From Candidatus Saccharimonadota bacterium (GTDB taxonomy: Bacteria > Patescibacteriota > Saccharimonadia > Saccharimonadales > Saccharimonadaceae), in NCBI GenBank assembly GCA_030528355.1, contig JAUMZA010000006.1:1-54789 (forward strand): DNA of 54,789 nt, given 5' to 3'. Within the stretch, counting starts at the first letter, position 1; each line of letters starts with the position of its first letter. Below are positions 1 through 54,789 of the stretch, in pieces. The notes under the pieces were generated by a model. It worked only from the letters and a program-made list of their open reading frames with translations, did no database searches and was not told the DNA's origin. A program made the position numbers and the translations under genes.

Positions 1-590
1 CCGCCGCCACGTTCGGCGATGAGTGTGAGTGCTGCTGGCTCTATGTTAATCCCCTCCTTTTTGGCGATATAAGCAAGATGATCGGCAACGGTTGGCTCAT
101 CAATCAACCGAAAATGATACCGCTGCGTGCGGCTAATAATGGTGGCCGGCACTTTATCAACATCAGTTGTAGCAAGGATAAATACCACATGAGCCGGCGG
201 CTCTTCTATCACCTTTAGCAAGGCGTTAAAAGCGGGCTTGCTGAGCATGTGAACTTCATCGATAATGTAGATTTTTTTAGCAGCCTGGGCAGGGGTGATT
301 AAAGCTTTGTCGCGGAGTTCACGCACGTCATCCACCCCATTATTACTGGCGGCATCAATTTCGATAATGTCAAGGTGATCGCTTTCATCGGTGTATGGCA
401 GCTGGTTGATCTCGTGTGCTAAAATACGCGCCACCGAGGTTTTGCCGGTGCCACGAGGGCCGGTTAGAAGATAGGCATGAGCCGTCTTGTTGGTTGCAAT
501 CGCACGCTCAAGCAGGCTGGTTACATGATCCTGCCCCACAATTTCAGATAGGCGTTTGCTGCGGTATTTACGATACAACGCCTGGCTCAT
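1..590 (-). CDS. dnaX: DNA polymerase III subunit gamma/tau, N-terminal part (cut by window edge)
   Basis: AAA+ ATPase of the clamp loader, which opens the sliding clamp and loads it on DNA. I translated it by hand from the ATG at 590, which follows an AGGGAGA ribosome site. Visible motifs are VGQDHV near residue 19, Walker A GPRGTGKTS near 44, IEIDAASNNGVDDVREL, Walker B IIDEVHML, and the sensor region ATTDVDKVPATIISR. The reading frame stays open to base 1, so the C-terminal part lies outside. Between Walker A and IEIDAAS the family usually has a four-cysteine zinc module; here that stretch is short (about 20 residues after ARILAHEIN) and has no cysteine. holB, another subunit of the same complex, is at 25640-26398. 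Confidence 0.93.
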   Translation of the reverse strand, partial: MSQALYRKYRSKRLSEIVGQDHVTSLLERAIATNKTAHAYLLTGPRGTGKTSVARILAHEINQLPYTDESDHLDIIEIDAASNNGVDDVRELRDKALITPAQAAKKIYIIDEVHMLSKPAFNALLKVIEEPPAHVVFILATTDVDKVPATIISRTQRYHFRLIDEPTVADHLAYIAKKEGINIEPAALTLIAERGG

Positions 591-680
591 ACTTCTCCCT
601 GTTTCACTAGAATCTATTATAGCAAAGACGGGCGGTTCTTGCGATATTGTTATGTAGTTGAAACCTTGCGAGTATTACAA

Positions 681-707
681 CAAAAAACACCAGACAGACG
701 CTGGTGT
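681..707 (-). terminator. Rho-independent terminator of the 732-1247 gene
   Basis: Stem ACACCAG/CTGGTGT (687-693 with 701-707), loop of 7, followed on the minus strand by TTTTTTG. It lies just past the stop of the minus-strand gene. Confidence 0.8.
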
Positions 708-731
708 GTAATTGAGATGCGGATATAGCGT

Positions 732-1247
732 CTATAAGGCTGCTTCAACGGCTGCCCAGGTGGCATCTGGGTTGTCTTCTGGGATAATGATGGTGACTTG
801 GTCGCCCACTGCAATGCGGAAGTAGGTTACACTAGCAAGTAGAATGCGGTATTCTTTGCCGTTGGCTTCAACGTAATAGGCACCATCGTGCTGTACAAGG
901 GTACCAATCACCTGGCGGCGTTCAGTTGGGCCAATCTGCTTGTAGATAAAGCTGCCATCTTCGGTGATGGTGAGCTTAAGCATGTCGCCTTCAACCAGTT
1001 TTGACTTACTGGCGTAGTTGGCTGGCACTGGGTAGTTCTTGCCATCAGGGCCGATCATGACTTGTCCATCAAAGACACCTTCAATCACCTTGCCGGCAAC
1101 ATCCTCTTGACTATTGCGTGGAGTGACTACTTGGCCGTCTTCGCCTAAAATGCTAATCAGTAGTTCTTTTGCCGCAGCTAGATTAGTTTCGGCATCTTGA
1201 ATTAACGATTTTAATCGCTTAACTTGTTTTTCTGGTAATTCAGACAT
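732..1247 (-). CDS. Conserved-looking small protein of unknown function (171 aa)
   Basis: I do not recognise a named family. The ATG at 1247 (MSELPEKQ) is preferred over the upstream ATG at 1289 because AAAGGA lies about 12 bases before it. Residues 1-35 are a charged helix that could form a short coiled coil. The rest is rich in beta-type segments with repeated glycine turns (VIEGVFDGQVMIGPDGKNYP, then two blocks ending in TIIIPEDNP), which suggests a small all-beta, perhaps OB- or SH3-like fold. No signal peptide or membrane segment is seen. It stands alone, with its own consensus promoter and terminator, between dnaX and the rplJL operon. Confidence 0.75.
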   Translation of the reverse strand: MSELPEKQVKRLKSLIQDAETNLAAAKELLISILGEDGQVVTPRNSQEDVAGKVIEGVFDGQVMIGPDGKNYPVPANYASKSKLVEGDMLKLTITEDGSFIYKQIGPTERRQVIGTLVQHDGAYYVEANGKEYRILLASVTYFRIAVGDQVTIIIPEDNPDATWAAVEAAL

Positions 1248-1294
1248 AATCTCGCAGTTCCTTTGTCTGTTTTTATTATAAAATATCACTTCTA

Positions 1295-1323
1295 TATATA
1301 CGCTAGTAGGCCGCTTTTGTCAA
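1295..1323 (-). promoter_or_regulatory. Consensus promoter for the 732-1247 gene
   Basis: Minus strand TTGACA (1318-1323), 17-base spacer, TATATA (1295-1300). A second AT-rich TATAAT lies nearer the gene. From here to 1474 I see nothing coding. Confidence 0.65.
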
Positions 1324-1474
1324 GGCTTTGGCGGGTGCAACAGTAGAGTGTTGGCGGGAGGGTGACGGCTGCTGCCCTGTTGTTGCTGGACTGTTGCGGT
1401 AATGGTGGCTGGCAATTGGCGAGATGTTTCCACAGCTTTTCTAGGGGTGAGCTATAAAACGTTGTAAATTTTAT

Positions 1475-1506
1475 ACAAACAAAAAACCGCCCTGAGATTC
1501 AGGGCA
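1475..1506 (-). terminator. Terminator of the rplJ-rplL operon
   Basis: Stem GCCCTGA/TCAGGGC (1489-1495 with 1499-1505), loop of three, then GGTTTTTTG on the minus strand, 40 bases after the rplL stop. Confidence 0.9.
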
Positions 1507-1544
1507 GCCTTTGCTTTAATAATACGAACTCAAATTAGGATTAA

Positions 1545-1922
1545 TTACACAAGCTCTACGCTTGCGCCAGCTTCTTCAAGCTTCTTCTTTGCTTCTTCAG
1601 CTTCGTCCTTAGAAACCTTTTCCTTGATTGCGCTTGGAGCGTCGTCTACCAACGCCTTTGCTTCACCAAGACCAAGACCAGTGATTTCCTTCACAGCCTT
1701 GATTACTGCAACTTTTTGGCTACCTGCGTCCTTAAGTTGTACAGTAAATTCGCTCTTTTCGTCTGCAGCAGCAGCTTCACCGCCAGCAGCAGGACCAGCA
1801 ACAGCTACTGCAGCTGCAGCAGGCTCGATGCCGTATTCTTCTTTCAATACGTTCTTTAGTTCGTTTACTTCAAGAACGGTTAGTTTAGTTAGCTCTTCAG
1901 CTAGTTTCTTTACGTCAGCCAT
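1545..1922 (-). CDS. rplL: 50S ribosomal protein L7/L12
   Basis: Stalk protein of the large subunit that recruits translation GTPases such as EF-Tu (tuf, 50828-52012). At 125 aa it has the usual length. The N-terminal dimerisation helix-hairpin ([17 protein letters not shown]) is followed by an Ala/Gly hinge ([19 protein letters not shown]) and the C-terminal GTPase-contact domain with the signature [13 protein letters not shown]. It lies 38 bases after rplJ in the same transcript, with a GAAGGAG site before the ATG, and should share the L10-leader control of that operon. Confidence 0.98.
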
Positions 1923-1960
1923 GGTTATAGCTCCTTCTTAATATTCGTTGATTGGTAAAA

Positions 1961-2485
1961 TTAATTGGTTGCTTTTGCTTCAACACCATCAAGCAAGGCA
2001 TGCAAGTTGCCAGAAAGCCCGTTGGTAATATCGTGAACTGGTGAAAGCAGTTGTGCCACCACTTCGGCGATAAGCTGCTCTTTGCCAGGAAGGCCGGCAA
2101 GAGCCTTGATTTCTTCGGTGTTAAGGGCAAGGCCTTCACCGCTAAAACCACCAACCAGCTCAAGGGCTGGATGATCCTTTGCAAAGGTGTTGAGTACTTG
2201 TGCAGGTGCAACTTCATCATCGGCGCTAAATGCGTAGATGAGCTGTCCTTCAAGTAGTGAAGTATCCGCATCCTTGTAGGTGTCGTTGCTTTCAAGTGCC
2301 ACACGTACCAGGCGGTTTTTTACCACCTTGATAGTTACGCCAGCTTCACGAGCAGCTGCACGTAGCGACTGAAGTTCAGCGACGCTCAAGCCCTGGTACT
2401 TGGCAAACGCAGTTGCTTTCGCATCAGCAAGAATGTTGGTAACTTCTGCAACCAAAGTTTGTTTTTTATCGCGTGTAATTGCCAT
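1961..2485 (-). CDS. rplJ: 50S ribosomal protein L10
   Basis: L10 anchors the L7/L12 dimers to 23S rRNA. The 174-aa product starts MAITRDKKQTLVAEV and carries the family pattern ADAKATAFAKYQGLSVAELQ and VVKNRLVRVAL in the RNA-binding domain, then the C-terminal L12-binding helix. First gene of the rplJ-rplL operon, preceded by a long structured leader and a consensus promoter. An AAGGAAG site lies before the ATG. The L10-L12 complex is the expected repressor of its own leader in known bacteria. Confidence 0.98.
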   Translation of the reverse strand: MAITRDKKQTLVAEVTNILADAKATAFAKYQGLSVAELQSLRAAAREAGVTIKVVKNRLVRVALESNDTYKDADTSLLEGQLIYAFSADDEVAPAQVLNTFAKDHPALELVGGFSGEGLALNTEEIKALAGLPGKEQLIAEVVAQLLSPVHDITNGLSGNLHALLDGVEAKATN

Positions 2486-2539
2486 AAATAAAACTTCCTT
2501 TTGGTTAGGTTTCTAATAACATTTGAGCCGTATTGTTAA

Positions 2540-2680
2540 AGATCTGGTAGTTTATAGAACCAAAAAAGTCTTTGGTTCTCGCACTACCAAAGACTTACGT
2601 TTGAAGATGTGTATGTCACTCCTCGGTAGCAGATTAAGCCTGGGTTTCCCGCACGGCAGCTACTGTCTCTGGTAATGTCT
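2540..2680 (-). ncRNA. Ribosomal protein L10 leader (autoregulatory 5' UTR)
   Basis: The transcript from the 2687-2715 promoter has about 195 bases before rplJ. It contains the hallmarks of the bacterial L10 leader: GACAGTAGCTGCCG, then GGCTTAATCTGCTACCGAGG, which pair to form the kink-turn arm (CAGTAG with CTAC). Downstream comes a strong terminator-like hairpin (separate entry). Known L10 leaders bind the L10-(L12)4 complex; the arrangement here suggests control by premature termination. Recognition is by motif only. Confidence 0.8.
2562..2596 (-). terminator. Attenuator hairpin inside the rplJ leader
   Basis: Minus strand AAGTCTTTGGT/ACCAAAGACTT (2586-2596 with 2566-2576, 11 bp, loop 9) runs straight into TTTTTTGG, 77 bases before the rplJ ATG. 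The 3' arm can also pair with the following TTGGTTCT, giving an alternative hairpin. Confidence 0.75.
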
Positions 2681-2686
2681 TTACGT

Positions 2687-2715
2687 AGTATAGCGTAGCT
2701 ACGTAAAAAAGTCAA
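2687..2715 (-). promoter_or_regulatory. Promoter of the rplJ-rplL operon
   Basis: Minus strand TTGACT (2710-2715), 17-base spacer, TATACT (2687-2692). Confidence 0.85.
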
Positions 2716-2739
2716 CAGAGAATGGCGAATTGTCGGTAT

Positions 2740-2813
2740 CGCACCCAAAACTATCAAGTGGCCTTAATGGCTTTGGGTGCGAGGACAAGGAGAGTTCCCT
2801 GCCTCGCAGGCAG
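2740..2813 (-). repeat. Two inverted repeats after the 2815-3159 gene
   Basis: A perfect 10-bp inverted repeat, CGCACCCAAA (2740-2749) and TTTGGGTGCG (2772-2781) with 22 bases between, is followed by a second palindrome CTGCCT-CGC-AGGCAG (2799-2813) next to the stop codon of the minus-strand gene. Neither has a clear U-run on the minus strand. They may be a poor terminator or an RNA processing site. Confidence 0.55.
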
Positions 2814-2814
2814 T

Positions 2815-3159
2815 TTATTGCTGCAATGCGTTGAGATAGTTTGCTTCGTACTGAGCAGCATCGGTGAGTTCACACGGTGCGGCCGGTGGCACGAGTGGCA
2901 AAACTGTCTGGGCGGCATGATGGCGGTTGCTACTTGGTGCAATTGCACTGTTGATAGTATCAAGCTGCGAGAGGAGCTCCTCGATTAACTCGAGTTTTGC
3001 ATCACAATTATCAAGCTGCTGAGCAATGCGATTAAGCAACGTTTCGTGCTGTGCGACACGCTCTTGTAGTTCGGCGGCTTGATGCTCAAGTTTAGTGACT
3101 GCTGTCTCCAGCTTGGTGTACTCGTTGGACCCGTCATCCATGCTAAATACAGGGATCAT
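2815..3159 (-). CDS. Small coiled-coil protein of unknown function (114 aa)
   Basis: Not a family I recognise. Residues about 12-70 are a continuous heptad-rich helix (TKLETAVTKLEHQAAELQER and similar), and the C-terminal 40 residues are Pro/Ala-rich and probably disordered. The ATG at 3159 has an ideal AAGGAG site 6 bases upstream. It has its own consensus promoter, placed within the end of tmk, so it can be expressed apart from tmk-dcd. No signal or membrane segment. Confidence 0.7.
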   Translation of the reverse strand: MIPVFSMDDGSNEYTKLETAVTKLEHQAAELQERVAQHETLLNRIAQQLDNCDAKLELIEELLSQLDTINSAIAPSSNRHHAAQTVLPLVPPAAPCELTDAAQYEANYLNALQQ

Positions 3160-3234
3160 ATAATCTCCTTGTCCGAATTGTCAACGCTTAGGTAAAGCGG
3201 ACGGCCTTTGCGATAATCACAAAAGCTGCCATAT

Positions 3235-3263
3235 AGTATATTACGTATGGCGAACGTTGTCAA
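3235..3263 (-). promoter_or_regulatory. Promoter of the 2815-3159 gene
   Basis: Minus strand TTGACA (3258-3263), 17-base spacer, TATACT (3235-3240). The -35 box lies inside the last codons of tmk. Confidence 0.75.
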
Positions 3264-3900
3264 ATTTGGGTGTAGCTGGCAGGAGCGGTGATACGTGCTG
3301 CCAAATGCTCTGGGCAACAGCCTCCACCGGCTGCGTGGCATCAATCAGCGGAAGCTGCTGCTCGTTGGCGATGCGTAGATAGCCTTCATCGAGTGTACGG
3401 TGAAACTTGGCATCTTTGGCTTCGAACGTATCAGTGGCGTAGTTGGTATTGCGATTTGTGATACGGGTGCGACGGCTATCGGTGGCCAGTGCAAGCACTA
3501 GTGTGAGGTCTGGCGTACGGTAGCTCGGACTGGTGAATTGGGCGGTGATGCTGGTGATAAGCTCTGCAGGTACGCCTTCGCCATGCCCTTGATATGCCAA
3601 GGTAGATAGCCAGTTGCGTGAAGCAATCACCCATTTGCCGTGGGTAAGGTGCTGCTCGATGATAGGAGTGAGTTCGTGTCGGGCAGCCGTAAATAATAAC
3701 AGATTAGTTAGTGGCGAGCGTGGCAGAGATTTATCAACAATAATGGCTCGTAAAGCATCGGCTATGGGTGTGCCGCCTGGTTCGTGTAGCAAAATAGTAT
3801 CAACCCCCGCCGTCTGGAGCTGTTGCTGTAAGATGGTAGCCTGAGTAGTTTTGCCGGTGCCGTCACTGCCTTCAATAACAATGTATTTGCCATGTGTCAT
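3241..3900 (-). CDS. tmk: Thymidylate kinase
   Basis: Phosphorylates dTMP to dTDP with ATP. The 219-aa protein has the family P-loop GSDGTGKTT near residue 12, the acidic/arginine patch HEPGGTPIADALR, and the substrate segment LAYQGHGEGV. The usual DRY/DRF of family members reads SRNWLST here, so the aspartate is replaced. It begins in a 4-base ATGA overlap with the dcd stop, so the two are translated together. With dcd and thyX nearby it completes a dTTP supply cluster. Confidence 0.93.
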   Translation of the reverse strand: MTHGKYIVIEGSDGTGKTTQATILQQQLQTAGVDTILLHEPGGTPIADALRAIIVDKSLPRSPLTNLLLFTAARHELTPIIEQHLTHGKWVIASRNWLSTLAYQGHGEGVPAELITSITAQFTSPSYRTPDLTLVLALATDSRRTRITNRNTNYATDTFEAKDAKFHRTLDEGYLRIANEQQLPLIDATQPVEAVAQSIWQHVSPLLPATPKFDNVRHT

Positions 3901-4619
3901 CGTATATCTTCACTCAGTGTGTCAATCGGCTGAGGGAGCACCCGAATATCCTTGTAGGCACGTGGCAACATTTGTGATGGATGCCACGAGGCAATCAGTT
4001 CTTCAAGGTTGTCGCTGGTTTGATACTTGCCGCTCATGCCTTGGCGACCATCGCTGTAGCTGCCCTTAACTGGCGATACGGTATCGTGGAAGATGAGCTG
4101 GCCAATACGCTCACCTACTGGCAGCACAACACTTTCGTGCTTATTGAGATTGTAGATTTCGAGCGTGATGCGGTTGATGTAACCCGGGTCAACCCAGCCG
4201 GCATCAAAGCATACTGCTACGCCATTACGCCCCCAGCTACTACGACTTTTCACTTCTGCGGCACCACCATGGGCCCGGATGCCAACAAACTCGTGCGTGT
4301 GAGCCAAGATACGCTCACCAGGTTGTAAAACGATGATGGGGTGGTCTTCCGGGATATTTTTAAATAGCGTATAGCCATTTTTTTGACACCATTTTTTATG
4401 AGGCATCGCAATGTGTGGGCCGTTAAAATAGCGAGCCACCTCACCTTTGTCAAACGGATTATACACCCTGGCGACCTCAACCGCCTCTTGACGATAGTAG
4501 TGATACCCAAGGGTAAAATCTAAACTTGCTTCGCTGACGTGATGTGTATCAAACGGTACGCAGACAATCGTCCCATCTTCAATCGCCCGTAAAATATCTG
4601 TGTTGCTATATACTGCCAT
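3897..4619 (-). CDS. dcd: dCTP deaminase / dUTPase family protein
   Basis: Trimeric nucleotide enzyme that deaminates dCTP to dUTP (or also hydrolyses it to dUMP), feeding thymidylate synthesis. The core motif KSRSSWGRNGVAV followed by DAGWVDPGYINRITLEIYN matches the Dcd active site; the Glu of TLEIYN is the expected catalytic residue. The C-terminal lid GMSGKYQ is present. At 240 aa it is longer than the E. coli enzyme (about 193), with extra segments around residues 45-90 (the region containing KWCQKNG). It has a GAGGGAG site and an upstream TACAAT -10 box. Whether it is mono- or bifunctional cannot be told by reading. Confidence 0.88.
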   Translation of the reverse strand: MAVYSNTDILRAIEDGTIVCVPFDTHHVSEASLDFTLGYHYYRQEAVEVARVYNPFDKGEVARYFNGPHIAMPHKKWCQKNGYTLFKNIPEDHPIIVLQPGERILAHTHEFVGIRAHGGAAEVKSRSSWGRNGVAVCFDAGWVDPGYINRITLEIYNLNKHESVVLPVGERIGQLIFHDTVSPVKGSYSDGRQGMSGKYQTSDNLEELIASWHPSQMLPRAYKDIRVLPQPIDTLSEDIR

Positions 4620-4667
4620 ATCTCCCTCTTGTTACTGCTATTATTGTAGCATAACCGTCCGCAATAA

Positions 4668-4696
4668 AGGAAAAGCCCAGCCAACACTGACTGGGC
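4668..4696 (-). terminator. Terminator of the ThyX-like gene
   Basis: Stem GCCCAG/CTGGGC (4691-4696 with 4675-4680), loop of 10, then TTTTCCTTTATT on the minus strand. Confidence 0.85.
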
Positions 4697-4703
4697 GGGT
4701 GGA

Positions 4704-5165
4704 TTATGCGACGTGCTCTTCAGAATTTGTGTGATAGTAGAGCTTTTGCAAGGCTGGCAAGATGGGTTCAACTATGCGGTTCTTGCGTAGCTCTTTGAAT
4801 ACAAACTCCCAGTCGTCGCTTTCAATGGCAATGGTATACCACAAAAATGGTGCCAATAGCAGCTCGGCATGTTGCGTATGTGCCTCGGACCCAAGGTAGT
4901 GTCGTGCATTGGCGACCGCATCTTGGCTGGCATGATACCAGCGAATCCTATCACGATGAGAGTAAAACTCTGGCAAGTAGTACGATTCGTGGCAGGTAGA
5001 GGCAATCTTGCAGGCAAGATCCCCCTGGGTATCAATGTAGCGTACGTGCAGGCTTGATTGAGCCGAAAGGTGCAAAAATACATCTAGCGGGACGGTGGCT
5101 TCCACTTGCATAGTGGTGTGTCCGTTGCGAACGCAGTGTTTCGTGCAGATGATTTCGTAGCTCAT
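4704..5165 (-). CDS. ThyX-like protein lacking the catalytic motif (153 aa)
   Basis: The C-terminal half resembles the thyX product at 5851-6744: APFLWYTIAIESDDWEFVFKELR here against EPFMWHTVIVTATEWSNFFALR there, and the N-termini also follow the same order. The region that holds the catalytic THRxxSRN motif in ThyX is shortened and has none of those residues. It is therefore probably a non-catalytic paralogue, perhaps a partner or regulator. The start MSYEII at 5165 is chosen for the GGGAGG site 5 bases upstream; an upstream ATG at 5225 lacks one. It is separated from thyX only by a small plus-strand gene. Confidence 0.7.
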   Translation of the reverse strand: MSYEIICTKHCVRNGHTTMQVEATVPLDVFLHLSAQSSLHVRYIDTQGDLACKIASTCHESYYLPEFYSHRDRIRWYHASQDAVANARHYLGSEAHTQHAELLLAPFLWYTIAIESDDWEFVFKELRKNRIVEPILPALQKLYYHTNSEEHVA

Positions 5166-5292
5166 GGCTACCTCCCTTTCTACGAGAAAGAACGACAGGA
5201 ACAAGTTGATGAAGTAAGCGTTCATCCACCTGGCTTTACTATAGCATATTTTTGCAAAAATGAAAGAGTTTTATGAGTATAATGGTCTAAAA

Positions 5293-5321
5293 TTGACAAA
5301 AACACAAAAATACGCTATAAT
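5293..5321 (+). promoter_or_regulatory. Near-perfect sigma-70 type promoter
   Basis: TTGACA (5293-5298), 17-base spacer, TATAAT (5316-5321), serving the 5409-5735 gene. Both hexamers match consensus exactly, suggesting strong expression. Confidence 0.88.
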
Positions 5322-5408
5322 TGATACGAGTGGGTATTTCTACCTATTCTTGTTGTATGTTCGTGGCAGCTACAGGCTGCTGGTACCTAAGGAAGGGAGC
5401 TGGTCGCA

Positions 5409-5735
5409 ATGACTGCTCATTGGGAAGTAACAATTATCGAAGGCCCGGCAAAAGGTGCGTTGATTGGCTCTCTGGCGGATTCGCTAGAAGGTCGTGAAAG
5501 TTGCGTGCCGATGCGGTTTGCTATCATGAAGCAAGGTAGGTTTCAGTATGAAGATGCCTTGGTGCAAATTGTAAGTATTGGCATGTGTACCGACGGTAAA
5601 GTAATGCGTATAGGTTTACGCAGGGTAACTCCCGAACCTATTGCGTGCCCCAATATGCGAGAATATGATGTCGTTGAAGAATACTATTACGATCCGCTGT
5701 ATCGGACGGGTCATCGCTGTATTGTCACGACATAA
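5409..5735 (+). CDS. Small protein of unknown function (108 aa)
   Basis: No family recognised. It is driven by a perfect consensus promoter, has GGAAGGGAG 13 bases before the ATG, and ends at its own terminator, so it is very probably a real, well expressed gene. The sequence is mixed alpha/beta with several cysteines (SCVPMRF, GMCTDGK, IACPNM, RCIVTT) and a tyrosine-rich stretch VVEEYYYDPLYRTG. No signal peptide or membrane helix. It stands alone on the plus strand between the ThyX-like gene and thyX. Confidence 0.75.
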   Translation: MTAHWEVTIIEGPAKGALIGSLADSLEGRESCVPMRFAIMKQGRFQYEDALVQIVSIGMCTDGKVMRIGLRRVTPEPIACPNMREYDVVEEYYYDPLYRTGHRCIVTT

Positions 5736-5743
5736 CCCCTCTA

Positions 5744-5772
5744 CCCCCGTGTATCTGCGGGGGTTTTCTTTA
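5744..5772 (+). terminator. Terminator of the 5409-5735 gene
   Basis: Stem CCCCCG/CGGGGG (5744-5749 with 5758-5763), loop of 8, then TTTTCTTTAT. Confidence 0.92.
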
Positions 5773-5806
5773 TGTGGATGGTAATGGCAGCAAATGACAG
5801 GCAGGT

Positions 5807-5833
5807 AAAACGCCAGCACAGTGTGTGCTGGCG
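5807..5833 (-). terminator. Terminator of thyX
   Basis: Stem CGCCAGCAC/GTGCTGGCG (5825-5833 with 5811-5819), loop of five, then TTTT on the minus strand. It sits back to back with the plus-strand terminator at 5744. Confidence 0.88.
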
Positions 5834-5850
5834 AAGTTGTTGGACAGGGT

Positions 5851-6744
5851 TTACTGATTGGCCGGAGGACGCAGGGAGAAGTCGGCTTCGTGCGGAATGG
5901 ATTTGCGAAGCTGTTCCCAGCCACGGAAATTACCACAGAAATCGCTGCTTCCCCGAACAATCTCACGAGGCTCTAGACGGGCATTGCCCCACTCAATCGC
6001 TGTGTAGCAAAGTGGCGTTGCTACGTGTTCGAGTGGCGACATGTGCCCTGCACTCACGAGCCGATTGTATAGCTGAATATCCTTGGCAATATCTCGCACG
6101 CCATCGTGTGTCAGATAGCTGACTCGTGCACAGCGGGCGGCTGATATTTTGCAGGCCTGCACGATATCCAGCTGGGCATCCAACCGTTCATCCGCCTGTA
6201 GTAGCGGTAGGTGCCACTGCCCTATTTCTACCAGTTGCGGAATGCTTGCGTGGTAGGCTTGCTGCATGCAATCTGCAATAGTTTGCATTTCAGGCTGTGC
6301 ATCCTTGTTGGCTCGTAGGGCAAAGAAATTGCTCCACTCGGTAGCGGTTACGATCACCGTATGCCACATAAATGGCTCCAAAATCCGATTAGCCAGCTGT
6401 TTATGCGTGCCGAGCCTGGCAAGTTCGGTAGCGGCATACAGCGCCTCTTTAAGCTGGGCCCGCCAGATAGCTTCCGCTTGAGCACGATAGTTTCGTGTGA
6501 GCGGAGAGTTGGCTTGCATGCCTGGCTGATTCTTACCCCAATAGGTTGGAATGAAAGGATCATCCTTGACACGCTGAATCATAGTGCTAACCGGTATGGC
6601 TCGACTGGATGCCGAGTTGCGACTAAACACTCGATGCGTATTGAACTCCGCCAAAATCATCCGCGGAAAGCAAACTTCCATTGTAGTGAGTCGATCGCCC
6701 TGTTCGGTGATCGAATCCAGTAAAATGTGTGCGTAATAGCCCAT
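5851..6744 (-). CDS. thyX: Flavin-dependent thymidylate synthase
   Basis: Makes dTMP from dUMP using FAD and methylene-tetrahydrofolate. The 297-aa protein has the ThyX motif as THRVFSRNSASSRAIP near residue 36, then WGKNQPGMQA, HKQLANRILEPFMW, TATEWSNFFALR and DAQPEMQ, all typical of the THR-variant branch found in phages and CPR bacteria. The first Arg of the classical RHR motif is Thr, as in that branch. The 3' half ARCARVSYLTHDG and HMSPLEHVA form the rest of the active site. AAAGG lies before the ATG. It works with dcd and tmk in dTTP synthesis. Confidence 0.95.
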   Translation of the reverse strand: MGYYAHILLDSITEQGDRLTTMEVCFPRMILAEFNTHRVFSRNSASSRAIPVSTMIQRVKDDPFIPTYWGKNQPGMQANSPLTRNYRAQAEAIWRAQLKEALYAATELARLGTHKQLANRILEPFMWHTVIVTATEWSNFFALRANKDAQPEMQTIADCMQQAYHASIPQLVEIGQWHLPLLQADERLDAQLDIVQACKISAARCARVSYLTHDGVRDIAKDIQLYNRLVSAGHMSPLEHVATPLCYTAIEWGNARLEPREIVRGSSDFCGNFRGWEQLRKSIPHEADFSLRPPANQ

Positions 6745-6840
6745 GAGAAGGCCTTTCTACTAGCGGGGTAAACCGTATGTCCACCCACCCTGTATATATT
6801 ATACTATGGGGCGAACGGGAGTGCTACTATGCCTATGTTA

Positions 6841-6876
6841 CGCAAAAACTCGCCACCGAGTTGATGACGAGTTTTG
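6841..6876 (-). terminator. Terminator of rplA
   Basis: Stem AAAACTCG/CGAGTTTT (6868-6875 with 6845-6852), followed by TTTTTGCG on the minus strand. The rest of 6745-6896 holds only the thyX leader with a TATAAT box. Confidence 0.7.
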
Positions 6877-6896
6877 TGAATGAATGAAAGCTACAA

Positions 6897-7868
6897 TTAG
6901 TTAGTAACTTCTACCTTAATGCCAGGGCCCATAGTGGTGCTGATGGTGATTGACTTTACGTAGCTACCCTTTAGGCTTGATGGCTTTTGGCTTTGTAGGC
7001 TATCGAAGAAGGCCTTTGCGTTATCAGCAAGCTTATCAGCACCAAAGCTTACCTTGCCAAATGAAAGGTGGACAATGGCTTGTTTGTCAACACGGTATTC
7101 TACCTTACCAGCCTTGGCTTCAGCAACAGCTTTGGCAACATCGGTTGCCACGGTGCCGCTCTTAGGGTTTGGCATCAAGCCACGTGGGCCAAGCAGGCGG
7201 GCGTACTTACCAAGCTTTGCCATGTATTGTGGGGTTGCCACAAGCACGTCAAAGTTAAGTTCTTCTTTATCAAGCTGCTTGGTGAATTCTTCATCGCCAA
7301 CGATGTCTGCACCAGCCTTTTTGGCTGCTTCGTGTTCGCCTTCTGGGGCAAATACGGCAACGCGCACATCTTTACCGGTACCATGTGGCAGGCTTACGGT
7401 TGCGCGGATGTTTTGATCGGCCTGGCGTGGGTCAACCCCAAGGCGAACGTGTGCTTCAACGCTGGCATCAAACTTAACTGGGCTAGTTTCGGTCGCAAGG
7501 GCAAGGGCGTCAGCAAGGCTGTAGATTTTACCTGCTTCAACCTTTTTGGCAGCTGTCTGGTAGTTTTTGCCACGGCGTTCAATACGTGGGCGAGTGACTG
7601 GCTTTGGACCCTTCTTTTTCGCTTCAATTGCTTCTGGGTCTTGTGGGGTGGTATCGCCAGCTTCTTTACGAGCTTCTTTTTCGGCCTTTTCGGCAGCTTC
7701 GTCAAGTGACTTTTGGCTGCGTTTGCCAGCCTTGGCAACGTGCTGTTCTTTAACTTCGTGTTTTTCTGCGGCAGCAATTGCTGCTTCGATTTCTGCAATC
7801 GTGTTCTTTTCGGTCACGTCAAGCTTCAGCTCGGCGGCCTTCTCTAGTAGTTCGGCTTTCTTGGCCAT
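6897..7868 (-). CDS. rplA: 50S ribosomal protein L1 with N-terminal extension (323 aa)
   Basis: L1 forms the mobile stalk that releases E-site tRNA, and in many bacteria represses its own mRNA. The L1 domain begins near residue 95 (NYQTAAKKVEAGKIYSLADA) and carries GLMPNPKSGTV, the family signature. Ahead of it is an extra segment absent from the usual 230-aa protein: residues 2-35 look like a HeH/SAP-type helix pair (AELLEKAAELKLDVTEKNTI), then a highly charged linker to about residue 90. The ATG at 7868 follows AAAGGAG by 7 bases. It has its own promoter and is separated from rplK by a terminator. Confidence 0.95.
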   Translation of the reverse strand: MAKKAELLEKAAELKLDVTEKNTIAEIEAAIAAAEKHEVKEQHVAKAGKRSQKSLDEAAEKAEKEARKEAGDTTPQDPEAIEAKKKGPKPVTRPRIERRGKNYQTAAKKVEAGKIYSLADALALATETSPVKFDASVEAHVRLGVDPRQADQNIRATVSLPHGTGKDVRVAVFAPEGEHEAAKKAGADIVGDEEFTKQLDKEELNFDVLVATPQYMAKLGKYARLLGPRGLMPNPKSGTVATDVAKAVAEAKAGKVEYRVDKQAIVHLSFGKVSFGADKLADNAKAFFDSLQSQKPSSLKGSYVKSITISTTMGPGIKVEVTN

Positions 7869-7889
7869 AATAACTCCTTTGTGGTGCAA

Positions 7890-7921
7890 GTGGCGTTTGC
7901 TCTGTACAAGCTGCCTCCCAC
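7890..7921 (-). promoter_or_regulatory. Possible L1-binding hairpin in the rplA leader
   Basis: The minus-strand leader reads GTGGGAGGCAGC, a small GCT/AGC stem, then a purine-rich bulge and CCAC. A GTGG/CCAC stem with an internal GGAGG-type loop resembles known L1 targets in mRNA and 23S rRNA. Weak evidence by eye. Confidence 0.35.
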
Positions 7922-7940
7922 GGTTAATGATAACTTATAT

Positions 7941-7970
7941 AGTATACCATATTTATTGGGCTGCTGGCAA
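7941..7970 (-). promoter_or_regulatory. Promoter of rplA
   Basis: Minus strand TTGCCA (7965-7970), 18-base spacer, TATACT (7941-7946), directly after the rplK terminator. Confidence 0.75.
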
Positions 7971-7971
7971 C

Positions 7972-8000
7972 AAAAATCGCCCCGTTACAGAGGCGATTTT
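7972..8000 (-). terminator. Terminator of rplK
   Basis: Stem AAAATCGCC/GGCGATTTT (7992-8000 with 7973-7981), ending in TTTTTG on the minus strand. It makes rplK and rplA separate transcripts, unlike the usual rplKA operon. Confidence 0.85.
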
Positions 8001-8018
8001 ATGCGTGGCGATGAAGAT

Positions 8019-8444
8019 TTATTCAACAATCTCAACACCCATTGAGCGGGCTGAGCCAGCAACAGTCTTCATAGCACCTTCGAGGCTGATAGCGTTAAGC
8101 TGTTCCATCTTGGCTTCTGCAATTTCTTGCAGCTGTGCTTGGGTAAGCTTACCAACCTTTTCGGCGTGTGGCTTGCCGCTACCCTTTTGGATACCAGCTT
8201 TTTCACGAATCATATCGTCAACTGGCTGACCAAGGCTCTTCCAGGTAAAGGTGCGATCTTCAAACACTTGCATATGTACGATCACCTCTTTACCCATCAT
8301 ATCCTTGGTAGCTTCGTTAAATGGGTTGATGAAATCCATCATATTAAGACCCCACTGACCAAGGGTTGAACCAACTGGAGGGCCTGCAGTTGCACGGCCA
8401 GCTGGGATTCGGAGTTTGAGATTACCGATAACTTTCTTTGCCAT
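8019..8444 (-). CDS. rplK: 50S ribosomal protein L11
   Basis: L11 binds the GTPase-associated centre of 23S rRNA. The 141-aa length is normal. The N-terminal loop AGRATAGPPVGSTLGQWGLNMMDF is the family signature, but the usual PAPPVGPALGQ pattern is altered (one conserved proline is Gly and Pro-Ala became Ser-Thr), as in other divergent CPR L11 proteins. The C-terminal RNA-binding domain ends ISLEGAMKTVAGSARSMG. Own promoter at 8498-8526. Confidence 0.97.
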   Translation of the reverse strand: MAKKVIGNLKLRIPAGRATAGPPVGSTLGQWGLNMMDFINPFNEATKDMMGKEVIVHMQVFEDRTFTWKSLGQPVDDMIREKAGIQKGSGKPHAEKVGKLTQAQLQEIAEAKMEQLNAISLEGAMKTVAGSARSMGVEIVE

Positions 8445-8497
8445 AATGACTATATTCCTTTTCTTTACTCGCTTATCGACGAGTGCGTAACGTTGAT

Positions 8498-8526
8498 ATT
8501 ATAGCGTATTTTGTGGTAGAGGGCAA
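8498..8526 (-). promoter_or_regulatory. Promoter of rplK
   Basis: Minus strand TTGCCC (8521-8526), 17-base spacer, TATAAT (8498-8503). Confidence 0.8.
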
Positions 8527-8535
8527 GCTGTGTAG

Positions 8536-9342
8536 CTAGTGGCCACTTAGGTTTTTGCCAATGTTTTCTTTTGCGATTTGAATCGTACAAGTTGTAGTAT
8601 TGTCTTGTGTTTGATGGGTCCTACGCTGTACGTTAAATGTGCCGCATTCGGTGTTGCCCTGTAGGGCATAAGAGATAAAGACTGATAGATTGCCACTATC
8701 TGGGCGATATATGAGTGAGTAGGTTGCTCCTATTGGCACTCGCTCTTTTCCGTTGTGTGAACTTTTACGTTTTGCCGTGAGTCTATTATCGTTGCTGTAA
8801 ATAGGCGGAATTTCGATGCCGTGGAATAGCTTGGAGAGGTAATCGGCGTAATGATCCCAATCTTGAGCGTGTCGTATTTGGGTTGTTGACGCTGCGGTTA
8901 CGGGAGGGCCATGATCAAGGTAGCCAGCTTTGTAGGTAAAGCCCGTTGCGTTCCATAGGCCATGAAAGCTAGGGTCGGTTTTATCTTGCTGTATGCGAGC
9001 GGGCAGTTCTGCGTTTCGTAGCTGTTTGATGGCATCGGGATTATTAAGTATGAGCGTTACGAGGGCCTTTTCACCAGATTCACCATCAATATCTATGCCA
9101 GTACTTGTAATAGAGCCGCTATAACGTGCATTGGCGTATTGTTGCAGCGGATAGGTGCCACGCTTAAGACGATACACTTCTAGTGTTTTGACTAGATGGT
9201 TGATGCCAGTCGTGATTGAGGTGTTTTTTGCTCTGATTGCCATGTGTCCATAGCCGGCGTAGGCGATGGTGGATAAAGTAGCAATGATTGCAATCACAAT
9301 CAGCAATTCTATTAATGTAAATCCGTGCCGTGGCGGCTTCAT
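8536..9342 (-). CDS. Type IV pilin-like protein (prepilin, 268 aa)
   Basis: The class III signal and N-terminal helix GFTLIELLIVIAIIATLS begin at residue 8, after a short basic leader, with the cleavage site before Phe and Glu5 conserved. The soluble domain has YRLKRGTYPLQQYA, an early alpha-helical region, and a pair of cysteines near the end (TECGT and TTTCTI) that could close a D-region disulfide loop. It is a paralogue of the next gene upstream (9458-10297), sharing DYLSKLFHGIEIPPIYS against NYLESLFRGIDLPTIYT. AAAAGGGAGGG lies before the ATG. Role: subunit of surface pili or a pseudopilus, possibly in host attachment. Confidence 0.88.
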   Translation of the reverse strand: MKPPRHGFTLIELLIVIAIIATLSTIAYAGYGHMAIRAKNTSITTGINHLVKTLEVYRLKRGTYPLQQYANARYSGSITSTGIDIDGESGEKALVTLILNNPDAIKQLRNAELPARIQQDKTDPSFHGLWNATGFTYKAGYLDHGPPVTAASTTQIRHAQDWDHYADYLSKLFHGIEIPPIYSNDNRLTAKRKSSHNGKERVPIGATYSLIYRPDSGNLSVFISYALQGNTECGTFNVQRRTHQTQDNTTTCTIQIAKENIGKNLSGH

Positions 9343-9457
9343 ATCCCTCCCTTTTGCTGCATAGTGCTATTGCTTTACTAGTCAATCATATATTGTTTGT
9401 GTGCGGGAATCAATCCTGCTGTACTTTACTAGTGGTAGTGTCTCGGCGGCAGCTGCA

Positions 9458-10297
9458 TTAGTCGTCGCCCCGATCCTCCGGCCTGCTTTGCTCCTCGCCA
9501 ATTTTAAGTGAGCAGATTGTTGCGTCCGACTCGGCGAGGTATTTTTGCTTATGAAGTTCTACGCCGGCAGCCTGGCAGGGGGTGTTTCCAAAGAGTGCAT
9601 AGGTTAGAAAGGCGGTCGCCTTGCCGTGCTGTGTGCCATACGCAAGCGAATACTCAGCCCCCATAAGGGTGATGTCCGAGCTACTGCCGCCTGACTCTGC
9701 AGCACGAAAGTGCGAAGACGATTCGGTGTAGATGGTCGGTAAATCAATGCCCCTAAATAAGCTTTCAAGGTAATTAGCATAGGCGTTCCATTTGCTCTCA
9801 TCGGTACTGCCGTTGCGTATTTTTTGTTCGTTGCTGCGAGTAACAGTCGAGCGATTCACGGTATCGAGGTATTGCGGGTACCAGTTTAGGTAGGCATGAC
9901 GAAGTCGGTAGGAATTTTGCGTTTCCTCAATATGGTCGTTTTGCGTTACTCGGCCGGCAAGTCTACCTGCCTTAACGGCGTGTTGCTGTAGGGTTCGGAT
10001 GGTATCGGGATCGTTGAGAATGAGGCTTATCTCTGATACAACATTAGTGCCAGTTTTGTCCCATGCGGCATCGGCAAATTTTCGATTTGCGTACTGCCTG
10101 AGTGGATAGGTGCCGTATTTTTTCTGGTACAGCTCAATGGCTTTAATGGTGCCTTGGACACTGTGTACGATTGAGGAGTTCTTTGCCCGTGTTGACATCG
10201 CTCCGTATCCGACCATACCCAGGGTGCCAAGCACTGCGATGATCGCCACTACTACCATTAATTCTATAAGAGTAAACCCTTGTTTCGCGCGTTGCAT
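9458..10297 (-). CDS. Type IV pilin-like protein (prepilin, 279 aa)
   Basis: The start MQRAKQGF at 10297 is chosen because AAAAGGGGG precedes it and it gives a short basic leader before GFTLIELMVVVAIIAVLG, a typical prepilin cleavage site. The ectodomain has IELYQKKYGTYPLRQYANRK and a C-terminal cysteine pair (TPCQA and ATICSL). It is a paralogue of 8536-9342 and the two are probably co-transcribed. No assembly ATPase or prepilin peptidase is in the window, so the machinery must be elsewhere. Confidence 0.88.
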   Translation of the reverse strand: MQRAKQGFTLIELMVVVAIIAVLGTLGMVGYGAMSTRAKNSSIVHSVQGTIKAIELYQKKYGTYPLRQYANRKFADAAWDKTGTNVVSEISLILNDPDTIRTLQQHAVKAGRLAGRVTQNDHIEETQNSYRLRHAYLNWYPQYLDTVNRSTVTRSNEQKIRNGSTDESKWNAYANYLESLFRGIDLPTIYTESSSHFRAAESGGSSSDITLMGAEYSLAYGTQHGKATAFLTYALFGNTPCQAAGVELHKQKYLAESDATICSLKIGEEQSRPEDRGDD

Positions 10298-10323
10298 GTT
10301 GTTGCCCCCTTTTCGTACTAAAT

Positions 10324-10353
10324 ACACAAAGACACCCGCTTGCGAGTGCCTTT
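10324..10353 (-). terminator. Probable terminator of secE-nusG
   Basis: Minus strand AAAGGCACTC/GGGTGTCTTT (10344-10353 with 10328-10337), loop of 6, tail TTTGTGT. The tail is short, so read-through to the pilins is possible. Confidence 0.55.
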
Positions 10354-10373
10354 GCTGCGCTCGTATAGTAAAA

Positions 10374-10919
10374 CTATACCTTTTTTACTTGCAGTGCGTC
10401 AAGCTCAACTGGCGTGTCACGACCAAACATGCTCACCATCACCTTAATCTTACCTTTAATGGTATCGATTTCAGAGATGGCACCATCAAAGCCTTTGAAT
10501 GGCCCATCGATAATGGACACCACTTCGCCTTCTGAAAAGTCGATATGGTGCTTTGGTTCTTCTACACCCATGCGCTTTTTAATCTTCTTCATTTCGGCAT
10601 CTGACACCGGAGTTGGTTCGGTGCCGCTACCGACAAAGCCGGTTACGCCTGGAGTGTTGCGTACAATATACCAGGTTTCTTCGGTGAGTTTCATTTCAAC
10701 CAAGCAGTATCCCTGGAAGATTTTGCGATCGACTACTTTACGCTTGCCGTTTTTAATTTCGATTTGCTTTTCTTTTGGCACCATCACCGCAAAAATTTTA
10801 TCTGCCATATCAACAGCGTTAATACGCTGGCGAATGCTGTCTGCTACCTTATCTTCGTAGCCGCTGTAGGTGTGTACTGCGTACCATTGACGGGTTGAAT
10901 CATATCGTTTTTTAGCCAT
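10374..10919 (-). CDS. nusG: Transcription termination/antitermination factor NusG
   Basis: Binds RNA polymerase and couples it to ribosomes or Rho. The 181-aa protein has the NGN domain (WYAVHTYSGYEDKVADSI, then KIFQGYCLVEM and TPGVTGFVG) and the C-terminal KOW domain beginning FSEGEVVSIIDGPFKGF. Length and order are standard. It follows secE by 26 bases, the common secE-nusG arrangement. Confidence 0.97.
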   Translation of the reverse strand: MAKKRYDSTRQWYAVHTYSGYEDKVADSIRQRINAVDMADKIFAVMVPKEKQIEIKNGKRKVVDRKIFQGYCLVEMKLTEETWYIVRNTPGVTGFVGSGTEPTPVSDAEMKKIKKRMGVEEPKHHIDFSEGEVVSIIDGPFKGFDGAISEIDTIKGKIKVMVSMFGRDTPVELDALQVKKV

Positions 10920-10945
10920 AATACTCTATCCTTTATTTATGATGG

Positions 10946-11290
10946 TTATTTAATAATAAAATCAAACAAGAACTTAAAGCCGGCGTCTAATAGGAGTACA
11001 AGGGCGGTAATAAAGATAGTAAATATAATTACCGCTAGTGTCATGCTCCAGGTTAATTTGCGATTTGGCCAGCGAACTTGCTTTAGTTCAAGCCAGGCGC
11101 CCTTAAAGTAGCCAACCTTTTTTGGTGCCTTGGCGGCGGTGTGCTTTTTGGCTTTTGTTGCGGCAACAGCGGACGTTTTAGTGGTTTTTTTGCTGGATTT
11201 TTTACTAGATTTTTTGTGTACGGTAGGATCGGTTGCCTCGACTACACGAGTTCGTACGGCTGCCGATTTTTTCTTCTTGGTGTCTGCCAC
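10946..11290 (-). CDS. secE: Preprotein translocase subunit SecE
   Basis: Single-span partner of SecY (36040-37452). The GTG at 11290 is chosen because GGGAG lies 9 bases upstream; this gives 114 aa. Residues 1-60 are a Lys/Ala/Ser-rich basic tail (KKSSKKSSKKTTKT), then the SecE signature FKGAWLELKQVRWPNRK and one membrane helix WSMTLAVIIFTIFITALVLL. The basic cytosolic extension is longer than usual. The leader has a small AATCTGC/GCAGATT hairpin before the ribosome site. Confidence 0.92.
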   Translation of the reverse strand: MADTKKKKSAAVRTRVVEATDPTVHKKSSKKSSKKTTKTSAVAATKAKKHTAAKAPKKVGYFKGAWLELKQVRWPNRKLTWSMTLAVIIFTIFITALVLLLDAGFKFLFDFIIK

Positions 11291-11342
11291 GATTATTTTC
11301 TCCCAAATTAAATAATCTGCTTGTCGCAGATTGTCAAGTACT

Positions 11343-11371
11343 AGTATACCGCAGCTGGGGTAAAATGGCAA
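11343..11371 (-). promoter_or_regulatory. Promoter of secE-nusG
   Basis: Minus strand TTGCCA (11366-11371), 17-base spacer, TATACT (11343-11348). It lies within the -35 side of the divergent glycosyltransferase promoter. Confidence 0.8.
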
Positions 11372-11378
11372 GTTATGG

Positions 11379-11384
11379 TACAAT
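11379..11384 (+). promoter_or_regulatory. -10 box of a probably leaderless transcript
   Basis: TGGTACAAT, an extended -10 element, ends one base before an ATG (11385) and 6 bases before a second ATG (11391), which is the expected transcription start. Confidence 0.6.
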
Positions 11385-11390
11385 ATGCTC

Positions 11391-12503
11391 ATGATTACAG
11401 GGATATTTGTGGCCATTGCTGGCGGATTGACAATCGCTACAATACTGGCAACGGTTCGCTTGCATCGTACTATTCGTACATTGCACCACCGTGCTCGAAT
11501 AAGCGTACCATCCATGCTAGAGGAACTGCCAAGTGTAAGTGTGTGTATTCCGGTTCGCAACGAAGAGCACGCCATGACACGCTGCCTTGAAGATGTATTG
11601 GCGAGTCGCTATCCAAAAATGGAAGTGTTAGTGTGTGATGATAGCTCAAAAGATGAAACGCCCAGTCTTATTAAAGCATTTGCTCGTGATGGGGTGCGTT
11701 TTATCGAAGGGCCGAAGCTCGAAGATGGCTGGCTTGGCAAGAATGCAGCATTGAACACCCTGCTCTCTTCGGCGACAGGCTCGTACGTGATTTTTTTAGA
11801 TGTGGATACTCGTATTAAACCGGATACGATTGGCCAATTGGTGGCGTATGCCCAGCAAACCAAGGCAACAATGGTATCTGCCTTGCCGGTGCGGGTGCAC
11901 GCCTGGCGAGTCAGTACACTATTTGCGCCGCTGCGATATTTTTGGAAGCTGCTGCAGCATACGCCGGTGCGGCCAATTGCTGCGTCGAGTATGTGGCTAA
12001 TCGATCGCAAGGCGTTTATTGCCGACCATGATGATTTATCGGCACTCAAATCTGCTACCGAGCCAGAGTTAGCACTTGCCGCCTTGTTTGCTAAAAAAGA
12101 TGCGTACCGATTTTTAATTAGCTATGAACTACTGGGGGTTGCGTACGAGAAAAAGCTTTCTTCGCAGATTGAAACAGGTGTGCGGGTGCGATTCCCGGCA
12201 TATGGCTTTTCGGTACTACGTTCGTTAGCGATGTCGGTGCTGTTGCTTGTGTATCTTGCTATTCCGCTGGGGCTGCTACTGGGTGGCGGTGTGTGGTATG
12301 CGTGGTTGGCGGCAGCGGCGTGTATCGTGAGTAGCTACGTGTTGTATTGGCGGTATCTTTCGGTCGTATGGAAGAAAGGAAGCATTATTGCTGCTTTGTT
12401 GTATCCGCTAGTGGTGTTGCTAGATAGTGCAATTATTCTGCAAAGTGCGTGGTCGTATACTCGCAAGCAGGTGACATGGAAAGGCCGTAATATCAGCCGG
12501 TAG
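11391..12503 (+). CDS. Family 2 glycosyltransferase, membrane-bound (370 aa)
   Basis: Transfers a sugar from a nucleotide donor at the cytosolic face. A first membrane helix (ITGIFVAIAGGLTIATIL) precedes the GT-A domain: SVCIPVRNEE near residue 50, VCDDSSKDET, and the DxD motif FLDVDTRI, then a WLIDRKAF acceptor region. Two to three helices end the protein. The architecture fits the beta-glycosyltransferase/CrtQ-type GT2 group, possibly in glycolipid or carotenoid glycoside synthesis; the substrate cannot be read. The ATG at 11391 coincides with the predicted transcription start; an in-frame ATG at 11385 is the alternative. It overlaps the opposing kinase gene by 11 bases at its end. Confidence 0.87.
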   Translation: MITGIFVAIAGGLTIATILATVRLHRTIRTLHHRARISVPSMLEELPSVSVCIPVRNEEHAMTRCLEDVLASRYPKMEVLVCDDSSKDETPSLIKAFARDGVRFIEGPKLEDGWLGKNAALNTLLSSATGSYVIFLDVDTRIKPDTIGQLVAYAQQTKATMVSALPVRVHAWRVSTLFAPLRYFWKLLQHTPVRPIAASSMWLIDRKAFIADHDDLSALKSATEPELALAALFAKKDAYRFLISYELLGVAYEKKLSSQIETGVRVRFPAYGFSVLRSLAMSVLLLVYLAIPLGLLLGGGVWYAWLAAAACIVSSYVLYWRYLSVVWKKGSIIAALLYPLVVLLDSAIILQSAWSYTRKQVTWKGRNISR

Positions 12504-13581
12504 TAATACTGGTGTTGATGGGTACCTCGAGGGTGAACTCGCTACCATGATTGAGCCGACTTTTTACCTGCAATGTACTATCTAATGCATGGGCTAGCTG
12601 ATCTGCGAGATGAAGCCCCAGCCCGGTACCATCAATTGCCTGAACTCGATGATCTTTACTGCGATATCGTGGCTCGAAAATAGCCGTTTGCTCCGACTTG
12701 CTAATACCTATGCCGCTATCTTTTACGCTAATAGTAATCGTGTTGCCACGCTTTGCAAGTTTAATTGTAATACTGCCCTCTTCTGTATAGGTAATGGCAT
12801 TATGCACCAGCTCTTCTAAAAGTTCTCGCAAATAGGCCGGGTCTATCATGATGTCGCCATTGTAGCTGCCAGTATCAATATTTAAGTGCAACGATTTCTC
12901 CTCTGCATATGGCACAAAACTATTATAGACCTCTGTGACAATATCCCGGAGGCTAATCGAGCTAACCGTAGGTGTGTGTGTGGCGATGTGCGAAAGCATC
13001 TCGGTATTGTGAATGGCTCGCTCAATAACGTACGCATGGGTGCGGGCTCGTGCAATCAGCGGCTCGACGGTGTGTGGCGTGGCAACGCCTTGCTGGTAGA
13101 GTGTTGCCATATGAGTAAGGGTATGCTGTAGATTACTAATTGAACCTTGACAGAGCTGCTCTACCGAAAGGGTTGATGTGGCGGTTGGCGTGGTCGGGGT
13201 ATCTTGCAAGGTAATAAAATAATGGTGATGACGTGATTTTTTTGTTAGTGGAGCGGCGGTGATGTGTTGAGGCACCACAGTGGTGAAATGTACGCCAATT
13301 GGCACGGTTTTTACTGATAGTAGTTCGGTGGCGGCTGGATTGGCGGCAACGATAATCCCCTGGGTGTCAACTTGTAGCAGTGGCTGTTTTGTGGCAGTAA
13401 ACAAGGTGTCAAGTTGTAGTGCAGCTTGACGGGCTTCGGCCTGAGCCGCCTGAGCGGTGCGTTGTGCAGCCGAGCGGCGTACAATCAACATAATTAGCAC
13501 AAGTAGTAGCAATACTGCGGTAGCAATGAGCAGTACAGTGTCTTGTGAGGTTGGCAAATCGGTTACGTGCGATACGGTCAT
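12493..13581 (-). CDS. Orphan sensor histidine kinase (362 aa)
   Basis: Order: one membrane helix (TVLLIATAVLLLLVLIMLIV), coil, a PAS-like domain (about 55-130, FTATKQPLLQVDTQGIIVAA), a weak dimerisation/H-box region, and a complete HATPase domain with N box ELVHNAITYTEEG, G1 VKDSGIGIS, F box IFEPRYR and G2 GTGLGLHLADQLA. The H-box is atypical: SNLQHTLTHM keeps a histidine but lacks the usual E and P of SHELRTPL. No response regulator gene is in the window. Only about one residue is outside the membrane before the helix, so it probably senses membrane or cytosolic cues. Confidence 0.85.
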   Translation of the reverse strand: MTVSHVTDLPTSQDTVLLIATAVLLLLVLIMLIVRRSAAQRTAQAAQAEARQAALQLDTLFTATKQPLLQVDTQGIIVAANPAATELLSVKTVPIGVHFTTVVPQHITAAPLTKKSRHHHYFITLQDTPTTPTATSTLSVEQLCQGSISNLQHTLTHMATLYQQGVATPHTVEPLIARARTHAYVIERAIHNTEMLSHIATHTPTVSSISLRDIVTEVYNSFVPYAEEKSLHLNIDTGSYNGDIMIDPAYLRELLEELVHNAITYTEEGSITIKLAKRGNTITISVKDSGIGISKSEQTAIFEPRYRSKDHRVQAIDGTGLGLHLADQLAHALDSTLQVKSRLNHGSEFTLEVPINTSITTG

Positions 13582-13588
13582 TGCTATT

Positions 13589-13617
13589 AGTATAGCAGAT
13601 AGCCATAAGCTTGTTAA
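13589..13617 (-). promoter_or_regulatory. Promoter of the histidine kinase (leaderless)
   Basis: Minus strand TTAACA (13612-13617), 17-base spacer, TATACT (13589-13594), then 7 bases to the ATG. The -35 lies in the end of the metallopeptidase gene. Confidence 0.72.
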
Positions 13618-14309
13618 ATGGTTGGTGTGTAGTTTTTGATAGCTGTAACGTGGCGTTTGTAGGATGGGTCGGCGGCGGCCACAAGGTTCCAGAATTCACG
13701 AGAGTGGTTCATCTGCTTAGTGTGGCATAGCTCGTGAATCAGAACATAATCAATCAGTTCAAATGGCAGCTTCATCAGGGCGATGTTAAGGCTAATTGTG
13801 CCACGGCTACTACAACTCCCCCATCGAGTGCCAGCGTGTGAAAAACGTACTCGTTCATACCGATAACCGTGCTGCTGGGCAAGAATTTGCAGTCTATTGG
13901 GAAGATATTGCTTTGCCTCACGCCGTAGTGCGGCGATAACCGCTTGACGAATTGCCGCCTGCACCTCGGGGTGGTCTTCCGTAAGGTGTGCGGGTTTTGT
14001 AATAGTGATAGTCGTGTGGCGGCGATTAGCCGTGATAGCAGCACCATCACGCAACAATAAAGCGTGATTTTTACCAATCCGCATACCATTATGGTACACG
14101 GTAGCTGGCACTGCATTTGCGAGCAACGTACGAATCTCGTCTCGGGAGTTAGCCACCAATGTACGCACATATAAAAGCGGCACTAATGGCGGCAAGGTGG
14201 CACGCAGTAAGCCACGGGGTGTGACTCCAATTTTGACATGGCGAGCAGTTTTAATGCGACGGATTTCTATCGTACCAAACTCAGTATCAACAATGTGTCG
14301 AGCTGCCAT
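13614..14309 (-). CDS. YgjP-type (DUF45) zinc metallopeptidase-like protein
   Basis: 231 aa of the YgjP/SprT-like group. The zinc motif HELCHTKQMNHSREFW near residue 192 has HExxH and a downstream histidine. Other family marks are RFSHAGTRWGSCSSRGTISLN and LPFELIDYVL. The N-terminal half begins with the usual beta-rich IRRIKTARHVKIGV. Its cellular substrate is not known for the family. The start overlaps the stop of the upstream kinase by one base (TAATG), indicating translational coupling. Confidence 0.9.
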   Translation of the reverse strand: MAARHIVDTEFGTIEIRRIKTARHVKIGVTPRGLLRATLPPLVPLLYVRTLVANSRDEIRTLLANAVPATVYHNGMRIGKNHALLLRDGAAITANRRHTTITITKPAHLTEDHPEVQAAIRQAVIAALRREAKQYLPNRLQILAQQHGYRYERVRFSHAGTRWGSCSSRGTISLNIALMKLPFELIDYVLIHELCHTKQMNHSREFWNLVAAADPSYKRHVTAIKNYTPTI

Positions 14310-14941
14310 TACCGCAACGAAATACGCTGAGTGGTTTTACGTACAGGCTGGGCTGGTCGTTCCGGCACGGTAATGTGTGGCTTGGTAGCTGCCTTTGTGA
14401 TTTGTGGGATTTCGGCAATATGTCGCAACACCGCTTTGGCTTGCGATGGATAGGTATGCTTGCCGCTAATCACTACAAAACGTTCGGTATGATTTGGTGC
14501 AGTAAACTGTGCAACCAGCTGGTTGAAGCGTTCGGCTGAAATAAGATACTCTTGCTCGCCACTGCGACCGCCACGTACCGCACGTTGCTGGGCGGTAGTC
14601 GGTTCGGTCTGTACCCATACAAAGAGTGGTTTATAGCCGGCAGCACGAGCTTGCTTGGCAAGACGTGCACGAGCAGAACGGGTTTCAAGCCCACCTTCAA
14701 AAATGATGGTACGTTTGGTTTTAAGCAGTTCGGCAAATTGTGCTGCCATCACAGCTTCAAGCCGGTGCTGTTCATCGCCGCTAAAAGTTGGTGTTTCGAA
14801 CAGTGTGTAGCGAAGCTTCTCTAGCTCAATAAATGGCGCACCGTATGTGTCCGCAAATTTCTTTCCAAAAAATGTCTTCCCCGCTCCGGGAATCCCTACC
14901 AAAAAAATGACTCGAGGAGTTGTCAGGCTCAATGTATTCAT
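14309..14941 (-). CDS. P-loop ATP-binding protein, kinase-like (210 aa)
   Basis: Walker A GIPGAGKTFFGKKFA at residues 17-24, then FIELEKLR, an internal FEGGLETRSARARLAK (Walker B-like region) and WVQTEPTTAQQRAVRGGRSG, resembling the lid of zeta-toxin, chloramphenicol phosphotransferase or polynucleotide kinase families. The C-terminal 40 residues are Pro/Lys/Arg-rich and probably disordered. The substrate cannot be assigned. It has no ribosome site; a TATAAT box lies 11 bases before the ATG, so the mRNA leader is only a few bases. It forms an operon with the metallopeptidase. Confidence 0.8.
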   Translation of the reverse strand: MNTLSLTTPRVIFLVGIPGAGKTFFGKKFADTYGAPFIELEKLRYTLFETPTFSGDEQHRLEAVMAAQFAELLKTKRTIIFEGGLETRSARARLAKQARAAGYKPLFVWVQTEPTTAQQRAVRGGRSGEQEYLISAERFNQLVAQFTAPNHTERFVVISGKHTYPSQAKAVLRHIAEIPQITKAATKPHITVPERPAQPVRKTTQRISLR

Positions 14942-14994
14942 ACTTGAAGATTATTATAGCAGATTGTGTACGCAAGTGCTATGTTAAAAATAAC

Positions 14995-15023
14995 TTCACA
15001 CTAGCCTGAAAGTTTGCTATAAT
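14995..15023 (+). promoter_or_regulatory. Promoter of tRNA-Trp
   Basis: TTCACA (14995-15000), 17-base spacer, TATAAT (15018-15023), 12 bases before the tRNA. Confidence 0.8.
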
Positions 15024-15035
15024 TAACTGTGCTAT

Positions 15036-15110
15036 AGGGGCATAGTACAACGGCTAGTATAACGGTCTCCAAAACCGTAGATTGAGGTTCGATTCCTCAT
15101 GCCCCTGCCA
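15036..15110 (+). tRNA. trnW: tRNA-Trp (anticodon CCA)
   Basis: Acceptor AGGGGCA/TGCCCCT, discriminator G, and encoded CCA end. Anticodon arm ACGGT-CTCCAAA-ACCGT gives anticodon CCA; T arm has GGTTCGATTCC. A CCA anticodon reads only UGG, consistent with UGA remaining a stop. Confidence 0.95.
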
Positions 15111-15258
15111 GATTTCCGTCAATTTTTGTGGCGGTTTTTTATTGACTTGTGTCAGCTTTACCGTGAGCAATTTACTTGTTATAGTAAAGGTAATACTTAT
15201 CCAAAAATTCTCTTGCATAAGCATTTGCCTATAAAATGAATAATATTGTGAAAAAGAC

Positions 15259-15287
15259 TTGCACAAACCATAACCGTTTCTTATAAT
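15259..15287 (+). promoter_or_regulatory. Promoter of the alpha-glucan operon
   Basis: TTGCAC (15259-15264), 17-base spacer, TATAAT (15282-15287). The leader has AAGGAG at 15303, unusually far (33 bases) from the ATG, with a small GCGTA/TACGC palindrome between. From 15111 to 15258 nothing else is seen. Confidence 0.78.
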
Positions 15288-15341
15288 AAGAGCAAAGATA
15301 ACAAGGAGCGTAGTACGCTAGAATAGCTAGTGTAGATAGTT

Positions 15342-16565
15342 ATGAATATTTTAATGCTTGGGTGGGAGTTGCCACCGCACAACAGTGGCGGTCTTGGTGT
15401 GGCTTGTTACCATTTGTCGAAAGCATTGGCCGATCACGGGGCAAATATTGATTTTGTTATCCCCTATACTGCCGAACATCCTGATATTGACTTTATGAAC
15501 ATCCATTCGGTTACACCGCTAGCCCCGCTTGAACGCAATGGGCTTGGTGCGTATGATAGCCGCTCGGTGGCGCACAAAACGCTGGCTCAGGCTGAGATTG
15601 ATGACATGCGAGACATGCGCGGTATTCAGCGACGATACGTACGATACATTGAGCATTTCACGCAAGATCATCCAGTTGATGTAATTCATGCACACGATTG
15701 GCTCACGATGGAGGCTGGGGTGCGTGCGAAAGAGCTTACCAATGCTCCGTTAGTGGTACATGTGCACGCCACCGAGTTTGACCGCTCTGGCGAGCTAGGC
15801 GGCAACCCAATTGTGCACGAAATTGAGCAGCAGGCACTGTTGATGGCAGATAAAATCATCGCCGTAAGCCATATTACCAAGGCGATTATTGTGCAAAATT
15901 ATGGCATTCCAGCCGATAAGGTTGATGTGGTACATAACGCCATTGATGTGGAATCATTTGATAAAAGCTATCTGTATGACACCGCAACCTATCAATATCT
16001 TGAATCGCTTAAGGAGGAGGGGTATACGGTAGTGGCAACCATTACTCGCTTTACGGTACAAAAAGGATTGACGCATTTAATGTACGCCGCCAAAGCGGTG
16101 TGTGATAATTACGATAAGGTAGTTTTCTTGTTTGCGGGTGATGGCGAGCAACGCGATGAACTAATCGCCTTGGCCGCCAGGCTCGGTATTAGCAGTAAAA
16201 TTTTCTTTACGGGCTTTGTGCGTGGCCGCCGCTGGCGCGATGCCTATAGCGTGGCAGATATCTTTGTGATGAGCTCTGTGAGTGAACCATTTGGTTTGAC
16301 TGCACTCGAGGCTGCACACCACGATTGTAGTTTGATTATTAGTCGGCAATCTGGCGTGGGCGAAGTATTGCAGAGTATTTTTCGCTTTGATTTTTGGGAT
16401 ACGCAGTTGCTGGCGGATCAAATCCTGGGGCTAGCCACTTCCCCTGCCCTGCTGGCACAAATGAAAGCCAATGTAAAACAAGAGTACGCTCGCCTTTCGT
16501 GGCATGATGTGGGGCAAGTATGCTTGGATATTTATCGTGCCACCCAACAGAGGAGGAATACGTGA
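15342..16565 (+). CDS. Family 4 glycosyltransferase, glycogen-synthase-like (407 aa)
   Basis: GT-B fold enzyme. The N-terminal donor/acceptor motif GWELPPHNSGGLGVACYHL is that of ADP- or UDP-glucose alpha-glucan synthases, and HAHDW follows near residue 117. The C-terminal domain has TRFTVQKGLTHLMYA, FLFAGDGEQRDEL, and the EX7E motif SEPFGLTALEAA. It heads a four-gene operon with glycan hydrolases, which supports a role in making an alpha-1,4-glucan store or surface glycan. Stop and next start overlap (TGATG). Confidence 0.9.
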   Translation: MNILMLGWELPPHNSGGLGVACYHLSKALADHGANIDFVIPYTAEHPDIDFMNIHSVTPLAPLERNGLGAYDSRSVAHKTLAQAEIDDMRDMRGIQRRYVRYIEHFTQDHPVDVIHAHDWLTMEAGVRAKELTNAPLVVHVHATEFDRSGELGGNPIVHEIEQQALLMADKIIAVSHITKAIIVQNYGIPADKVDVVHNAIDVESFDKSYLYDTATYQYLESLKEEGYTVVATITRFTVQKGLTHLMYAAKAVCDNYDKVVFLFAGDGEQRDELIALAARLGISSKIFFTGFVRGRRWRDAYSVADIFVMSSVSEPFGLTALEAAHHDCSLIISRQSGVGEVLQSIFRFDFWDTQLLADQILGLATSPALLAQMKANVKQEYARLSWHDVGQVCLDIYRATQQRRNT

Positions 16566-17776
16566 TGAGCAAATCAGCTGTAGTGTATTTACATTTACAT
16601 CAACCGTATCGCATTAAGACATACACTATTTTTGATGCCGCCCACGATCATCAATATTTTAACGATAAAAGCGATAGTGATTTTAACAATGGTCGTGTTT
16701 TTATGCGGATTGCTGATGAATCGTATCGCCCGATGCTTGCACTATTGCGACGCTTGTTGGCACAGCATCGTGAGTTTCGCATCTCGCTCAGCATTACGGG
16801 TACATTTCTTGAGCAGGCTGCCGAATACGCCCCGGATATCATCGATACACTCAAGGATATTGTAGCTACTGGGCGAGTTGAGATTTTGGGTGAAACCTAC
16901 TACCATTCGTTGGCATTCTTTTATAGCAAGCCAGAGTTTGAACGGCAAGTAGCACTGCACCGTTCGGCAATTGCCGCAACCTTTGGCGTCACGCCGACCG
17001 TCTTTCGTAATACCGAACTCGCCTATAACGATGAGCTAGCTCGCTGGGTAGACGAACAGGGCTATAAGGGTATTCTTGCAGAAGGCTGGGATAAGGTGCT
17101 TGACTGGCGAAGTCCGAACCATGTCTACACAGCCGCTGGTACGCAAAATCTTAAGTTGCTTTTAAAGAATTATCGCCTGAGTGATGATATTGCGTTTCGG
17201 TTTAGCAACCAAGCGTGGTCGGAGTGGCCGCTGACGGCACATAAATTTGTAAAATGGGCTAATCATAATTCGCCAGGCAGTCGCATTGTAAACCTGTTTA
17301 TGGATTTTGAAACGTTTGGTGAGCATCAATCAGCCGATACTGGTATTTTTAACTTCTTTGATCATTTTGTGACATTGTGGCTAAAAACACCAGGTAATGA
17401 TTTCCAGACTGTTTCTGGTGCGATGGATACATATGAAGCCGAGGGAGAAATCAGCATGCCACATACGGTAACCTGGGCAGATAGCGAGCGTGATTTAAGT
17501 GCCTGGAACGGTAATGATCTACAAAAAGAATCGATTCGCTACGTGTATAGCCTTGAAAAAGATGTACTGCAAACCGAAGATGAAAACCTGATTCGTGATT
17601 GGCGATGCCTGCTGGTGTCTGACTTGACGTACTATATGGCGACTAAAACCGCTGACGATGCTCATGTACATGGCTATTTTAGCCCATACACATCACCGTA
17701 CGATGCATTTCTTTCGTACATGAATACCGTACGAGATATCCGCTGGCGGATTATGCAGTATCGAAAGGGGCTGTAG
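16565..17776 (+). CDS. Glycoside hydrolase family 57 protein (403 aa)
   Basis: GH57 enzymes are alpha-amylases, branching enzymes or 4-alpha-glucanotransferases. Typical blocks are YLHLHQPYR at the start, ILGETYYHSLAF, FRNTELAYND (the expected nucleophile Glu) and MDFETFGEHQ (the acid/base Asp region). The length, about 400 aa, is that of the compact AmyC-like amylase group rather than the longer branching enzymes. The ATG at 16565 is chosen because GAGGAAT precedes it and it overlaps the previous stop. Works with the flanking GT4 and GH15-like proteins. Confidence 0.92.
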   Translation: MSKSAVVYLHLHQPYRIKTYTIFDAAHDHQYFNDKSDSDFNNGRVFMRIADESYRPMLALLRRLLAQHREFRISLSITGTFLEQAAEYAPDIIDTLKDIVATGRVEILGETYYHSLAFFYSKPEFERQVALHRSAIAATFGVTPTVFRNTELAYNDELARWVDEQGYKGILAEGWDKVLDWRSPNHVYTAAGTQNLKLLLKNYRLSDDIAFRFSNQAWSEWPLTAHKFVKWANHNSPGSRIVNLFMDFETFGEHQSADTGIFNFFDHFVTLWLKTPGNDFQTVSGAMDTYEAEGEISMPHTVTWADSERDLSAWNGNDLQKESIRYVYSLEKDVLQTEDENLIRDWRCLLVSDLTYYMATKTADDAHVHGYFSPYTSPYDAFLSYMNTVRDIRWRIMQYRKGL

Positions 17777-17782
17777 CCTACT

Positions 17783-19447
17783 ATGTCGCACACTGTTGCC
17801 AACGGAACATTGTTCGCTTGTGTTGACGTGCGTGGGCAGCTGTGCGATGTGTATGCAATGTCACCCGAGGGCGAGCTACAAAACTATACGCCAGGTGCGG
17901 CAGTGAGGCACAGAATTGGGGTGTGGATAGATGGAGTATATAGCTGGCTGGATGATGCTGATTGGCAGGTGCGGCAAACTGCTTCGCAAACCTCGCTGTC
18001 GGTACATACTACTGCAACTAACACCGTACTAGGCGTGCAGTTAGCTATTACTACCGCAGTCGATTGCCGAGACGCAATTATATTGCGTGAATTTCACCTC
18101 ACTAATCTTATGCAAAATGCTCGTACAGTGCGGCTCTTTTTGCATCAGGCTTTTGTGCTGGGTGATGGTAAGCTTACCGATGATACAGTGCAGCTTATTC
18201 CTCATCATCAAGCTGTAGTGCAATATAATGGTAGCACTACCTTTGCAGTCGGAGCTCGTGTGGATGGGGGTTTGTTTTCGGAATACGCAGTCGGTATGTT
18301 TGGCACTGGGCATTATGAAGGCACTTGGCGAGATGCAGAAGATGGTAGGCTTGATGGTGGTTTGGCCGAAACTGGCAAGGTTGATAGCACTCTACAGCTT
18401 GATTGTACGCTGCAGCCGCAAGGTGTGGCAATGATGGAATATTGGCTTGTGCAGGCGGATTCTATTGCTGGTGCGTTGCAATTGCATAGTCGTATGGTGG
18501 CTACTACCGTTGCAAAACGATTAGCTGCAACTACGGTTGCTTGGCGGCGTTGGCTACGCCCTGCAACTGCTCGTCTAGCCGTATGCGCCCCAAAGCAACA
18601 AACCGAGCTATTACAGAGTCTACTGCCCATTGCTGCTCGCATCACTACGCAGGGTACGGTTATGACCGAACTTTCTGGTTTGCAGCGTACGGCATACTGT
18701 CGGCCGTATCATGCAGCAAAAGCGTTAATGCCGCTGGTGGAGCTAGGCTACACAAAAGAACCGCTTGCCTTTTTTACAACCTGCAGTCGCTCTCTGCAGA
18801 CTAACGGCTATCTGCCTGCTGCTATTACGAGTGATGGTTCGCCTGGGCCGGGTGCTTTGCTGCGAACCTGTGAAGCGCCTTACGCGGTGGATTATGTGTT
18901 GGGCATGGCGGCAACTATCCAGCTGACGTATTGCTACTGCCTAAAGCATATCCGTACTGCCCCGCTCGCTACATTGTATAAGGATTTGATTGCTCCGCTT
19001 GCCACGGCTTTATCTCGCACTGCCGAGCTGGATATGTGTAATCCGCCTGCAACAGGCTATTGTGTACATTCGCTCGACACTATTGAAGCTCGCCTGCTAG
19101 TGCGAATCGCCCTGGAGTCTGCGACCGCCCTAGCAGAGCGTCTGCACGACGATGCTGCGGCTGTTGCGTGGCGTATGGCTGCCGAGGATATTCCACAGCA
19201 GCCGCTATGTCACGATATTGCGTACGACGAAGCCGACACTCACGCTACCATCTGGAAGGCTCGCCAGTACATTAGTGATGGTCGCCTAGCAGAGGCGCGG
19301 GCGTTGCTTGATCAGCTTACCAATTATCTACATACACACGGCTATATAGCGGATAGATTGATTGATGGGCAGCCAATCAGTGTGGCCACCCAGGGTGAGT
19401 ATGCCGCCACGCTGCTCGCACTTGCCCAGGCAAGGAGGAAACGCTAA
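17783..19447 (+). CDS. Divergent GH15-like (glucoamylase-related) protein (554 aa)
   Basis: The N-terminal 230 residues match the beta-sandwich of prokaryotic glucoamylases (NGTLFACVDVRGQLCDVY, HRIGVWIDGVYSWLDD, TTATNTVLGVQLAI, LREFHLTNLMQNARTV). The alpha/alpha-barrel part is strongly changed: the usual WPRDA substrate motif appears as YCRPYHAAKAL, and I do not find the catalytic Glu pair in the usual context; DGSPGPGAL remains. It may be an altered-specificity or non-catalytic glucan-binding relative. It follows the GH57 gene by 6 bases and is coupled to the next gene. Confidence 0.78.
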   Translation: MSHTVANGTLFACVDVRGQLCDVYAMSPEGELQNYTPGAAVRHRIGVWIDGVYSWLDDADWQVRQTASQTSLSVHTTATNTVLGVQLAITTAVDCRDAIILREFHLTNLMQNARTVRLFLHQAFVLGDGKLTDDTVQLIPHHQAVVQYNGSTTFAVGARVDGGLFSEYAVGMFGTGHYEGTWRDAEDGRLDGGLAETGKVDSTLQLDCTLQPQGVAMMEYWLVQADSIAGALQLHSRMVATTVAKRLAATTVAWRRWLRPATARLAVCAPKQQTELLQSLLPIAARITTQGTVMTELSGLQRTAYCRPYHAAKALMPLVELGYTKEPLAFFTTCSRSLQTNGYLPAAITSDGSPGPGALLRTCEAPYAVDYVLGMAATIQLTYCYCLKHIRTAPLATLYKDLIAPLATALSRTAELDMCNPPATGYCVHSLDTIEARLLVRIALESATALAERLHDDAAAVAWRMAAEDIPQQPLCHDIAYDEADTHATIWKARQYISDGRLAEARALLDQLTNYLHTHGYIADRLIDGQPISVATQGEYAATLLALAQARRKR

Positions 19448-20070
19448 TGCCTCGCCAGATAGTGCAGTCGCTGCAGCGTTCGGCTGCGATTAAGCAAGCC
19501 TTTATACAGCATACCGAAACAGTACAGTCGCTCTACATTGGGCGGCGACATATCAAGGCAGTGTGTCTGCCAGTACGTGGCTTCACTGCTTCTTGTTCGC
19601 ATAAGGATTTACATTGTTGTGTGGGGAGCTTTTTAGGGCATGAATATAGTTTGGTGTATCGTGAAGATGACGATGCGTCGTTTGTGATTGTTGATATCGA
19701 GCTGCCAATTCAGCAGCCACTGCATCACTTTTTCATCATACCAACGGATTTGCCTCGACCATTGTTTGATCGCATCATGCTGCTGCACTCGCATCATCGC
19801 CACGTGCCACTTGCCAAGGGCAAGGGGTGTTCCCTGGCATTTTTACAGCAATATTCGGCCTTGGCACGCCCAGAACATTTTCTCACCACTGCCGCTATCA
19901 TCACAAGCACGCTCGCACACTATATTGAAATTATCAAACAGCCGTATATTTACGAACTGCACGGCAAGCATCTGTACGTGTATGCGTACGATAGCACCTT
20001 GCCTACTCGCCGCACGCTTGATGCCCAGGTAAGTGCCGCAAGTGTTATCGCAAATGCGTTAGTAACTTAG
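19447..20070 (+). CDS. Unknown protein, last gene of the alpha-glucan operon (207 aa)
   Basis: Family not recognised. It begins in a TAATG overlap with the GH15-like gene after AAGGAGG. The sequence is mixed alpha/beta, rich in His and Tyr (LLHSHHRHVP, YIYELHGKHLYVYAYD), with no signal or membrane helix. Position suggests a role in glucan metabolism, for example a small glycan-binding or regulatory protein, but nothing in the sequence shows a reaction. Confidence 0.7.
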   Translation: MPRQIVQSLQRSAAIKQAFIQHTETVQSLYIGRRHIKAVCLPVRGFTASCSHKDLHCCVGSFLGHEYSLVYREDDDASFVIVDIELPIQQPLHHFFIIPTDLPRPLFDRIMLLHSHHRHVPLAKGKGCSLAFLQQYSALARPEHFLTTAAIITSTLAHYIEIIKQPYIYELHGKHLYVYAYDSTLPTRRTLDAQVSAASVIANALVT

Positions 20071-20153
20071 TAAGGTATGATTTTGGTGCTTGTAACTGGT
20101 GGTTTAACTGCGAGCTTTACTTTGTTGATGGTGGGGTGACGAGACGACAACAA

Positions 20154-20182
20154 TAAAAACCACCCCAACGAGGGGGCGGTTT
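20154..20182 (-). terminator. Bidirectional terminator between the glucan operon and rpmG
   Basis: AAAACCACCCC and GGGGGCGGTTTT pair with one mismatch around the loop AACGA. U-runs exist on both strands (TTTTT on minus, TTTTAT on plus). Confidence 0.8.
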
Positions 20183-20193
20183 TATAATAATGA

Positions 20194-20400
20194 TTAGCTC
20201 TTGCGCTTCTTTACTTCGTTGCGGCCAAGATTCTTCTTGGTTTCGGTGTAAATCGCATGCTTCTTTGCAATTGGGTCGTATTTACGCAACTCAAGCTTTT
20301 CGGTGGTGTTTTGCGTATTTTTTGTGGTGTAGTAGGTACGATGATTGCTCAAGCTACTTACCAAACCAACCAACTTTCGCTTTGTATTCTTCTTTGCCAT
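20194..20400 (-). CDS. rpmG: 50S ribosomal protein L33
   Basis: Small protein of the large subunit near the E site. Family pattern [20 protein letters not shown] and [16 protein letters not shown]. The zinc-binding CxxC pairs of the Cys+ type are absent (no cysteine in the 68 residues). It is slightly longer than the usual 50-55 aa, with an N-terminal extension ([17 protein letters not shown]). Single gene with its own TATAAT box near 20440. Confidence 0.92.
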
Positions 20401-20509
20401 CTCTCTAACTCGTTAACTTTTTATTAAACGTCTTGATTGATTATAGCATAGCATGGCCAAAAATACTAGTATTTTTGCAATTCTTGTGCATACCGGGTAG
20501 CTAGGTTAG

Positions 20510-21004
20510 CTAACGGTAATTGGTAAAGGCAAGCGGAAAGTCAAAGTCTGCGGCTTTAAGGGTGGCAATTACTGCCTGTAGCTCGTCTTTACTGTTTGAG
20601 GTGCAGCGTACGCTATCGCCTTGAATTTGTGCTTTTACCTTCGGATGTGATTCTTTGAGTAGTTTGGTGATCTTTTTCGCATTATCTTGGCTTAGTCCAT
20701 CCTTAAACGGCACATCCTGCCAGGCGCGCAGATTGGCGGCGTTGTGGGCGCCGCTTAAATCAAGCACTTTGCTGGTCATGCCACGCTTTGCAAGCTGTTT
20801 GCCGATCATGTCAATGATGGTTTGCACCTGAAACTCATCCGCCCCAATCACCTTAAAGCCTTTTTTGTCGGCCAGCCATTCAATATCGGCTGGCGTACCC
20901 TTAAAGTCAAAGCGGTTTGCAATTTCGCGCAGAGTAAGTTGATGCACATTATTCATCTCTGCCTTGTCGAACGTACTTTCAATATCAAAACTAAAATTTG
21001 CCAT
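20510..21004 (-). CDS. yajQ: YajQ family nucleotide-binding protein
   Basis: 164 aa. Start MANFSFDIESTFDKAEMNNV matches the YajQ (UPF0234) signature, followed by EIANRFDFKGT, GAHNAANLRAWQDV and KVKAQIQGDSVRCTS. Two RRM-like folds; in some bacteria the family binds cyclic-di-GMP and acts with a transcription factor. GGAGAT lies before the ATG. Stands alone. Confidence 0.95.
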   Translation of the reverse strand: MANFSFDIESTFDKAEMNNVHQLTLREIANRFDFKGTPADIEWLADKKGFKVIGADEFQVQTIIDMIGKQLAKRGMTSKVLDLSGAHNAANLRAWQDVPFKDGLSQDNAKKITKLLKESHPKVKAQIQGDSVRCTSNSKDELQAVIATLKAADFDFPLAFTNYR

Positions 21005-21063
21005 ACTATCTCCTTTTATTTCATTATAGCAAATTTTTATCGCCTGTTCTTTTCAATGTAAAG

Positions 21064-22326
21064 TTACAGGTTTTTCTTTGGCAGCTCATTAAACATTGCC
21101 GTCATGGTCGGGTTGTTGCGAGTAAGCCGCTTCACGGTGACATCTTGAATTTTATTATTCGCTAGGCGTAGATTATTTTCAGATGAAAGCAGCTCGCTTT
21201 TAGTTTTTTCAAGCAGCTTGATGGTTTTATCAATATCATCAATCGCTGCCTTAAATTTGCGGCCGGCCAGTTCGTAGTTTCGATCAAAGCCTTGCTTAAA
21301 GGTTTCGAGTTTTTGCTCAAAATTGGTAATATCAATATTTTGATTTCGCACCAGCTGAAGCTCGGCTTTGTATTGCATGGCATTGCGAGCAGCGTTGCGT
21401 AAAATGGTAATCATCGCAATAAAAAACTGCGGCCGCACTACATACATTTTTTCGTAAGCGTACGATACATCAGTGATGCCGCTATATAATTCGCTGTCAG
21501 ATTCTAGCATACTCACCAGCACGGCATATTCACAGCCGCTTTTGGTACGGTCTTGATCGAGCTTTTTGAAATGGTCTTCGTTGCGTTTTTTGTTTGATGA
21601 ATTGTCGGCTTCGTTCTTCATCTCAAACATGATAGAAAGCAGCTCATTGCCATGTTCGTCGGTTTCACGATACACGTAATCGCCCTTTGTGCCTGTAGTA
21701 GACGTGTCGTTATCTTTGCCAAAATACGCTCGAGTAAACGCCCCATTCGATTGCCATTGCCGAAACGCCACCTCGCAGTGCTGCTCAAGGCTTTCACCTA
21801 GTAGTTTAACCGACTGCTTGGCCTTAAAATCTTTATACTGGGCGATTTGCTCGTCCTTCATCTTAAGTTGCGATTCGTATGTGTCACGCAGGCTTACTTC
21901 CCGTAGTTTTTGCTCGGAATCTTTGGCAGATAATTTACCGGCTAGCTCATCACGTTCTTTTTCAATAGCGTTGATCGCCTCGGTGACAGCCAGTCGCTTT
22001 TCGGTCTCCTTGGCAGTCAGCTCGGTTTTAAGCTTGGTGATTTCGGCCTCTTTTTGGGAGAGTTCTTGCCTAATATTCGCAGCCGCTAATTCAGCCGCAC
22101 TCGCCTTTTCGGATTGTAATTTTGCAATTTCGGCATCTTTTTTTGAAATATCTTCATTAGCTTCGTTTTTTACTTTGGCAACCGCTAATTTTACTTCTGT
22201 ATCAATCCTGGCATGTAATTCTTTAGCGAATTCACTATCTCGCACCTGCTTTAAAATGTCGGCAAAGGCTGTGTCATCAACCTTAAATGCTTTTTTACAA
22301 TGTGGGCAAATAATTTCGTTATTCAT
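21064..22326 (-). CDS. DUF2130 protein with long coiled coil (420 aa)
   Basis: Begins with half of a zinc ribbon (ICPHCKKAF), then a long charged coiled coil (about 45-165), then a globular domain with KGDYVYRE...IMFEMKNEAD, which fits the D..E-x-K pattern of PD-(D/E)xK nucleases suggested for this family, and a second coil at the C-terminus. Family function is unknown. AAAAGGGAGGGG lies before the ATG. It is just downstream of the tRNA-Tyr/Thr pair but separated from it by a terminator. Confidence 0.85.
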   Translation of the reverse strand: MNNEIICPHCKKAFKVDDTAFADILKQVRDSEFAKELHARIDTEVKLAVAKVKNEANEDISKKDAEIAKLQSEKASAAELAAANIRQELSQKEAEITKLKTELTAKETEKRLAVTEAINAIEKERDELAGKLSAKDSEQKLREVSLRDTYESQLKMKDEQIAQYKDFKAKQSVKLLGESLEQHCEVAFRQWQSNGAFTRAYFGKDNDTSTTGTKGDYVYRETDEHGNELLSIMFEMKNEADNSSNKKRNEDHFKKLDQDRTKSGCEYAVLVSMLESDSELYSGITDVSYAYEKMYVVRPQFFIAMITILRNAARNAMQYKAELQLVRNQNIDITNFEQKLETFKQGFDRNYELAGRKFKAAIDDIDKTIKLLEKTKSELLSSENNLRLANNKIQDVTVKRLTRNNPTMTAMFNELPKKNL

Positions 22327-22370
22327 ACTATCCCCTCCCTTTTAGGGTTTTCTATTTATTAAATATAACA

Positions 22371-22402
22371 TAAAATAAAATCGCCCTAAAATAAGAGCGA
22401 TT
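22371..22402 (-). terminator. Terminator of the tRNA-Thr/tRNA-Tyr operon
   Basis: Minus strand AATCGCTCT/AGGGCGATT (22394-22402 with 22379-22387), loop of 6, then TTATTTTATG. Confidence 0.8.
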
Positions 22403-22413
22403 TATCTACAATT

Positions 22414-22498
22414 TGGTGCTGGAAGTAGGACTCGAACCTACGAAGCCTTACGGCGGGAGATTTACAGTCTCCTGTGATTGCCACTACACGATTCCAGC
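22414..22498 (-). tRNA. trnY: tRNA-Tyr (anticodon GTA)
   Basis: Acceptor GCTGGAA/TTCCAGC, discriminator A, encoded CCA. Anticodon stem GGAGA with loop CTGTAAA gives GTA. The long variable arm of 85 bases total fits Tyr. Confidence 0.95.
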
Positions 22499-22504
22499 GT
22501 GTTA

Positions 22505-22581
22505 TGGAGCCGCTTCAGGGACTCGAACCCAGGACCTGCTGTTTACAAAACAGCTGCTCTAACCAACTGAGCTAAAGCGGC
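22505..22581 (-). tRNA. trnT: tRNA-Thr (anticodon TGT)
   Basis: Acceptor GCCGCTT/AAGCGGC, discriminator T, encoded CCA. Anticodon arm GCTGT-TTTGTAA-ACAGC gives TGT. It is co-transcribed with tRNA-Tyr, 6 bases away. Confidence 0.95.
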
Positions 22582-22590
22582 ATAATTAAC

Positions 22591-22619
22591 ATTGTAGCAG
22601 ATGATACGTAGTTACGCAA
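22591..22619 (-). promoter_or_regulatory. Promoter of tRNA-Thr/tRNA-Tyr
   Basis: Minus strand TTGCGT (22614-22619), 17-base spacer, TACAAT (22591-22596). Confidence 0.8.
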
Positions 22620-22656
22620 TAATAATACGTGGTATTTTCTAGGAGAATACACCATA

Positions 22657-22685
22657 TTGACTATATGCATAAAAAATGTTACAAT
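22657..22685 (+). promoter_or_regulatory. Promoter of the 22692 gene (leaderless)
   Basis: TTGACT (22657-22662), 17-base spacer, TACAAT (22680-22685), then 6 bases to the ATG, so transcription should start at the initiation codon. Confidence 0.78.
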
Positions 22686-22691
22686 AGATAT

Positions 22692-22997
22692 ATGAGTACT
22701 GTTATTTCAAAGCTGCTTTCGGAGTGGAGCCGCAATTATAATGATCGACAAAAACTACAGCATGTATATCTTTCGGTGGCTGCTGCACTGCTGCTAACCG
22801 CTGGGGTGATCGGGCTTATTAGCTATGATACGGGGCAAAAGTTGCTGATTATTGCAATTGTAAGCATTTTTATTTTTATTGCCAACTCTGTAGCCTGGGC
22901 ATTGCTGCATACGTTCGTCATTGCACGTCTGGGTGATACAGAAGATGCGCAGCCAGAGGTTGTCAAAAAGCCTGTTCGCACTCGCAAAACAAAATAA
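22692..22997 (+). CDS. Small two-helix membrane protein (101 aa)
   Basis: The ATG at 22692 is chosen because it lies 7 bases after a consensus -10 box; an upstream start at 22629 would overlap the promoter. Two membrane helices (VYLSVAAALLLTAGVIGLI and LIIAIVSIFIFIANSVAWALL) and a basic C-terminal tail (KKPVRTRKTK). Family unknown. It is followed 44 bases later by tRNA-Thr(GGT). Confidence 0.72.
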   Translation: MSTVISKLLSEWSRNYNDRQKLQHVYLSVAAALLLTAGVIGLISYDTGQKLLIIAIVSIFIFIANSVAWALLHTFVIARLGDTEDAQPEVVKKPVRTRKTK

Positions 22998-23041
22998 GCC
23001 TAGTGTTTTGTGCGCTGATATGTTACAATAGCTAGGTACAC

Positions 23042-23117
<76 letters not shown>

Positions 23118-23139
23118 GAATAGATTTTTAAGAAAGTCA

Positions 23140-23164
23140 CCGCCCTTCAGTAGGGCGGATTTTC
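23140..23164 (+). terminator. Terminator of tRNA-Thr(GGT)
   Basis: Stem CCGCCCT/AGGGCGG (23140-23146 with 23152-23158), loop TCAGT, then ATTTTCT. Confidence 0.88.
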
Positions 23165-23200
23165 TCAAGTAAGGTATATCCTATGGATAAACTCCAGCAT

Positions 23201-24118
23201 TTATATAAGTCTTATCGGAATTCCGTCTTTGTCTCTTTCTAGCGTATAGCGTTTTTCTGAGCAATCCATGAACCGTATCCGAAGACTGTTACGATTTTGC
23301 GAGCAGACTGCTGCAATATCATTACGACCCAGGAGTTTTTCATTCCTAGAGTTGATAAGTATGCCAGTTTTTTCATCACCGTGCATATCTGTATCACCAA
23401 CTCTGTAGAGAAACTCCCCTTCTATATCAACATATCCATACTGCGGGATGATAATATCCTTGCAGGTATTTAGATTAAATACGCCCATTTTAAGATGATT
23501 GGGGCTATAGTAGCCACGAATCGATCCGCCAATTACTGAAATAACCTGGCCGTACTCATCCTCATCAAAATAACCAAAATCTGAATACCCCTTGCTTTTA
23601 TTAACGAGACACTCCCCTGTGCTTGCATTGATTAGCTCGCAGGTAGCATGCTTGTAATCCATAATCTTAACAATCAAGTCCTTTCTGTTTTCATGCGATA
23701 TGTCACAGACATGCTGATGGCGGCAATCAACTACTTCATTGTTATGTCGATCAACAACACCCCAAAGATCTTTTTCGTACCAGTAGCCACTATACCCCTT
23801 ACCTTCGTGCTGCCAGTTATTGCGGTATTCCCAGTTGCCTTTGGCAACTATCGCTCGCCCATCTTTGAACGGAAACGCAAATAGGTATTGAGGTTTAATA
23901 ATAAAATCATCGCTGTTATTAACAGCACCCCATATGCCAGCCGGGTACTCGGTATCTAAATGGAAAGCCGGCTTGTATATTCCGTCATAGCTGCATTCAT
24001 CTGGGTCAATTGTACTGACCAGTCGAGGTTGGCTTTTATCTCTTTTCCATATCTCCTCGTATCCTGCAAGAGAGAACAGATCAATGCCTTTTTGTTTAGA
24101 TAATTCTATTAACTTCAT
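23201..24118 (-). CDS. WG-repeat protein (305 aa)
   Basis: Repeats of the WG type, seen as GIWGAVNNSDDFIIKPQY, GRAIVAKG and LWGVVDRHNNEVVDCR, followed by a tail of more divergent repeats (MGVFNLNTCKDIIIPQY). Such repeats form beta structures in proteins of unclear function, often near the cell surface; no signal peptide is seen here. The segment has lower GC than its neighbours (many AAT, ATA, TAT codons), which may mean recent acquisition. Alone, without a clear ribosome site. Confidence 0.78.
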   Translation of the reverse strand: MKLIELSKQKGIDLFSLAGYEEIWKRDKSQPRLVSTIDPDECSYDGIYKPAFHLDTEYPAGIWGAVNNSDDFIIKPQYLFAFPFKDGRAIVAKGNWEYRNNWQHEGKGYSGYWYEKDLWGVVDRHNNEVVDCRHQHVCDISHENRKDLIVKIMDYKHATCELINASTGECLVNKSKGYSDFGYFDEDEYGQVISVIGGSIRGYYSPNHLKMGVFNLNTCKDIIIPQYGYVDIEGEFLYRVGDTDMHGDEKTGILINSRNEKLLGRNDIAAVCSQNRNSLRIRFMDCSEKRYTLERDKDGIPIRLI

Positions 24119-24191
24119 GCGTATACCCCATCAAAAACTAATGACTAGCAATTGCCGTTCTGATAGCATTTTGTTATATTACGCACGCCCT

Positions 24192-24758
24192 CTACCCCAT
24201 CATCTCCCGCAAGCTTGTATCGTAAGGGGTTGTCCAAGGCTCGCCTTCTATGCCGCAGGAGTTCAGAAAGGTACGCATGCAGTGTTGGATTTGGGCGGCA
24301 TCCGATGTAGCGTCTTCGGTGTTATATTCTAGTTCAATAAACGTACCCAGCCCTAGCACCTCATCAATACACACTCGGTACATTTTAAGTGGGCCCTCGG
24401 TGCGTACTTTGTCAACTGTTGCGACCTGCTTCCAGCCAAGGTTGCAAAGGAGTTTGCGAGCCGCCACACCATCAGTTACTTCAAATTCGCACTCGTCAGA
24501 TTCTAGCTTGTTGTACTTTTGAATTTTGAGAGTAAGGACGCTTGTGCATATTTTGCCTGCCGCATCACACACATCTCGTACACGCATAATCTTTGAACCC
24601 TTGGTAATTGGTATGTTGATTTGTTCTGGTTGTAAAAAGACAGTATCGATTTGTCGAGCGGTAGTCACTTCACCCAATCCACGAGCCTGTAATTTTGCAA
24701 GCACCTCCTGCACGGTAACCGTATCGGCCAGTTTTAGCTTTACCTCGATTTCTCTCAT
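24192..24758 (-). CDS. CYTH domain protein (class IV adenylate cyclase / thiamine triphosphatase-like)
   Basis: 188 aa. The defining ExExK motif is at the N-terminus (REIEVKLKL), followed by the alternating charged strands expected of the CYTH tunnel fold (IMRVRD, LTLKIQKYN, ECEFEV, IELEYN). The last strand motif FIELEYN holds the metal-binding acidic pair. Members cleave triphosphates or make cAMP, and the sequence does not tell which; CyaB-type is the closest style. GGGAGA precedes the ATG. Confidence 0.87.
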   Translation of the reverse strand: MREIEVKLKLADTVTVQEVLAKLQARGLGEVTTARQIDTVFLQPEQINIPITKGSKIMRVRDVCDAAGKICTSVLTLKIQKYNKLESDECEFEVTDGVAARKLLCNLGWKQVATVDKVRTEGPLKMYRVCIDEVLGLGTFIELEYNTEDATSDAAQIQHCMRTFLNSCGIEGEPWTTPYDTSLREMMG

Positions 24759-24861
24759 ATATGTCTCCCAATATAGTACGGATGATTGCTATCTCTATGT
24801 ATAATAATGGACTAGTGGGGTGATTTTGTAAACCTATTACCAATATATACACTCGCCTTAC

Positions 24862-24894
24862 ATAAAACCACCCCTCCAGTATATGAAGGGGTGG
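24862..24894 (-). terminator. Terminator of the TPR gene
   Basis: Stem CCACCCCT/AGGGGTGG (24887-24894 with 24868-24875), then TTTTATG on minus. A second inverted repeat GAAGACC/GGTCTTC (24906-24912 with 24933-24939) lies between it and the stop codon. Confidence 0.78.
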
Positions 24895-24964
24895 CACAAC
24901 ACACCGAAGACCTCGTAGACACCTCACAACGTGGTCTTCTATTACTAGTATATATAATTTGTGG

Positions 24965-25630
24965 CTACATTACCACCTTGCGGGGCGATTTTGTTGTAGT
25001 TTTATTGCGAACAGCTGTTTGACGAGGGGTAAGTTGTTGATCAAGCTCTTTTTGGATTGCGGCGGCTTTTTCTGGTTTATTGCTGCGAGCATAGGCATCC
25101 GCTAAAATACGCAACGACTGTGCCGACCTATCAAGCTCAACTGCCTTTTCGAACGAAGCAATAGCTTTTTCATCACGACCCATCTTCTGTAGTACTTTAG
25201 CGTAGGCAATGTGCCGTGAGGCGACATTTTCTTCCATTGTCATGGCTTGCTCGAACGCCAGAGCGGCTTTATCTAGATTATCCGTTTCAAGATAGATAAG
25301 CCCTACGTTATGAAGGCTACTGGCACTTGGCTCAAGGCTTTGGGCGATTTCAAAACACTCAATTGCATCTTTATACGCCTGTTGCTTGGCGTATAGAATA
25401 CCTAAGCGATTGTAGGCCGTGGCGTTACGCTCATCCACCCGCAAAATAGTCAGCAAGGCCTTTTCGGCACGAAGGTATTTTTGATCTTTTAGTGCATCTT
25501 GGGCAATTTGCCAAAGCTTATCAAGCTTTTCGGTGATTTTTGCCGTAGTATCAGCCGATGACTTTACTGCTTTTGGCCGATAGAGCAAAATAGCAACGCC
25601 CGCAATGATAATAAACAATAATCCAAACAT
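24965..25630 (-). CDS. TPR-repeat membrane-anchored protein (221 aa)
   Basis: An N-terminal membrane helix (FGLLFIIIAGVAILLY) is followed by about four tetratricopeptide repeats from residue 35 on (YLRAEKALLTILRVDERNAT, AYNRLGILYAKQQAYKDA, SLHNVGLIYLETDNLDKA, KAIASFEKAVELDRSAQSLR). A basic tail ends it. TPRs scaffold protein complexes; the anchor places this at the inner membrane. A TATAAT box lies 8 bases before the ATG with no ribosome site, so the mRNA seems leaderless. Starts right after holB (10 bases). Confidence 0.85.
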   Translation of the reverse strand: MFGLLFIIIAGVAILLYRPKAVKSSADTTAKITEKLDKLWQIAQDALKDQKYLRAEKALLTILRVDERNATAYNRLGILYAKQQAYKDAIECFEIAQSLEPSASSLHNVGLIYLETDNLDKAALAFEQAMTMEENVASRHIAYAKVLQKMGRDEKAIASFEKAVELDRSAQSLRILADAYARSNKPEKAAAIQKELDQQLTPRQTAVRNKTTTKSPRKVVM

Positions 25631-25639
25631 CTCACTATA

Positions 25640-26398
25640 TTATACCACACAGCGAAGCAAACTAAGGCGTACATGGGCATTTTTTCGAATGGCACCCTCC
25701 GCTTCAAGGAGACGGATAGTTTTAGTATGTAACTCTGGTGAGGTTTGTCGTACTAACATAAAGCGGCACACTACTAGAGCGGCGTGCAAGAGCCGCAAGG
25801 CAGTATCACGGGAGTCTTTTACGCTTGCAATTACAGCCAGCCTCTCGAGCGGCGTGCCAGATACGAACTGCTTGGCTTGGGCGAAGACAGCGGCTTCTTC
25901 TTCGTAGAATGTAGTATCCTTGAGTAGTTTTTGCTGTAGTAGCGTATCGCCGCCCGACATAAATTCGATCTTTGCTTTAATATCCGAAGGTAGCGATACT
26001 TCCTGAGCAGCTGGCGTATAGTGTGCCGTTTGGCAGCGTGAACGGACAGTTTCGAGCAGCAAGGATGGCTGGGCGGTTGCTAGAATGATATGCAAATTAT
26101 CCCGAGGCTCTTCAAGTAACTTTAGTAGAGCGTTTTGTGCTTGTTGCGTGAGCTGATGAGCATCGGCAATGAGTACTAGCGTGCGAACATGCGGGCTACT
26201 GGTGCGGACAGCCTGCTGTAACTCTCGTACATCGTCAATAAAAATCCCAATACTGGTTCTGGTTGGACTTTTGTGTGGAATGATTTCAAGGCAGGTATCG
26301 GCCGAGGTACTATAACTACGAGCAGCCTCCAGCACATCAGTATGCAGTGGCACTACCACCAATAGGGCGTGTGGTAAGGGAAGCTGCGTCTGCCCCAT
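25640..26398 (-). CDS. holB: DNA polymerase III delta prime subunit-like protein (252 aa)
   Basis: Clamp-loader ATPase-fold subunit. It has the delta-prime block LVLIADAHQLTQQAQNALLK followed by LLEEP, and the arginine finger sensor SRCQ. Walker A is absent (degenerate LVVVPLHTD), as expected for delta prime. Compared with E. coli it is shorter and lacks the four-cysteine zinc module. The ATG at 26398 overlaps the stop of the pseudouridine synthase gene (TAATG); upstream ATGs fall inside that gene. dnaX begins the window. Confidence 0.87.
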   Translation of the reverse strand: MGQTQLPLPHALLVVVPLHTDVLEAARSYSTSADTCLEIIPHKSPTRTSIGIFIDDVRELQQAVRTSSPHVRTLVLIADAHQLTQQAQNALLKLLEEPRDNLHIILATAQPSLLLETVRSRCQTAHYTPAAQEVSLPSDIKAKIEFMSGGDTLLQQKLLKDTTFYEEEAAVFAQAKQFVSGTPLERLAVIASVKDSRDTALRLLHAALVVCRFMLVRQTSPELHTKTIRLLEAEGAIRKNAHVRLSLLRCVV

Positions 26399-27561
26399 TA
26401 TGACTCCATGGCTTGCGTGAATGATACTGGCAGCGGTGCAGTGAAACACATTCGCTTGCCACCAGGCAGAGTTACTTCAAGCGAACTAGCATGGAGATAC
26501 ATGCGATCGGCAGATTCTGTACCATAGACCACGTCGCCTACAATTGGCGTGCCAAGATATTGCATATGCACGCGCAGCTGGTGTGTACGGCCAGTGCGAG
26601 GGCGGAGCAATACGAGGCTGTGTAAGCCATCGTTCGTGGTGTGTGAAACTTCGTATACCGTTTGTGCTGGCTTACCATTTGCACCAACTCGAAAGGTGCT
26701 TGGCATGGAAGGGTTGCGTTCGATTGGTAAGTCAAGCAAGGCTTTGGGCTGCTTTGGCGTGCCGCTAATGACAGCGGTGTAGGTTTTTTTGACGGTGCGG
26801 TTACTGAATTGTCGCTGCAACATATGGGCGGCTTCGTCTGTCTTTACCATCAAAAGTACGCCGCTTGTATCACGGTCGAGCCGGTGAATAATGCCAGGGC
26901 GATTGGTATCTGCTTTGTAGGCGGTGTGCGGCTTAATAATATCCGCAGCAGTAAATTCTTCAGCAATAGCACCTTTGGCGTGTGTTAACATGCCGGCTGG
27001 CTTATTAATAACCAAGACATGCCCATCTTCGTATAGTATCTCGTACGGCTGAGCGGCAAACTCTTGCACCGCTGCGTTTATGGTAATTTCATCCTCTGGG
27101 GTGACGGGCTGTTTTGGGCTGGTTGCCACTATCTCATTTACCTGCACTTGGCCGGCGATAATCATTTTTTGATAGGTACTGCGCGACTCTTTACCGAATC
27201 GCTCTACTAGTGCTACATCAAGCCGTTTTTCACGAGGTTCATCTATCAATACATAGCAATCCTTGCCTTTGTAGGGCAGCCCATAGGTAAGCAGCTCGCC
27301 ATCAAGTGGATTAGCCAGTAAGCGATAGTTGCGATGATCGCCTGCTTCAATCGCCTGGCTATAAATATACGCTTCATCATCTTCGGCCAAATTATCAATT
27401 AAAATTGCATACTGAGTGCCGCTCAGCTTGCAGCGAATTAACACATTTTTATCGTGTGGCTTGGTTTTTTGGATTGATTCAATATGGCGCGGCATATGCT
27501 CATCGCCCGCTTGGTTAAAAGCTCGCAAGATTGCTAAAATATCAGATGAATCAAACTTCAT
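26398..27561 (-). CDS. RluA-family pseudouridine synthase with extra N-terminal domain (387 aa)
   Basis: Converts uridine to pseudouridine in rRNA or tRNA. Order: residues 1-105, a domain I do not recognise; 110-165, an S4 RNA-binding domain (KRLDVALVERFGKESRSTYQ); then the catalytic domain with HRLDRDTSGVLLMVK (Asp nucleophile), HQLRVHMQYLGTPIVGD at the end. The N-terminal domain is not part of normal RluA/RluD. It starts in an ATGA overlap with trpS, and ends overlapping holB, so the three form one operon. Confidence 0.92.
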   Translation of the reverse strand: MKFDSSDILAILRAFNQAGDEHMPRHIESIQKTKPHDKNVLIRCKLSGTQYAILIDNLAEDDEAYIYSQAIEAGDHRNYRLLANPLDGELLTYGLPYKGKDCYVLIDEPREKRLDVALVERFGKESRSTYQKMIIAGQVQVNEIVATSPKQPVTPEDEITINAAVQEFAAQPYEILYEDGHVLVINKPAGMLTHAKGAIAEEFTAADIIKPHTAYKADTNRPGIIHRLDRDTSGVLLMVKTDEAAHMLQRQFSNRTVKKTYTAVISGTPKQPKALLDLPIERNPSMPSTFRVGANGKPAQTVYEVSHTTNDGLHSLVLLRPRTGRTHQLRVHMQYLGTPIVGDVVYGTESADRMYLHASSLEVTLPGGKRMCFTAPLPVSFTQAMES

Positions 27562-28586
27562 GGTCGCAGCCCTACTGCTCGCTGTACCTGTGCTAGGGTT
27601 GCATTGGCGATTTCGCTCATAGCAGCTTCGGATCGTTCGAGCGATGCCAGCAATATATCGTCGGTAATTGCATCATAACGGGCATGGAACTCTACCAAGA
27701 ACCGCTCAACCTCATCGGCTACCGCTCGCTTAAAGTCGCCGTACCGCTCGCAGCCAATCCACTCCGCATTCACCTCGGCTTGTGGTCGGCCAGATAGTAA
27801 CGCCAGCATTTGCAGCAAGCTTGTAATGCCCGGCTGAGCCTCCCAATCAAACGCCACTCGACCAAGACTATCAGTGGTGGCACCCATAATTTTTTTGCGA
27901 GCTACCGCTGGGTTGTCACTGAGGTTGATCTTTGATTTTTCATCAGTTGAACTTTTGCTCATTTTTTTGCGTGGGTCGGTGAGGCTGCGGATTCGCACGC
28001 CTGTGTCACGCTGAATAAAGCTGGTTTGTTCAGCAGTTGATTTTGGAATTGTAAAGATATCGCCAAACTTTGCATTAAATCTCATGGCAATATCACGAGT
28101 AATTTCAAGATGCTGGAACTGATCCTCCCCTACTGGTATGTAGCTGGCATGATATAGCAAAATGTCTGCCGCCATCAACACTGGATAGTTCATCAAACCC
28201 ATGGTTACACTGGCAGTGTGTTCGGCTGATTTTTCCTTAAATTGGGTCATGCGTTGCATCTCCCCTACGTACGTAAAACAGTCTAAAATCCACGCTAGCT
28301 CGCTATGAGCAGAAATGTAGCTTTGGCGATATAGATATGTGTTTGGGTCATCTAGTTTTAGCCCAGCTGCCACAAAATATTTAAGATTGTGAAGGGTGTT
28401 TTTGTAGAGCGTGGTGTGATCAATTGGCGTAGTAAAGCTGTGCAGATCTGGCACAAACATGTTAATTTGATATGCGTGCGAATAGTTTTTTTGCAGTTCG
28501 GCCATCGGTACAAAGGCACCTAAAAAATTGCCAAGAGTTGGCTCTTCGTTTGAACGAACACCAGTAAGAATTACAGGTTTTGACAT
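27558..28586 (-). CDS. trpS: Tryptophanyl-tRNA synthetase
   Basis: Charges tRNA-Trp (gene at 15036-15110). Class I signatures are TLGNFLGAF near residue 16 (the HIGH-type motif) and KKMSKSSTDEK (KMSKS). 342 aa, normal size. The ATG at 28586 is chosen because it lies 7 bases after a TATAAT box; the in-frame ATG at 28595 overlaps that box. No ribosome site, so the transcript is probably leaderless. First gene of the trpS-rluA-holB operon. Confidence 0.95.
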   Translation of the reverse strand: MSKPVILTGVRSNEEPTLGNFLGAFVPMAELQKNYSHAYQINMFVPDLHSFTTPIDHTTLYKNTLHNLKYFVAAGLKLDDPNTYLYRQSYISAHSELAWILDCFTYVGEMQRMTQFKEKSAEHTASVTMGLMNYPVLMAADILLYHASYIPVGEDQFQHLEITRDIAMRFNAKFGDIFTIPKSTAEQTSFIQRDTGVRIRSLTDPRKKMSKSSTDEKSKINLSDNPAVARKKIMGATTDSLGRVAFDWEAQPGITSLLQMLALLSGRPQAEVNAEWIGCERYGDFKRAVADEVERFLVEFHARYDAITDDILLASLERSEAAMSEIANATLAQVQRAVGLRP

Positions 28587-28593
28587 ATACTTC

Positions 28594-28599
28594 ATTATA
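28594..28599 (-). promoter_or_regulatory. -10 box of trpS (leaderless)
   Basis: Minus strand TGTTATAAT, an extended -10, 7 bases from the chosen ATG. The U-run of the terminator of the upstream gene feeds directly into it. Confidence 0.65.
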
Positions 28600-28604
28600 A
28601 CATA

Positions 28605-28655
28605 AAAAGCACCACCCCTGGTGCGATGTTCGCATTGAGGATGGTGCGGGGTGGT
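28605..28655 (-). terminator. Terminator of the 28665-29339 gene
   Basis: Minus strand ACCACCCC/GGGGTGGT (28648-28655 with 28611-28618), with an inner TGCGA/TCGCA hairpin, then GCTTTTTATG. It abuts the trpS -10 box. Confidence 0.8.
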
Positions 28656-28664
28656 ACTTAGTGG

Positions 28665-29339
28665 CTAGGCGGTGCGAAGGGCACTGACTGCATCAACTGC
28701 TGCATCTTGTAGCTGCAGGCGAATTCGATGTTTTTCGACACTGTCTTCTTGGTGCATAAAATCCAATTGCTGGAGTAAATTTACCAGTTCGAAGTAGCGT
28801 TCCATAAAAATCTCATCTGCTTTGATGGTGCGGACAGCCCAGGCTCGACACAACGTTTCGAGCGAGATATTGTTCGCAGAAAGCAGCAGCTCAACCGCAT
28901 AAGCATACTCATCACGCTCGCCATCGCTAAATGGCGAAGTTTGCACTGCAGCCAGTTTGGCTCGTGCCCGGGTGCGTCGCCGCAAGGCATCTTGATGTTG
29001 CAAGAATGGGTTGCTCCACCAGATACTTACCGCAATCGCCAACACTGCAGCCGTGATACACACAAGTGTAAGCATGTATTGCTCGATGGCTGCCGTAATC
29101 ATAGCGATTATCATACCTACGAGCGTTGCATAGACAATAGCTGACACCTGCCGTATGACGTGCGAGGTGTTGCGTTGGGCGATTTTTTGCTCAATCGTAG
29201 CCAAGTCTTGCTCCGCTAAAAGTAGTGAAGCTTGGGCATTGCTGATAGTACGATCGCAATACGAAAAGATCGCTTTGTATATCGCCGGACTGTGCACTAC
29301 TGGCTGATGAGTGGCCTTGTGCCGCGCTCGATATTCCAT
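28665..29339 (-). CDS. Two-helix membrane protein with cytosolic helical arms (224 aa)
   Basis: Family unknown. N-terminal helical arm (SNAQASLLLAEQDLATIEQK), two membrane helices (about 70-90 and 93-112: IVYATLVGMIIAMITAA and LTLVCITAAVLAIAVSIWW), then a long helical C-terminal region. The layout is similar to the duplicated genes at 52184 and 53264, but I see no clear shared sequence. Own strong promoter and terminator. Confidence 0.72.
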   Translation of the reverse strand: MEYRARHKATHQPVVHSPAIYKAIFSYCDRTISNAQASLLLAEQDLATIEQKIAQRNTSHVIRQVSAIVYATLVGMIIAMITAAIEQYMLTLVCITAAVLAIAVSIWWSNPFLQHQDALRRRTRARAKLAAVQTSPFSDGERDEYAYAVELLLSANNISLETLCRAWAVRTIKADEIFMERYFELVNLLQQLDFMHQEDSVEKHRIRLQLQDAAVDAVSALRTA

Positions 29340-29418
29340 ACGATCACGACTCCTTTACTCTAGAAGTACCTACCAATTAACGTACGAATCGGCCGCATGC
29401 AGCAGCCAATCCGCCTTT

Positions 29419-29447
29419 ATTATACTACAATGTGGTGTAAAAGTCAA
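29419..29447 (-). promoter_or_regulatory. Promoter of the 28665-29339 gene
   Basis: Minus strand TTGACT (29442-29447), 17-base spacer, TATAAT (29419-29424). Confidence 0.8.
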
Positions 29448-29475
29448 TATAAACCCACAGCGAGTCTTCGCAGGG

Positions 29476-30306
29476 CTACTTCTCGCCACCAATCCTCTTG
29501 CAAATCTGCCGCACGTAGCCACGAGTCAGTTCGTGTGAAGCGAGAATGCGCTTGGCGGTAATGTGCTGATGACGAGCGAGCTGCTGCATAGTATCGTGCA
29601 CTAGCAGTGGGTCAAAAAAGCCATATATAATGACAGTTGGCACCGTGAGCGAGGCAAGATCAGCAAAACTAGTTTGTCGTATAATACTATGGCGAAGGGC
29701 TAATATATAAGGGGTGATGGTCTGCTGATTGATTTCTACTGCCTTTGGAGCGAGCCCGGTTGCGGTGATGGCCTTTGCGGCTACAACGGCCGCTTCTTTA
29801 TCGCCCTCAAGTACCTGGGCGGTAATAGTATATAGCGAGGTGAGGATTTTTGCCTCTTGGCTTGCAGTGTCGTGCGGTGTGTAGCGGTTGCGGTATATTG
29901 GAGGGCCGCACAGCAGTAGCCGCTGACATATGCGAGGCCGCTGGCGAGCTGCCTCAATTGCTACTAATCCTCCGAGCGAATGTCCCACAAAAATAATGTC
30001 TTTATGGTAGCCAAGTTTTTTAAGTGTACGCAGCACCGATCGTGCGTGGACATAATTATGATGAATCGGCAGCCATGGCCGAGGCGATTTGCCAAAGCCA
30101 AGCAAATCCACTGCAACGATACTTACGTTACCGGGTAGTTTTTTGATAGTATCTTCCCATACCTCGTGCGTACAGCCAAGCCCATGTAGCAGCACTACAA
30201 CAGGTGCATCGGCGGCACCTTTGCGATGGTAGCCAACGTGTAATCTGCGAGCCGCCACGAGCCCGCCAACCGCTTGGTAGCTGCGACGTATGTATTGCCG
30301 TATCAT
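29476..30306 (-). CDS. Alpha/beta-fold hydrolase, second of a pair (276 aa)
   Basis: Oxyanion motif LLHGLGCTHEVW, nucleophile elbow GHSLGGL, acid FDPLL, and final His in SHELTRG form a complete triad. Substrate unknown. It is a close paralogue of the adjacent 30303-31139 gene (both have LLGFG-SP, GPPIY or SPPIY, and THYL-type helices). ATGA overlap with that gene. It may act on esters of membrane lipids or host molecules, but this is only a guess from family breadth. Confidence 0.88.
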   Translation of the reverse strand: MIRQYIRRSYQAVGGLVAARRLHVGYHRKGAADAPVVVLLHGLGCTHEVWEDTIKKLPGNVSIVAVDLLGFGKSPRPWLPIHHNYVHARSVLRTLKKLGYHKDIIFVGHSLGGLVAIEAARQRPRICQRLLLCGPPIYRNRYTPHDTASQEAKILTSLYTITAQVLEGDKEAAVVAAKAITATGLAPKAVEINQQTITPYILALRHSIIRQTSFADLASLTVPTVIIYGFFDPLLVHDTMQQLARHQHITAKRILASHELTRGYVRQICKRIGGEK

Positions 30307-31139
30307 GCTACTGTCCTTTTAGATTGTTGCGATTCGTATATAGCTACCACTGCCCTGCAAATTGGGGTAATGTACACTTTCGTCACCTCGTGTAGGCCAA
30401 GTACTTTGTGAGCGGTGATGTGTGGCTGCTGAGCGAGCGTCTTCATATGCTTATTTACAATAAATGGATCAAATTCACTATAGATAAGGTGGATAGGTAT
30501 TTGCAACTGGGTAATATCCTGCCAGGCAGTTTGCGTAAGAATACTGGCTCGTAAAGCGGTAATGTATGGGGTAATAGTAGACGCATCCACTTGAAAGGCC
30601 GATGAAGTAAGCTTGGTTTTTTTGGCAAGTTTTGCTAATTGAATATAACGGTCTGGCTTTTCGGTGGCGTCATTGGCAGTGGCTTTGTAAAGTTTAGTGA
30701 GGATATGTTCTGCAGCGAGTAGTTTGTCGTCTCTTTCTTGGGTGGTTTGATAAATCGGCGGACTACATAACACCAACCCCTTCACCACCCACGGGTAGCG
30801 TTTCGCAAGTTCAATAGCGATAAGTGCACCCATTGAATGCCCCACTAGCACCACCTTGGTGCGCACTCGCAGGCGAGCTAACGTTGCGGCCACCGAGCGT
30901 GCCTGGATGCGTACATTGTATGAGGCGCGTGACGGTTTTGGCGATTCACCAAACCCTAGTAGATCAAGCGAGATAATCCGCCTGTCTTTTGGTAGTTTTG
31001 CAATCACCTCTTCCCAGCTTGCCCCTGCGTTGCCAATGCCGTGCAATAATACAATCGTACCCCGAGGTTTTTTGCAACGGATATCATGACTCACGTGCAG
31101 GAGTCGTGGGATATCGAATTGTGCCGAGAAAGAAAACAT
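30303..31139 (-). CDS. Alpha/beta-fold hydrolase, first of a pair (278 aa)
   Basis: LLHGIGNAGASWEEV, GHSMGALIAIELAKRYPW, FDPFIVNKHM and LHEVTKVY supply the nucleophile, acid and histidine. Paralogue of 29476-30306, presumably by tandem duplication. No ribosome site; TGATACAAT ends 8 bases before the ATG, suggesting a leaderless mRNA. It follows the rpsI terminator. Confidence 0.88.
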   Translation of the reverse strand: MFSFSAQFDIPRLLHVSHDIRCKKPRGTIVLLHGIGNAGASWEEVIAKLPKDRRIISLDLLGFGESPKPSRASYNVRIQARSVAATLARLRVRTKVVLVGHSMGALIAIELAKRYPWVVKGLVLCSPPIYQTTQERDDKLLAAEHILTKLYKATANDATEKPDRYIQLAKLAKKTKLTSSAFQVDASTITPYITALRASILTQTAWQDITQLQIPIHLIYSEFDPFIVNKHMKTLAQQPHITAHKVLGLHEVTKVYITPICRAVVAIYESQQSKRTVA

Positions 31140-31147
31140 TATGTACT

Positions 31148-31153
31148 ATTGTA
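31148..31153 (-). promoter_or_regulatory. -10 box of the hydrolase pair (leaderless)
   Basis: Minus strand TGATACAAT, extended -10, 8 bases before the ATG at 31139, directly after the rpsI terminator tail. Confidence 0.6.
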
Positions 31154-31170
31154 TCATTTTAAAGAAAGGC

Positions 31171-31208
31171 ACACAAAAACACTCCGCCTGATATTGACGG
31201 AGTGTTTG
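31171..31208 (-). terminator. Terminator of the infA-rpsI operon
   Basis: Minus strand ACACTCCG/CGGAGTGT (31198-31205 with 31179-31186), extended by AAA/TTT, then TTTTTGTG. Confidence 0.88.
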
Positions 31209-31222
31209 GTAACTGCGAGCAA

Positions 31223-31621
31223 TTAACGCTTCGAGAATTGTTCGCGCTTACGAGCTGATCGCAAGCCGTATTTCTTGCGTTCCTTTTCGCGCGGGTCACG
31301 CTTAAGGAGTTCAGCTTTTTTAAGCGTACCACGTAGGTCGCTGTGGGCAACCGTGATAGCTTTTGCAATTGCAAGCTTGATTGCATCAACCTGACCGCTC
31401 AAGCCACCGCCGCTGACACGTACGGTAATGTCAAACTCTTTTTGCTTACCAACCACTGCAAGTGGATCGGTTACTTCTGCAAGCAGCGTTTTGTTGCCTG
31501 AAAGGTATTCTGCGGCTGGCTTGTCGTTGATTTTTACATCACCCTTACCGGCGTACAGGCGGGCGCGTGCAGTTGCGCTCTTGCGACGACCAAGGCCGTA
31601 AAAGTACTTTGCGTCTGCCAT
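31223..31621 (-). CDS. rpsI: 30S ribosomal protein S9
   Basis: 132 aa. YFYGLGRRKSATARARL at the start and the basic tail KKYGLRSARKREQFSKR, whose last residues touch the P-site tRNA, are typical. Last gene of the alpha-type operon, one base after rplM. Confidence 0.98.
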   Translation of the reverse strand: MADAKYFYGLGRRKSATARARLYAGKGDVKINDKPAAEYLSGNKTLLAEVTDPLAVVGKQKEFDITVRVSGGGLSGQVDAIKLAIAKAITVAHSDLRGTLKKAELLKRDPREKERKKYGLRSARKREQFSKR

Positions 31622-31622
31622 A

Positions 31623-32057
31623 TTACTTTACCTCTACTTTCTTTGGTGATTGTGCAGCGTGGGTGTGCTCGCTACCAGCAAATACACGAAGTCGCTTCAT
31701 GCGTTCTGCTTGTAGCTTGTTCTTTGGTAGCATACCCTTGACTGCGTTTTCGATGATTCGTTCTGGGAACTTTTCACGAACTTCTTCAAGACGAGCATCT
31801 TTGATACCGCCAGGGAAGCCAGTGTGGTGGTAGTACACCTTCTTCAGTTCCTTATCACCAGTTACCACGGTTTCTTTGGCGTTGATAACGACTACGTAAT
31901 CGCCACCATCAATATGCGGGGTGTAGGTTGGCTTGCCTTTACCGGTAAGCAGGTTTGCGATGATGGTTGAAAGGCGGCCGAGTGGTAGTTCGCTGGCATC
32001 AATCAGGTGCCATTCACGTACTACTTCGCTTGGCTTTTGTGAATAGGTTTTATTCAT
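31623..32057 (-). CDS. rplM: 50S ribosomal protein L13
   Basis: 144 aa. REWHLIDASELPLGRLSTII, DYVVVINAKE, and VKGMLPKNKLQAERMKRLRV match the family. The rplM-rpsI pair is joined to the alpha operon as in many Gram-positive and CPR genomes. Starts overlapping the rplQ stop by one base. Confidence 0.98.
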   Translation of the reverse strand: MNKTYSQKPSEVVREWHLIDASELPLGRLSTIIANLLTGKGKPTYTPHIDGGDYVVVINAKETVVTGDKELKKVYYHHTGFPGGIKDARLEEVREKFPERIIENAVKGMLPKNKLQAERMKRLRVFAGSEHTHAAQSPKKVEVK

Positions 32058-32443
32058 TACTTCGCCTCCTTTGCCATTGGCTTAAGGGTGTCAACAAATT
32101 CGATCGTTGCCATTTGCGCACCATCACCCACGCGCAAACGAGTACGTTGCACGCGTACGTGACCGCTAGTGCGACCCTGTAGTTGTGGGGCAATTTCATC
32201 TACCAACTTAAAGGCAGCTGCCTGGGTAGAAAGCTTTGCAATCACCTGGCGACGGTTGTGTAGGTCGCCCTTCTTTGCTTTTGTAATGAGCTTTTCAATG
32301 TAACGCACCAACTCTTTGGCCTTTGGCAAGGTGGTTTCGATCTTGCCGTGCTCAACTAAGCTTGTCGCTAGGCCTTTCATTAGCGCGCGGCGCTGGTCTC
32401 GCTCACGACCAAACTTGCGCCCTTTATATCCATGTCGATGCAT
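32057..32443 (-). CDS. rplQ: 50S ribosomal protein L17
   Basis: 128 aa. HRHGYKGRKFGRERDQRRAL and KAKELVRYIEKLITKAKKGD are the family signature. It follows rpoA by one base. Confidence 0.98.
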   Translation of the reverse strand: MHRHGYKGRKFGRERDQRRALMKGLATSLVEHGKIETTLPKAKELVRYIEKLITKAKKGDLHNRRQVIAKLSTQAAAFKLVDEIAPQLQGRTSGHVRVQRTRLRVGDGAQMATIEFVDTLKPMAKEAK

Positions 32444-32444
32444 A

Positions 32445-33368
32445 TTAGAGCTCCAACTCCGCTAGTTTATCTTTTACTTCATCCAATGCCTTTGAACCAA
32501 AGCCCTTGAGTTCACGCAAGTCTTGTTCGGTTAGAGTAACCAAATCTTGCACGGTGCGAATATCGTTGTTGATCAACGCATTTGCGGTGCGGGCGGTAAG
32601 GTTTAGGTCTTCGATTGGGGTATTTAGCTCGTTCGCTTCATCTTCGTCGGCCTGACCAAGTGCAGGAGCGGCTTCTACCACAGTGCTACCAGCTAGGGCG
32701 GTATATTGATTTACCAAAATAGCGGCAGCTTCCTCAAACGCTTCACGTGGGGTGAGTGAGCCATCGGTATCGATGGTTACATCTAGGCGTTCTAGGTTAG
32801 TTTCCTGGCCAACACGGGTTGGCTCAACCTTGTAGCGTACACGTAGCACTGGGCTAAATACCGCATCAAGTGCGATGTGGTCGCTGTGAAGGCGCATGTC
32901 GCTCGCATCTTCGATTGAACGATAGCCACGACCAGAATCAACCACGAGGTCGATAACCACCTTTGCTGATGGATCATCAATGGTGCAAATTACTTGCTCT
33001 GGGTTGATGATTTCTACATCGGCAGTAGTCTGAATATCAGCCGCAGTTACTTCGCCTGCACCAGACTTTTCAAGACGTAGCTCTACTGGCTCGTCGGTGT
33101 GTAGCTTTACACGTACGGTTTTAAGATTAAGGCTGATGTCTACTACGTCTTCCTTTACGCCTTTTACGGTAGTAAATTCGTGCGTCGCACCTTCAATCTT
33201 AAACGATACAATCGCTGCACCTCGAATGCTTGAAAGCAGTACACGGCGAAGGCTGTTGCCAAGGGTGTTGCCGTAACCAGCATGGAGTGGCTCTACTGCA
33301 AACGTCGCACTCGTATCTGAGTGGTCTTCAATGTTTGCTAGTGCCGGATTGTGAATAACTTTTGTCAT
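32445..33368 (-). CDS. rpoA: RNA polymerase alpha subunit
   Basis: 307 aa. The N-terminal dimerisation domain contains EPLHAGYGNTLGNSLRRVLL, and the C-terminal DNA-binding domain (about 240-307) contains LNLTARTANALINNDIRTVQ, LKGFGSKALDEVK. Both domains are complete. The long acidic linker (GQADEDEANELNTP) is normal. Confidence 0.98.
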   Translation of the reverse strand: MTKVIHNPALANIEDHSDTSATFAVEPLHAGYGNTLGNSLRRVLLSSIRGAAIVSFKIEGATHEFTTVKGVKEDVVDISLNLKTVRVKLHTDEPVELRLEKSGAGEVTAADIQTTADVEIINPEQVICTIDDPSAKVVIDLVVDSGRGYRSIEDASDMRLHSDHIALDAVFSPVLRVRYKVEPTRVGQETNLERLDVTIDTDGSLTPREAFEEAAAILVNQYTALAGSTVVEAAPALGQADEDEANELNTPIEDLNLTARTANALINNDIRTVQDLVTLTEQDLRELKGFGSKALDEVKDKLAELEL

Positions 33369-33389
33369 GCTTTATGCTCCTTACCCTTT

Positions 33390-34007
33390 TTAGCGTGAAT
33401 AGTATTCAACGATTAGCTGTTCGTTAATATCAGCTTCAGCTTCTTCTCGCTTTGGATTACCAGTGATCGAGATTGAAAGCTTCTTTGGATCTGACTTCAT
33501 CCAGCTTAGTGCGCCTTGTGTTGAATTCTTCACTACTTCATCAATCTGTGTGAAGTAGCCAGACTTGGTACTCTTTGGACGAACGCTAATTTCATCACCA
33601 GCCTTAAGGCGGATTGATGGAATATCAACACGACGACCGTTGAGCATAAAGTGGCCGTGGCTTACCAATTGGCGAGCGGCACGACGGCTTGTTGCAAACC
33701 CTGCACGATACACAGCGTTGTCAAGACGACGTTCAAGTAGCTGCAATAGGTTTTCGCCAGCCAGACCATCTTTGCGGGTTGCTTCTTTCATTAGGCGAGC
33801 GAATTGCTTTTCGAGTAGGCCGTAAGTGCGGCGTACTTTTTGCTTTTCGCGTAGCTGAGTGAGATACAAGCTTGGCTTGCCCTGGCGACTGTGAGCGTGC
33901 TCACCTGGGATGCCGCTTTTGCGAGCCATAATCTTGTGTGCTTTTGGATGCAGTGCGTAGCCTTCACGGCGGCTCTGCTTCACAATAGGAGAGGTATCTC
34001 GTGCCAT
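33390..34007 (-). CDS. rpsD: 30S ribosomal protein S4
   Basis: 205 aa. Start at MARDTSPIVKQ (34007), where GGAGG lies 10 bases upstream, is preferred to the upstream ATG at 34046. The S4 domain (LERRLDNAVYRAGFATSRRAARQLVSHGHF) is present. The N-terminal cysteine knuckle of the zinc-type S4 is absent. The order rpsM-rpsK-rpsD-rpoA-rplQ is canonical. Confidence 0.97.
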   Translation of the reverse strand: MARDTSPIVKQSRREGYALHPKAHKIMARKSGIPGEHAHSRQGKPSLYLTQLREKQKVRRTYGLLEKQFARLMKEATRKDGLAGENLLQLLERRLDNAVYRAGFATSRRAARQLVSHGHFMLNGRRVDIPSIRLKAGDEISVRPKSTKSGYFTQIDEVVKNSTQGALSWMKSDPKKLSISITGNPKREEAEADINEQLIVEYYSR

Positions 34008-34011
34008 GTAA

Positions 34012-34404
34012 TTAAGCCCTCCTTGCTTTCTTAGGGCGAACACCACCGTGTGGCACGCCAGTTACATCTTTAATACTATCAACGGTGATATCAAGACCGC
34101 CCATTGCACGAATCGCAGCGTCACGACCAAGACCAACACCCTTTACAAATACATCCACCGAACTAAGGCCATGGAGGCTTTTAGCGATTTCTGCAGCTTT
34201 TTCAGCAGCAACCTGGGCTGCATATGCAGTACCCTTTTTGCTACCACGGAATCCGCACGCACCAGCTGATGATGCAGCGAGGGCGTTACCCTTCTTGTCG
34301 GTAAAAGTTACGATAGTGTTGTTAAATGTTGCTTGAATATGCAGCTGACCAGCTGGAACTGATCGACGCTGTTTTTTACGAGCACTTGTTTTAGCTTCTG
34401 CCAT
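34012..34404 (-). CDS. rpsK: 30S ribosomal protein S11
   Basis: 130 aa. HIQATFNNTIVTFTDKKGN, GFRGSKKGTAYAAQVAAEKA, and KDVTGVPHGGVRPKKARRA are typical. A basic N-terminal stretch (SARKKQRRSVPAG) is present. Confidence 0.98.
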   Translation of the reverse strand: MAEAKTSARKKQRRSVPAGQLHIQATFNNTIVTFTDKKGNALAASSAGACGFRGSKKGTAYAAQVAAEKAAEIAKSLHGLSSVDVFVKGVGLGRDAAIRAMGGLDITVDSIKDVTGVPHGGVRPKKARRA

Positions 34405-34424
34405 TGTCTCTCTATTCCTTTCCT

Positions 34425-34811
34425 TTAGGTCTTACTTGCTGCTTTAGGTTGTGTACCGCCGACGGCAATCGCTCGACCCTTGCGAGTTCGTGCATTCGTT
34501 CGGGTTCGCTGACCACGTACTGGCAAACCAGCCTTGTGGCGCAAGCCACGGTACGCGTTCACGTCCTTGAGGCGCTTAATATTATTGGTTACCAAGCGCT
34601 GTAGATCGCCTTCGGTCATGTAATCGTTATCGATTATATCGCGAATTTTTTGCTCTTCAGCCTCGGTGAGATCTTTCACCCGAGTGGTCGGCTCAATTTT
34701 AGCCGCCGCAAGGATGTCTCGCGCGTGCTTCTTGCCAATACCATAAATATAGGTAAGAGCAATCTGCACTTGCTTTTCAGAAGGTATTACTACCCCAGAA
34801 ATTCGAGCCAT
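34425..34811 (-). CDS. rpsM: 30S ribosomal protein S13
   Basis: 128 aa. [33 protein letters not shown], and [20 protein letters not shown] are the family marks. It follows rpmJ by two bases. Confidence 0.98.
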
Positions 34812-34813
34812 GC

Positions 34814-34930
34814 TTAACCCTGCCTTTGCTTATTCTTAGGTTTTTTCTTATTGATGACACGTAGACGGCCTTTGCGGCGCACTAGCTGGTCATCGGGACT
34901 GATTTTCTTGACACTCGCACGAACTTTCAT
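34814..34930 (-). CDS. rpmJ: 50S ribosomal protein L36 (38 aa)
   Basis: Hand-translated short gene: [20 protein letters not shown] at the start and [11 protein letters not shown] at the end. The zinc-type L36 has CxxC and C/H ligands after KKI; here that segment is SPDDQ with no cysteine, so this is the Cys-minus form. Sits in its normal place between infA and rpsM. Confidence 0.95.
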
Positions 34931-34980
34931 GAGTGAATAAAAACTCCCCTTGGGCAAAACCCAACTTATATTTGATATAG

Positions 34981-35232
34981 TTATACGGCCTTCTGGTGTG
35001 AAGGTCGCTCGTCTCTCAGGCGAAAGCTGATTCTTCCCTGTGTAAGATCGTACGGGGTCATCTCAACCTCTACCCTATCGCCCGGCACCAAACGAATATA
35101 ATGCTTACGCATCTTGCCGCTAATGTGGGCGAGTATTGTATGGCCGTTCTCGAGTTCAACCTTAAATTTAGTGCCAGGCAGTGCTTCCACTACCTTGCCG
35201 ATCATTTTGATTACTTCCTTTTGACTTGCCAT
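34981..35232 (-). CDS. infA: Translation initiation factor IF-1
   Basis: 83 aa, slightly longer than the usual 72. OB-fold signature [40 protein letters not shown], and LTQGRISFR. There is no Shine-Dalgarno; the -10 box is only 15 bases upstream, giving a leader of about 8 bases. Usually the genes before infA are adk and map; here it is a sortase. Confidence 0.96.
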
Positions 35233-35247
35233 AAATTACAAGTATAG

Positions 35248-35276
35248 ATTATACAGTAAAAAAATGCATAAGTAAA
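35248..35276 (-). promoter_or_regulatory. Promoter of the infA operon
   Basis: Minus strand TTTACT (35271-35276), 17-base spacer, TATAAT (35248-35253). Confidence 0.8.
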
Positions 35277-35286
35277 GCGTAAAGTT

Positions 35287-35973
35287 TTACGATTGCTCAA
35301 CCGCCCGCACTACTACTCGCTGATCGTAGGTTTCCTGGGCAGGAATCCACTTACCCGTACAGCTAATCAAGCTCAAACCCTGGGCACCACTGCTAACAGA
35401 TTTCGCAGCTTTGTCCATCCCCCCGTTGTTCATATCTTCTAGGCTGATGGTGGTATTTTCCTTAATGATATAGGTGATTTTTTTGCCATCACCGCGCTCA
35501 ATCACAATCGTACTACCAACCTGCAATTTTGGCAGATGTTCAAACACGCCGCCTTTTGTAGGGCCACCATTATGTCCATCAATCAACACTGCACCAAAAT
35601 CCTCACCCGGCAACGAGCTTTTTGTATACCAGCCAGTATCGTGAATATTGCGTGGCGTATCAACTTCGCCGTTTGCTCTTACACCCACGCCAAGTACTCT
35701 GGCATTAGTAATACCTAAACTTGGGATAGAGATAAAACGAGGATGCAATGGCGATACGGTGTGTTCTTGCTTTTTTTCTGGCGCAACGGGTGTTTCTTCT
35801 ACATCGGTACGAGCCGTTACTACAGGGATCGGCACTGGTGGCAGTTCACCCGCAGTGTAAAAACGATATCCGTACCACATAGTCGCTCCACACAAAAAGA
35901 AGAAAATACTCCAAAATGCCCATATACCAAGATGAAGTGATTTCTTTTGACGAATATATAATCCCGTCGACAT
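35287..35973 (-). CDS. Class E/F-like sortase (228 aa)
   Basis: Cysteine transpeptidase that attaches proteins to the cell surface. Order: N-terminal membrane anchor (HLGIWAFWSIFFFLCGATMW), Pro-rich linker, sortase domain with catalytic His in LIDGHNGGPTKGG, Cys in SLISCTGKW, and Arg in DQRVVVRA. The start at 35973 lies 7 bases after TATACT, so it is preferred to a longer ORF that includes the promoter. Its substrates (LPxTG-like signals) are not in the window. It has replaced adk-map between secY and infA. Confidence 0.9.
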   Translation of the reverse strand: MSTGLYIRQKKSLHLGIWAFWSIFFFLCGATMWYGYRFYTAGELPPVPIPVVTARTDVEETPVAPEKKQEHTVSPLHPRFISIPSLGITNARVLGVGVRANGEVDTPRNIHDTGWYTKSSLPGEDFGAVLIDGHNGGPTKGGVFEHLPKLQVGSTIVIERGDGKKITYIIKENTTISLEDMNNGGMDKAAKSVSSGAQGLSLISCTGKWIPAQETYDQRVVVRAVEQS

Positions 35974-35980
35974 ACTACCT

Positions 35981-36009
35981 AGTATAGCAAAAGCCCCCTG
36001 CTGCTTCAA
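35981..36009 (-). promoter_or_regulatory. Promoter of the sortase (leaderless)
   Basis: Minus strand TTGAAG (36004-36009), 17-base spacer, TATACT (35981-35986), 7 bases to the ATG. The -35 box sits in the loop of the secY terminator hairpin. Confidence 0.75.
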
Positions 36010-36017
36010 CAAGGGGC
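35989..36017 (-). terminator. Terminator of secY
   Basis: Minus strand GCCCC/GGGGC (36013-36017 with 35993-35997) with the loop spanning the next promoter's -35, then TTTTGC. Confidence 0.65.
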
Positions 36018-36039
36018 GAGTCTATTACATTGCTTATGG

Positions 36040-37452
36040 CTATTTGTAGTCGTCGTAGGTCACCATGAGCGCACGGCTGTTGATTTGGCGAAGTGCTTCA
36101 AGCCCAACAGATACCACAATCAAAAGCCCGGTACCACCAATTGCAAGGTTGGCATTTTGAATACCAGTAAAGTTGTATAGCAAATATTCAATCGCAAATG
36201 GCATAACCGCAATAATACCGAGTACAATCGAACCAAATAGCTGCAAGCGGTTAACAGTTTTACTGAGGTATTTTTCGGTTTGCACGCCCGGGCGAACCCC
36301 TTCAACAAAACCGCCCTGCTTTTGGAGATTTTCTGCAATTTCTTTACTGTTAAAGGCGATACCGGTATAGAAGTAGGTAAACATAATCACCAGCAAGAAG
36401 TACAGCACCGGGTAGATAAATGCCTGGGCACTATCGCCAGTAAAGCTGCCTGGGTTTGGTGCCTGGAACCAGGTGATAAGATTATCGGCCACTTGGCGGT
36501 AACTTGGGTTGTTGGTTGCTTTTAACACCTGCCCCACAAAGGCTGGTAAACTCAGAAAGGCTACCGCAAAAATCACTGGAATCACGCCGGCAACAATCAA
36601 CTTAACCGGTAGTACGCTTTTAATGCCGCTGTAGGTACTGTTACCTTGTACACGCTTGGCGTAATTAACCGTAATAATACGCTGAGCCTCGTTAATCTTT
36701 ACTAGTACATAGAGTGTAAGGATTGATACTGTGAGCAAGGCTAGTGAAATCCAGAAGATAGTTGGATTCACAGGAATCGTAAACCAACCGAACACGTCAA
36801 GTGCACCCTTTGAAGTATCGAATAGCGACACCCCAAGCGTCGAAAGAGTGGTTGGCAACTGGCTGATGATACCAGCAAAAATCAATAAGCTAATACCATT
36901 ACCAATGCCCTGCTCGGTCATTAATTCACCAAGCCACATTAGCAGCACAGAGCCAGCGGTCATTGCACCAACGGCGACAATCCATTCGGTAAGGGTAGTT
37001 TCTTGTAGAATGGTAGTATTGCCAGCCAATACTGTTTGACGCAAAATATAGATAAAGGCGATTGACTGGATAATTGCTAGCGGTACTGTCATGATGCGTG
37101 TCCACTGATTAATTTTACGACGGCCAGTTTCACCATCTTGGTGCAGCTGTTCAAGCTTTGGAATCGCACGAGTGAGCAGCTGACTAATAATACTTGCGGT
37201 AATGAATGGGCTCAAGCCTACTAGTACAATTGAAAGCTGGCTCAACGCACCGCCAGAAAGCAGGTTCAAAAAACCGCCAAAATCACTGGCTGCCAAAAAG
37301 CTAGTAACCACCTCTTTCAGCTTGGTTGGTTCGGTTAGCGGCACCGGTACATGTGCGAGCAAGCGATATGCAGCAATCAGCAATAGTACAATCAGCAAAC
37401 GCTTTTGCATATCGCGATTCTTAAATGATTTAAATATAGTTTTCCAGTTCAT
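36040..37452 (-). CDS. secY: Preprotein translocase subunit SecY
   Basis: Channel of the Sec export complex (partner SecE, 10946-11290). 470 aa with ten membrane helices; GGALSQLSIVLVGLSPFITA, LTRAIPKLEQLHQDGETGRR, and KTVNRLQLFGSIVLG are typical. It is the last gene of the spc operon but has its own promoter and is separated from rplO by a terminator. Confidence 0.98.
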   Translation of the reverse strand: MNWKTIFKSFKNRDMQKRLLIVLLLIAAYRLLAHVPVPLTEPTKLKEVVTSFLAASDFGGFLNLLSGGALSQLSIVLVGLSPFITASIISQLLTRAIPKLEQLHQDGETGRRKINQWTRIMTVPLAIIQSIAFIYILRQTVLAGNTTILQETTLTEWIVAVGAMTAGSVLLMWLGELMTEQGIGNGISLLIFAGIISQLPTTLSTLGVSLFDTSKGALDVFGWFTIPVNPTIFWISLALLTVSILTLYVLVKINEAQRIITVNYAKRVQGNSTYSGIKSVLPVKLIVAGVIPVIFAVAFLSLPAFVGQVLKATNNPSYRQVADNLITWFQAPNPGSFTGDSAQAFIYPVLYFLLVIMFTYFYTGIAFNSKEIAENLQKQGGFVEGVRPGVQTEKYLSKTVNRLQLFGSIVLGIIAVMPFAIEYLLYNFTGIQNANLAIGGTGLLIVVSVGLEALRQINSRALMVTYDDYK

Positions 37453-37515
37453 TATCTACCCCTTCGGTCGAATTTTGTCTGTTACGGCATGCCGCCTCAT
37501 CTTTACTTGTTTATT

Positions 37516-37543
37516 ATTATATCACAAAACCACCCATAACCAA
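37516..37543 (-). promoter_or_regulatory. Promoter of secY
   Basis: Minus strand TTGGTT (37538-37543), 16-base spacer, TATAAT (37516-37521). Confidence 0.7.
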
Positions 37544-37547
37544 TATA

Positions 37548-37579
37548 AATAGTCCACCTTGCTACCAGGGTGGACTATT
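37548..37579 (-). terminator. Terminator after rplO
   Basis: 11-bp stem AATAGTCCACC/GGTGGACTATT (37569-37579 with 37548-37558), loop of 10. The tail TATATTGG is a weak U-run. Confidence 0.7.
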
Positions 37580-37597
37580 GTGTTATACTGCGATAGA

Positions 37598-38077
37598 TTA
37601 CTTATCGTCGGCTTCGGCCTGCTTGGCAGACTTTGGCAATGGTGTCGCTACTTTTTCAAAGGTACCGCCAGCCTTTGCAATGGCTTCTTGTACGCTTTTT
37701 GATGCAGCTTGCACCTTTAGATCAACCTTGGCAGTTAGTTCGCCACGGGCAATCACCTTGATGGTGTGGAATGGCGTTGCCACCATACCTGCTTCGTACA
37801 AGGCAAAGTTATCCACTAAGCCCTTCAGGTCGTTAAGACGATCGCTGTACACAACCTGGGCAGGAGCCTTGAGGCTCTTAAAGCCACGGTTCTTTGGAAT
37901 TGCCTGCGCCAATGGACGCTGACCACCCTGGAACATTGTGCGGAGCTTTTTACCAGTACGTGCATTTTGACCCTTGGTACCACGACCAGCGGTCTTACCG
38001 CGACCAGCCGAAATACCGCGACCAACACGGATCTTGCTTTTGTTTGCTGAAGCTTGAAGTTCGTTGTACTTTGTCAT
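37598..38077 (-). CDS. rplO: 50S ribosomal protein L15
   Basis: 159 aa. VGRGISAGRGKTAGRGTKGQ and FQGGQRPLAQAIPKNRGF are the signature. It comes directly after rpsE: rpmD (L30), the usual gene between them, is absent. Charged C-terminal tail. Confidence 0.97.
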   Translation of the reverse strand: MTKYNELQASANKSKIRVGRGISAGRGKTAGRGTKGQNARTGKKLRTMFQGGQRPLAQAIPKNRGFKSLKAPAQVVYSDRLNDLKGLVDNFALYEAGMVATPFHTIKVIARGELTAKVDLKVQAASKSVQEAIAKAGGTFEKVATPLPKSAKQAEADDK

Positions 38078-38658
38078 TACTTCGCTCCCTTCTTCGCTTT
38101 TTTATCAGCACCGAGCCATTGCTCACGTGGGACAAGCGACTTGAGTGCGTCGATGGTTGCGTAAGCAATGTTCACCTTGTTGGTTGAACCAAGGCTCTTT
38201 GAAAGCATATTACGAATACCAGTAACACCGATAATTTGGCGAACCACACCACCAGCGATAATACCGGTACCAGGTGCGGCAGGCTTAATCAACACTTGTG
38301 CACCGCTTACCTTCACTTCGGCATCGTGTGGGATGGTGTCGTTTGCGAGTGGCACAACTACAAGATTCTTCTTTGCTACGTCAGTCGCCTTTGAGATTGC
38401 AGTTTGTACGTCTTGCCCTTTGGCAACACCTACACCAACTTTGTCTTTGCGGTTACCAACCACCACCAACGCCTTAAAGCGGAAGCGGCGACCACCTTTT
38501 ACGACACGGGCAACACGGTCGATATTGATAACTACTTCTTCAAATTCCTTTGGTGCGTCATCGCGCTTGTTTCGTCGGTCATCGCGACGACCACCACGCT
38601 GCTGACGGCCACGTGGCGCATCAGAACGAGGGGTAGTATTTGCAGCTTTTTCTGCCAT
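38077..38658 (-). CDS. rpsE: 30S ribosomal protein S5
   Basis: 193 aa from the ATG at 38658 (next to the rplR stop). S5 domain FEEVVINIDRVARVVKGGRR, VGVGVAKGQDVQTAI, GTGIIAGGVVRQIIGVTGI. An Arg/Gly-rich N-terminal extension (RGRQQRGGRRDDRRNKR) of about 35 residues precedes it. Confidence 0.97.
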   Translation of the reverse strand: MAEKAANTTPRSDAPRGRQQRGGRRDDRRNKRDDAPKEFEEVVINIDRVARVVKGGRRFRFKALVVVGNRKDKVGVGVAKGQDVQTAISKATDVAKKNLVVVPLANDTIPHDAEVKVSGAQVLIKPAAPGTGIIAGGVVRQIIGVTGIRNMLSKSLGSTNKVNIAYATIDALKSLVPREQWLGADKKAKKGAK

Positions 38659-38659
38659 A

Positions 38660-39013
38660 CTAGAATTCCAATCCTTCCTTACGTGCAGCATCTGCCAATG
38701 CGCTTAGGCGGCCAGCATACTGGCGACCATTGCGGTCAAATACTACAGCGTTAACTTTAGCTTTCTTTGCCTTCTTTGCAATATCGGTACCAACTTTGGC
38801 AGCAAGCTCGCTCATTGTGCCAGTTGCTTTGGTGCCAACGGTGGTTGCAGCAGCTACGGTGTGGCCTTTTACGTCGTCAATCAGCTGTGCGCTTACGTGC
38901 TTGTTGCTAATAGTAACAGTTAGGCGTGGGCGTTCAGCGGTGCCGCTAACTTTCGCACGTACACGGTTTTTGCGTAGACGCTTGTTAAGAAGCTTCTTTT
39001 GTAGGTCAGCCAT
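38660..39013 (-). CDS. rplR: 50S ribosomal protein L18
   Basis: 117 aa. RRLRKN-type start (LLNKRLRKNRVRAKVSGTAE), RPRLTVTISNKHVSAQLID, and the C-terminal RNQRQYAGRL-like stretch FDRNGRQYAGRLSALADAAR. Binds 5S rRNA together with L5 (42289-42873). Confidence 0.97.
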   Translation of the reverse strand: MADLQKKLLNKRLRKNRVRAKVSGTAERPRLTVTISNKHVSAQLIDDVKGHTVAAATTVGTKATGTMSELAAKVGTDIAKKAKKAKVNAVVFDRNGRQYAGRLSALADAARKEGLEF

Positions 39014-39015
39014 GA

Positions 39016-39555
39016 TTACTTACCTGTCTTTCCTGCCTTGCGAAGAATCACTTCATCAGCATACTTAATACCCTTGCCCTTGTATGGTTCAGGCTTCTTC
39101 AACGCACGGATTTCAGCCGCAACTTGACCAACTTTTTGCTTGTCGATACCGCTTACGGTAATTTCCATTTTGTTAGTAGTAATTTGCACATCTGCTGGTG
39201 CAGTGTACTTTACGGGATGGCTAAAACCAAGGCTCATTTCGAGTGTTTGGCCACTCATACCAACACGGAAACCAACGCCATTTACCTCGAGCTTCTTTTC
39301 GTAGCCCTGGGTAACGCCAATTACCATATTGTTGATAAGTGCACGCATCAAGCCGTGTTGTGCACGTGCTTCGCGTGATTCATCCTTAGGATGTACCGTC
39401 ACTTGTCCGTCTTCGACCTTCACGTCGACAGCTGGTGTAATGAACTGGGTAAGTTCACCTTTAGGACCTTTTACAGTCACATCACCAGAGTCAACCGTAA
39501 TTGTCACACCTGACGGAATCTCGACTGGTAGTTTTCCGATTCGACTCAGACTCAC
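39016..39555 (-). CDS. rplF: 50S ribosomal protein L6
   Basis: 179 aa from GTG at 39555 (MSLSRIGKLPVEI), with AAAGG 7 bases upstream, giving the family start; the ATG at 39597 would add 14 residues not in the family. LMRALINNMVIGVTQGYEKK and PEPYKGKGIKY are typical. It starts a new transcript because the spc operon is broken here. Confidence 0.95.
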   Translation of the reverse strand: MSLSRIGKLPVEIPSGVTITVDSGDVTVKGPKGELTQFITPAVDVKVEDGQVTVHPKDESREARAQHGLMRALINNMVIGVTQGYEKKLEVNGVGFRVGMSGQTLEMSLGFSHPVKYTAPADVQITTNKMEITVSGIDKQKVGQVAAEIRALKKPEPYKGKGIKYADEVILRKAGKTGK

Positions 39556-39631
39556 TTTAGTACCTTTCGTTGTTGCATGAGCATCACGAGCAATCACCCG
39601 TCACCTCACACAGATTAATAGTAACCTTGCT

Positions 39632-39660
39632 ATTGTAGCAGAAAGTTACGAGAAATACAA
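39632..39660 (-). promoter_or_regulatory. Promoter of the rplF-rplR-rpsE-rplO operon
   Basis: Minus strand TTGTAT (39655-39660), 17-base spacer, TACAAT (39632-39637). Confidence 0.75.
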
Positions 39661-39706
39661 GGAAGATAATGGCCTACACAAGACTGAATTAGCTTTTTTG
39701 CTTACC

Positions 39707-40666
39707 TTAGTATCGCACATCATTCTCATCATAAGTATCACACACCACTTGCGCAAGCAGGTCTCGCACGGTCGCCTCGTTCGCTACAGATCGCCAACCT
39801 TCACCACCCATAACACCGCCACCCAAAATATCATTAAGCGTAGCCCGCCCAAGCGGCGCAAACTCTAGCGCATCGGCATAGCGCTCAACCCCTTTGGTGA
39901 GCCTTTGGCAAAACACACCAGTCAGTAAGTTTTGCTGATACCTAGCAAACAGTTGCTTTATTTTGTGCGGATCCGGTGTATCGTCCCTGTAAAATCGCGG
40001 AAAGAACCGATACCCAACCGTTGGCGACGCAGTCGACCACTGATCGCCCGTGTCGTAATAGGTATAATAGTCTCGCATGTACACGATAAAATTGAGCACC
40101 ACCGCTTGCAGTACAGCCGCCGCCAAGGCTCGCAGCGGCAAGCTTGGCGTATGGCCGGCATCAATCGAAAACTCTACGGCGTACTCGCAAAAATAATGCT
40201 CATCTACTTGCTTATAGTGCGCATACGGCGTGCGGTGCAGCGTGTTAATAGAGGTCGCATCATCCGCCTGCTCGTACATAAAGGTGCGGACATCTTGCCA
40301 AGGCTGACGCTGTATATGCTGGAGATTCGAGGTAAAGCTCGCAATGTCAAGCTCGGTGGCCGCCCTTTGGGCTTCGATCGCACATTCATGCGCCGCCCTG
40401 GTGGTAGTTTTGGGCGAAAAACTCACTTCGTCCGCTTGATGAATATATCGCACCGCCTCATCTACCACCTTGCCATTAAGCGATTCAATAGTAAGATAAC
40501 ACGTCGTGCCATACGTAGCGGCGTGAAACGTATAGTCCGCCGCAAGATACTGCCCCGCCGCTTGCATCCGACTCATCACATAATGAGCAACGATATGCTC
40601 GTAGGCGTGCGTCAACAAGCCGTCGCTGGCGGTTGTTTTGCAAAGTGTGATAGATGCGAATGTCAT
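39707..40666 (-). CDS. M16-like HxxEH protein inserted in the spc operon (319 aa)
   Basis: Near the N-terminus GLLTHAYEHIVAHYVM carries the inverted zinc motif HxxEH of M16 (pitrilysin-type) peptidases, preceded, as in that family, by a short strand. A candidate third ligand is a Glu about 70 residues on (HECAIEAQRAATE). The length is about that of a single M16 half-domain plus. It has no signal peptide, and GC is similar to neighbours. No clear ribosome site. Enzyme activity is unproven; it could also be an inactive relative. It stands between rplF and rpsH. Confidence 0.62.
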   Translation of the reverse strand: MTFASITLCKTTASDGLLTHAYEHIVAHYVMSRMQAAGQYLAADYTFHAATYGTTCYLTIESLNGKVVDEAVRYIHQADEVSFSPKTTTRAAHECAIEAQRAATELDIASFTSNLQHIQRQPWQDVRTFMYEQADDATSINTLHRTPYAHYKQVDEHYFCEYAVEFSIDAGHTPSLPLRALAAAVLQAVVLNFIVYMRDYYTYYDTGDQWSTASPTVGYRFFPRFYRDDTPDPHKIKQLFARYQQNLLTGVFCQRLTKGVERYADALEFAPLGRATLNDILGGGVMGGEGWRSVANEATVRDLLAQVVCDTYDENDVRY

Positions 40667-40721
40667 GTATTTAGCGTAGCATAATTCGCAAAATGTGCGG
40701 CAAAAAGATACTTTTACCAGT

Positions 40722-41004
40722 ATGACTATCTTTACAAAAGAAGAAAATCAAGCCTGGGCACACTCGCTGCCCGGTAAAATGTGCAGTGCCTGCTTGGCAA
40801 TTGTTGACGGCGATGCCGTGCTGATGGTAAAAGCACGCTACAAAGATCACTGGACGCCATAATGAAATCGAGACTGCAAAATGGGTAAAATTTGAAGATG
40901 TTGCTACATATGCTAATAATAAGGCCAGTTATAGAGAGTTACAGCGAATATTACCACAAAAATTAGATGATAGCGACATCTCGCCACGATATATAGAAAT
41001 TTAA
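40722..41004 (+). pseudogene. Nudix hydrolase remnant with internal deletion and frameshift
   Basis: The first part (40722-40862, 46 aa) reads like a Nudix N-terminus: MCSACLAIVDGDAVLMVKAR, then YKDHWTP where intact members continue with FPGG and the Nudix box. It stops there. In the next frame (from 40861) the sequence resumes as NEIETAKWVKFEDVATYANN, a typical Nudix C-terminal part, up to the stop at 41004. The catalytic GxxxxxExxxxxREUxEExGU box is therefore missing. This is most simply a deletion that also shifted the frame. Confidence 0.75.
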
Positions 41005-41012
41005 CAAACAGC

Positions 41013-41519
41013 TTACTTTCTCATCTGCACCTGAGTGCCCGCAAGTATATCGCCGAGGTGTCGCTTGTCACGACGTGCTATACCCATGTAGAACATTACC
41101 AAAAACAACCCGCAAGAAACAAGCATAAGAGTGACACTTACAGTATCAAAATCAGTAAACATGCCATGAATCACAGCCATGTGTCCAATTTGCCATGGTA
41201 AAAATTTAATAGTATTGCGAATAAAGCTACTTACAAGAGGACCATTTGTAAAATAGATGGTTAATTTAGCCGCTCTCTTGCCAATACTGCCACCCCTGCT
41301 ATCTAGATAAGAAAACAAGGCAATAATTGGCACAACAGATGTAAATGTGGCAATGAGTTGATTTTGCACCTCGGAAAACCTAGGAATGCCACCCCAGGAC
41401 CACATGTACCACATAGCTGCCACCGCAAATAAGCCAGCGAGATAAAGGCTAATAACCAGCCAGTCAATAAATAGCTCCTTTAGACGATGCTTCAGTGTGA
41501 TAGGGTTATCTTTTTACAT
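41013..41519 (-). pseudogene. RDD-family membrane protein gene with stop at codon 2
   Basis: From GTG at 41423 down, an RDD protein is readable: GKRAAKLTIYF, SFIRNTIKFLPW and KRHLGDILAGTQV. The frame continues upstream with family-like sequence (NPITLKHRLKELFIDWLVIS, the R..D pair of RDD) to an ATG at 41519, but codon 2 is TAA (41514-41516). One change from AAA to TAA would explain it. TGGTATTAT, a -10-like box, lies 6 bases before that ATG. Internal starts would lose the first helix. Possibly a recent null allele; an assembly error is the alternative. Confidence 0.68.
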
Positions 41520-41550
41520 ATTTTTATAATACCAGAATACAGAAGATACA

Positions 41551-41581
41551 TAAAAAAGAACGCCCCCTCACGGAGCGCTCT
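41551..41581 (-). terminator. Terminator of the rplC-rpsH operon
   Basis: Minus strand AGAGCGCTCC/GGGGGCGTTCT (41572-41581 with 41558-41567), loop GTGA, then TTTTTTATG. It marks the break between rpsH and rplF. Confidence 0.8.
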
Positions 41582-41603
41582 TTTTGGCTAATGTGCAGCT
41601 GGT

Positions 41604-42005
41604 TTAGTATACCTTCAAAAGAAGTTCGCCGCCAAGTTTTTGCTTTACAGCTTCTTGGCCGCTCATCACGCCTTTACTGGTGCTGACAAGCACCATGCCT
41701 CGGCCTGATTTTACCTTTGGAATTTCTGCAGATTTTACGTAGACACGGCGGCCTGGCTTACTAACACGAGTAATTTCGTTAATCGTGCAGTTTTCGCCTG
41801 GCTTATTGATGCTAATAACTAGCTCGTTGCGTGGCTTTGCTTCTGCAACAGCAACGTCGGCAAGATAGCCAGCCTTTTTTAGCTGTTCGGCAATCACTTG
41901 CTTCATCTTGCTTGCCGGTACACGTACTTCTGTTTTACCAACCATTTTCGCGTTACGGATGCGAGTAAGAAGGTCGGCGATTGGGTCTGTAGTTTGCATA
42001 GACAT
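41604..42005 (-). CDS. rpsH: 30S ribosomal protein S8
   Basis: 133 aa from ATG 42005 (GGAG 8 bases before). DPIADLLTRIRNAKMVGK, RVYVKSAEIPKVKSGRGMVL, and STSKGVMSGQEA are typical. In most bacteria the next gene is rplF; here the operon ends. S8 is the usual autogenous repressor of spc operons. Confidence 0.97.
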   Translation of the reverse strand: MSMQTTDPIADLLTRIRNAKMVGKTEVRVPASKMKQVIAEQLKKAGYLADVAVAEAKPRNELVISINKPGENCTINEITRVSKPGRRVYVKSAEIPKVKSGRGMVLVSTSKGVMSGQEAVKQKLGGELLLKVY

Positions 42006-42019
42006 ATCTTTTCTCCTTC

Positions 42020-42289
42020 CTACCAACTACTCTTTGTTACACCTGGGATTTCACCCTTTGACGCTTTTTCGCGGAAGTTAATACGGTTAAGGCCGAAACG
42101 ACGCATGTAGGCGTGTGGGCGACCGTTTAGAATATCACGGTTCTTCCAGCGAGTTGGGCTTGAGTTGCGAGGTAGCTTTTGCAAACCTTCTTGATCACCA
42201 AGCTCTTTTAGCTCTGCACGCTTTGCGGCGTACTTTTGGATCATCTTCTTGCGCTTTTCATCGCGGGCAATCATTGATTTCTTAGCCAT
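42020..42289 (-). CDS. rpsN: 30S ribosomal protein S14 (Cys-minus form)
   Basis: 89 aa with no cysteine, thus the zinc-free long form. [20 protein letters not shown] and [20 protein letters not shown] match. Starts overlapping the rplE stop. Confidence 0.97.
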
Positions 42290-42873
42290 TAGCGACGTCC
42301 TCCTTCTTTTTCAAACGGCATGCCGAACTTTTCAAGCAATGCACGTGAGTGTGCCACTTCTTCGTTATCGATAACAAACGTTACCTGCAAGCCATGAAGC
42401 GACTGGGTTTCTTCAAAGGTAAGCTCTGGGAAGATTGACTGTTCGGTAATACCAACATTGTAGTTACCACCCTTGTCAAACGCCTTTGCACCTACGCCGT
42501 GGAAGTCACGGATGCGAGGCATCGCTACGTTGATGAAGCGATCCATAAACTCGTACATACGTGCACCACGTAGGGTAACGCTGATACCGATGCGGTTCAT
42601 ACCTGCACGGATCTTAAAGCCAGCGATTGACTTCTTTGCCATGCGGTCGATTGGCGCCTGACCAGTAATCTTGGTAAGCGTATTCTTTACTACCTCGTAG
42701 TGGCGCTTGTCGTCCTTGTTTTTACCAAGACCTACACTTACCACAATCTTTTCGAGTTTTGGCACTTGGTTGATATTACCAAGACCTAGTTCGGCTTGTA
42801 GTTCTTTTTTGTACTGATCGTTGTACAAAGCTTTCAAGCGAGGAGTGTAGGCAGTTTTGGTTGCTTTTGCCAT
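42289..42873 (-). CDS. rplE: 50S ribosomal protein L5
   Basis: 194 aa. [40 protein letters not shown], and [14 protein letters not shown] are typical. Binds 5S rRNA with L18. A basic start ([13 protein letters not shown]) and overlap with rplX. Confidence 0.98.
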
Positions 42874-43193
42874 TACTTAATCTCCTTATTCTTTAGCTGA
42901 CGAGCAACACGTACTGTCTTGCCATCGTCATTCTTTACGTAGCCAACACGGCTCGTGGTTGCTGCTTTTTCATCTACCACCAACGCTACCTTGTGAAGTG
43001 GAGTTGGTACATGAATATCCTTCATGCCGCCACGTGGGTTAAATTGGTTTGGCTTTACCTTGCGGCTTGCCTTGCCAACGCCCTCTACCAATACAGCGTT
43101 CTTCTTTGGTAGCACGGCAATAACCTTACCGGTTACGCCCTTATCCTTACCAGAGATAATCTTTACGATGTCGTCTTTTTTCACACGAGCCAT
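42873..43193 (-). CDS. rplX: 50S ribosomal protein L24
   Basis: 106 aa. VKKDDIVKIISGKDKGVTGK is the KOW motif, and NQFNPRGGMKDIHVPTPLHK follows. Starts two bases after the rplN stop. Confidence 0.97.
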   Translation of the reverse strand: MARVKKDDIVKIISGKDKGVTGKVIAVLPKKNAVLVEGVGKASRKVKPNQFNPRGGMKDIHVPTPLHKVALVVDEKAATTSRVGYVKNDDGKTVRVARQLKNKEIK

Positions 43194-43195
43194 AA

Positions 43196-43564
43196 TTATA
43201 GTACCTCCGGTGCAAGGCTAATGATCTTGTTGTAGCCCATGTCACGTAGTTCACGTGGGACAGGACCAAACACACGAGTTGCCTTTGGATTCTTATCTTC
43301 ACCAATGATAACCGCTGCGTTGTCATCAAAGCAGATGGTTGAGCCGTCTTTTCGCTGAATTTGATCACGAGTACGCACCACTACTGCCTTTACGACAGAC
43401 TTCTTCTTTACGTTACCAGTTGGGTTGGCATCTTTTACGGTTGCCACAATCACATCGCCTACACGAGCGTAGCGGCGACCAGTGCCACCGAGCACACGGA
43501 TGCAAAGAATTTCTTTTGCACCGCTGTTGTCGGTTACCTTCAAACGAGATTCTTGCTGGATCAT
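43196..43564 (-). CDS. rplN: 50S ribosomal protein L14
   Basis: 122 aa, exact family length. [36 protein letters not shown], and [20 protein letters not shown] match. Confidence 0.98.
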
Positions 43565-43848
43565 TACGCCTGAGCCTCCTCAACCTCTTCCTTGAGCTCA
43601 ACACGACCACGAGACTTCTCTTCAATCGCTTCAAGCTTAAATGATTTGGTTTTTGATAGCGGACGAGTCTCAACGATACGTACACGATCGCCAACATGAG
43701 CTTCGTTCTTTTCATCGTGAGCAGTGTACTTGCGGCTCACGGTGTATTGCTTACCGTACAGCGGGTGAGTTTCACGGCTAGTTACTGTCACGGTGATGGT
43801 TTTGTCACGCACATCAGAGGTAACAATACCGGTCAAAGTCTTGGCCAT
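43564..43848 (-). CDS. rpsQ: 30S ribosomal protein S17
   Basis: 94 aa. [39 protein letters not shown] and [18 protein letters not shown] are typical; a short acidic tail ([12 protein letters not shown]) is extra. Confidence 0.98.
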
Positions 43849-43849
43849 A

Positions 43850-44068
43850 TTACTTATCTCCTTCTTCCTGCTCGGCAGCGTTGATCGCAGTCAACAAACG
43901 AGCAATCTCTTTGCGAGTTGTGCCTAGCACACGTGGGTTTTGCAATTCGCCTGCACGGTGGCCACGAGTTGCTTCTACCAAATACGCACGCTTTGCTGCC
44001 AAATCTTCACGCAATTGTGCCAAAGTTTTCACTTCTTGCGCTTGCTTGGTTGCTTTTTTGTCAGCCAT
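43850..44068 (-). CDS. rpmC: 50S ribosomal protein L29
   Basis: 72 aa. Helix hairpin with [17 protein letters not shown] and the family end [17 protein letters not shown]. Between rplP and rpsQ as usual. Confidence 0.95.
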
Positions 44069-44070
44069 TC

Positions 44071-44484
44071 TTACGCATCCTCTCGCTTAATAAACTTACA
44101 TTTTACTGGAAGTTTGTGGCTGGCAAGACGCATCGCTTCACGCGCTACTTCTTCGCTCACGCCCTTCATTTCAAACATCACAGTACCAGCTTTTACCTTT
44201 GCGGCAAAGAATTCTGGGTTACCCTTACCCATACCCATCTTCAAACCAACTGGCTTGCGGGTTACTGGGATATGAGGGAAGATACGGATCCAAATCTTAC
44301 CACCACGCTTGATGTAGCGGGTCATTGCCTGACGTGCAGACTCGATTTGGCGGCTCGTTACATCGCTATTGCTCTGTGATTGCAAGGCAAAATCACCAAA
44401 TGCAATGTAATTACCGCGGGTTGCTTTGCCGTCGTTCTTACCCTTACGCACCTTGCGGTACTTGGTTTTCTTTGGAAGCAACAT
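44071..44484 (-). CDS. rplP: 50S ribosomal protein L16
   Basis: 137 aa. [35 protein letters not shown], and [20 protein letters not shown] match. Starts overlapping the rpsC stop by one base. Confidence 0.98.
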
Positions 44485-45122
44485 TAGATATCACTCCTTT
44501 CGCCTTTGTAAATCCATACCTTTACGCCAACGATACCAACGCCTGGGCACATTGCACGTGCAGTGTGGAAGTCGATATCAGCACGAAGGGTATGTAGTGG
44601 CACAGAACCTTCGATTACCTTTTCACGGCGAGCCATCTCGGCGTTGTTCAAACGACCAGCCACCTCGATACGGATACCCTTAGCACCTGCATTCATGGTG
44701 TTTTGTGCAGACATTTTTGTTGCACGGCGGAAGTTGATACGACGCTCAAGTTGGTGTGCGATATTTTCGGCAACCAATTTTGCTGAAAGCTCTGGGCGCT
44801 TTACTTCTTCGATATTAATGCGAACTGGCAAGCTTGCAATCTTTTCAAGCTGCTTTTTTAGTTCTTGCACACCCGCACCACCACGGCCAATCACAACACC
44901 AGCTTTAGCAGTGTGGATGGTAACGGTGATTTGGTTCGCCGAACGCTCAATCTCGATGCGATCAATTGTTGGGCGTGACGCAAACTTCTTTTCGATCAGT
45001 TCGCGGATTTTAATGTCTTCGGCAAGCCATTTACTGAAATCACGCTTGTTAGCAAACCAGCGAGAATCCCAGTTTTTATGAACTTGCAGACGGAAGCTGA
45101 TTGGATTAACTTTCTGACCCAT
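44484..45122 (-). CDS. rpsC: 30S ribosomal protein S3
   Basis: 212 aa. [20 protein letters not shown], the KH domain motif [20 protein letters not shown], and [20 protein letters not shown]-like [20 protein letters not shown] are typical. Confidence 0.98.
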
Positions 45123-45123
45123 C

Positions 45124-45585
45124 TTACTTCTCCTCTACTTTCTTGCTTGGCTTCTTTGCCGCAGGTTTTGCAGCTGGCTTGGCAGCTTTCTTCTCTGCAG
45201 GAGCCTCGGCCTTCTTGGCAGCAGGTTTCTTCTTTGGCTTTTCAACACCAGTTACCTCTACCAAAATGTGGCTTGACTTCTTTTCGAATGGCAACGCACG
45301 GCCACGTGATGCAGGCTTGTAGCGTCGCATGCGTGGGCCAGCCGTTACGCTAAGAGTTGAAATAACCAATGATTTGTTATCCAACCCGTGATTGTTGGTT
45401 GCATTTGCAGCTGCAGATGCAATCGCCTTCTTAACAGCAAGTGCCGCGCGGCGTGGTGTATGATCAAGAATCACTAGTGCATCAGCAACAGTACGGCCAC
45501 GTACCAGGCTCGCAACAATGCTTACCTTGCGTGGGGTCTGATCAACACCCTTAATGAAGGCTCGAACGGTAAAATTCTCTGCCAT
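45124..45585 (-). CDS. rplV: 50S ribosomal protein L22 with Lys/Ala-rich tail
   Basis: 153 aa. The L22 core (about 110 residues; FIKGVDQTPRKVSIVASLVR, ALVILDHTPRRAALAVKKAI, AGPRMRRYKPASRGRALPF) is followed by a 35-residue repetitive tail of KKPAAKK and KPAAKPAAKK type, probably disordered. Tails like this bind RNA. Confidence 0.97.
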   Translation of the reverse strand: MAENFTVRAFIKGVDQTPRKVSIVASLVRGRTVADALVILDHTPRRAALAVKKAIASAAANATNNHGLDNKSLVISTLSVTAGPRMRRYKPASRGRALPFEKKSSHILVEVTGVEKPKKKPAAKKAEAPAEKKAAKPAAKPAAKKPSKKVEEK

Positions 45586-45851
45586 TACTTCTTATCCTTT
45601 CCACCGTGCTTGCGGAACTTGCGAGTTGGGCTAAACTCACCGAGTTTGTGGCCAACCATGTTTTCTGTAACCAACACAGGTACGTGCACACGACCGTTGT
45701 GAACGGCAAAGGTAAAACCAACCATTTCTGGGGTGATTGTGCTTGCACGAGCCCACGTTTTGATCACGGTACGATCACCAACTTTCAAAGCAGCTACTTT
45801 TTTAGCCAACTTTGCATCGACGAACGGACCTTTCTTGAGTGAACGACTCAT
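45585..45851 (-). CDS. rpsS: 30S ribosomal protein S19
   Basis: 88 aa. [40 protein letters not shown], and [20 protein letters not shown] are the family signature. Confidence 0.98.
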
Positions 45852-45854
45852 ATA

Positions 45855-46694
45855 CTACCTCTTCCTCTTCGCATCGTGGCGAGTTCGTACGATTAACTTA
45901 TTAGTATCCTTGCGGCGTCGGGTGCGGTAGCCCAAAGTGAGCTGACCCCATGGCGTACGAGGTGGCTTACCACTACCGTGACGACCACCGTCACCACCAC
46001 CGTGTGGGTGATCTGCGGCATTCATTACCACACCACGCACGGTTGGGCGAATACCCTTGCGGCGCTTACGACCAGCCGAGCCGATCTTGACGTTTTGGTG
46101 CTGAACGTTACCAACCACACCGATGTTTGCTTGGCATTCAACACGGAACTTACGCACTTCACCTGATGGCATCTTTACCAAAGCGTAGTCGCCTTCTTTG
46201 GCCATCAACTGTGCCTTTGTACCAGCCGCGCGAACCATTTGGCCGCCCTTGCCTGGTGCAATTTCGATACCATAAATTTGGGTACCAACTGGGATGCGTG
46301 AAAGTGGCATACGGTTTGAAGCCTCAATCGCTGCTTCGCTACCTGCCTCAATCTTCTTACCCTTTACCATTTGAGTATCAGCGAGGATGTAGTGGTACAA
46401 ACCATGCTGATCCTTCACACGTGCGATACGTGCTGAACGGTTTGGATCGTATTCGATTTCTTCAACCGTCAGCTCCAAACCTTCTGCCAAACGGTGGTTT
46501 AGCAGACGATAGTGACGCTTTACCCCACCACCACGGTGACGCACAGTAATGCGACCCTGATTGTTGCGGCCAGCGTTTTGCTTTTTTGTCTTAATCAAGC
46601 TTTTAAGTGGTTTGCGAGTCGTGATGTCGCTCAAATCCTGGCTGGTCATGCCACGACGCGCAGGAGTGGTTGGATTGTATTGCTTTACTGGCAT
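45855..46694 (-). CDS. rplB: 50S ribosomal protein L2
   Basis: 279 aa. GRNNQGRITVRHRGGGVKRH at the start, RGVVMNAADHPHGGGDGGRH near the end (catalytic-centre histidine loop). Normal length. Confidence 0.98.
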   Translation of the reverse strand: MPVKQYNPTTPARRGMTSQDLSDITTRKPLKSLIKTKKQNAGRNNQGRITVRHRGGGVKRHYRLLNHRLAEGLELTVEEIEYDPNRSARIARVKDQHGLYHYILADTQMVKGKKIEAGSEAAIEASNRMPLSRIPVGTQIYGIEIAPGKGGQMVRAAGTKAQLMAKEGDYALVKMPSGEVRKFRVECQANIGVVGNVQHQNVKIGSAGRKRRKGIRPTVRGVVMNAADHPHGGGDGGRHGSGKPPRTPWGQLTLGYRTRRRKDTNKLIVRTRHDAKRKR

Positions 46695-47008
46695 TACTTC
46701 TTCTCCTCTTCTGCAGCTGGCTCATCAAACACTTGAATTGCGCTACCTTCAGCCAATGTTACATAAGCTTTCTTGGTATCTTTGCGCTTAGTAGTGCCAG
46801 GGTAGCGGTTTTTGCCGCGGCTAAAGCGTACGGCTTTGCCCTGTTGCACCAATGTTTTCACACCAGCAACTTCTACGTTAAACTGTGCGGCAACTGCATC
46901 AGCGATTTGCTGCTTGTTGGCAGTCATTGGCACGTCAAATACGTAGGTGTTCTTTTCTGATACTAGGCGATACGCCTTTTCGGTAGCGCGTGGAATTACA
47001 GTAATCAT
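46694..47008 (-). CDS. rplW: 50S ribosomal protein L23
   Basis: 104 aa from the ATG at 47008, which overlaps the rplD stop (TAATG). ATEKAYRLVSEKNTYVFDVP and FNVEVAGVKTLVQQG are typical. A short acidic tail (EPAAEEEKK) follows. L23 sits at the tunnel exit. Confidence 0.97.
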   Translation of the reverse strand: MITVIPRATEKAYRLVSEKNTYVFDVPMTANKQQIADAVAAQFNVEVAGVKTLVQQGKAVRFSRGKNRYPGTTKRKDTKKAYVTLAEGSAIQVFDEPAAEEEKK

Positions 47009-47616
47009 TACGCAACCTCCTTTGTCAGCCATTCAGTAATTACTGGCACAGCCTTTTGGTTTAGTACGATTGTATCAGCGTTCAAGATATCAAACACGGT
47101 TAGATACATTGCACTTACCAAGCGAACTTGTTGCAAGTTAGCGGTTGCACGAATCAACTCTGGAGTCTTTTCGTCTACTACAATCAGCACCTTGCGGTCA
47201 AACTTGTTGTCTGCCAAGAACTTGGCAACTTCTGCAGTTTTACCGGTTGTTTTAATATCCTGTACTACAATCTTCTTCGCTTTGTTTGCCAGGGTAAGTG
47301 CTTGCTTTACCGCTACACGCTTGCTGGTTTTCGAAAGCTTTTTAGTGTAGTTTTCGTTGCCACGTGGACCAAACACGATACCACCGCCACGCCAAATTGG
47401 GTTACGGGTAGAACCGAAACGAGCTCGGCCGGTACCTTTTTGCTTCCATGGCTTTTTACCACCACCGCGAACTTCGCCGCGCTGCTTGGTAGTTGCACTT
47501 GCCAAACGAGCATTTGCTAGGTAGCTGTCGTACGCAAGCTTAAGCAGTTCGTGATTTGGCACGTCAACTGCAAATACTTCTTTAGGAAGCGTTTGTTTTT
47601 TGGTTGCTTCTGCCAT
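47008..47616 (-). CDS. rplD: 50S ribosomal protein L4
   Basis: 202 aa. [40 protein letters not shown], and [20 protein letters not shown] are typical. In gamma-proteobacteria L4 represses the S10 operon; a role on the leader found here is speculative. Confidence 0.98.
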
Positions 47617-48230
47617 TACGCATTCCCTCCGATTACAACAAGACCCTTCTTAGGACCAGGCACTGCACCCTTAAGGCCAATCAGGTTGGTTTCTGGATCG
47701 ATGTAGGCAACAGTAAGATTCTTTACTGTTACACGCTCATGACCCATACGGCCAGCCATTCGCTTACCCTTAAAGACTTTTTGTGGATACATTGATCCAA
47801 TCGAACCCGGCTTACGAACGTTACCGTTACCACCATGAGTCTTTTTACTTGTATTAAAGTTGTGGCGCTTTACCGTGCCGGCAAAACCCTTACCTTTGCT
47901 TGTACCAGTTGCATGAACGGTGTCGCCCAGTTCAAATACTGATACGTCGAGTGTGTCGCCTACCTTAAGACCTTCAGGTAGCTCTTCGACACGAAATTCC
48001 CGAATATGCTTCGGGGTCACTTTGGCAGACTTAACGTGACCTGCCACGGCCTTGCTCAGGTTCTTACCCTCACCAAATGCCACCTGCACCGCATTGTAGC
48101 CGTCTGTTTCAACGGTCTTCACCTGAGTTACGGTGATTGGCCCAGCTTGAATCAATGTTACCGGAACAGCAACACCATCCTCGCTGATGATTTGGGTCAT
48201 ACCAATTTTGGTACCGAGAAGTGCTTTCAT
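47616..48230 (-). CDS. rplC: 50S ribosomal protein L3
   Basis: 204 aa from the ATG at 48230 ([14 protein letters not shown]), 5 bases after AGAGGG. The GTG at 48248 is a less likely start. [20 protein letters not shown] and [20 protein letters not shown] match the family. First gene of the main r-protein operon, with its own structured leader and promoter. Confidence 0.98.
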
Positions 48231-48365
48231 AGCCCTCTTTACTCCCACTTAAAACCCTTGGTGGCCGATGGTTTCCTGCTGCAACTACCCTGTATTGCTA
48301 CCGGTGCTGCCTCGGACCTTTCGATTCACCAAGGTTGCTTGATATTATTTGTACATAAAAGTAAC
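48231..48365 (-). ncRNA. Structured leader of the rplC operon (candidate r-protein regulatory element)
   Basis: About 135 bases of 5' UTR follow the promoter. An 8-bp long-range stem CCTTGGTG/CACCAAGG (48327-48334 with 48256-48263) closes a 63-base domain that contains GCAA/TTGC and GCAGC-rich inner hairpins and conserved-looking purine bulges (GGTCCGAGGCAGC, CAGCAGGAAACC). It ends 25 bases before the rplC start, so folding could control access. No known Rfam-type motif was recognised. Confidence 0.55.
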
Positions 48366-48371
48366 CTTTGT

Positions 48372-48401
48372 ATTGTAGCATGTTTTGGGCGGTTTCGTCA
48401 A
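48372..48401 (-). promoter_or_regulatory. Promoter of the rplC operon
   Basis: Minus strand TTGACG (48396-48401), 18-base spacer, TACAAT (48372-48377). Confidence 0.8.
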
Positions 48402-48471
48402 GGATAATCTTCTGCATTACTACTGAAATATTTCGACCACCCACAAGCCGGATCAATCCAGCATAAAGCTA

Positions 48472-48500
48472 TTGCATTATTTAGCAAATTGTGCTATAAT
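48472..48500 (+). promoter_or_regulatory. Promoter of the 48563 gene
   Basis: TTGCAT (48472-48477), 17-base spacer, TATAAT (48495-48500), with TGC before the -10. It points away from the rplC promoter 70 bases to the left. Confidence 0.82.
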
Positions 48501-48562
48501 ACATTCAGTTTGAGGCAATCCCGCCCCAAACGCACCTACTATTTTAGAGAGGAGTGGTTCAA

Positions 48563-48895
48563 ATGACCACTTGTTCAGCGAAAACACTACCAGCCTTCCC
48601 TGCTCAATCTCGTGACAGGGTACATCATCATACCGGCGTGCTTCGCCCTAACGAAATCGCTGGCCACATCATGAACACGTTCAATCAACACGCAGCAACC
48701 GCATCGTACCCGACCACTGCTCGTGTGTTTGCACAGTTTATTGTATACTGCCCACCAGAAGGGTTTGAACGAGCGTTACGCAGTGCCCGGCAAATTGCCG
48801 AAAACCATCACTATGATGTGTACCTTGCAAGGTATGAGCGCAAAGAAGGCACAGAACTATACACCGTAGAAACCGTCACCAGACGAATTCCATAA
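48563..48895 (+). CDS. Small protein of unknown function between rpsJ and rplC (110 aa)
   Basis: Family not recognised. ATG at 48563 with GAGAGGAG 9 bases upstream, own promoter and terminator, so probably real. The first 25 residues are polar and His-rich (RDRVHHHTGVLRP), followed by a compact alpha/beta part (VFAQFIVYCPPEGFERALRS, YDVYLARYERKEG) that could be a ferredoxin-like fold. Lies opposite in direction to the r-protein operons. Confidence 0.72.
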   Translation: MTTCSAKTLPAFPAQSRDRVHHHTGVLRPNEIAGHIMNTFNQHAATASYPTTARVFAQFIVYCPPEGFERALRSARQIAENHHYDVYLARYERKEGTELYTVETVTRRIP

Positions 48896-48927
48896 CAGGT
48901 ATAACAGTGTAGCTCGCACCTCTCACA

Positions 48928-48950
48928 CCCCGCTATAGTGCGGGGTTTTT
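48928..48950 (+). terminator. Terminator of the 48563 gene
   Basis: Stem CCCCGC/GCGGGG (48928-48933 with 48940-48945), loop TATAGT, then TTTTT. Confidence 0.92.
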
Positions 48951-48952
48951 AC

Positions 48953-48981
48953 TTTACAAAACACGCAACATCGTGTATAAT
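48953..48981 (+). promoter_or_regulatory. Promoter of the 45-aa gene
   Basis: TTTACA (48953-48958), 17-base spacer, TATAAT (48976-48981), starting two bases after the preceding terminator's U-run. Confidence 0.75.
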
Positions 48982-49025
48982 GAATATTCGTTGGTTTTGT
49001 TGATTTCTATCATCAGGAGGACGTA

Positions 49026-49163
49026 ATGTCAATCTTGCTGCGAACCATTGCAGACCTACTTGCCAAAGGTGGACAAGCCGCCTCAGCACATCCACTTCGC
49101 CGCTGCGATCACGTTGATATGCTGCACGCACAGTTACTTGGTCGGCAATTTTCTCGCCCCTAA
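49026..49163 (+). CDS. 45-residue protein of unknown function
   Basis: Hand-translated: begins MSILLRTIADLLAKGGQAAS and ends HAQLLGRQFSRP. It has a textbook AGGAGG site 5 bases before the ATG, an upstream promoter, and a strong terminator 23 bases after the stop, which together argue for a real gene. The N-terminal 20 residues could form an amphipathic helix; the middle has HPLRRCDHVDMLH. No family recognised. It could be a small regulatory or toxic peptide, but nothing shows that. Confidence 0.6.
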   Translation: MSILLRTIADLLAKGGQAASAHPLRRCDHVDMLHAQLLGRQFSRP

Positions 49164-49186
49164 TGCATATTATCCATCACCAATTT

Positions 49187-49216
49187 GCCGTAGCTATTTA
49201 GGCTGCGGCTTTTTCT
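49187..49216 (+). terminator. Terminator of the 45-aa gene
   Basis: Stem GCCGTAGC/GCTGCGGC (49187-49194 with 49202-49209), loop TATTTAG, then TTTTTCTTT. Confidence 0.88.
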
Positions 49217-49261
49217 TTACGCTCAATTAACGCAAGTCATAGCAATGCCTCTACTAGCAAC

Positions 49262-49289
49262 AAAAATCACCCCACGTTTGTAGGGTGAT
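49262..49289 (-). terminator. Terminator of rpsJ
   Basis: Minus strand ATCACCC/GGGTGAT (49283-49289 with 49266-49272), then TTTTTG. It ends the rpsJ transcript before rplC. Confidence 0.85.
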
Positions 49290-49310
49290 CATTGTACACC
49301 GTGTGCCTAA

Positions 49311-49628
49311 TTACATGCGAATTTCTGCATCCACACCAGCTGGCAGGCTGAGGTTTTGCAGACTATCGATGGTTTTAGGGCTCGCATTAGTGATATCAAT
49401 CAAGCGCTTATGTACACGCATTTCGAACGCTTCACCACCTTTTTTGTACACATGCGGACTCTTTACCACAGTAAAGGTGCTGCGGCGAGTTGGCAAAGGA
49501 ATTGGACCAGCAATATCAGCACCAGTACGAGTAGCAGTGTCGATAATCTGCTTGGCAGACTGATCAATTACTTTGTGATCGTACGCCTTAAGGCGAATAC
49601 GGATTCGCAAACCTTCTTCTTTTTTCAT
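49311..49628 (-). CDS. rpsJ: 30S ribosomal protein S10
   Basis: 105 aa. [40 protein letters not shown], and [12 protein letters not shown] are typical. It is normally first in the S10 operon but here is a single-gene transcript, separated from rplC by two plus-strand genes. GGGAG lies 6 bases before the ATG. Confidence 0.97.
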
Positions 49629-49699
49629 ATAATTCTCCCTGGGAATTGACGCACCCCCTTGGCGGCGACATAACCTTTGTTCGCATCATATCTTCTCAT
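49625..49699 (-). CDS. Possible upstream reading frame in the rpsJ leader (24 aa)
   Basis: [18 protein letters not shown] runs from ATG 49699 and ends in a TGA that overlaps the rpsJ ATG (ATGA). The product is strongly basic. No clear ribosome site, so it may be chance; the overlap would allow coupling. The leader also has an ACTTTGT/ACAAAG pairing that spans its start. Confidence 0.25.
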
Positions 49700-49737
49700 G
49701 GCTGACAAAGTTGTTATCGCAATAGTATTACCGCACT

Positions 49738-49766
49738 ATTATAGCAGCTTATAGGCAAGCACGCAA
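49738..49766 (-). promoter_or_regulatory. Promoter of rpsJ
   Basis: Minus strand TTGCGT (49761-49766), 17-base spacer, TATAAT (49738-49743), directly after the ldh stop codon. The transcript would have a leader of about 105 bases. Confidence 0.8.
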
Positions 49767-50696
49767 CTAGCTCTGCATGTCGTTGATTGCCGTGCGAATC
49801 ACCTGAGCAGAGTGCTGCAGCTTTGCGTATTCGTCTTCAGTGAGCGGGTAGCCTTCAACTGGCACCACGCCTTTTGTACTAATCATTGATGGCACACTCA
49901 CCGCCACATCCTGCAGTCCATATTCACCCTCCAGTACAGAGGTGACCGGGAACATGCTCGGCAGTGGACGACGCAATGCAGCCACAATTTCAGAAATCAC
50001 CTGCCCAATACCATAATACGTTGCGTGTTTTGTGTTGATGATATGATATACCTTTTTACTCACATCTTCATCAATTGTTGCAACTACTTCGTGAGTATAA
50101 TTTGGATATTCTGCGAGCGGAATTGCCCCTACTCGAGCCTGACTCAACGCACTAAATGTTGAGTCGCCGTGCTCACCCAATGCAAAGGCGTTAATCTGGG
50201 CAGCAGACACCCCAAGACGCTCGCCCAATGCAGCACGCAAACGGGCCGATTCAAGCGTAGTGCCGGTACCAAATACCCGATGTCGTGGCAAGCCAGAAGC
50301 TTTCATGGCCACGTACGTCATCACATCAACCGGATTAGTAACCAGCACAAGATACACCTGCTTGCCATTTTGCATCACCTTGCCCACAATATCACGAATA
50401 ATGCCCGCATTAACATTAAGTAGATCAAGGCGAGTTTGGCCTGGTTTTTGAGCAGCACCGCCAGTAATCACGACGATATCATCAGTGTCGATTTCGCTGT
50501 AGTCACCCACTCGCACCGTGACACCATCGGTAAATGCGGCGGCATCGGTAATATCCATCGCCTGCCCCTCGGCGACATCCGGGTGAAGGTCAATCAAGAC
50601 AATTTCGCTGACAGTTTGCTTGAGCGTCATCGCATAGGCAGCACTTGCGCCCACTTGCCCAGCAGCACCAACAATAAACACTTTTTGTTGCTTCAT
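49767..50696 (-). CDS. ldh: L-lactate dehydrogenase
   Basis: Reduces pyruvate to lactate and regenerates NAD+, the expected end of fermentation in these organisms. 309 aa: GAAGQVGASAAYAM Rossmann loop, GAAQKPGQTRLDLLNVN (the Gln points to lactate rather than malate), TNPVDVMTY, and catalytic His in GEHGDSTFSALS. Start at MKQQKVFIVG (50696), with AAGGA 9 bases before. It lies between tuf and rpsJ with its own promoter; its U-run-less 3' end is followed at once by the rpsJ promoter. Confidence 0.94.
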   Translation of the reverse strand: MKQQKVFIVGAAGQVGASAAYAMTLKQTVSEIVLIDLHPDVAEGQAMDITDAAAFTDGVTVRVGDYSEIDTDDIVVITGGAAQKPGQTRLDLLNVNAGIIRDIVGKVMQNGKQVYLVLVTNPVDVMTYVAMKASGLPRHRVFGTGTTLESARLRAALGERLGVSAAQINAFALGEHGDSTFSALSQARVGAIPLAEYPNYTHEVVATIDEDVSKKVYHIINTKHATYYGIGQVISEIVAALRRPLPSMFPVTSVLEGEYGLQDVAVSVPSMISTKGVVPVEGYPLTEDEYAKLQHSAQVIRTAINDMQS

Positions 50697-50737
50697 TATT
50701 ACAATTCCTTTATAGATACACAATTCTGTTTATGTTT

Positions 50738-50766
50738 ATTGTAGCACACCTAGCCAGACCGGACAA
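50738..50766 (-). promoter_or_regulatory. Promoter of ldh
   Basis: Minus strand TTGTCC (50761-50766), 17-base spacer, TACAAT (50738-50743). Confidence 0.78.
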
Positions 50767-50777
50767 ACCGGCGGCAT

Positions 50778-50806
50778 ACAAAAATCACCCCCGTAACGAG
50801 GGTGAT
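50778..50806 (-). terminator. Terminator of tuf
   Basis: Minus strand ATCACCC/GGGTGAT (50800-50806 with 50784-50790), then TTTTTG. Nearly the same hairpin as at 49262. Confidence 0.9.
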
Positions 50807-50827
50807 TTTGTAAGCAACAAGTGGTTA

Positions 50828-52012
50828 CTATTTGTTGATCTTGGTTACCACACCGGCACCAACAGTACGGCCACCTTCGCGGATAGCGAAGTTTAGACCC
50901 TGCTCCATAGCGATTGGTGCAAGAAGCTTCACCTTAAAGGTTACGGTGTCGCCAGGCATCACCATTTCCTTGTCAGCTGGAAGCTCAACTTCACCAGTTA
51001 CGTCAGTAGTGCGGAAGTAGAACTGTGGCTTGTAACCCTTTGAGAATGGAGTGTGGCGACCGCCTTCTTCCTTCTTCAGTACGTATACTTCTGCTTCAAA
51101 TTCGGTGTGTGGAGTGATTGAACCAGGTGCACAAAGAACCTGACCGCGTTCGATATCGGTGCGTTCAATACCACGAAGCAATAGACCAGCGTTGTCACCA
51201 GCTTGACCTTGATCAAGGCTCTTCTTAAATGCTTCGATACCAGTTACCACTGATTTTTGAGTATCACGGATACCAACGATTTCAACTTCGTCGTTAAGCT
51301 TGATCACACCCTGTTCGATACGACCAGTTGCAACAGTACCACGACCCTTGATTGAGAACACGTCCTCGATTGGCATTAAGAATGGCTTGTCCATGTCACG
51401 GGTTGGCTCTGGGATGTAGCTGTCCATAGCAGCAACCAATTCCATGATTGCGTCTTCGTACTTTTCATCACCTTCAAGTGCCTTCAATGCAGAACCCTTG
51501 ATAACTGGAGCGTTGTCACCGTCGAAACCGTTCTTTGAAAGTAGTTCGCGAACGTCCATTTCAACCAATTCAACAAGCTCTTCATCAGCCATGTCCATCT
51601 TGTTGAGGAACACAACAATCTTAGGCACACCAACTTGCTTGGCAAGAAGTACGTGCTCACGGGTTTGTGGCATTGGGCCGTCTGCAGCAGATACTACAAG
51701 TACCGCACCGTCAACCTGTGCAGCACCGGTGATCATGTTCTTAACATAGTCGGCGTGACCAGGCATGTCAACGTGTGCGTAGTGACGTGCTTCTGATTCG
51801 TATTCTTGGTGTGAAGAAGCAATGGTAATACCACGAGCTTTTTCTTCTGGTGCGTTGTCAATTTCGTCGTAGTTACGAGGTTGGTTAACATCGCTTGGTA
51901 GGCGCTTCGCAAGAACGTGAGTAATTGCAGCGGTCAAAGTTGTCTTACCGTGGTCAACGTGGCCCATAGTACCAACGTTAACATGCGGCTTGCTTCGATC
52001 GAATGTTGCCAT
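50828..52012 (-). CDS. tuf: Elongation factor Tu
   Basis: Brings aminoacyl-tRNA to the ribosome. 394 aa: G1 [11 protein letters not shown]2 RGITIA, G3 [16 protein letters not shown]4 NKMD, then domains 2 and 3 ([35 protein letters not shown]). Normal length. rpsL, rpsG and fusA, often upstream, are not in the window; instead the tandem membrane genes come next. Confidence 0.99.
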
Positions 52013-52102
52013 TTGGACTTATTTCTCCTATTAGTATTATGTTATTTACAGCGTAATCAATAAATATGCACGTAGCAACTACCTTATACGCGTATGCGTC
52101 TT

Positions 52103-52131
52103 ATTATAAAGTATTTTACCGATAGAGTAAA
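52103..52131 (-). promoter_or_regulatory. Promoter of tuf
   Basis: Minus strand TTTACT (52126-52131), 17-base spacer, TATAAT (52103-52108). Confidence 0.8.
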
Positions 52132-52142
52132 GAGCGTGCCAC

Positions 52143-52185
52143 CAAAGAAAACCCCGCCACGTTTTGGCGGGGAATGCTCCTTTCT
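52143..52185 (-). terminator. Terminator of the 52184 gene, copy 1 of an identical 43-base repeat
   Basis: Stem CCCCGCC/GGCGGGG (52166-52172 with 52152-52158), then TTTTCTTTG on minus. The whole 43-base block is identical to 53213-53255. Confidence 0.9.
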
Positions 52186-53086
52186 ACGGTTGGCGATCTT
52201 GGGTTGAATATGGCAAATAGCTGAGAGCAGACCACCTTAGCCTATCTGCATCAGAATCTAGCTGCAGCTGATGCTGAATTTTAGCCAACTCCTCTGCCTC
52301 TTTTGCAGCATATTCCTTTCTGCGGAGAGTATTCAGTATCTGCTGGACTGCTACAGCACACGCACTTGCCACAGCCTCTTGCGAATCTGAAGATAATGAA
52401 GCCATTACCTCTGCAGCACGATCTGCACCTTCGCTCTGCTCAATTATACCAAGCTGACGATAAAAATCAGCCACGACCTCTACTGCAAGTGGGCAGTCGG
52501 CAATATCAAGCCAAAGATTACAAGACTGACCTGCATCCACCTTTACCGCTGCCTCATATGCCTCTTCAAGCTTTTGCAAAAGAGGGCTACTGGCTGCAGT
52601 ATAACCGTGTAGTATAAATTGCTGGAGACAACTGATCGTGTGTACTTCACACTCCACTTTACTCACAGCAGCTAGCTTAATGCGTGAAGACACCTCTTTT
52701 ACCTTTGCAGATTCAACATATTCGTGAATCTTTTTGGCTATCGCACGATCATGATAGAATAGTCTCACAGCCGCAGTTTCAGCTACAAACGCCGCTACTC
52801 CAGTAACCACTACTATATATAAAGCGTCATCAATGAATGACGCCGAAACTGCAATCACTACAAGAACTGCCGCAGCTACATGAAGTATCCACATAGCCAG
52901 CTTAGCCTTCTCGTATGAATAGCTCTCAAGTCCCGTCTTCTCGAACTTTATCCAGCTAAAGTAGGACCCCTCATAGTCACAGAAAACCGCAACCTCGTCA
53001 CCTCGATATGCTACAGTATCTGCATCATCACACACCCCTACCTTCCCACCGTACTGAGAGCCATATTCCAATACAAGCCGTTTCAT
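52184..53086 (-). CDS. Membrane protein, one of a tandem duplicated pair (300 aa)
   Basis: Family unknown. N-terminal region of about 60 residues, two membrane helices (AMWILHVAAAVLVVIAVSAS and LYIVVVTGVAAFVAETAAV), then a long helical cytosolic part. The segment SPLLQKLEEAYEAAV, NLWLDIADCPLAVEVVADFYRQ matches SPLLQAIEDAYMVMV, NLWLGIVDYPEAVEAVAAFYRH of 53264-54235. The ATG at 53086 is aligned with the start of that paralogue; a GTG at 53089 is the alternative. Upstream leader and downstream terminator are also shared. Confidence 0.75.
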   Translation of the reverse strand: MKRLVLEYGSQYGGKVGVCDDADTVAYRGDEVAVFCDYEGSYFSWIKFEKTGLESYSYEKAKLAMWILHVAAAVLVVIAVSASFIDDALYIVVVTGVAAFVAETAAVRLFYHDRAIAKKIHEYVESAKVKEVSSRIKLAAVSKVECEVHTISCLQQFILHGYTAASSPLLQKLEEAYEAAVKVDAGQSCNLWLDIADCPLAVEVVADFYRQLGIIEQSEGADRAAEVMASLSSDSQEAVASACAVAVQQILNTLRRKEYAAKEAEELAKIQHQLQLDSDADRLRWSALSYLPYSTQDRQP

Positions 53087-53147
53087 CACAGCTCACCTTC
53101 CTATCTGTAAAGGAACAAACAGTACCCAGGATTGAGCACATAGATTA

Positions 53148-53176
53148 TTTATACCACATTTTATCACATAAAGCAA
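53148..53176 (-). promoter_or_regulatory. Promoter of the 52184 gene
   Basis: Minus strand TTGCTT (53171-53176), 17-base spacer, TATAAA (53148-53153). Confidence 0.65.
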
Positions 53177-53212
53177 TCGCATCACTGTTCCTGCCTGCAT
53201 AGCAGCCCCATA

Positions 53213-53255
53213 CAAAGAAAACCCCGCCACGTTTTGGCGGGGAATGCTCCTTTCT
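53213..53255 (-). terminator. Terminator of the 53264 gene, copy 2 of the 43-base repeat
   Basis: Identical in sequence to 52143-52185, placed the same way after the paralogous gene. Confidence 0.9.
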
Positions 53256-53263
53256 GGTAGGGG

Positions 53264-54235
53264 TTAGCGTGATGTAAGGTAGGTGCGAATTGTTGCAAGT
53301 AGCTTATACGTTACTGCGTTTATTGCAACAGCTTCTTGGGCAACAGCTAGTTTCATATCCTCTTTGTGTGCACAGTAGCGGTGCGATTGAGTGATTTCAT
53401 CTAGTTCCGCCCGAGCCTCGGCTCTGCACCACGCAGCCACAATCCTATCTACAACTTCTTCGCAGATTGTATCAAGCGTTTGCCATGCATCAATCGGTAA
53501 ATCATGCATAGCTATGGCAATTTGTGTTGCATCTGCCTCTTGTTCGCACACAGCAAAGTGGCGATAAAATGCAGCCACTGCTTCAACTGCCTCTGGGTAA
53601 TCGACAATGCCAAGCCATAGATTACGCGGACGGCCAACATGAGCTACATCTGCAACCATCACCATGTAGGCGTCTTCGATTGCCTGTAGGAGCGGGCTCT
53701 CCGTTGCTTCATAGCCGCAAAACTGGTACCGAGCCAATAGGCTATCTGCTCGCCGCTGCTTTACGCTATATACTACATTTTGCAAAAGATTGCATTTTTT
53801 GTAGAGGGGCGTAAGCTGCACACTATCTTGCGGCATGTATTGCACAGACTGTGCACGATGCGACGCAGCGGTCGTAGCTGCAAGCTGCTGGGCAAGTGTT
53901 GAGCGATTTTCAAGTTCGAGCAGTTTATAGGTTGCAAACAGTGCAAAAAAGAATAATGGAATAATAATGGCGGTGATTGTAGACTCGTGTTCAGACACAG
54001 AAAAGCCGGCAATCAACAACATAACCATTATTGTGCTTGCCACCCAAAATGCTCGCCTCCAAAACCGCAGCTCCCAAGCAAGAGGCTTTTCGCCCGCCTG
54101 CGATTTTTGCGTATTCATGTCGGTATTAGATAACGCTTGCCAATTAAAAAACGAAGGTTGCGTATCCCTGTGAGACACTCGCTCGCCATACGTTACGCCA
54201 CTTCTTACTACAAGTTGCCCTAGTGGCTGGTTCAT
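53264..54235 (-). CDS. Membrane protein, second of the tandem pair (323 aa)
   Basis: Two membrane helices (FWVASTIMVMLLIAGFSVS and ITAIIIPLFFFALFATYKLL), then a helical C-terminal part with the conserved block SPLLQAIEDAYMVMV ... NLWLGIVDYPEAVEAVAAFYRH. The N-termini of the two paralogues differ (here NQPLGQLVVRSGVTYGERVS). AAGG lies 9 bases before the ATG as in 53086. No known family. Confidence 0.75.
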   Translation of the reverse strand: MNQPLGQLVVRSGVTYGERVSHRDTQPSFFNWQALSNTDMNTQKSQAGEKPLAWELRFWRRAFWVASTIMVMLLIAGFSVSEHESTITAIIIPLFFFALFATYKLLELENRSTLAQQLAATTAASHRAQSVQYMPQDSVQLTPLYKKCNLLQNVVYSVKQRRADSLLARYQFCGYEATESPLLQAIEDAYMVMVADVAHVGRPRNLWLGIVDYPEAVEAVAAFYRHFAVCEQEADATQIAIAMHDLPIDAWQTLDTICEEVVDRIVAAWCRAEARAELDEITQSHRYCAHKEDMKLAVAQEAVAINAVTYKLLATIRTYLTSR

Positions 54236-54296
54236 CAGAACTCACCTTCCTATCTGTAAAAGAACAATATGCACTCGGAAATGAGTACATATTACT

Positions 54297-54325
54297 ATTA
54301 TAGCATAATTTTAGTTTTATTGCAA
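54297..54325 (-). promoter_or_regulatory. Promoter of the 53264 gene
   Basis: Minus strand TTGCAA (54320-54325), 17-base spacer, TATAAT (54297-54302). The leaders of the two paralogues share a GTACTC/GAGTGC-type hairpin and the sequence TTTACAGATAGGAAGGTGAG. Confidence 0.72.
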
Positions 54326-54341
54326 TATTTGCCCGATCCAT

Positions 54342-54614
54342 CTAGGCCTGCAAAGTAACCGCATCATCAGCCGAGCGACTATACACATAAAGTATAAATG
54401 ACCCCTCACCAATCTCATGCCCATCAACCTCACCGCTAGAGCTAATAGCTTCTGTCAATCGATCTTCCAAGTCAAAAATTAACTGCTGCTCCTCGGAAGA
54501 ACCAAACTCAAGTCCGCTCACAAACTCAGCCTCTATGATAATTGCTTGGCTAAATTGATCTTCGTTATTATTGAAACTTAACTGCTTTTTCTTAAATATA
54601 TCTAATATTCTCAT
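54342..54614 (-). CDS. Small protein of unknown function (90 aa)
   Basis: No family assigned with confidence. Basic N-terminus (MRILDIFKKKQLSF) then an alpha/beta domain with IIIEAEFVSGLEFGSSEEQQ, RLTEAISSSGEVDGHEIGEG, FILYVYSRSADDAV. The motif DGHEIGEG plus ILYVYS recalls a small domain found in bacterial proteins of immunity or unknown roles, usually followed by a longer C-terminal helix that is cut short here. It is 70 bases from a further gene to its right. Confidence 0.6.
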   Translation of the reverse strand: MRILDIFKKKQLSFNNNEDQFSQAIIIEAEFVSGLEFGSSEEQQLIFDLEDRLTEAISSSGEVDGHEIGEGSFILYVYSRSADDAVTLQA

Positions 54615-54684
54615 GTTTTTATATCCAAAATAAACGTCTTATCCTATCCATGCTTAACCACATTTCAATCAATAATAGAATCCA

Positions 54685-54789
54685 TCACATCATCTCAAAT
54701 ATTGCCACAGGCTTACCTGAAAGTGATATATGCCATTTTGCACCCAGCTCAAAGCTATCTTCGTCTTGTATGGTAAACCCAGCCTCAAG
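54685..54789 (-). CDS. C-terminal end of an unknown gene (cut by window edge)
   Basis: Reading from the right edge the frame is LEAGFTIQDEDSFELGAKWH, ending SLSGKPVAIFEMM and a TGA at 54685-54687. Only 34 residues are visible and no family is recognised. The 70-base gap to the next gene is AT-rich, without a clear terminator. Confidence 0.45.
   Translation of the reverse strand, partial: LEAGFTIQDEDSFELGAKWHISLSGKPVAIFEMM

Follow-up and report, generated by a model that had tools for sequence, protein, structure and literature searches.

A probable insertion and exchange hotspot between rpsH and rplF in the ribosomal protein cluster of a Saccharibacteria family

Results

The window, i.e. the whole stretch of 54,789 nt that we analysed, is contig C11 of an 835-kb, 21-contig assembly (a Saccharibacteria MAG) with ribosomal proteins that have their nearest matches in Saccharibacteria, and its minus strand carries the S10-spc cluster from rplC through secY. 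Within this cluster the gene of ribosomal protein S8, rpsH (41604-42005, minus strand), closes the upstream part of the operon, and the gene of L6, rplF (39016-39555, minus strand), opens the downstream part. From rpsH to the GTG start of rplF at position 39555 there is a gap of about 2.05 kb, as in a preliminary description of this DNA, which had the spc operon interrupted by approximately 2 kb at this point and had placed the interruption correctly. The order on the minus strand is rpsH, a terminator hairpin, an RDD gene, a Nudix pseudogene on the opposite strand, a gene for an HxxEH protein, an extended -10 element and rplF. Farther along the minus strand, between secY and infA (a region often occupied by adk and map), there is an ORF of 241 aa (35287-36012) containing the residues SLISCTG, which by eye we judged to be sortase-like.

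Directly 3′ of rpsH a 14-pair hairpin (41553-41585, minus strand) followed by a T-run forms an intrinsic terminator, and the sequence upstream of rplF contains an extended -10 promoter, TGCTACAAT (39632-39640, minus strand), predicted to serve rplF and the downstream half-operon. The terminator and the new promoter had both been reported before, and we find both in place. A further extended -10, TGGTATTAT (41526-41534, minus strand), can be read immediately upstream of the RDD start, and a transcript initiated there would be nearly leaderless. We rejected as due to chance an Rfam match to the Thr leader in the window (E 0.21, well under the gathering score), which reads the rpsH terminator on the opposite strand.

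The first gene after the terminator encodes an RDD-family membrane protein (41013-41519, minus strand; Pfam PF06271, 29.2 and 29.9 bits against a cut-off of 24.1). Its sole sensible start, the ATG at 41519-41517, is directly followed by TAA at 41516-41514 and then by 166 open codons, hence the early stop previously noted falls at codon 2. The case for decay is weaker here than for the Nudix gene, because it consists of a single stop at codon 2 in a gene for which 151 family genomes contained no close homologue that could serve for comparison. A candidate homologue in genome G063 (E 8.7e-4) was discarded, as it sits within an unrelated 343-aa membrane protein.

The Nudix hydrolase pseudogene (40722-41004, plus strand) is in two pieces, as expected of the opposite-strand remnant that had been described: 46 codons run from the ATG at 40722 to a stop, and the C-terminal part, to 41001, lies in another frame. 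These fragments align to both ends of intact NUDIX proteins of 159-163 aa in G152 and G019, with 65% and 60% identity, respectively, in the N part. Relative to the intact proteins, about 69 residues including the Nudix box have been deleted near 40859/40862, together with a frameshift. Intact homologues with the box present are found at L266:1180-1659 and L267:285-776; the window copy lacks the box, i.e. the catalytic core that a NUDIX hydrolase should have intact, and on this comparison we judge the gene to be truly broken. The Nudix gene of G156 was also considered as the origin of the window copy and was rejected, since the two have no similarity.

The third gene (39707-40666, minus strand) is intact, as judged from its alignment with homologues, and encodes the HxxEH protein already reported for the interval, 319 aa long and with the motif H20-A-Y-E23-H24. 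In M16 peptidases (HxxEH inverzincins) this motif and a downstream Glu are the metal ligands. Among Saccharibacterial relatives H20, E23, H24 and E98 are nearly invariant in the alignment, so that the protein resembles M16 metallopeptidases in having HxxEH and a glutamate 74 residues later; it differs from them in its length of 319 aa and in matching no profile. We call it M16-like only, because profile searches gave no Pfam (including M16) and no PDB sequence match. A single-sequence AlphaFold model had low confidence (pLDDT 39.6, with one sequence as input). A 37%-identical homologue adjoins rplF in G156 and G172, which belong to another genus and in which an opposite-strand Ham1 gene takes the place of the Nudix remnant of the window. 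The gene is intact in these two genomes and evolves under purifying selection, with a dN of 0.24 and a dS of 2.1 between them (dN/dS of about 0.11). The small incomplete genome G015 has five genes of the HxYEH (M16-like) family (L116, L122, L123, L124, L125), some of them adjacent.

To place the interval in its family, we compared the ribosomal clusters of 139 genomes belonging to the same order, most of them MAGs, and recorded the length of each junction from rplC on to secY. Inserts longer than 600 bp occurred at rpsH-rplF in 27 of 118 genomes; among the 18 junctions from rplC to rplO, the 16 others up to rplO had none and rpsE-rplO had one. The second variable junction is rplO-secY, where 21 of 110 genomes exceed 600 bp (e.g. 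L133, L175, L236). In all of 62 non-Saccharibacterial loci, an unbalanced sample made up mostly of Lachnospiraceae, the rpsH-rplF gap was at most 265 bp. Because large inserts are concentrated in some genera (g2, g62), genome counts overstate the number of independent events; on a ribosomal-protein tree of 117 genomes, built with rpsH and rplF among the genes, at least 14 changes are needed for the large-insert state and at least 24 for the any-insert state. Thus one junction stands far above its neighbours, and several independent events have occurred there.

The architecture seen in the window recurs in the family. Among intervals longer than 300 bp, 23 of 31 have a terminator-like hairpin no more than 120 nt from rpsH (0.5% in shuffles), and 28 of 31 have an extended -10 no more than 150 nt from rplF; for intervals of 60-300 bp the corresponding values are 2/25 and 3/25. 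Intervals of the shorter class mostly hold one co-directional ORF of 35-96 codons, starting 0-5 nt past the rpsH stop and with its 3′ end in the rplF ribosome-binding site. Such small ORFs are predicted in about 24 relatives with spacers of 100-290 bp, e.g. G145 (L151), G202 (L250) and G123 (L181), and their predicted products vary, some being putative membrane peptides and some apparently acidic and helical. The sister species of the window (G001) has a 227-bp spacer with terminator and promoter and no cargo, and G125, of the neighbouring genus g62, is likewise cargo-free with both elements. Judging from the sequences compared, the split with its terminator and promoter is the only part common to nearby genera.

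These observations bear on the possibility that illegitimate inserts arise everywhere and survive only at rpsH-rplF, the operon being there two transcription units. Both the position of large inserts, between terminator and promoter, and the retention of the two elements in the cargo-free G001 and G125 are consistent with such a permissive site. Against it, many genomes have a spacer of only 7-43 bp with neither terminator nor promoter, and near relatives of these carry inserts or co-directional small ORFs; moreover, permissiveness by itself leaves the replacement of rplF alleles unexplained. We therefore regard it as an unlikely account of the junction, although the strongest of the alternatives.

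The history of rplF conflicts with that of other ribosomal genes. Its pairwise distances correlate 0.55 with those of all other genes, against 0.65-0.93 for the others. A clade formed by genera g1 and g35 is recovered by rplB, rpsC and rplE, is unrejected by rpsH and rpsE, and is rejected by rplF with a log-likelihood gap of 81 and an AU p of 0.008, a value that is somewhat optimistic because the clade was chosen after the identities had been seen. By these sequence comparisons rplF has the strongest history conflict among the genes compared, which could partly reflect selection and not transfer. As for rpsH, the window copy is 85% identical to that of G062 (genus g62) versus 80% to that of the sister G001, the nearest genome to the window for most other ribosomal genes. 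Family-wide the rpsH distances correlate 0.88, so that there is no incongruence of this gene as a whole; the unusual resemblance in G000 is a single instance, and the AU test gave no rejection. Separately, a record titled Nomurabacteria (L004, JAISDN010000009.1) has an rplF 72% identical to that of the window, above any Saccharibacteria-titled record in the same search; this bin probably carries a wrong label or is a mixture.

Turnover of the interval is directly visible in three pairs of near relatives. G156 and G172 differ by a dS of mostly 0.02-0.2 in the flanking genes, and rpsH with its terminator matches at 96%; the cargo on the rpsH side is unrelated, the dS of Ham1 is 0.36, and that of the M16-like gene reaches the value of 2.1 given above. 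G202 and G169, with a flank dS of about 0.1, have wholly different content in the rpsH-rplF interval: one genome carries a small ORF, and the second has a terminator, a promoter and a leader. What distinguishes G018 from G145 is a small ORF of 170 bp directly after the rpsH stop. Elsewhere in the cluster, in the S10 part of G104 and G148 (L130, L128), dS is about 0 in rplC-rplW, rplV and rpsC and rises to 0.3-1.1 in neighbouring genes, a mosaic which suggests frequent recombination across the ribosomal cluster.

The cargo itself is diverse. In an all-against-all comparison the cargo clusters were almost all singletons, the exception being a capsule gene block in genus g2, hence the cargo is almost entirely non-homologous, and no sequence common to the inserts was found. 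Pfam domains in the cargo include Ham1, HhH-GPD, P-loop kinase, ABC-F, NUDIX, subtilase, CHAP, Na/H antiporter, GDPD, Wzz/CpsB (capsule), LytR, pilin-like VWA/Cna_B, Fic, HD, YkuD and PGA_cap, among others.

The preliminary description had suggested an inserted segment in the process of loss, and it had indicated that the rpsH-rplF interval should be compared in relatives and that intact homologues of the three genes should be sought. The comparison gave no sign of the same arrangement with intact genes in all relatives, and the cargo is not ancestral; intact homologues exist for Nudix (G152, G019) and HxxEH (G156, G172), and none close was obtained for RDD. What stands of the suggestion is that the segment was inserted, being absent from the sister G001, and that two of its three genes have decayed; the same two facts would agree with a single insertion in the lineage of the window that is now decaying. 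What does not stand is its singularity, since many relatives carry other, unrelated cargo at this junction and a homologous HxxEH gene, intact there, occupies the same place in G156 and G172. The family survey contradicts a single insertion as a full account, and we consider it improbable.

Slightly less probable still is a site-specific mobile element that targets the 3′ end of rpsH or the rplF leader. The site preference is indeed strict, and in near-identical pairs the extra sequence starts directly after the rpsH stop; however, the scanned cargo contained no integrase, transposase or recombinase, the inserts share no sequence, and in the window we found neither direct or inverted repeats flanking the insert nor the attachment-site duplication that would accompany an integrative element. 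The composition of the window insert (GC 0.42-0.53, against 0.44-0.52 in its surroundings) gave no clear foreign signature. An assembly or binning artefact, for which the 21 contigs of the window genome might speak, is hardly credible, because the same architecture is present in single-contig genomes (G035, G140, G172) and in many independent assemblies, and the synteny of G156 agrees with that of G172.

Downstream of the rplF promoter, in 19 split genomes, we found a candidate leader RNA, here called R1. In this conserved element GCGAGUGAAAUCGGGAGAUUUUGCGC is followed by a variable hairpin, then by AAACAAACA and by a 3′ strand that is the complement of the start. Covariation supports the structure: in the R1 alignment 82.5% of cells were paired, versus 77.3 in shuffles and 35-52 when the alignment was slid, and there were 33 double-change cells versus 14.8 in shuffles (0 of 500 shuffles was as high, and the slid controls were lower). 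The covariance model retrieved exactly one copy each in 33 of 295 family genomes, in 15 of 61 genera, directly upstream of rplF wherever coordinates of rplF or rpsH were at hand; examples are L170:5932-6033 (minus strand), L256:13897-14003 (plus strand) and L144:5938-6040 (minus strand). No R1 was found outside the family in the order sample, and no family of Rfam 15 matches it. The leader of the window (39557-39623, minus strand) is R1-like in its flanks alone: the match is weak (18.7 bits, E 0.11 over the window), the P1-like pairing and the ribosome-binding site flanks align, and the conserved core GCGAGUGAAAUCGGGAGAUUUUGCGC is absent, i.e. R1 is missing or degenerate there. The R1 core resembles the 5′-end region of 23S rRNA (G035, L310 at about 1752-1769) over GCGAGCGAAATCGGTAGA, with 2 mismatches in 18 positions; as 2 of 200 shuffles were as good, mimicry of rRNA is a faint possibility.

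Discussion

Chromosomal hotspots of integration and recombination between conserved core genes have fixed flanks, variable and unrelated cargo, and exchange that is attributed to recombination in the flanks. The rpsH-rplF junction is like them in its fixed core flanks and its variable, unrelated cargo, and in that exchange is attributed to flank recombination. It is unlike them in lying inside an essential ribosomal operon that is normally free of inserts, and in that the flanking rplF itself shows allele replacement.

The junction is a hotspot with unrelated cargo, turnover between sister genomes, a conflicting rplF history and a terminator-plus-promoter architecture, and the interval, together with the adjoining rplF allele, changes between lineages independently of the flanks. 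We consider it quite likely that rpsH-rplF serves this Saccharibacteria family as a hotspot where insertion and exchange recur, with large inserts usually placed between the terminator and a new rplF promoter, with one living and two decaying cargo genes in the window, and with cargo swapped through recombination in the flanks. Cargo would enter by DNA uptake or conjugation and would be exchanged by homologous recombination between the conserved ribosomal flanks. A separate promoter for the downstream half may be the reason why inserts are tolerated here; cargo that brings no benefit would decay afterwards. We infer this molecular route, since the window interval yielded neither a recombination enzyme nor an attachment site or direct repeat. 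The decayed Nudix and RDD genes would then be cargo being lost, which in the window suggests the loss of unneeded genes.

In E. coli the spc operon is controlled by the S8 protein. The natural reading of R1 is thus that of a candidate leader for the detached half-operon, with a ligand and a function that we infer. Tentatively, and with rather less confidence than in the hotspot, we propose that the split after rpsH may free the downstream half from its old control, that some Saccharibacteria may have gained the putatively autoregulatory R1 before rplF, carried with the interval between lineages, and that the interval may serve as an exchange site for both cargo and rplF alleles.

For ribosomal leaders, 35 types were known and 20 new ones have been added (PMC7247131), none of these 20 having rplF as the regulated gene in Table 1 of that work. 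R1 is similar to them in being a structured 5′ UTR that occurs exclusively upstream of a ribosomal protein gene, and it differs in preceding rplF. Insertions in the same ribosomal cluster have been described in other bacteria (PMC8046335). In the parts of that paper available to us, the cases are alike in combining gene insertion with replacement (e.g. rpsN in S. pneumoniae), and they differ in that the insertions lie between operons or outside spc (rpoBC-str, str-S10, rplL-rsmC), with rplF unmentioned in the text; in our case one junction within spc is hit repeatedly. Our literature search found no report of an rpsH-rplF hotspot; most subscription papers and all preprints were outside its scope, and priority is not established.

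The adjacency of S8 and L6 is usually taken as fixed, and here it is a site of gene exchange. For CPR trees the standard markers are syntenic ribosomal proteins, and a conflict of L6 with the other genes matters there. The junction also yields a candidate new ribosomal leader RNA and unannotated predicted small proteins between S8 and L6, and it is a place in which the gain, swap and decay of genes can be watched in the reduced genomes of episymbionts.
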